Source of the DNA: Desulfobacterales bacterium
Lineage (GTDB): Bacteria; Desulfobacterota; Desulfobacteria; Desulfobacterales; Desulfobacteraceae
Reading direction: 5' to 3'
Assembly: GCA_022361315.1 (NCBI GenBank)
Contig: JAKSBB010001294.1
Coordinates: forward strand, 1 to 6,624
Length of the DNA stretch: 6,624 nt
Positions 1 to 6,624 of this stretch are shown piece by piece. Under the pieces are notes generated by a model. The model was given only the letters and a program-made list of their open reading frames with translations. It ran no database searches and was not told the origin of the DNA. The stretch's first letter is position 1, and the number at the start of each line of letters is the position of its first letter. The translations under genes and the position numbers were made by a program.

Positions 1-2052
1 CACCCCAGATACCTGACCCTGGTGGCCCTGCCCTTTGTATTGGCCTGGCTTGCCGCGCCCATTATCCTTAAAGCGAAATACGCCACCATCTTAAAGGACA
101 TGATATCCAATAACCTGCTGGATATCAAAAGCTTCAGCACCAAGGAACTTGCCCACATATTCAAGCAGGACAAAAAAGTGCTTTCCGACCTTGAAGCCTC
201 TTTTCTTAAAGCCAGAGGAAAAGATGCCATCTGGTACGGCAACCTACTGAAAAAATTCTCCCAGGCCTCTCTGGACAAACATATTCTCGAGACACTTCCC
301 CTGCAGGATGAATCCACCCAGGTGGCATTAATAAAAATGATCTCGCCTGAGTCCAGATCCAAAGCCGCAGATGCGCTGGTGGCTCACCTGAATCCGGAAC
401 GACCGGAAACCACCATAGCCATCCTCAAACTGGTTTGTCAGGAAGGGTTCACAGCGGCCAATAAGGTGGATCTCACCCCGTATCTGGAAAGCACCCATCC
501 GGTGGTCAGAGGATTTGCCGCAGCCTGCCGGTATTCCCAGAACCCCGCAGAAACGCTTCCCAGAATTGAAACCTGGATAAACAGCCGGGATATGGACCAG
601 CGCCAGTCAGGTATCATCTGTTCCGGTCTGATCCGGAAACACAGCTTTATTGACAGACTGCTGGAAATCCTCTCAGAGAAAAATATTGACCCCATCATTC
701 CGGATATTATCATTGCCCTTTCCCGGCTGGAAGCCAGGGAATTGAACACGGTAATCTATTCCTATCTTTCCTATGAAATAGAGGCGGTCCGCATGGCTGC
801 CCTGGATGCGCTGGTCATTGATAACGACACCACACTGAAAAGGGCCGTTTCCCTGCTGGGTGACAGTTCAGAGGATATCCGTGATTTTGCCAAGGAAAAG
901 ATCAAATCCGCTGAATACCGGAATAACAAACTCCTTGTGGAATCCTTAGGTATTCCGAGTGCGAAGATCAGACGCGGCATATTCAATTTGCTGGAACACA
1001 TGGATATCAAAGAATTTGATATCTTGATGTTTGCCAAAAACCAGATTCTCAAAAGCTACACCAGCCTGGCCATGGGTGTTAAACTGAAACAATCCTCCCA
1101 AAGCCCGGTGGTGGAAATGGTCTCCGACCATCTGCTGCAGAAAAAGGATCTGATTCTGGAAAACGTCATCCGTGTCCTGGCCATCAACGACAAGAGCGGA
1201 AAGATGAAAACGGCATGGCGTGGTATATTCTCCCCCGACACCCGACAGAGGGCCAATGCCATCGAACTGCTAAGCGATGTCCTGGACCGTAAGGCTTTCA
1301 ACCAGATGGTCCCCCTTCTGGAAAGCCCCACACCGGAAAAAGCCCTTGATGAAGGAAGTAAACTGGTCAAATTGCCCGACCTGAACAAGGAAGGCGAGGA
1401 TGTCCTCACCCGTCTGCTGAACTCCGAAGACTGGGTTGACGTTATCATGGGACTCAGCCTGGTCAGAAACGACAGAGAAACCTATGATGTCCAGGCACTG
1501 ACCACCCATTTAAAATCACATGAAAACCCCATCATATTAAAGGAAGTTGAGATGGTCTCAAACACCGCCACATCCGCAGACAACACAACGGAACAGATCC
1601 AGACCGCGGAAATCTCCATGGGAGAAAAAATCCTTCTCCTTAAGGAAATTGATATCTTTTCCGGGCTGAGCGCAGAAGAACTGGCAGCCATCGCTGCAGA
1701 GACCGAAGAACGGGACTATCCGGAGGACGCTGAAGTCATCCGCCAGCACGAAATGGGAGAAACCGTCTTTCTTATCATCGACGGTGAGGTGGATGTGATC
1801 ATGGAACAGCCTGACGGCAAACAGGTGGTACTGGATCAGATCTCGTCCGGTGGCGCTTTCGGCGAAATGGCACTCATTGATGACGCCCCGAGATCCGCCA
1901 CCATAAAGACGGTGAGACCTTGCCGCTTTCTCATTCTTCACAAACAGGAGTTTAAGGAAACCGCCATGGAGTTCCCGCGGATTTCCCTGCAGATCTGCTC
2001 GGTGCTGAGCCAGAGAATCAGAGGGCTCCACGCGAAATTTCAGATCAACTAA
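1..2052 (+). CDS. Membrane protein (transporter-like) C-terminal part: last TM helix + HEAT repeats + cyclic-nucleotide-binding domain; 5'-partial
   Basis: The frame is open to base 1 (it reads H-P-R-Y-L-T-L before the GTG at 22), and those residues complete a hydrophobic helix ending about residue 17 (numbering from the GTG), followed by basic residues. The GTG has no Shine-Dalgarno sequence before it, so the gene almost certainly starts outside the window. Residues about 35-500 are helical and HEAT-like; clear units lie near 149-205 and 255-295. Residues about 534-670 are a CNB domain with the phosphate-binding cassette F613-G-E615-M-A-L...P623-R624-S-A-T. E615 (ribose) and R624 (phosphate) are both present and spaced as in PKA. 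Ser625 follows the arginine, where PKA has Ala and PKG has Thr. The domain order recalls Npt/ATP:ADP-translocase-like carriers with HEAT and CNB extensions; only the last helix is visible, so the carrier identity is inference. The CNB domain likely gates or modulates the membrane part when a cyclic nucleotide binds. The gene converges on a cyclase gene 87 bp away. Confidence 0.85.
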   Translation, partial: HPRYLTLVALPFVLAWLAAPIILKAKYATILKDMISNNLLDIKSFSTKELAHIFKQDKKVLSDLEASFLKARGKDAIWYGNLLKKFSQASLDKHILETLPLQDESTQVALIKMISPESRSKAADALVAHLNPERPETTIAILKLVCQEGFTAANKVDLTPYLESTHPVVRGFAAACRYSQNPAETLPRIETWINSRDMDQRQSGIICSGLIRKHSFIDRLLEILSEKNIDPIIPDIIIALSRLEARELNTVIYSYLSYEIEAVRMAALDALVIDNDTTLKRAVSLLGDSSEDIRDFAKEKIKSAEYRNNKLLVESLGIPSAKIRRGIFNLLEHMDIKEFDILMFAKNQILKSYTSLAMGVKLKQSSQSPVVEMVSDHLLQKKDLILENVIRVLAINDKSGKMKTAWRGIFSPDTRQRANAIELLSDVLDRKAFNQMVPLLESPTPEKALDEGSKLVKLPDLNKEGEDVLTRLLNSEDWVDVIMGLSLVRNDRETYDVQALTTHLKSHENPIILKEVEMVSNTATSADNTTEQIQTAEISMGEKILLLKEIDIFSGLSAEELAAIAAETEERDYPEDAEVIRQHEMGETVFLIIDGEVDVIMEQPDGKQVVLDQISSGGAFGEMALIDDAPRSATIKTVRPCRFLILHKQEFKETAMEFPRISLQICSVLSQRIRGLHAKFQIN

Positions 2053-2060
2053 CCCAAAGG

Positions 2061-2102
2061 TTTGTGTTGCGGTTATCGGGTGGCCCGAGGCCGCAGCACA
2101 AA
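2061..2102. terminator. Hairpin between convergent genes, possible bidirectional transcription end
   Basis: Arms TTTGTGTTGCGG (2061-2072) and CCGCAGCACAAA (2091-2102) pair over 12 positions with a single G-U type mismatch. The 18-nt loop holds a further CGGG/CCCG pairing (2077-2080 with 2084-2087). It lies 9 bp after the plus-strand stop and 38 bp beyond the cyclase stop, where both transcripts should end. Neither strand has a proper U-tract after the stem; only the A/T ends of the arms offer one. It is therefore a good secondary structure but an atypical intrinsic terminator. It could instead protect mRNA 3' ends. Confidence 0.5.
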
Positions 2103-2131
2103 ACTATTTACACCGGCTTAATCACAAGGAT

Positions 2132-2146
2132 AAAAGGCCTCAGGCC
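2132..2146 (-). terminator. Small inverted repeat with T-run at the cyclase stop codon
   Basis: Read on the minus strand, GGCC-TGA-GGCC spans the cyclase stop codon and is followed at once by TTTTAT. The stem is only 4-5 bp, so on its own it would be a weak terminator. Its position and T-run suggest it could help end the minus-strand operon ahead of the larger hairpin at 2061-2102. It may also be a chance palindrome. Confidence 0.25.
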
Positions 2147-3705
2147 AGGAGTTTGTAGACAATAATCTCCTCCCCCTTCCCTTTCACCCGCACAGGCGCC
2201 ATTTGCTCTGTGCTGTATGTGCCGGTCAGGAGACTGTGGGTGGTCTGGCTGAGGATGATATCGGAACCAAAGGTTTTGGCCAGGCCTTCGATGCGGGAGG
2301 CCGTGTTCACGGTATCCCCCACCAGTGCGTAGGACATGCGTTCCTCACTGCCGATGTTCCCCGCCAGCACGGCACCGGAATGAATACCGATCCCATGAGA
2401 GAGTCGGGGCAGCCCCTCTTTGGCAAGGGCTTCATTCAGGTTTCCAAGACGGCGGCGCATTTCAAGGGCAGCCTGAACCGCCATTTCCGGGTGATCCTCA
2501 TATCCCACCGGCGCACCGAACACGGCTTCAATTTCATCCCCCACATATTGAAGGATAAGCCCCTTGTGTGCCCGAACCGCCAGTGTCATTTCGTCAAAGT
2601 ACCGGTTCAGCACCTTTACAACCTGCCTGGGATGATTCTGCTCCACAAGACCTGTAAATCCCCTTAAGTCAGAAAACAGCAGGGTGACTCGTTTCATTTC
2701 GCCAGACAGGTCTGTGTTGCGGCCTGCGAGAATCTGCTCTCGGATTTCACGGCACATGAAGCGTCCCAGGGAATCCCGGGCAGAGCGGCTTTCATTGAGG
2801 CTGTCCACCATGGCGTTCACCCCCTGGGCCACATCTCCAAGCTCATCGTTGGATTCCACCGGTACCCGACGTGTGAGATCATTGTTCCCCACCGCCTTCA
2901 CCGTGGTTTTGATCTGCTCCAGGGGCCCGATGATACTTTTGGCCAGTAAATATGCCAGCACGACGGCAATGGTCATCAGGTCTGCGGCAACATAGGCAAG
3001 TTCCCAATAGAGGGAGGAGATCAACTCGCTCCGGGTCACGGCATCAGCCATGTGCAGTTGCCGGATATTGGAGGTCAAAATGATAGCGATAATGGGCATA
3101 GGGATACATATAATTCCCAGAAACACCATTAAAAACCGGGTGCGTAACCTCACCCGGAACCCGTATCTGACGTTCCGCAACTGTCCTTTTGGAAAAAACT
3201 GTCGGATATTGGGCCGCCAGGCATTGTCCAGAAGAAAAAATAACACTAGGCAGGTGACCCCGCCCCCGAGGCAGGAAATCCCCAGAAACCACCTCAGACA
3301 GTCAAGCAGATCCGGAGAAGGAACGTCAAACAAACGCGAGGTGATCAGGGGCTCCAGAAAGGCAAAAATAAATCCGGCCACCACCCACATTCCAAGGGAA
3401 ATCAGACTGATGGTGCTGGGCAGTTTCAGCACCTCCCGCTGGAGGTATGCGGCCGTATCCCCCGGAAGATCACCGATTTTCTTTTTCCCATCAATGATCC
3501 GGGCCATCATGCCGATGCGCCGGCGTCGTAACAAAAGAAAGCTGACACTCATGAAAAGCATGGTCACGGCGAAAAAAACGGCATCATAGTATCCGGGAAT
3601 ACCCGGATCCGAAGGCCGCGGCGGGAGAATATAGTTAAAGTAGATAAAGGTGGCGCAGCCCCCCAGAAAGTTCACCAGAACCAGTATGAGCCGGATTTTT
3701 TTCAT
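2140..3705 (-). CDS. Class III adenylate/guanylate cyclase, six-TM + HAMP architecture
   Basis: A 521-residue inner-membrane enzyme that should convert ATP or GTP to a 3',5'-cyclic nucleotide. Six helices lie near residues 4-26, 43-59, 97-118, 139-160, 190-211 and 234-256, with arginine/lysine-rich loops (60-96, 161-189) on the cytoplasmic side and only short outer loops. A HAMP linker follows (about 256-305; P261, D-E-L-G at 287-290), then the cyclase domain (about 338-521). Metal aspartates D346 (F-S-D-L-R-G-F) and D390 (V-G-D-E) and transition-state residues N467 and R471 are present, so it looks active as a homodimer. The base-selecting positions are Q386 and A460, in place of Lys and Asp/Thr, so ATP versus GTP preference is not readable. 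The layout matches the mycobacterial Rv1318c/Rv3645 type. With no large outer domain, it may sense membrane state or a membrane partner. It starts 3 nt after the PP-loop gene stop (TAAAGGATG), which implies coupled translation; a weak AAGGTG lies 14 nt upstream of the start. Confidence 0.93.
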   Translation of the reverse strand: MKKIRLILVLVNFLGGCATFIYFNYILPPRPSDPGIPGYYDAVFFAVTMLFMSVSFLLLRRRRIGMMARIIDGKKKIGDLPGDTAAYLQREVLKLPSTISLISLGMWVVAGFIFAFLEPLITSRLFDVPSPDLLDCLRWFLGISCLGGGVTCLVLFFLLDNAWRPNIRQFFPKGQLRNVRYGFRVRLRTRFLMVFLGIICIPMPIIAIILTSNIRQLHMADAVTRSELISSLYWELAYVAADLMTIAVVLAYLLAKSIIGPLEQIKTTVKAVGNNDLTRRVPVESNDELGDVAQGVNAMVDSLNESRSARDSLGRFMCREIREQILAGRNTDLSGEMKRVTLLFSDLRGFTGLVEQNHPRQVVKVLNRYFDEMTLAVRAHKGLILQYVGDEIEAVFGAPVGYEDHPEMAVQAALEMRRRLGNLNEALAKEGLPRLSHGIGIHSGAVLAGNIGSEERMSYALVGDTVNTASRIEGLAKTFGSDIILSQTTHSLLTGTYSTEQMAPVRVKGKGEEIIVYKLLA

Positions 3706-3708
3706 CCT

Positions 3709-4839
3709 TTAGGCGTCTGCACCTTTAAGCTTTCGTTCTATGGTATCGGCCAGGTCGTCTCTTCCCCGCGCCCTTAACAGCGGCACCATGGGACGGTAGA
3801 ACGGCGGCCTGACCCGGATGGTGATATCAAACCGGTCGATATCTTCCGGCAGCACCTCATCCGCTTCAAAGGCCCGTGTTTTATCCAGAAGTCCGAGGGC
3901 GGTCAGTTCAGTCATGGTTCGGACACACTTTTCACACCGGCCGCAGTTCAGCTGATCCGGTACATTGGCCAGGCAGACCCTGAAATTCTGGAACGCCGCA
4001 TCCCAGTGGGAGACAATTTCGATCTTTTCCAGGCGGGAGAGTTCATAGTCCCTGTGCCGGATGCGCATGCCGTAGGACGAATACTCCGGATCCAGCAGCG
4101 GATGTGACCCGCAGGGATGCAGATTGGGGATATCGTAGGATGAACCGATGAACATCAGATTCACCCGGGCGGAAAAAGAATGGGCCATGGCCGCAAGCAC
4201 CGCCCCGAAAAAAGAGTCCAGCCAGAGTTCCCGCTCATCGCAGAGGTGGCGGATATTGGTATACACGGGAATCAATGTGGTTCCGGCATCCCTGGTAATA
4301 TGGGAAATGGCCTTGATGGCCCGGTCGAAGACGTGGTATTTTGCCCCCCGCTCTATGACCCCGCCGATGTCAAACCCATGGAGAAAAAAGGCGTCCCGGA
4401 TATATGCCGGATGGTCCTCGGGATAGTTGAGGCGGTTCAGCCGAAGTGCAGCCAGGGAATCCATTCCGCCGGACATGACCATGCCGGTTCTGGGTGGCAC
4501 GGGCGTTTCAATCACAGACCGGGGTTTAGCCGTAACCTGAATAGGTGCATATCGTCCCTCTGTCCAATGTGCCAGCATTCGCTGAATCACGTTGACCCCT
4601 TCCAGCAGAAAGGGGCAGACCTCACCGTCCACAACCAGACGTTTTTCCCCCAGGTGCAGGGCCGGCAGCAGACATCCCACCAGAAATGCATCCGGGTTGA
4701 CAGCAAAGCCCTCCGCGTAAGCCTCTGTTGTTTTTATGAAAACGGTTTTTGGCTCCCGGTCGTTATCTTCAAATACCACCACCGCCGAAGCCGTAACGGT
4801 TTCCCCGTCTTTGTCCAGATTAAAATCCAGAAGTTTCAT
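3709..4839 (-). CDS. PP-loop ATPase of the QueC-like/N-type superfamily with zinc-type cysteine cluster
   Basis: A 376-residue soluble protein of unknown substrate. The pyrophosphatase loop S-G-G-M-D-S (123-128) shows an ATP-adenylating enzyme that releases PPi. C289, C299, C302 and C305 (C-x9-C-x2-C-x2-C, within N-C-G-R-C-E-K-C) closely mimic the zinc site of QueC, the 7-cyano-7-deazaguanine synthase. However, residues 1-115 form an extra, probably beta-rich domain not found in QueC, and a G-S-S (232-234)...G-S-H-P (244-247) stretch marks a different subfamily. No other queuosine gene is in the window. By family logic it would activate a carboxylate, amide or similar oxygen for attack by nitrogen or sulfur; the substrate is not inferable. 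It starts with ATG 18 nt after the ATP-grasp stop, with AAGGGAA about 9 nt upstream, and ends 3 nt before the cyclase. The C-terminal 60 residues are basic/acidic and helical. Confidence 0.88.
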   Translation of the reverse strand: MKLLDFNLDKDGETVTASAVVVFEDNDREPKTVFIKTTEAYAEGFAVNPDAFLVGCLLPALHLGEKRLVVDGEVCPFLLEGVNVIQRMLAHWTEGRYAPIQVTAKPRSVIETPVPPRTGMVMSGGMDSLAALRLNRLNYPEDHPAYIRDAFFLHGFDIGGVIERGAKYHVFDRAIKAISHITRDAGTTLIPVYTNIRHLCDERELWLDSFFGAVLAAMAHSFSARVNLMFIGSSYDIPNLHPCGSHPLLDPEYSSYGMRIRHRDYELSRLEKIEIVSHWDAAFQNFRVCLANVPDQLNCGRCEKCVRTMTELTALGLLDKTRAFEADEVLPEDIDRFDITIRVRPPFYRPMVPLLRARGRDDLADTIERKLKGADA

Positions 4840-4848
4840 AGATACGAA

Positions 4849-4855
4849 TTCCCTT
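4849..4855 (-). promoter_or_regulatory. Ribosome binding site of the PP-loop gene
   Basis: AAGGGAA on the minus strand ends 9 nt before the ATG at 4839, inside the 18-nt gap after the ATP-grasp stop. It supports that start. Confidence 0.6.
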
Positions 4856-4857
4856 AA

Positions 4858-5763
4858 TTATGACTGATTCCGGAAAGCAGTTTTCAGTACATGTTCCAGA
4901 ATAGTTGCCGCAATATTTTTTCCCGTTGCCTTTTCCAGCCCGCTGAATCCGGGGGAATAATTCACTTCGATCACCTGGGCACCGGAATCGGGTGACACCA
5001 TGATATCGACCCCGGCGATATCCAGACTGCAAGCCTTTGCCGCATCAACAGCGGTCCGTTCCAGCTCCGGTGACGGTGAAAAGGCACAGGCCCGTCCCTG
5101 CTGATGGATATTGGCCTTAAACTGCCCCGGCGGTGGTGTCAGCGCCATAGCGCCGGCCACCCGATCGCCCACCACAAGAAGCCTTAAATCCTGCCGATTT
5201 TCAGGGGGGATATACCGTTGAAGTACGAGCCCCTTAACAGGAACAAAATGGTCTTCCAGATACCCTTCGGCATCGGATGGCGAATCCAGTTTTTCCACAC
5301 CGTCGCCGCCCATCCCGTCCACCTGCTTTACCACAACCGGATAGCCGCCCAGCCGTACGACCCCTTCAAAAAACGTATCACGGCGGTTCACAAAACAGGC
5401 CTCCGGCACCGGTACCCCCGATCCTGATAATTGCTGAAGGCTCATAAACTGGTTCCGGGCAATGGTGACCCCGCGGATGCCGTTTACCAGGGGAATTCCC
5501 ATCAACTCAAACTGACGAAGCAGTACAAATCCGTATTCCCCCATGGGTGAGCCCTGACGGGGCATCACCAGGTCCGGTAAGGTGTCATGATCCGAAAAAG
5601 AAACCTCGCCCTTATTTCTTCCGACAGAACAGCACAGGCTGTAAGGATTAATCAGCATCACCCGATGGCCCCGCTGTTTGGCCTCTTCTCTAAAACGAGC
5701 GTTGGGATGAAAGTCAAACCCGTTCACGGTCATGATGCCTATGCTGCGGCCGGCAACGTTCAT
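4858..5763 (-). CDS. RimK-like ATP-grasp ligase (amino-acid/peptide ligase)
   Basis: A 301-residue cytoplasmic enzyme expected to join a carboxylate to an amine via an acyl-phosphate, using ATP and Mg2+. From the ATG: pre-grasp domain about 1-95 containing the RimK-type stretch around L-L-R-Q-F-E-L-M-G (81-89); ATP-binding lysine K146; glycine-rich lid G-M-G-G-D-G-V (150-156); D192 and R194 (D-L-R-L-L-V-V-G); metal ligands D253, E266 and N268 (E-V-N-Y-S-P-G-F). Length and motif order fit RimK/LysX/MptN relatives, which add glutamate, lysine or similar to a protein tail or cofactor. Which acceptor is used here is unknown. Start choice: a GTG at 5778 would lengthen it by five codons, but that GTG's first base is the last base of the GGAG motif, so that motif cannot serve it. 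The ATG at 5763 overlaps the acyltransferase TGA as ATGA, typical of translational coupling. Confidence 0.92.
   Translation of the reverse strand: MNVAGRSIGIMTVNGFDFHPNARFREEAKQRGHRVMLINPYSLCCSVGRNKGEVSFSDHDTLPDLVMPRQGSPMGEYGFVLLRQFELMGIPLVNGIRGVTIARNQFMSLQQLSGSGVPVPEACFVNRRDTFFEGVVRLGGYPVVVKQVDGMGGDGVEKLDSPSDAEGYLEDHFVPVKGLVLQRYIPPENRQDLRLLVVGDRVAGAMALTPPPGQFKANIHQQGRACAFSPSPELERTAVDAAKACSLDIAGVDIMVSPDSGAQVIEVNYSPGFSGLEKATGKNIAATILEHVLKTAFRNQS
5760..5763 (-). other. ATGA stop/start overlap joining acyltransferase and ATP-grasp genes
   Basis: The minus strand reads ATGA: the ATP-grasp start shares bases with the TGA of the acyltransferase. This arrangement usually makes translation of the second gene depend on the first and indicates one transcript. 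Confidence 0.8.
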
Positions 5764-6624
5764 GGCTGGCTTGTCCACTCCTTTTCAATCATATGTTCCG
5801 GCATCCAGACCCCCATCTCTTTGCCCACCTTATCGCTGAAATAGGTGGCTATTTTCCGGGTATTGTTGCGAAGGGCAATCTTCTGGGTGGCCAGATTGTC
5901 TTCGCTGATAATGGAAAACACCTTGACATCAACTGCCCTTGACGTCAAGCCTTCCAGAAGTTTCGCACCGATTCCCATGGCCCGGTATTCCGGACGCACC
6001 GAGGTATATCCCCGTTCCACAAATCGTGTAAAATCCAGGCCGGTGATATTCCGAATCCGGTCCACGAACACCTGGCGGGGCCGCTTGAGGCTCGAATTGC
6101 CCACAATGCATCCGTTTTCTGTGGCATAGCCGATCAGGTAAGCCCGTTCAAGGTTGGCACGGACATGGGTGATATCCACGGAACCGCCGGCATCCACCAT
6201 AGCAACGATTTCATCCATCACGCCCCGGGGAAGTTCATCGGGTGGCACAAAGTGAAATTCGACGCCGGTTCCCAACACCCGGATATCCGAAGAGGCAGAT
6301 ATCACCCTGTGGCGAATGAGTTCCTTTGGCGTCATGTTCCCCAACAACGGCAACATCAGCAACGGATCCGGGATGCGCCGGGGAAAGGGTTCCCCCGGAA
6401 GTGGGGCGACACGGCGATACTTTAAAATCGGCGCGGGAGGTTCTCGTCTGCTCCCCCCGTCATCAGCTAAATCCTCATCTGGGAAATCCTCAAAGGAATG
6501 GACGATATTCGGATTATTCACAATCCATGAAGCCTGGCCGATGAACTCTTCCAGATCAAAGGCGTCAGGGGCCGAACATTCATCACTGAAACATTTCTCA
6601 GAAAATAAGACCTTACCGTAAACA
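5760..6624 (-). CDS. GNAT-family acyltransferase with acidic N-terminal extension, probably 5'-partial
   Basis: Acetyl- or acyl-CoA-dependent N-acyltransferase; acceptor unknown. Numbered from a GTG at 6521 (253 residues): 1-50 is acidic and proline-rich, probably unstructured; about 60-125 is a mixed region; about 125-240 is the GNAT fold. The CoA pyrophosphate loop is R180-A-M-G183-I-G185-A, and a later helix reads N-L-A-T-Q-K-I-A-L-R-N-N (209-220), in the place of the usual motif-B helix. Upstream of 6521 the frame stays open for 34 more codons to the window edge, with plausible coding sequence (for example L-E-E-F-I-G-Q-A-S-W-I) and no ATG, GTG or TTG. The GTG itself has only a weak AGG upstream. 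I therefore favour a start outside the window and report the visible part; a GTG start at 6521 remains possible. It is the first visible gene of the four-gene minus-strand array, sharing ATGA with the ATP-grasp gene, so the two enzymes likely act in one pathway. Confidence 0.8.
   Translation of the reverse strand, partial: VYGKVLFSEKCFSDECSAPDAFDLEEFIGQASWIVNNPNIVHSFEDFPDEDLADDGGSRREPPAPILKYRRVAPLPGEPFPRRIPDPLLMLPLLGNMTPKELIRHRVISASSDIRVLGTGVEFHFVPPDELPRGVMDEIVAMVDAGGSVDITHVRANLERAYLIGYATENGCIVGNSSLKRPRQVFVDRIRNITGLDFTRFVERGYTSVRPEYRAMGIGAKLLEGLTSRAVDVKVFSIISEDNLATQKIALRNNTRKIATYFSDKVGKEMGVWMPEHMIEKEWTSQP
5778..5785 (-). promoter_or_regulatory. Shine-Dalgarno-like AAAAGGAG before the ATP-grasp ATG
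   Basis: The motif lies within the end of the acyltransferase gene, 14 nt from the ATG. That spacing is long, which fits a coupled start rather than strong independent initiation. It overlaps the alternative GTG codon and so argues against that start. Confidence 0.5.

Follow-up and report, generated by a model that had tools for sequence, protein, structure and literature searches.

What does a compact run of three genes, encoding a GNAT acetyltransferase, a RimK-like ATP-grasp ligase and a QueC-like PP-loop protein, make in a Desulfobacterales bacterium? In the window (the whole stretch of 6,624 nucleotides analysed here) these genes lie on the minus strand in the order GNAT, RimK, PP-loop, followed by a HAMP/class III nucleotide cyclase (Table 1). 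The GNAT stop and the RimK start share an ATGA at 5760-5763, 18 nt separate RimK from the PP-loop gene, and 3 nt separate the latter from the cyclase. The open reading frame list offers an upstream GTG at 5778 for the RimK-like gene; we used the ATG of the overlap instead.

Table 1. Genes and signature motifs of the window
Feature	Positions	Strand	Remark
TLC (ATP/ADP-transporter-like)-HEAT-cNMP-binding protein, C-terminal part	1..2052	+	Convergent to the triplet run
HAMP class III nucleotide cyclase	2140..3705	-	Last gene of the minus-strand run
PP-loop protein, putative unnamed branch of the QueC superfamily	3709..4839	-	N-terminal extension aligns with QatC
C-x9-C-x2-C-x2-C zinc-type cluster (C289, C299, C302, C305), PP-loop protein	3925..3975	-	Invariant in 42 aligned close homologues
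SGGMDS pyrophosphate-binding loop, PP-loop protein	4456..4473	-	Invariant in 42 aligned close homologues
RimK-like ATP-grasp ligase	4858..5763	-	Start is the ATG of the ATGA overlap
ATP-grasp segment EVNYSPGFSG, RimK	4939..4968	-	E271, N273, P276 and G277 in at least 95% of 69 RimK sequences
GNAT acetyltransferase gene, 3' part only	5760..6623	-	Runs off the right window edge
Acetyl-CoA binding motif R-x-x-G-x-G (R214, G217, G219), GNAT	5967..5984	-	Invariant in 30 aligned sequences

Conservation of the triplet

A sequence-only reading of this DNA had suggested that the three genes are probably made together, and their tight linkage in relatives bears this out. RimK immediately precedes the PP-loop gene in 68 of the 74 related loci with sufficient sequence, and the genes, far from being scattered and independent, are contiguous as GNAT-RimK-PP-loop in 52 of 64. 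Only 16 of 75 loci have the cyclase directly behind the PP-loop gene, so the triplet is kept without it, a point that the earlier reading had proposed to check. Desulfocicer vacuolatum DSM 3385 (L048) and Desulfosarcina widdelii PP31 (L058) are among the hosts. Across 146 genomes from the order, all 19 with an orthologous PP-loop gene have the GNAT and none of the 127 others does; the corresponding figures are 18/19 and 1/127 for the RimK clade, and 17/19 and 1/127 for a GshB-like ligase. The triplet is therefore real and conserved, with a linkage far beyond chance, though related genomes are not independent and the co-occurrence p-values disregard shared ancestry. Pairwise distances correlate at 0.88 for PP-loop/RimK and 0.91 for PP-loop/TLC, and less for GNAT (0.48-0.60), values that lack a control and are not proof.

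Some loci carry split or shortened copies. In L075/L165 (genome G400) the PP-loop gene is split over two frames and RimK is shortened, and in L078 and L067 the PP-loop gene lies in two ORFs; these pieces were searched separately.

The PP-loop protein

For this protein of 376 residues, Pfam and NCBIfam gave no match at E <= 0.1, the QueC model PF06508 included, and PADLOC gave none at E <= 1; nor did Pfam and NCBIfam reveal a glutaminase domain anywhere along its length. It shares with QueC, the preQ0 synthase, the SGGxDS loop (85 of 90 PP-loop sequences and all 11 controls, which are QueC genes from the same phylum) and a Cys4 site. The spacing C-x9-CxxCxxC is present in 82/90 sequences and is identical in 10/11 controls; the literature gives C(x)8CxxCxxC for QueC, and exact C-x8 spacing was seen in 4/90 and 0/11, respectively. 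What sets the protein apart from both QueC and Cap9 (type IV CBASS) is an extra N-terminal domain and the absence of the QueC substrate motifs YxQxHxxE, VPxRN and YPDC (PMC13329287, section 6), each found in 0/90 sequences as against 10, 11 and 11 of the 11 controls. A full-length canonical QueC is also encoded in 11 of 13 genomes examined.

The nearest predicted folds are QatC and QueC, according to a VIA-align second look after Foldseek; plain Foldseek gave no match below E 0.001, and a PDB sequence search with the PP-loop alignment returned chance-level matches only (E 0.42-1). Profile comparison was weak with a narrow alignment and modest with 90 sequences, the match to the QatC profile being weak (probability 68, E 4.8e-5). 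Like QatC of the qatABCD anti-phage system, the protein has an N-terminal extension on a QueC core. Its cysteine spacing is C-x9, the literature giving C-x19 for QatC; the corresponding pattern C-x17-23 (QatC variant C-x19-CGxCxxRR) was found in 0/90 PP-loop sequences, yet also in 0/12 QatC controls, so that in this form it does not discriminate. Neither the QatC model NF041925 (NCBIfam) nor PADLOC matched the window protein, one distant plasmid relative matched the QatC model at E 0.054, and no qatA, qatB or qatD was recognised among PADLOC hits or the recurrent neighbour groups, which were partly scanned. Fold prediction, Cys4 cluster and domain search thus agree with the earlier description of a QueC-like protein with zinc-type cysteines and no glutaminase domain. 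Given its predicted fold, the protein is placed here in a new QueC-superfamily branch.

RimK and GNAT

The ligase matches PF08443 at 1.2e-29 and lies above the RimK-family cut-off (TIGR00768, 163.4 versus 143.4) and well below that of the S6-modification equivalog (PRK10446, 153.6 versus 331). Its conserved EVNYSPGFSG segment presumably takes part in metal/ATP binding.

The GNAT gene is incomplete here: its two closest homologues are 479 and 481 residues long, and the window covers the whole GNAT domain plus the end of the N-terminal region. PF00583 was matched at 9e-4, with 19.9 bits just under the cut-off of 20.7. The acetyl-CoA motif of GNAT enzymes is R/QxxGxG/A; both this motif and the GNAT fold were found. 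In a full-length relative the N-terminal region is predicted to be a B12-radical-SAM-like domain without the iron-sulfur motif. CxxxCxxC was found in 0/65 sequences of this region, and both C-x3/4-C-x2-C and DxHxxG were missing in 29/29, so that it differs from cobalamin-dependent radical SAM enzymes (AprD4, TsrM, OxsB) in lacking the [4Fe-4S] cysteine motif and DxHxxG. Compared with three radical SAM proteins of related loci it had no profile-level similarity (probability under 1); the radical-SAM-like assignment is thus solely one of predicted fold. The region is shortened or missing in many members.

A wider gene set

The triplet had been proposed as a unit; its linkage is confirmed, and the set turns out to be both larger and less fixed. 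In many genomes it is accompanied by linked genes for a GshB-like ligase, the TLC/HEAT/cNMP protein (1070 residues at full length in L001), an oligopeptide-type ABC transporter and a protein with an FGE domain. L061 and L068-L070 have GNAT and PP-loop genes with no RimK next to them. In L167 a co-directional run reads TLC-HEAT, GNAT, RimK, PP-loop, GshB, solute-binding protein, two permeases, two ATPase-like ORFs and FGE (binding protein and permeases assigned computationally, ATPases by eye). Of the 12 genomes with both GshB and the PP-loop gene, 9 have them no more than 10 kb apart, and the two ORFs overlap by 4 nt in L061. Within the fetched stretches (flanks of at most 8 kb) GshB was present in 30 of 80 loci and a solute-binding gene in 16.

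The neighbouring enzyme has the same PF02951 and PF02955 domains (seen in L048) as glutathione synthetase, from which it differs in being genetically tied to GNAT/RimK/PP-loop. Its PRK05246 score is 274.1 in L048 and 262.7 in L167, against a cut-off of 272. GshA of the PF04262 type was found in 0/13 genomes and PF04107 in 7/13, four with strong matches and two more with moderate ones. Genuine glutathione synthesis is thus possible in some of these genomes; five others (G001, G002, G005, G006, G280) have GshB and neither PF04262 nor PF04107, so that making glutathione is not its obvious role in them. The gene after RimK in L164 (G412) encodes an ATP-grasp protein that matches the amino-acid ligases LdmS and BesA weakly, far below their cut-offs; its best model is biotin-carboxylase-like, not a peptide ligase.

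A search for a nearby precursor peptide or carrier protein had been suggested: among ORFs of 22-95 residues within 6.5 kb and outside recognised genes, no group was common to more than 3 loci.

A proposed peptide-like metabolite and its alternatives

The adjacency and co-occurrence of the GNAT, RimK, PP-loop and GshB-like genes are conserved, as are signature motifs in the GNAT, RimK and PP-loop enzymes; the set is linked to the TLC/HEAT/cNMP protein and the oligopeptide-type transporter, and the PP-loop protein combines a predicted QueC-like fold with absent QueC substrate motifs. The explanation that we prefer, while holding it open to serious doubt, is that the triplet supplies the central enzymes of a module conserved in Desulfobacterota, which would make and move a small peptide-like metabolite containing glutamate. 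Amino acids (glutamate, a glycine-like residue) would be joined through ATP-grasp chemistry by RimK and the GshB-like enzyme, and GNAT would cap the free amine by acylation; in the members that have it, the radical-SAM-like N-terminal region of GNAT would serve as a scaffold without catalytic function. QueC in its first step adenylates a carboxylate and then forms an amide from free ammonia. The PP-loop enzyme would likewise adenylate a carboxylate and probably convert it to an amide, and we propose free ammonia as its nitrogen source because it has no glutaminase domain. The TLC/HEAT protein and the ABC system would move the product, a transport that would be gated by a cyclic nucleotide from the neighbouring cyclase, where present.

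A related chemistry is that of N-acetylglutaminylglutamine amide (NAGGN), whose synthesis shares with the triplet a GNAT, an ATP-grasp and, as proposed here, an ATP-dependent amidation step. Here the enzymes are separate proteins, with a QueC-like one where NAGGN synthesis has an asparagine-synthetase-like one. The NAGGN synthetase model TIGR03103 scored RimK at 28.7 against a cut-off of 569 and did not match the GNAT part. As a special case of the preferred explanation, the product could be a NAGGN-like compatible solute: a glutamine/glutamate peptide, N-acetylated and amidated, that the cell keeps as an osmolyte. The three shared chemistries and the record titles or names of several hosts, which are marine or saline, speak for it, as would the fact that only one of the 11 genomes (among 146) with NAGGN synthetase over cut-off also has the triplet. 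This overlap, however, equals chance (1/19 triplet genomes versus 10/127 others, Fisher p = 1.0; 3/21 versus 8/125, p = 0.20, counting two genomes with non-orthologous PP-loop genes), Desulfocicer vacuolatum (G001) carries both systems, and to our knowledge the TLC/HEAT/cNMP protein, GshB and the cyclase are not NAGGN partners. We consider this special case unlikely. The idea that the triplet replaces NAGGN synthesis by mutual exclusion found no support, the distributions being independent, and the comparison drawn at the outset stays an analogy.

We are just as sceptical of protein modification, in which the QueC-like enzyme would conjugate a small molecule to a partner-protein terminus, RimK glutamylate a protein tail and GNAT acetylate an N-terminus in the manner of RimI/Nat. 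Cap9 is reported to act by protein conjugation, and QatC has been proposed to do so as well. Against it, no conserved small ORF lies nearby, no QatB- or CD-NTase-like partner was recognised among the recurrent neighbours scanned (part of all), and the strict YPDC motif for Tyr/Asp nucleobase recognition, as in Cap9/NDG deazaguanylation, is missing from all 90 PP-loop sequences. The Met-Gly start that QatB and CD-NTase share is not conserved here either (with start codons as called: RimK 4/67, GNAT 2/56, TLC 1/53, GshB 2/30, PP-loop 0/79), and GshB with a peptide-type ABC transporter suits a small molecule better.

Distant PP-loop relatives lie in exopolysaccharide/polysaccharide or sugar clusters, and the carboxylate might accordingly be that of a sugar. 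A polysaccharide pyruvyl transferase is at most two genes away in 4 of 6 plasmid neighbourhoods inspected (6 of the 16 records with matches), and in G169 tandem PP-loop copies stand near ORFs judged by eye to be glycosyltransferase-like. Envelope glycan decoration, with the PP-loop enzyme amidating a sugar carboxylate and GNAT acetylating an amino sugar, is nevertheless a shade less probable still, given that no glycosyltransferase was recognised by eye among the 45 commonest neighbour groups of 79 loci (partly annotated), whereas ATP-grasp ligases and the peptide-type transporter do recur.

An anti-phage island combining the cyclase, a cNMP-binding membrane effector (Pycsar-like) and a QatC-like enzyme seems very improbable: the cyclase matches PADLOC PycC (2.3e-24), Pycsar effector models (PycTIR, 2.5e-14) recognise the cNMP domain of the TLC protein from L001, and the PP-loop fold is predicted to be QatC-like, but PADLOC matches are confined to the cyclase and cNMP regions, the PP-loop protein, RimK and the window's GNAT part match none, the cyclase is mostly absent downstream, and an rplU-obgE block forms a constant upstream flank in nine loci, unlike a mobile island.

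Implications

Amidoligases were reportedly surveyed by Iyer et al. in 2009. In the literature covered (titles and starts of abstracts, few subscription papers, preprints excluded) nothing was recognised as describing a GNAT-RimK-PP-loop cluster, in keeping with the initial view of an undescribed pathway; PMC2922099, in the parts available to us, follows a related logic and differs from this cluster.

In its fullest form, which we put forward only tentatively, the peptide-metabolite explanation would imply a new Desulfobacterota metabolite class: a QueC-branch enzyme would amidate or otherwise derivatise the carboxylate of a peptide that RimK and an orphan GshB assemble and GNAT acylates. The GNAT itself would be built on a cobalamin-radical-SAM scaffold that is catalytically inactive, and transport through the TLC/HEAT/cNMP protein would be gated by cyclic nucleotides. 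If true, this compact gene set would take QueC-type chemistry beyond nucleobases, where it is known, to a peptide-like substrate, and would give a role to a GshB homologue present in only 18 of the 146 genomes of the order, 17 of them with the cluster. The N-terminal region of GNAT may show a radical SAM scaffold retained without its iron-sulfur site. Finally, many hosts belong, by their record titles, to marine sulfate-reducer lineages, so a conserved metabolite would be ecologically relevant there.

Gene order and its conservation

In the window, the genes for a GNAT, a RimK-like ATP-grasp ligase, a QueC-like PP-loop protein and a HAMP class III nucleotide cyclase follow one another on the minus strand. 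The bases were read at each junction: an ATGA is common to the GNAT stop and the RimK ATG, 18 nt separate the RimK and PP-loop genes, and the cyclase starts 3 nt past the PP-loop stop. The sequence-only reading, which had proposed a tailoring pathway of the first three enzymes, described them correctly, but the GNAT of the window is a fragment. The plus strand carries the C-terminal part of a transporter-like protein, whose full-length relative at locus L001 (1070 aa) has TLC, HEAT and cNMP-binding domains.

Scanning the PP-loop alignment against the genome collection gave 87 confirmed relatives. The 80 that were retained make up 79 loci, and their record titles mostly name Desulfobacterales, Desulfobacteraceae or Deltaproteobacteria. 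RimK lies directly 5' of the PP-loop gene (gap below 620 nt) at 68 of the 74 loci where the upstream sequence reaches 900 nt or more, and the GNAT-RimK-PP-loop run is unbroken at 52 of the 64 where it reaches 2.5 kb or more; in 20 of these 52 the GNAT and RimK genes overlap by exactly 4 nt. A cyclase comes next after the PP-loop gene at 16 of the 75 loci with at least 1 kb downstream. Twelve of the 64 fail the strict triplet criterion: GNAT is present and RimK absent at L061 and L068-L070, RimK is present and GNAT absent from the stretch at L033, L047, L055 and L077, the triplet is broken at L075, GNAT is 3.8-3.9 kb distant at L044 and L050, and ORF calls overlap at L063. At the closest relative, a pair of small lipoprotein-like ORFs separates rplU from GNAT; such groups occur in this position at just 4-5 loci.

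Coordinates of features in the window and at related loci
Locus	Feature	Position	Strand	Remark
Window	GNAT gene	5760-6623	minus	open at right edge
Window	shared ATGA	5760-5763		
L004	radical SAM-like gene	9511-10746		
L047	radical SAM-like gene	9173-10399		
L042	amidohydrolase-family gene	9238-10011		
L068	amidohydrolase-family gene	8608-9546		
L070	amidohydrolase-family gene	9178-10098		
L089	amidohydrolase-family gene	2669-3598		seen by eye
L076	lipoprotein-like ORFs	4300-5600 upstream of GNAT		closest relative
L161	tandem distant PP-loop genes	7763-10307		genome G169
L164	queuine tRNA-ribosyltransferase gene	12699-14162		genome G412
L165	PP-loop gene, shortened RimK	6768-8124		genome G400

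Co-occurrence across the order

The PP-loop profile matches 21 of 146 genomes of the order; 19 were taken as orthologous, G169 (distant tandem copies) and G352 (fragments) being set apart. GNAT, at E <= 1e-20, is found in all 19 and in no other of the 146. Members of the RimK clade score 218 bits or more, against 168 for the next best match, and occur in 18 of the 19 as well as in G412. Fisher values for co-occurrence run from 5e-19 to 3e-24, and overstate the evidence because the genomes share ancestry. In G400, one small genome, the GNAT is broken up on a different contig. At L165 of this genome, on a contig as long as that of L075, the PP-loop gene lies in two frames and RimK is shortened, apparently through decay of the system or an assembly error.

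A GshB-like (glutathione-synthetase-like) ATP-grasp enzyme is present in 17 of the 19 genomes and in G412, and in none of the remaining 126. It falls within the fetched stretch at 30 of 79 loci, directly after the TLC-HEAT gene on the same strand at L037, L049, L053, L054 and L066; at L061 its gene and the PP-loop gene share 4 nt. Among 13 genomes searched, the GshB domain occurs in 12, PF04107 in seven (strongly in four) and PF04262 GshA in none. Five of the 12 (G001, G002, G005, G006, G280) have neither GshA type, so glutathione synthesis is not the evident role of GshB there, though it may be in others.

Other linked genes

Flanks were 8 kb or less, so partner counts are lower bounds: TLC-HEAT-cNMP at 51 or more of 80 loci when the window is counted (a direct search gave 49 of 79), an FGE-domain protein at at least 42, a cyclase of some kind at at least 36, a family-5 solute-binding protein at at least 16, and a radical SAM protein at at least 10, with C-x4-C-x2-C in 10 of 10. 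The radical SAM-like gene adjoins cyclase, PP-loop or GshB genes at L004, L047 and eight further loci. An N-formylglutamate amidohydrolase-family gene, assigned to PF05013 from its L068 copy, stands beside the PP-loop gene at three loci as one homology group, and by eye at L089.

At L167 (genome G317) one co-directional run extends from TLC-HEAT through GNAT, RimK, PP-loop and GshB to a solute-binding protein and two permeases, followed by a pair of ATPase-like ORFs and FGE. The solute-binding protein and the permeases match models of oligopeptide, nickel and glutathione importers, in every case with scores under the cut-off. At L164, on a contig that continues past it, the gene next after RimK encodes an ATP-grasp protein that weakly matches a biotin carboxylase (1.2e-6), LdmS (2e-5) and BesA (1e-4); a search of this genome gave neither PP-loop nor GNAT. 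About 2 kb further on lies a queuine tRNA-ribosyltransferase gene (PF01702, 2e-159), probably housekeeping, although tgt beside a locus of a QueC-linked system is worth a look.

The two distant PP-loop genes of G169 (325 and 330 bits) are near glycosyltransferase-like ORFs, with no GNAT, RimK or GshB matches in the 18 kb read. On plasmids of Nostoc, Gloeothece, Azospirillum, Halorientalis, Priestia and Gemmobacter (L128-L133), wider-family PP-loop genes, all annotated hypothetical, sit in exopolysaccharide or sugar clusters, a polysaccharide pyruvyl transferase being nearby in four of six.

Discussion

The enzyme classes are each already known; our literature searches found no description of the gene combination, the PP-loop branch or the GNAT architecture. 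Linkage and co-occurrence of the genes are shown, as are conserved motifs in the three enzymes and a predicted QueC-like fold class for the PP-loop protein. We give less weight to protein modification, glycan decoration or defence than to the reading that we prefer, a module making and moving a small glutamate-containing, peptide-like metabolite, of which an osmolyte would be a special case. In such a module RimK and GshB would ligate, GNAT would N-acylate, and the PP-loop enzyme would adenylate a carboxylate and then amidate it with free ammonia, while TLC-HEAT and ABC proteins may provide transport, possibly gated by cyclic nucleotides.
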